DNA of 6,906 bases, taken from contig CALCEF010000040.1 in NCBI GenBank assembly GCA_937901365.1, forward strand, positions 1-6,906, given 5' to 3'. Under the pieces are notes generated by a model, which saw only the letters and a program-made list of their open reading frames with translations, was not told the origin of the DNA and ran no database searches. Every line of letters begins with the position of its first letter. Position 1 is the first letter of the stretch. Shown piece by piece: positions 1-6,906 of the stretch. Source of the stretch: an uncultured euryarchaeote (GTDB taxonomy: Archaea > Thermoplasmatota > Poseidoniia > Poseidoniales > Thalassarchaeaceae). The translations under genes were made by a program, and so were the position numbers.

Positions 1-3000
1 TTGATGCTCATCGTCGCACTTTCACCTCTCGTCACAGCGCAGCAGAACAGCGTTTCCGCTACGATTCTCACAGAATGGGTTGATGACGGCAATGACAACA
101 TCACGAATGGATACCGAATTATCTTGAGTGAATCGCTTCCATTTTCAGAATTAGATGAACTCTCAGTGATCGTTTCTCACAAGGATGCTGATGGCAACTC
201 AATCGGTGACTGGGCCATGGACTGGACAGGTGGAAACAACACCGAACTAAGTTTCACAGTCAATTCAACGCTAAATTGGAAGGACGAGATCACGGTCGAA
301 GTTTGGCAGAATGATTGCTGCAACCCCTCGGCCCTGCTCGGCTCACGAACCATCCAAGTGACGATTTGGAACGAACCACTTTCAGACCACGAAATCACGC
401 GCGTAACAAATTGGCATCTGATTCAGAACTCTGTGAACTTCACAGATAGTGAATCATGGGACCTCACATTCACCGGTCAGGGCTGGCAACAAAGAACTGG
501 TAACACGCTGGAATCTAACGAACTCGGTGCAGGCACACTCGCGATTGAAGAATCGATGGATGGCGGCACAGGTACCATCGCAATCGTTCTCTGGTTGGAC
601 ACGGTTTGGTTGAATGAAACGGTCAATGGCATGGATTTACAGAGCCAGGTTTTCGAGATGCGTGGCAATGGAACGATTGGGTTAAACAGCAGTGATGATG
701 GAGTCGATACCGAAATTTTCGGCAACGTGGTTAATTCCTACATTATTCGGAGCTTAGACCAAGGAGTCGTCGAAGAACAATTGCGGATCGAAGCAAATGG
801 TGGTATTCACCTTTCATCAGAAGGCGGAGGTGAAACGATGGAAGCCAACGGAACGCTTGCGCTTCTCCTGATTGAGACTCACGACATCGATGGTGAACGC
901 ATTCTGATGAATTCCGAATTCGAAGGGACTGCGGACATGGACATTCGAGGTGAAGATTACCAGATGGATTTGGACATCAGTCAAATCCTCAGTCGAGAGC
1001 GCTGGGAGAACGGTCAATTCCACTCTTCTCTCAATCGAATCCAAGGAGATGGAGCATTCGATTTCACCGATCAAGAAGAGAATAGTTCGATGACGGTCAA
1101 TGCAACCGTCTACGAGATTTTCCAAGAATCGGTTGACGGATTGAAGACAGGAGATCGCCTCCATGTTGACGGCACATTTTCGGGAGACGTCACCGGTGAC
1201 TTCGGTATTGTTCGCGACATTGTTGCAACAGGCCACTCGCAAGAAAATGCAACTGGAGTTGCCTTTGATACGAATGTCATCTTCACAGAACAATGGTTGA
1301 ATCTATCAGGACTTGGAAACAACCCATTCGAAATGGAGGCCGTTCACAACAAGACATGGGAATATGAGGTCCCGGAGGAACATTGGGAAAATCGAACCGT
1401 GCGTCTGCGCTGGGATTCCACAGAGGGTGGAGAGCCCTCTGAGGGCGATGAATTCCCCGAGCGAAGCCCCATCCAAATCGACCGTGAAGCTCCAAGCGCC
1501 GAGAGTACACTCGGAGATGTAGATATCACGCGAGAGACAGGTTTGGCTCCTGCGGGCTTAACCGTGGGCGACCGTGTTGATCTGTTAGGTTCTGAATTGA
1601 TGCATCTCAGCATCACTGCGACAAGTACCGGAACAGTGGTCCGGGATGGTCACACGATTCCAGTGACCTATTGGGATGGAGCATACGGAAACGAGGGCTC
1701 GGCAACGGGTGCCGTCATCAACGAGGGGATTCTTGCAGGTCTAATCGCCGAGGTTACTCGCAATGTCACCCTCGACATGGATCAAGGAGACAGTCTAGAG
1801 TTCGGCGAAACCCAGTCCCTCGCGCGCGTACTCTCTCCATCGATCATCACCGAAAGTGAGAACACCGCACCCAGCATTGTATCGGTCTCCATTCGAGAAG
1901 GCGCAATCACCAACGAAGACGCTGCCAGTGTTCACTTGGAAGTTCAAGTCGATGATGTCGATTGGAATATCCGCACCGTCACAGCAGATTTGTCAGCACT
2001 ATCACTCGGCACGGTTACACTGAATGATGTCGGGCTTGAGGGTGACATCTCGGTACACGATGAGACATTCACTGCTGAAATTCAGTATCCAGGTGTCATT
2101 GATGGTGATGTAAGTATCCAAATCAACGTCGCTGATGATTGGGTGACAACCAGCGAATCGCATGACATTCAGGTCATCAATCGCCTCCCACGAATCACGA
2201 CATTCGCATACTCGCCCAGCACGGTGAACCGTGGAGATACGACATCAGTGTCGATCATTGCAAACGATGGTTCTGGTGTCACGGCTGTGGGTGTTGACAC
2301 CACTGAATGGGGTGGCAATGTGACATGGCTCACTCTCACCGACGGAATGTGGATGGGTGATTTGGTCGTCCCTGACTCCATTCCAAGCGGAGATCAATTG
2401 TTGCCTGTACGACTTGAAGATGGAGCTGGAGGAAGCGGTCTGACAACCCAGTTTGGAACCGGTGAAGATTTGCCAAGCCTACACATCTTGAATGAAGGGC
2501 CAGCAATCTCAGAGGTCACATTCTATGATGATGGAAATGTTGTCACCACTCTGGGAATCCCTCTCACCGGCTCAAATCAATACACCATGACTGCTGTTGT
2601 GACCGACTTGGACCCCGTAACAATTGTACAGTCACGGTTGGGTGTTCTTGCCCCACCCGGTCAAAGTGAAAGTTGGATTTCAATGCGTGATGATGGGATT
2701 GGACCAGATGCTGTAGCAGGCGATGGTATCTGGTCGGTTCACGTTGAAGTTCGACCCGGAGTGCCTGGTGGTGTGACTACCCTCGAAATTCGTGGAATTG
2801 ACCAACAACTTGCACAAACACCGGTAAGCGACCGCACATTCTCAGTTGAATTGGGTTCAACGGATGGTGGTGATGGAGGTGGACAAGCAGTCCTCGAAAG
2901 CGCCAGCCAAGAATGGTTGATCTTCGGAATCATTGGCCTTTTCGTGATTCTCGCTATCGTTGGAATCACAATGTGGATTCGTGGTGGAGGTCTCAAACAG

Positions 3001-3030
3001 ATGATACCTTCAGAAGACCCATGGAAATAG
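1..3030 (+). CDS. Large exported surface protein with Ig-like repeats and C-terminal membrane anchor (5' partial)
   Basis: The frame is open from base 1 to a TAG stop, giving 1009 visible residues. The first 13 residues are hydrophobic and end in VTA before QQ, which fits the end of a signal peptide. No positively charged n-region precedes them, so I infer that the real start lies upstream and the gene is cut by the window edge. The mature part is acidic and strand-rich, with at least fifteen N-x-S/T sequons, as expected for a glycosylated archaeal surface protein. Residues about 219-430 contain a degenerate beta repeat; about 621-952 look like three tandem Ig/cadherin-like modules. A Gly/Asp-rich linker (about 953-962) leads to one hydrophobic helix (about 972-993) and a short tail with R, K and K, so the protein should be anchored with its bulk outside. 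The only cysteines are an adjacent pair, C106-C107. I see no enzymatic motif. An S-layer-associated, adhesive or substrate-binding role is possible, but the function is unknown. Confidence 0.85.
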   Translation: MMLIVALSPLVTAQQNSVSATILTEWVDDGNDNITNGYRIILSESLPFSELDELSVIVSHKDADGNSIGDWAMDWTGGNNTELSFTVNSTLNWKDEITVEVWQNDCCNPSALLGSRTIQVTIWNEPLSDHEITRVTNWHLIQNSVNFTDSESWDLTFTGQGWQQRTGNTLESNELGAGTLAIEESMDGGTGTIAIVLWLDTVWLNETVNGMDLQSQVFEMRGNGTIGLNSSDDGVDTEIFGNVVNSYIIRSLDQGVVEEQLRIEANGGIHLSSEGGGETMEANGTLALLLIETHDIDGERILMNSEFEGTADMDIRGEDYQMDLDISQILSRERWENGQFHSSLNRIQGDGAFDFTDQEENSSMTVNATVYEIFQESVDGLKTGDRLHVDGTFSGDVTGDFGIVRDIVATGHSQENATGVAFDTNVIFTEQWLNLSGLGNNPFEMEAVHNKTWEYEVPEEHWENRTVRLRWDSTEGGEPSEGDEFPERSPIQIDREAPSAESTLGDVDITRETGLAPAGLTVGDRVDLLGSELMHLSITATSTGTVVRDGHTIPVTYWDGAYGNEGSATGAVINEGILAGLIAEVTRNVTLDMDQGDSLEFGETQSLARVLSPSIITESENTAPSIVSVSIREGAITNEDAASVHLEVQVDDVDWNIRTVTADLSALSLGTVTLNDVGLEGDISVHDETFTAEIQYPGVIDGDVSIQINVADDWVTTSESHDIQVINRLPRITTFAYSPSTVNRGDTTSVSIIANDGSGVTAVGVDTTEWGGNVTWLTLTDGMWMGDLVVPDSIPSGDQLLPVRLEDGAGGSGLTTQFGTGEDLPSLHILNEGPAISEVTFYDDGNVVTTLGIPLTGSNQYTMTAVVTDLDPVTIVQSRLGVLAPPGQSESWISMRDDGIGPDAVAGDGIWSVHVEVRPGVPGGVTTLEIRGIDQQLAQTPVSDRTFSVELGSTDGGDGGGQAVLESASQEWLIFGIIGLFVILAIVGITMWIRGGGLKQMIPSEDPWK
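655..1290 (+). repeat. Degenerate ~42-residue beta repeat inside the surface protein
   Basis: Similar short strands recur at regular spacing in the protein: MRGNGTIGLN near residue 220, RIEANGGIHLS near 262, EFEGTADMDI near 306, RIQGDGAFDF near 346 and HVDGTFSGDV near 388. The shared pattern is roughly hydrophobic-x-G/A-D/N-G-T/A followed by alternating hydrophobic residues, with steps of 40-44 residues. The DNA copies are not identical, so this is an old protein-level repeat and not a recent duplication. It could be a beta-solenoid, or one large beta-sheet domain of the LolA/lipoprotein type whose strands happen to look alike. Confidence 0.4.
1861..2856 (+). repeat. Three tandem Ig/cadherin-like modules in the surface protein
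   Basis: Module boundaries are marked by a recurring N-x-x-P-x-I start: NTAPSIVSVSI (residue 621), NRLPRITTFAY (727) and NEGPAISEVTF (831), about 105 residues apart. Each module continues with a hydrophobic strand pair and a D-rich turn. The third contains the sequence DDGIGPDAVAGDGIWSV, a signature often seen in extracellular Ig-like modules of the choice-of-anchor type. The assignment rests on strand pattern and turn motifs only. Confidence 0.5.
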
Positions 3031-3050
3031 GCCAATTCTCATCACCGACG

Positions 3051-3059
3051 CTTAGAAAA
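3051..3059 (+). promoter_or_regulatory. Candidate TATA-like box for tRNA-Gly
   Basis: The A-rich element CTTAGAAAA lies in the 54-bp gap between the surface-protein stop and the tRNA. Its centre is about 30 bases upstream of the mature tRNA 5' end, the usual place for an archaeal box A when transcription starts at or just before the tRNA. The match to a strong TATA box is only partial, and read-through from the upstream gene is an alternative. Confidence 0.3.
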
Positions 3060-3084
3060 AGGGGTGTCCAATGGCCGAGATGCT

Positions 3085-3159
3085 GCGAGCGTAGTGTAGC
3101 GGTTATCACCGGGCGTTGCCAACGCCTGAACCCGGATTCAAATTCCGGCGCTCGCACCA
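3085..3159 (+). tRNA. tRNA-Gly (anticodon GCC)
   Basis: A full cloverleaf folds by hand. The acceptor stem GCGAGCG (3085-3091) pairs perfectly with CGCTCGC (3149-3155). The D arm has GTG/CAC (3094-3096 with 3107-3109) and a GG pair in its loop. The anticodon stem GGGCG/CGCCT (3111-3115 with 3123-3127; one G-U pair) closes the loop TTGCCAA with anticodon GCC at 3118-3120. The variable loop is four bases, and the T arm CCGGA/TCCGG encloses TTCAAAT. The discriminator is A (3156), which is the archaeal/eukaryotic state for tRNA-Gly, and CCA is encoded at 3157-3159. There is no intron. The tRNA reads GGC and GGT (by wobble) glycine codons. Confidence 0.96.
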
Positions 3160-3160
3160 A

Positions 3161-3523
3161 TCATTCGATTAGAGAACGCACATGAGCCTCGATGGCATCT
3201 CGTGTTTTTCGATAAACATCGATACTTTGACCCACAGGATCATCCAATTCCCAATCACCATCAAGCGCCACTGCCGGACAGGATACGCCACATCCCATAC
3301 TGAACACCAAATCGTATGTGGTGTGGTCAATATCATCGATTTGGTCAGGAGTCTGATTTGAGATGTCGATACCTTTCTCGGCCATCACTGCAACCGCATT
3401 TGGTGCGACTTTCCCACCAGGGTGAGTGCCAGCACTGGCTGCCTCCATTCCGAGATGACGGGCCCAACCTTCTGCCATTTGGCTTCGACATGTATTCCCC
3501 ACACAAACAAACAGGACGCGCAT
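3161..3523 (-). CDS. arsC: Low-molecular-weight phosphatase / thioredoxin-type arsenate reductase family protein
   Basis: The product is 120 residues, slightly short for this family (usually about 130-155). It opens with the P-loop CVGNTCR (C7 to R13) followed by SQMAEG, the signature of LMW protein tyrosine phosphatases and ArsC; C7 would be the nucleophile. SAGTHPGG and ISNQTPDQI are further family blocks. C78 and C82 in MGCGVSCP occupy the place of the redox cysteine pair of arsenate reductases, but three residues lie between them, fewer than the six in the S. aureus plasmid enzyme. LDDPVG (D94-P96) supplies the general-acid Asp. In the family, this chemistry reduces arsenate to arsenite or dephosphorylates tyrosine, in the cytoplasm. 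The cysteine pair favours arsenate reductase. No arsR or arsenite exporter is next to it, so a phosphatase or redox-sensing role remains open. The ATG at 3523 begins right at the conserved first strand, and no Shine-Dalgarno precedes it. Confidence 0.9.
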   Translation of the reverse strand: MRVLFVCVGNTCRSQMAEGWARHLGMEAASAGTHPGGKVAPNAVAVMAEKGIDISNQTPDQIDDIDHTTYDLVFSMGCGVSCPAVALDGDWELDDPVGQSIDVYRKTRDAIEAHVRSLIE

Positions 3524-3545
3524 GGCTACCGTAACACTTCTTGGG

Positions 3546-3552
3546 TTTTATC
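3546..3552 (-). promoter_or_regulatory. Candidate TATA box for the arsC-like gene (leaderless start)
   Basis: Read on the minus strand the element is GATAAAA. Its centre is about 26 bases upstream of the ATG at 3523, which would put the transcription start at or next to the start codon. The lack of a Shine-Dalgarno sequence before this gene agrees with a leaderless mRNA, a common arrangement in archaea. The position and sequence are seen; promoter activity is inferred. Confidence 0.4.
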
Positions 3553-3564
3553 AATCCTCTTAGT

Positions 3565-3578
3565 AATCTCAGGAGATT
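3565..3578. promoter_or_regulatory. Perfect dyad in the divergent arsC/mrp intergenic region, possible operator
   Basis: AATCTC and GAGATT form an exact 6-bp inverted repeat around the two-base spacer AG. It sits in the 110-bp gap between the divergent arsC-like and mrp genes and begins within a weak TATA-like element for mrp (CTTAGTAAT, 3559-3567). A regulator bound here could affect mrp and perhaps both genes. A dyad of this size can also occur by chance, and no regulator gene is nearby. Confidence 0.25.
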
Positions 3579-3614
3579 GTACAGCCACGACTTGAAGTAC
3601 GGGTGTTCGGTCGG

Positions 3615-3631
3615 CGCTCTCGGAGAGAGCG
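3615..3631 (+). promoter_or_regulatory. Hairpin over the mrp Shine-Dalgarno sequence
   Basis: CGCTCTC (3615-3621) pairs exactly with GAGAGCG (3625-3631) around the three-base loop GGA, ending two bases before the mrp ATG at 3634. The only Shine-Dalgarno-like sequence for mrp, GGAG (3622-3625), lies in the loop and first stem base, eight bases before the ATG. If the mRNA folds this way, ribosome access would depend on the hairpin opening. The pairing is visible; control of translation is inferred. Confidence 0.4.
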
Positions 3632-3633
3632 AA

Positions 3634-4647
3634 ATGAGTGGACCTATTTCCCATCACAATCCTGGTGAAGGTGAAGAAAAGGCCGAGCCACCCGAAGCAT
3701 CCGCCGATCAAAAAGCGCAGATGGAGCAAGCCTATGCTCAGATGCGCCGCAAACTCCGAATGACGCGTCTCGCCGAGGATATTGGAAACAAAATCATGGT
3801 TCTTTCCGGCAAAGGGGGCGTTGGGAAATCAACCGTTGCCACCGGTCTGGCACTAAGTTTGGCAAAACAAGGAAAGAAGGTCGGCATTCTCGACATCGAC
3901 ATCACAGGTCCTAACGTTCCGAAGATGCTCGGTATCGAAGATACTGAGTTGCATGTTGAGGACAATCAAATCCATCCTGCAGACGGCCCAAATGGCGTCA
4001 AGGTGATGTCGATGGCATTCCTATTGGAAGATCCGGACAAGCCAGTAATCTGGAGGGGTCCAATCAAATTGGGAGCCATACAGCAATTCATTGGGGATGT
4101 TGCGTGGGGCAAACTCGACACCCTCATCATCGATTTCCCTCCAGGGACCAGTGATGAGCCACTAACCGTCGCTCAATCACTACCGAATATCGATGGAATG
4201 GTGATTGTAACCACTCCTCAAGATGTAGCACTTCTCGACAGTCGGAAGTCAATCAATTTCTCAAAGACAGTGAAGATTCCTGTTTTGGGTGTGGTCGAGA
4301 ATATGAGCGGTTACACTCTCAGAGGCAAGGCTGATCCAAACAGTGAGGTCACAGTCATCGGTCCGCAAGGGTTGCCTGTGCAGACAACCACTGACGATGA
4401 TGGAGATTGGGCGGTCACCCTCAACCTGTTCAAGCAAGGTGGTGGAGAGGCTGCAGCTGTAGAATTTGAGGTCCCATTCTTGGGCGCACTTCCCTTTGAC
4501 CCAGGAGTTGTTCGCGGAGGTGATGATGGTGTGCACAGGATTGTCGCCGAGCCAGAAGGCGAAACTGCACAAGCATTCGATACGATTGTCGAGAACCTTT
4601 TGGCCGAACTCGCAAAGGGCGAAGATGAGGCTCCTGAAATCATCTAA
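3634..4647 (+). CDS. mrp: Mrp/NBP35-family P-loop ATPase, cysteine-free, with Ig-like insert
   Basis: The product is 337 residues from the ATG at 3634, chosen because GGAG precedes it by eight bases; an in-frame TTG at 3541 would add 31 residues unlike the family. A charged Glu/Pro/Gln-rich tail (1-40) precedes the ATPase. The deviant Walker A GKGGVGKST is at 59-67, the switch I-like LDIDITGPN at 86-94, and the Walker B/switch II IIDFPPGTSDE at 165-175, followed by VTTPQDVALLD and VVENMSG. Family members are cytoplasmic dimers that carry or transfer Fe-S clusters through a CxxC just after the NMSG block. Here that place is taken by residues 227-268 (4312-4437), with no CxxC, and the whole protein has no cysteine. 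The family pattern resumes at GGGEAAA and VPFLGALPFDP. It lacks the DUF59 domain of bacterial Mrp. Nucleotide binding is well supported; classical Fe-S carriage is not. The PAP2 gene follows closely on the same strand. Confidence 0.93.
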   Translation: MSGPISHHNPGEGEEKAEPPEASADQKAQMEQAYAQMRRKLRMTRLAEDIGNKIMVLSGKGGVGKSTVATGLALSLAKQGKKVGILDIDITGPNVPKMLGIEDTELHVEDNQIHPADGPNGVKVMSMAFLLEDPDKPVIWRGPIKLGAIQQFIGDVAWGKLDTLIIDFPPGTSDEPLTVAQSLPNIDGMVIVTTPQDVALLDSRKSINFSKTVKIPVLGVVENMSGYTLRGKADPNSEVTVIGPQGLPVQTTTDDDGDWAVTLNLFKQGGGEAAAVEFEVPFLGALPFDPGVVRGGDDGVHRIVAEPEGETAQAFDTIVENLLAELAKGEDEAPEII

Positions 4648-4700
4648 GTGGCAACCCTCTTCATTAGATGCGCTCTAGACACGTTCTGGAAGGGTACACG

Positions 4701-6845
4701 ATGGTCGGTGGTACAGGCGTTTACGTCACCTGGGTTACAGGTGCAATCATCGTCTCCTTGCTCCTCATGCCTGTTCTCAAACCTCCTTGGGCACGAATCA
4801 CCCTCACAGGTTTTCAAGACATGTTCAGGCGCTATTGGATGCATGGAATCGTGGTCTTTTCAATTTACATCTGGAAGGATATTTTCGATGGTGTCGACCG
4901 AATATTGATGGCCAATACTCGTATCGATATGACGGCATACATCTATGCGATCGAAGGTGACATTGTTCTATGGTTTCAGCAAACCTTCGAGAATACAATT
5001 CTGACCGCAGTACTCACTCATTTCTACGTTGCAGGATATATGATGGTTATTTTCAGCGCCTTCGTTTACGCTTGTTATTTCGACGACCGACACATGGCCG
5101 ATCGAATCTCATTGACTCTACTGCTAACCTACATGTTGGCGCTTCCATTCTATCTGTTCTTCAATGTCCGTGTCACTGGCGATTACATTCCTGAAATGGA
5201 AACCCTAGGTTATCATCTCACGCCCGAAATCCAGACATGGTTCACCCGCATCGATCCATTCACCAACGGCATGCCAAGTTTACACATCGGGATTCCATTT
5301 TCAATCTGGTATTGTTTCGCACGAAACGATCTCGATGGCCGATGGAAAATTTGGCGCACGTGCATGATCGTTTACACGCTATTGACGGCTTTCACAATTC
5401 TCTATTTGGGTATCCATTGGATTAGTGACATTATCGGCGGTATTGCAGTTGGAATGCTCGCAGTACACCTTTCTGAACGAATTGCCCCCTCGGTTTGGTG
5501 GTGGTTGGATGAGCGTTCCTTCTTGCATAGAGTTTCTTGGCTTCTTGCAGATTGGCGTCGCCCAGTCAATGAAATTGGTTCCATCATAGGGGGTTGGGTC
5601 GCTTGGTTCAAGGTCGGTGGAAGTCGGCAAACCGGCGTGGTCATGATGCTTCTACTCGCAGGCACAGGAGGTACTTTGCTATGGGATGCAACCCACCAAC
5701 ATTTCCCGGCTGAAGGGGTATCGCAACCAGGCGTCGCCGCAGGAGCGGATGGCTGGTTGGCAAGTTATGAGACCATTGACGAAGGAAACATCACTGTAAC
5801 CCTGTGGAATCTTTCTACTGAAGAATCCTATCAGCAAAATTTCGGAATCGACACTGATTGGGGGAACTATCCCGTGGAGATCTTAATTGGTGAATCACAT
5901 ATTGTGGTTTGGCATGGCTATCAGATGGAATTTTTCAATCTTAGCAATAATCAGTGGGAGGGCCAATGGCTGACAGGGCCCCTGTTTGATGACATCGCCA
6001 TGTTGTCTAACGGCGATGATGATTGGCCGCGTATGGTCATGTTGAATGAGGGCGAAGTCGAGGTACGACTCCGTGGAGGTATTGATTGTTCCACAGCCAA
6101 CGGGTGCACAAGCCTCCCCACCACTCCAAATGGACCTGTATCAATCATCGCGGCTGACGACAACCGGGTTGCATATACTGAGGTGGACACACCCCTTTCT
6201 GTCCACATCCAAACCATCGACGGCATTCAACAACATATCACGGTTGAAATCAATGCAACCATCGATGAAGATCGAGATGAACAAGTATCTCAAATGACAG
6301 ATACAACGGTTGACTACAACAATGCAACGATTACGGATATTGCACTCGACGAAAACCACCTTGTCGCTTTGGTGAATCTGAGTGCAATCGATCGTTTGGT
6401 TTTGGTCGACCTTACGAGTGGTGAGCAGCGAATTCTTGGTGACCCGGTCTTCCCTGTTGATGCACCAAGTATCGGGCACGGATACGTCGCTTGGCAACAT
6501 CATCAATTCCTCATTTCAAACAATCCGATGGAGATGTATCTCGACTGGGAAGTGGATTACCATGACATTGCAATGAACCAATCATTCCAATTGCATGCAG
6601 AAGATGAAATCGACCAACTCCAACCTCAAGTGATGGAGGATCACATCGCTTGGTTGCAGGTCGATGAAGACAACGAAACAGAAATTCGAATCTTCACCCT
6701 TGAGGTTGTACTCGAACCCTATTCTTCCACCACGTTGCAAATCTTCGTTCTCATCTTCCCCTTGCTACTCTTGACTTGGACCGCACAGCGGTTGAAGGAA
6801 AATGAAGGGAAAATACTGCCCCGCAGACACACTGAAGAAGAGTGA
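4701..6845 (+). CDS. PAP2-family membrane phosphatase/phosphotransferase fused to a beta-propeller-like ectodomain
   Basis: Numbering is from the ATG at 4701 (714 residues). An in-frame ATG at 4668 would add 11 residues. I prefer 4701 because a purine-rich stretch (GGAAGGG) lies just upstream, and because the predicted N-out topology disfavours the extra Arg residues; the choice is not certain. About eight membrane helices fall within residues 6-328. PAP2 active-site elements are visible: PSLH at 192-195, then GIHWISD with H239 and D243; R157 may belong to the first motif. This resembles the Aur1/inositolphosphotransferase-like PAP2 branch, which acts on lipid phosphates or polyprenyl/inositol lipids outside the membrane. 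Residues about 329-675 form a sequon-rich domain with six or seven strand clusters of the type G-x-x-V-A-W followed by I-x-L-x-D-L-x-x-G, as in TolB/WD-like propellers. A CX5C pair (C463, C469) may form a disulfide. A last helix (about 677-695) ends in a basic tail. Positive-inside charges place the active site and propeller on the same outer face. Substrate unknown. Confidence 0.85.
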   Translation: MVGGTGVYVTWVTGAIIVSLLLMPVLKPPWARITLTGFQDMFRRYWMHGIVVFSIYIWKDIFDGVDRILMANTRIDMTAYIYAIEGDIVLWFQQTFENTILTAVLTHFYVAGYMMVIFSAFVYACYFDDRHMADRISLTLLLTYMLALPFYLFFNVRVTGDYIPEMETLGYHLTPEIQTWFTRIDPFTNGMPSLHIGIPFSIWYCFARNDLDGRWKIWRTCMIVYTLLTAFTILYLGIHWISDIIGGIAVGMLAVHLSERIAPSVWWWLDERSFLHRVSWLLADWRRPVNEIGSIIGGWVAWFKVGGSRQTGVVMMLLLAGTGGTLLWDATHQHFPAEGVSQPGVAAGADGWLASYETIDEGNITVTLWNLSTEESYQQNFGIDTDWGNYPVEILIGESHIVVWHGYQMEFFNLSNNQWEGQWLTGPLFDDIAMLSNGDDDWPRMVMLNEGEVEVRLRGGIDCSTANGCTSLPTTPNGPVSIIAADDNRVAYTEVDTPLSVHIQTIDGIQQHITVEINATIDEDRDEQVSQMTDTTVDYNNATITDIALDENHLVALVNLSAIDRLVLVDLTSGEQRILGDPVFPVDAPSIGHGYVAWQHHQFLISNNPMEMYLDWEVDYHDIAMNQSFQLHAEDEIDQLQPQVMEDHIAWLQVDEDNETEIRIFTLEVVLEPYSSTTLQIFVLIFPLLLLTWTAQRLKENEGKILPRRHTEEE

Positions 6846-6906
6846 CTATTCCGCAAGCCGGAACATTTCGTCTAGGTTTCTCTGTGCTCGTTCGATGATA
6901 TCCGCA
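6846..6906 (-). CDS. C-terminal end of an unidentified minus-strand gene (partial)
   Basis: Read from the right edge on the minus strand, one frame gives ADIIERAQRNLDEMFRLAE followed by TAG (6848-6846). The 19 residues look like a typical charged amphipathic C-terminal helix. The stop directly abuts the PAP2 gene stop, the tight convergent packing expected of a compact genome. Too little is visible to name the product. Confidence 0.6.
   Translation of the reverse strand, partial: ADIIERAQRNLDEMFRLAE

Follow-up and report, generated by a model that had tools for sequence, protein, structure and literature searches.

What becomes of an Mrp-type ATPase once it lacks the cysteine pair that is regarded as central to how Mrp/NBP35 proteins work? 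The passages of PMC6345978 available to us describe the CxxC of this family as binding a bridging cluster and as essential in vivo, and give the deviant Walker A sequence GKGGhGK[ST] as the family signature; those of PMC11838916 assign much the same role to two conserved cysteines at the dimer interface. The question is raised by a gene in a 6,906-nucleotide stretch of archaeal DNA, which we analysed as a whole and call the window. It lies on contig C40 of a genome (G000) assembled in 376 contigs and estimated to be 81% complete. We read its family, f1, as Thalassarchaeaceae, a second family, f2, as Poseidoniaceae, and the order that holds both as Poseidoniales.

Results

The window encodes an Mrp/NBP35-family ATPase with no cysteine

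The gene occupies positions 3634..4647 of the forward strand and encodes, from its ATG, a P-loop ATPase of 337 residues with no cysteine at all, just as a sequence-only reading of the window had claimed. The protein matches PF10609 at 297.9 bits against a cut-off of 27.1 in a Pfam profile search, and two homology searches yielded 229 listed homologs (120 from the first and 109 further from the second, a few of them fragments). Homologs from Candidatus Thalassarchaeaceae and Thalassarchaeum are 72–73% identical to it. Its Walker A motif, read from the translation as SGKGGVGKST (aa 58–67; 3805..3834, forward strand), conforms to the GKGGhGK[ST] signature, and across 131 aligned homologs S58, G59–G64 and T67 are invariant while K65 and S66 are conserved in at least 90%. 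Alignment A1 was prepared by dropping six partial or odd proteins by name, keeping lengths of 295–400 residues and filtering at 92% identity, which left 130 sequences. In the motif DFPPGTSDEP (aa 167–176; 4132..4161, forward strand), which we take to be the switch II/Walker B region, D167, P169–G171 and D174–P176 are invariant in the 131 homologs. On the evidence of sequence and fold, the protein belongs to the Mrp/NBP35 ATPase family. Filing it as an Mrp iron–sulfur carrier is nevertheless unwarranted, because the CxxC that defines such carriers was looked for and is absent.

A 34-residue module stands in place of the CxxC hairpin

CxxC-type Mrps of the Thermoplasmatota read NMSGF-x-CPHCGK-x-IDLFKxGGG, with 15 residues between NMSG and GGGE (for example FKCPHCNKDIDLFKT). 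In the window protein these blocks fall at aa 223–226 and 269–272, and the region reads NMSGYT, then 34 residues, then LNLFKQGGG. The contrast drawn earlier, 42 intervening residues against a typical 15 or so, is thus correct, but the stretch that has actually been replaced is narrower: loop comparison, AF2 modelling and Big_6 matching place the module at aa 229–262 (4318..4419, forward strand), where the CPHCGK hairpin would be. The flanking YT and the LNLFKQGGG tail (aa 263–271; 4420..4446, forward strand) can still be aligned with the canonical F-x and IDLFKxGGG, and F266 and G269–G271 are kept in 98–100% of the 131 homologs. PF10609 matches the protein in two pieces, profile positions 2–179 (3781–4320) and 186–245 (4420–4599), and the gap between them is exactly the insert. 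The loop comparison comprises 154 rows of loci and is redundant, with several loci per genome; for L093 the loop classifier returned "other" and the insert type was assigned by eye.

Alignment with relatives, a check that the sequence-only reading had suggested, brought back the CxxC in none of the 229 listed homologs; each search scored about 8000 candidates and listed the 120 best. Cysteine is missing altogether from 116 of these proteins; 103 have one, eight have two, one has three and one has seven, and the two richest look irregular (P0207 diverges past the loop and P0183 is 543 residues long). Single cysteines recur at aa 251 within the insert, in 10 of the 131 aligned members and always in the Poseidoniales part, and at aa 124 in the core, in 40 of the 131 rows and always among the 78 that are f31-like. 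Neither is fixed, and an alternative set of ligands in the insert was rejected on that ground.

The module and the core also evolve under constraint. Within one genus, dN/dS is about 0.02 for the core and about 0.13 for the insert, ratios that are rough since dS is near saturation; eight sequences contributed 17 of 28 pairs for the core and 15 of 28 for the insert after pairs with undefined or saturated dS were dropped. Both parts are under purifying selection. Gene decay is unlikely because the P-loop and switch motifs are intact and selection is purifying, in agreement with the earlier description of an intact ATPase, and the absence of CxxC from all listed homologs together with this selection led us to reject sequencing error, assembly error or decay as the source of the cysteine-free sequence.

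The module is predicted to be a four-strand Ig-like unit

In the AF2 model of the whole chain, the insert forms strands at residues 227–232, 238–242, 248–252 and 258–263 in a block with pLDDT of 88–97, so that the small beta insert suggested from the letters is recovered as a confidently predicted four-strand Ig-like module. Its likeness to bacterial Ig domains is supported, though weak in the window itself. The resemblance itself is found at E ≤ 0.01 in 79 of 131 family members for Big_6 (PF17936), whereas the window insert (E = 3.2e-4, 21.3–24.7 bits) falls under the 27.6-bit cut-off. A six-frame Big_6 search of 17 genomes returned the Mrp as sole match in ten, above the cut-off in four (best 35.2 bits), and nothing in seven; no donor domain was found elsewhere in the same genome in any of the 17. 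The match covers profile positions 12–59 of 83, and with four predicted strands the module falls short of a complete Ig sandwich.

This likeness may have arisen by convergence, with the insert growing out of the original hairpin into a beta-meander that shares no ancestry with Big_6. We rate that origin at somewhat under even odds. Against it stand the four genomes in which the Mrp exceeds the Pfam cut-off and the segment modelled alone, for which Foldseek gives domains of the adhesins Bap and SiiE as the six best hits (probability 0.90–0.98). The conservation pattern points the same way: among the 131 aligned non-redundant members the module is mostly variable, and the residues conserved at 89–100% are G231, P235, D254, G257 and F266, the first four of which are turn positions of the Ig-like pattern. 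Convergence is a statement about where the module came from and is compatible with any reading of its function.

The CxxC was lost by three routes in the phylum

A strong Mrp match (E ≤ 1.3e-24) was present in 178 of 194 genomes including the window's own, with nine further weak matches and seven genomes without any. The insert is order-wide in Poseidoniales, occurring in both f1 and f2, and recurs in one distant Thermoplasmatota family, f31 (L094, L095, L124 and L125). Elsewhere in the phylum the CxxC has gone by other means: by deletion of the hairpin in f35 and f24 (NMSGDVFGIGGGE and similar; L103, L105 and L108), and by substitution with PPGS-type residues in genus g23 of f3 (NMAGFTPPGSDEIYHIFGEGGG and similar; L115–L117 and L122). 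Family f3, of the same archaeal class, is presumably Marine Group III. Deletion, substitution and replacement are thus three routes to the same loss, and a single clade of all CxxC losers was rejected (p-AU 1.2e-6). One clade of insert bearers, Poseidoniales plus f31, is compatible with the data (p 0.596, the tree constrained to it scoring slightly higher), and the free tree places f31 apart from Poseidoniales with weak support. Two loci have damaged Mrp frames: L260, in the single-contig genome G118, is broken near its 3' end, and L013 (G006) has two TGA codons. Each gene is conserved apart from this, and the damage looks like assembly or base-calling trouble.

A second, CxxC-bearing Mrp could in principle coexist with the cysteine-free one, and the sequence-only reading had proposed looking for it. 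None was found in 59 genomes, of which eight (G001, G009, G010, G013, G028, G124, G134 and G136) have no full Mrp and are uninformative on a second copy. In the window's own genome, the other PF10609 match above the cut-off (C301) reads as Soj/ParA-like and was rejected as a second Mrp; a match on C83 scores 20.6 bits, below the cut-off, and gave no P-loop frame in a pattern scan. No Mrp/NBP35-type ATPase besides the one encoded in the window turned up in this lineage of marine archaea.

The iron–sulfur machinery is kept

The window's own genome encodes, in a row, an ABC ATPase (SufC-like), two SUFBD proteins, a class-V aminotransferase (SufS-like) and SufE, adjoined by a DUF59 (SufT-like) gene that is cut by the contig end. 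Two SUFBD proteins, DUF59 and A-type carriers are present in all 15 Poseidoniales tested. Outside the order, f31 has an A-type carrier gene on the same strand as its insert-bearing Mrp and 2.6 kb downstream of it (G247:C24), and the two f3 g23 genomes tested (G322 and G401) gave no SufB/SufD match.

A cysteine-bearing DUF971 protein accompanies the Mrp in most Poseidoniales genomes

The gene directly downstream of the cysteine-free Mrp in f2 encodes a protein of about 117 residues with four cysteines that matches PF06155 (DUF971) at 46–63 bits, against a cut-off of 22.8, in three examples. It lies there, for instance, at L184:8875–9225, L194:9118–9468 and L195:9380–9742. DUF971 adjoins Mrp on the same strand, with fewer than 400 bases between matched ends, in 50 of the 51 f2 genomes (out of 76) for which both positions were listed; in the exception the Mrp lies at a contig edge. 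For G118, whose Mrp frame is broken, the Mrp end was estimated at 1778210 (1778169 for the frame as read), ahead of a DUF971 start at 1778316. In f1, by comparison of contig numbers alone, the two genes share a contig in two of 79 genomes (out of 118) and are adjacent in one. There the DUF971 gene sits within a conserved gene string (L248–L259), whose other members we take to be L21e, an RNA polymerase Rpb4-like subunit, a DUF655-like protein and KsgA look-alikes.

PF06155 was found in 180 of the 194 genomes; the window's own, at 81% completeness, gave no match and is one of the 14 misses. A full Mrp is likewise missing from each of the seven f2 genomes that gave no DUF971 match (four have none, two only weak matches and one a fragment), as would be expected if assembly gaps had removed the pair. 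In a phylum sample, taken to comprise 292 genomes, the domain occurs in 76 of 81 Poseidoniales, four of six f3 genomes and none of the 205 others, so that no f31, f24 or f35 genome is among the matches; 14 control genomes gave none either. The cysteines are well kept. CxCxxC is present in 90 of 94 full-length DUF971 proteins (108 relatives were found), CxCAxC and GCSSG-like motifs occur together in 88 of the 94, and the Poseidoniales form reads CPCA-x-C plus GCSSG. Relatives of the f2 protein are named after Candidatus Poseidonia and Poseidoniaceae, and one, P0292, is called "ATP-binding protein involved in chromosome partitioning" at its source.

In f3, DUF59, Mrp and DUF971 form one fused chain in that order (L115, and as a single frame in G196 and G322), which is the architecture of HCF101. 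Genus g23 has lost its CxxC and keeps the DUF971 CPCAHC in the three genomes with that region on the contig (L233–L235), the G401 sequence ending at the contig edge; genus g22 (L119) keeps both CxxC and the DUF971 cysteines.

The gene neighbourhood is conserved

Directly after the Mrp in the window lies a gene for a PAP2 phosphatase (Pfam PAP2) with a long C-terminal region (4668..6845, forward strand). A PAP2 gene follows the Mrp in all 14 other Poseidoniales neighbourhoods, as the next gene in f1 and behind DUF971 in f2. On the other side, on the opposite strand, is a low-molecular-weight phosphatase family protein (3161–3523; PF01451, 90.1 bits) with homologs in 13 of the 14, then a tRNA-Gly (GCC; 3085–3159) that separates it from a 1009-residue frame (1–3030), perhaps cut at the window edge. 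The latter has no Pfam match, and a homolog is near the Mrp in all 14 neighbourhoods; by eye it resembles a secreted protein that carries a membrane segment at its C terminus.

Discussion

Taken together, these results lead us to propose that the window encodes an Mrp in which a predicted four-strand Ig-like module has replaced the CxxC hairpin, that this Mrp likely still serves in iron–sulfur assembly and that the cysteines probably come from a separate DUF971 protein, a reading to which we give a probability of roughly 0.45. From what is known of the family, the ATPase would dimerise and the module would sit at the dimer apex, where the bridging [4Fe-4S] cluster would otherwise be held, and may offer a surface there for docking or for clamping the dimer. 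DUF971 would supply the ligands and bind the metal or cluster, whose hand-over to target proteins would be driven by ATP binding or hydrolysis. The whole would resemble a split HCF101 (DUF59–ATPase–DUF971), with SufT, Mrp and DUF971 as separate proteins and the ligands no longer on the ATPase itself. A more detailed form of this proposal, which we offer only tentatively and think more apt to be wrong than right, has an ATPase dimer without a bridging cluster, topped instead by its two Ig-like modules as a new apex, where a four-cysteine DUF971 docks carrying the cluster, so that ATP gating and cluster binding fall to different proteins. If true, it would to our knowledge be the first Mrp-type system in which engine and cargo site are separated.

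The sequence-only reading had gone in another direction, suggesting that the protein may have changed from iron–sulfur carrier to another role. As stated this finds no support: the genomes have SUF, SufT and A-type carriers, no second Mrp was found and DUF971 lies next door in f2. In its general form, in which an ATPase that lost its cluster took a job outside iron–sulfur assembly and binds some new partner through the beta module, perhaps working with the adjoining membrane phosphatase or as a positioning or chaperone ATPase akin to ParA/MinD, we consider it doubtful. The window Mrp scores much nearer to Cfd1 (188 bits) and AF2382 (179) than to HypB (104), a domain of HCF101 stands between Mrp and PAP2 in f2, and the PAP2 linkage may be plain synteny, several other neighbours being equally conserved. 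A split, HCF101-like system is favoured over such a new job because the SUF, SufT and A-type components are kept and because of the near-universal cysteine-bearing DUF971, its adjacency in f2 and its fusion in f3. We lean to a rearranged iron–sulfur factor as the better fit to this pattern than an unrelated new role, neither being proven.

Several observations count against the split model. Family f31 has the same insert and no DUF971 match, which makes the insert independent of DUF971; the f1 genes are mostly unlinked and G000 has no DUF971 match; and f3 g22 has DUF971 yet keeps its CxxC. The co-occurrence of DUF971 with Mrp type is moreover confounded by descent, because DUF971 tracks one class. 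A further reading is an Mrp that has no cluster of its own and keeps only a role as ATP-dependent scaffold or chaperone in the SUF pathway, where it would stabilise apo-targets or SUF subunits, DUF971 being incidental. The CxxC is evidently dispensable in some settings, because it was lost in three ways (deletion in f24 and f35, substitution in f3 g23, replacement here) with a single origin rejected, and the DUF971 matches include none from f24 or f35. We nonetheless judge a cluster-free accessory improbable: the available passages of PMC6345978 report the pair as essential for iron–sulfur biogenesis in vivo in the members studied, and this reading leaves unexplained why a DUF971 with conserved cysteines is nearly universal and, in f2, adjacent to Mrp.

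Whichever reading holds, an entire order of marine archaea in which the one Mrp detected has no CxxC is a natural experiment that parts the ATPase role from the cluster role, and the replacement in Poseidoniales makes the role of DUF971 directly testable. We found no description of a cysteine-free, insert-type Mrp in the open-access literature, the scope of the search placing most subscription papers outside it.

Comparison with known systems

The Mrp/ApbC/NBP35–Cfd1 iron–sulfur carriers are the obvious relatives, and the window protein differs from them in having the 34-residue module instead of the CxxC and no cysteine anywhere. The ATPase-type HypB of Thermococcus kodakarensis, the one precedent to come out of the SalA and HypB literature, is described as acting with HypA in hydrogenase maturation; it is more distant by the score given above and shorter (248 residues). 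Big_6 and other bacterial Ig-like adhesin domains share the turn pattern of the insert, and some homologs pass the Pfam cut-off; the window insert, in contrast, amounts to about half a domain and is embedded in a protein whose start, read by eye, has no apparent secretion signal. The Mrps of f3 (L115–L119 and L122), presumably those of Marine Group III, belong to the same class, and those of g23 likewise lack the CxxC (TPPGSDEI) and keep the DUF971 cysteines. They differ in being fused as DUF59–Mrp–DUF971, in lying on a distant Mrp branch and in having no Ig-like insert, and g22 keeps its CxxC.

The closest parallel in domain content is HCF101, described in the available passages of PMC7980591 as DUF59–ParA–DUF971 with a conserved CxxC and, in most members, CxCxxC; the same passages call the role of DUF971 elusive. 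Poseidoniales have the same three domain types, a SufT-like DUF59, an Mrp and a DUF971 with CxCxxC. The window protein is not HCF101, which unites them in one chain; here they are three separate proteins, the window protein having the ParA domain only and the ATPase being without its CxxC.
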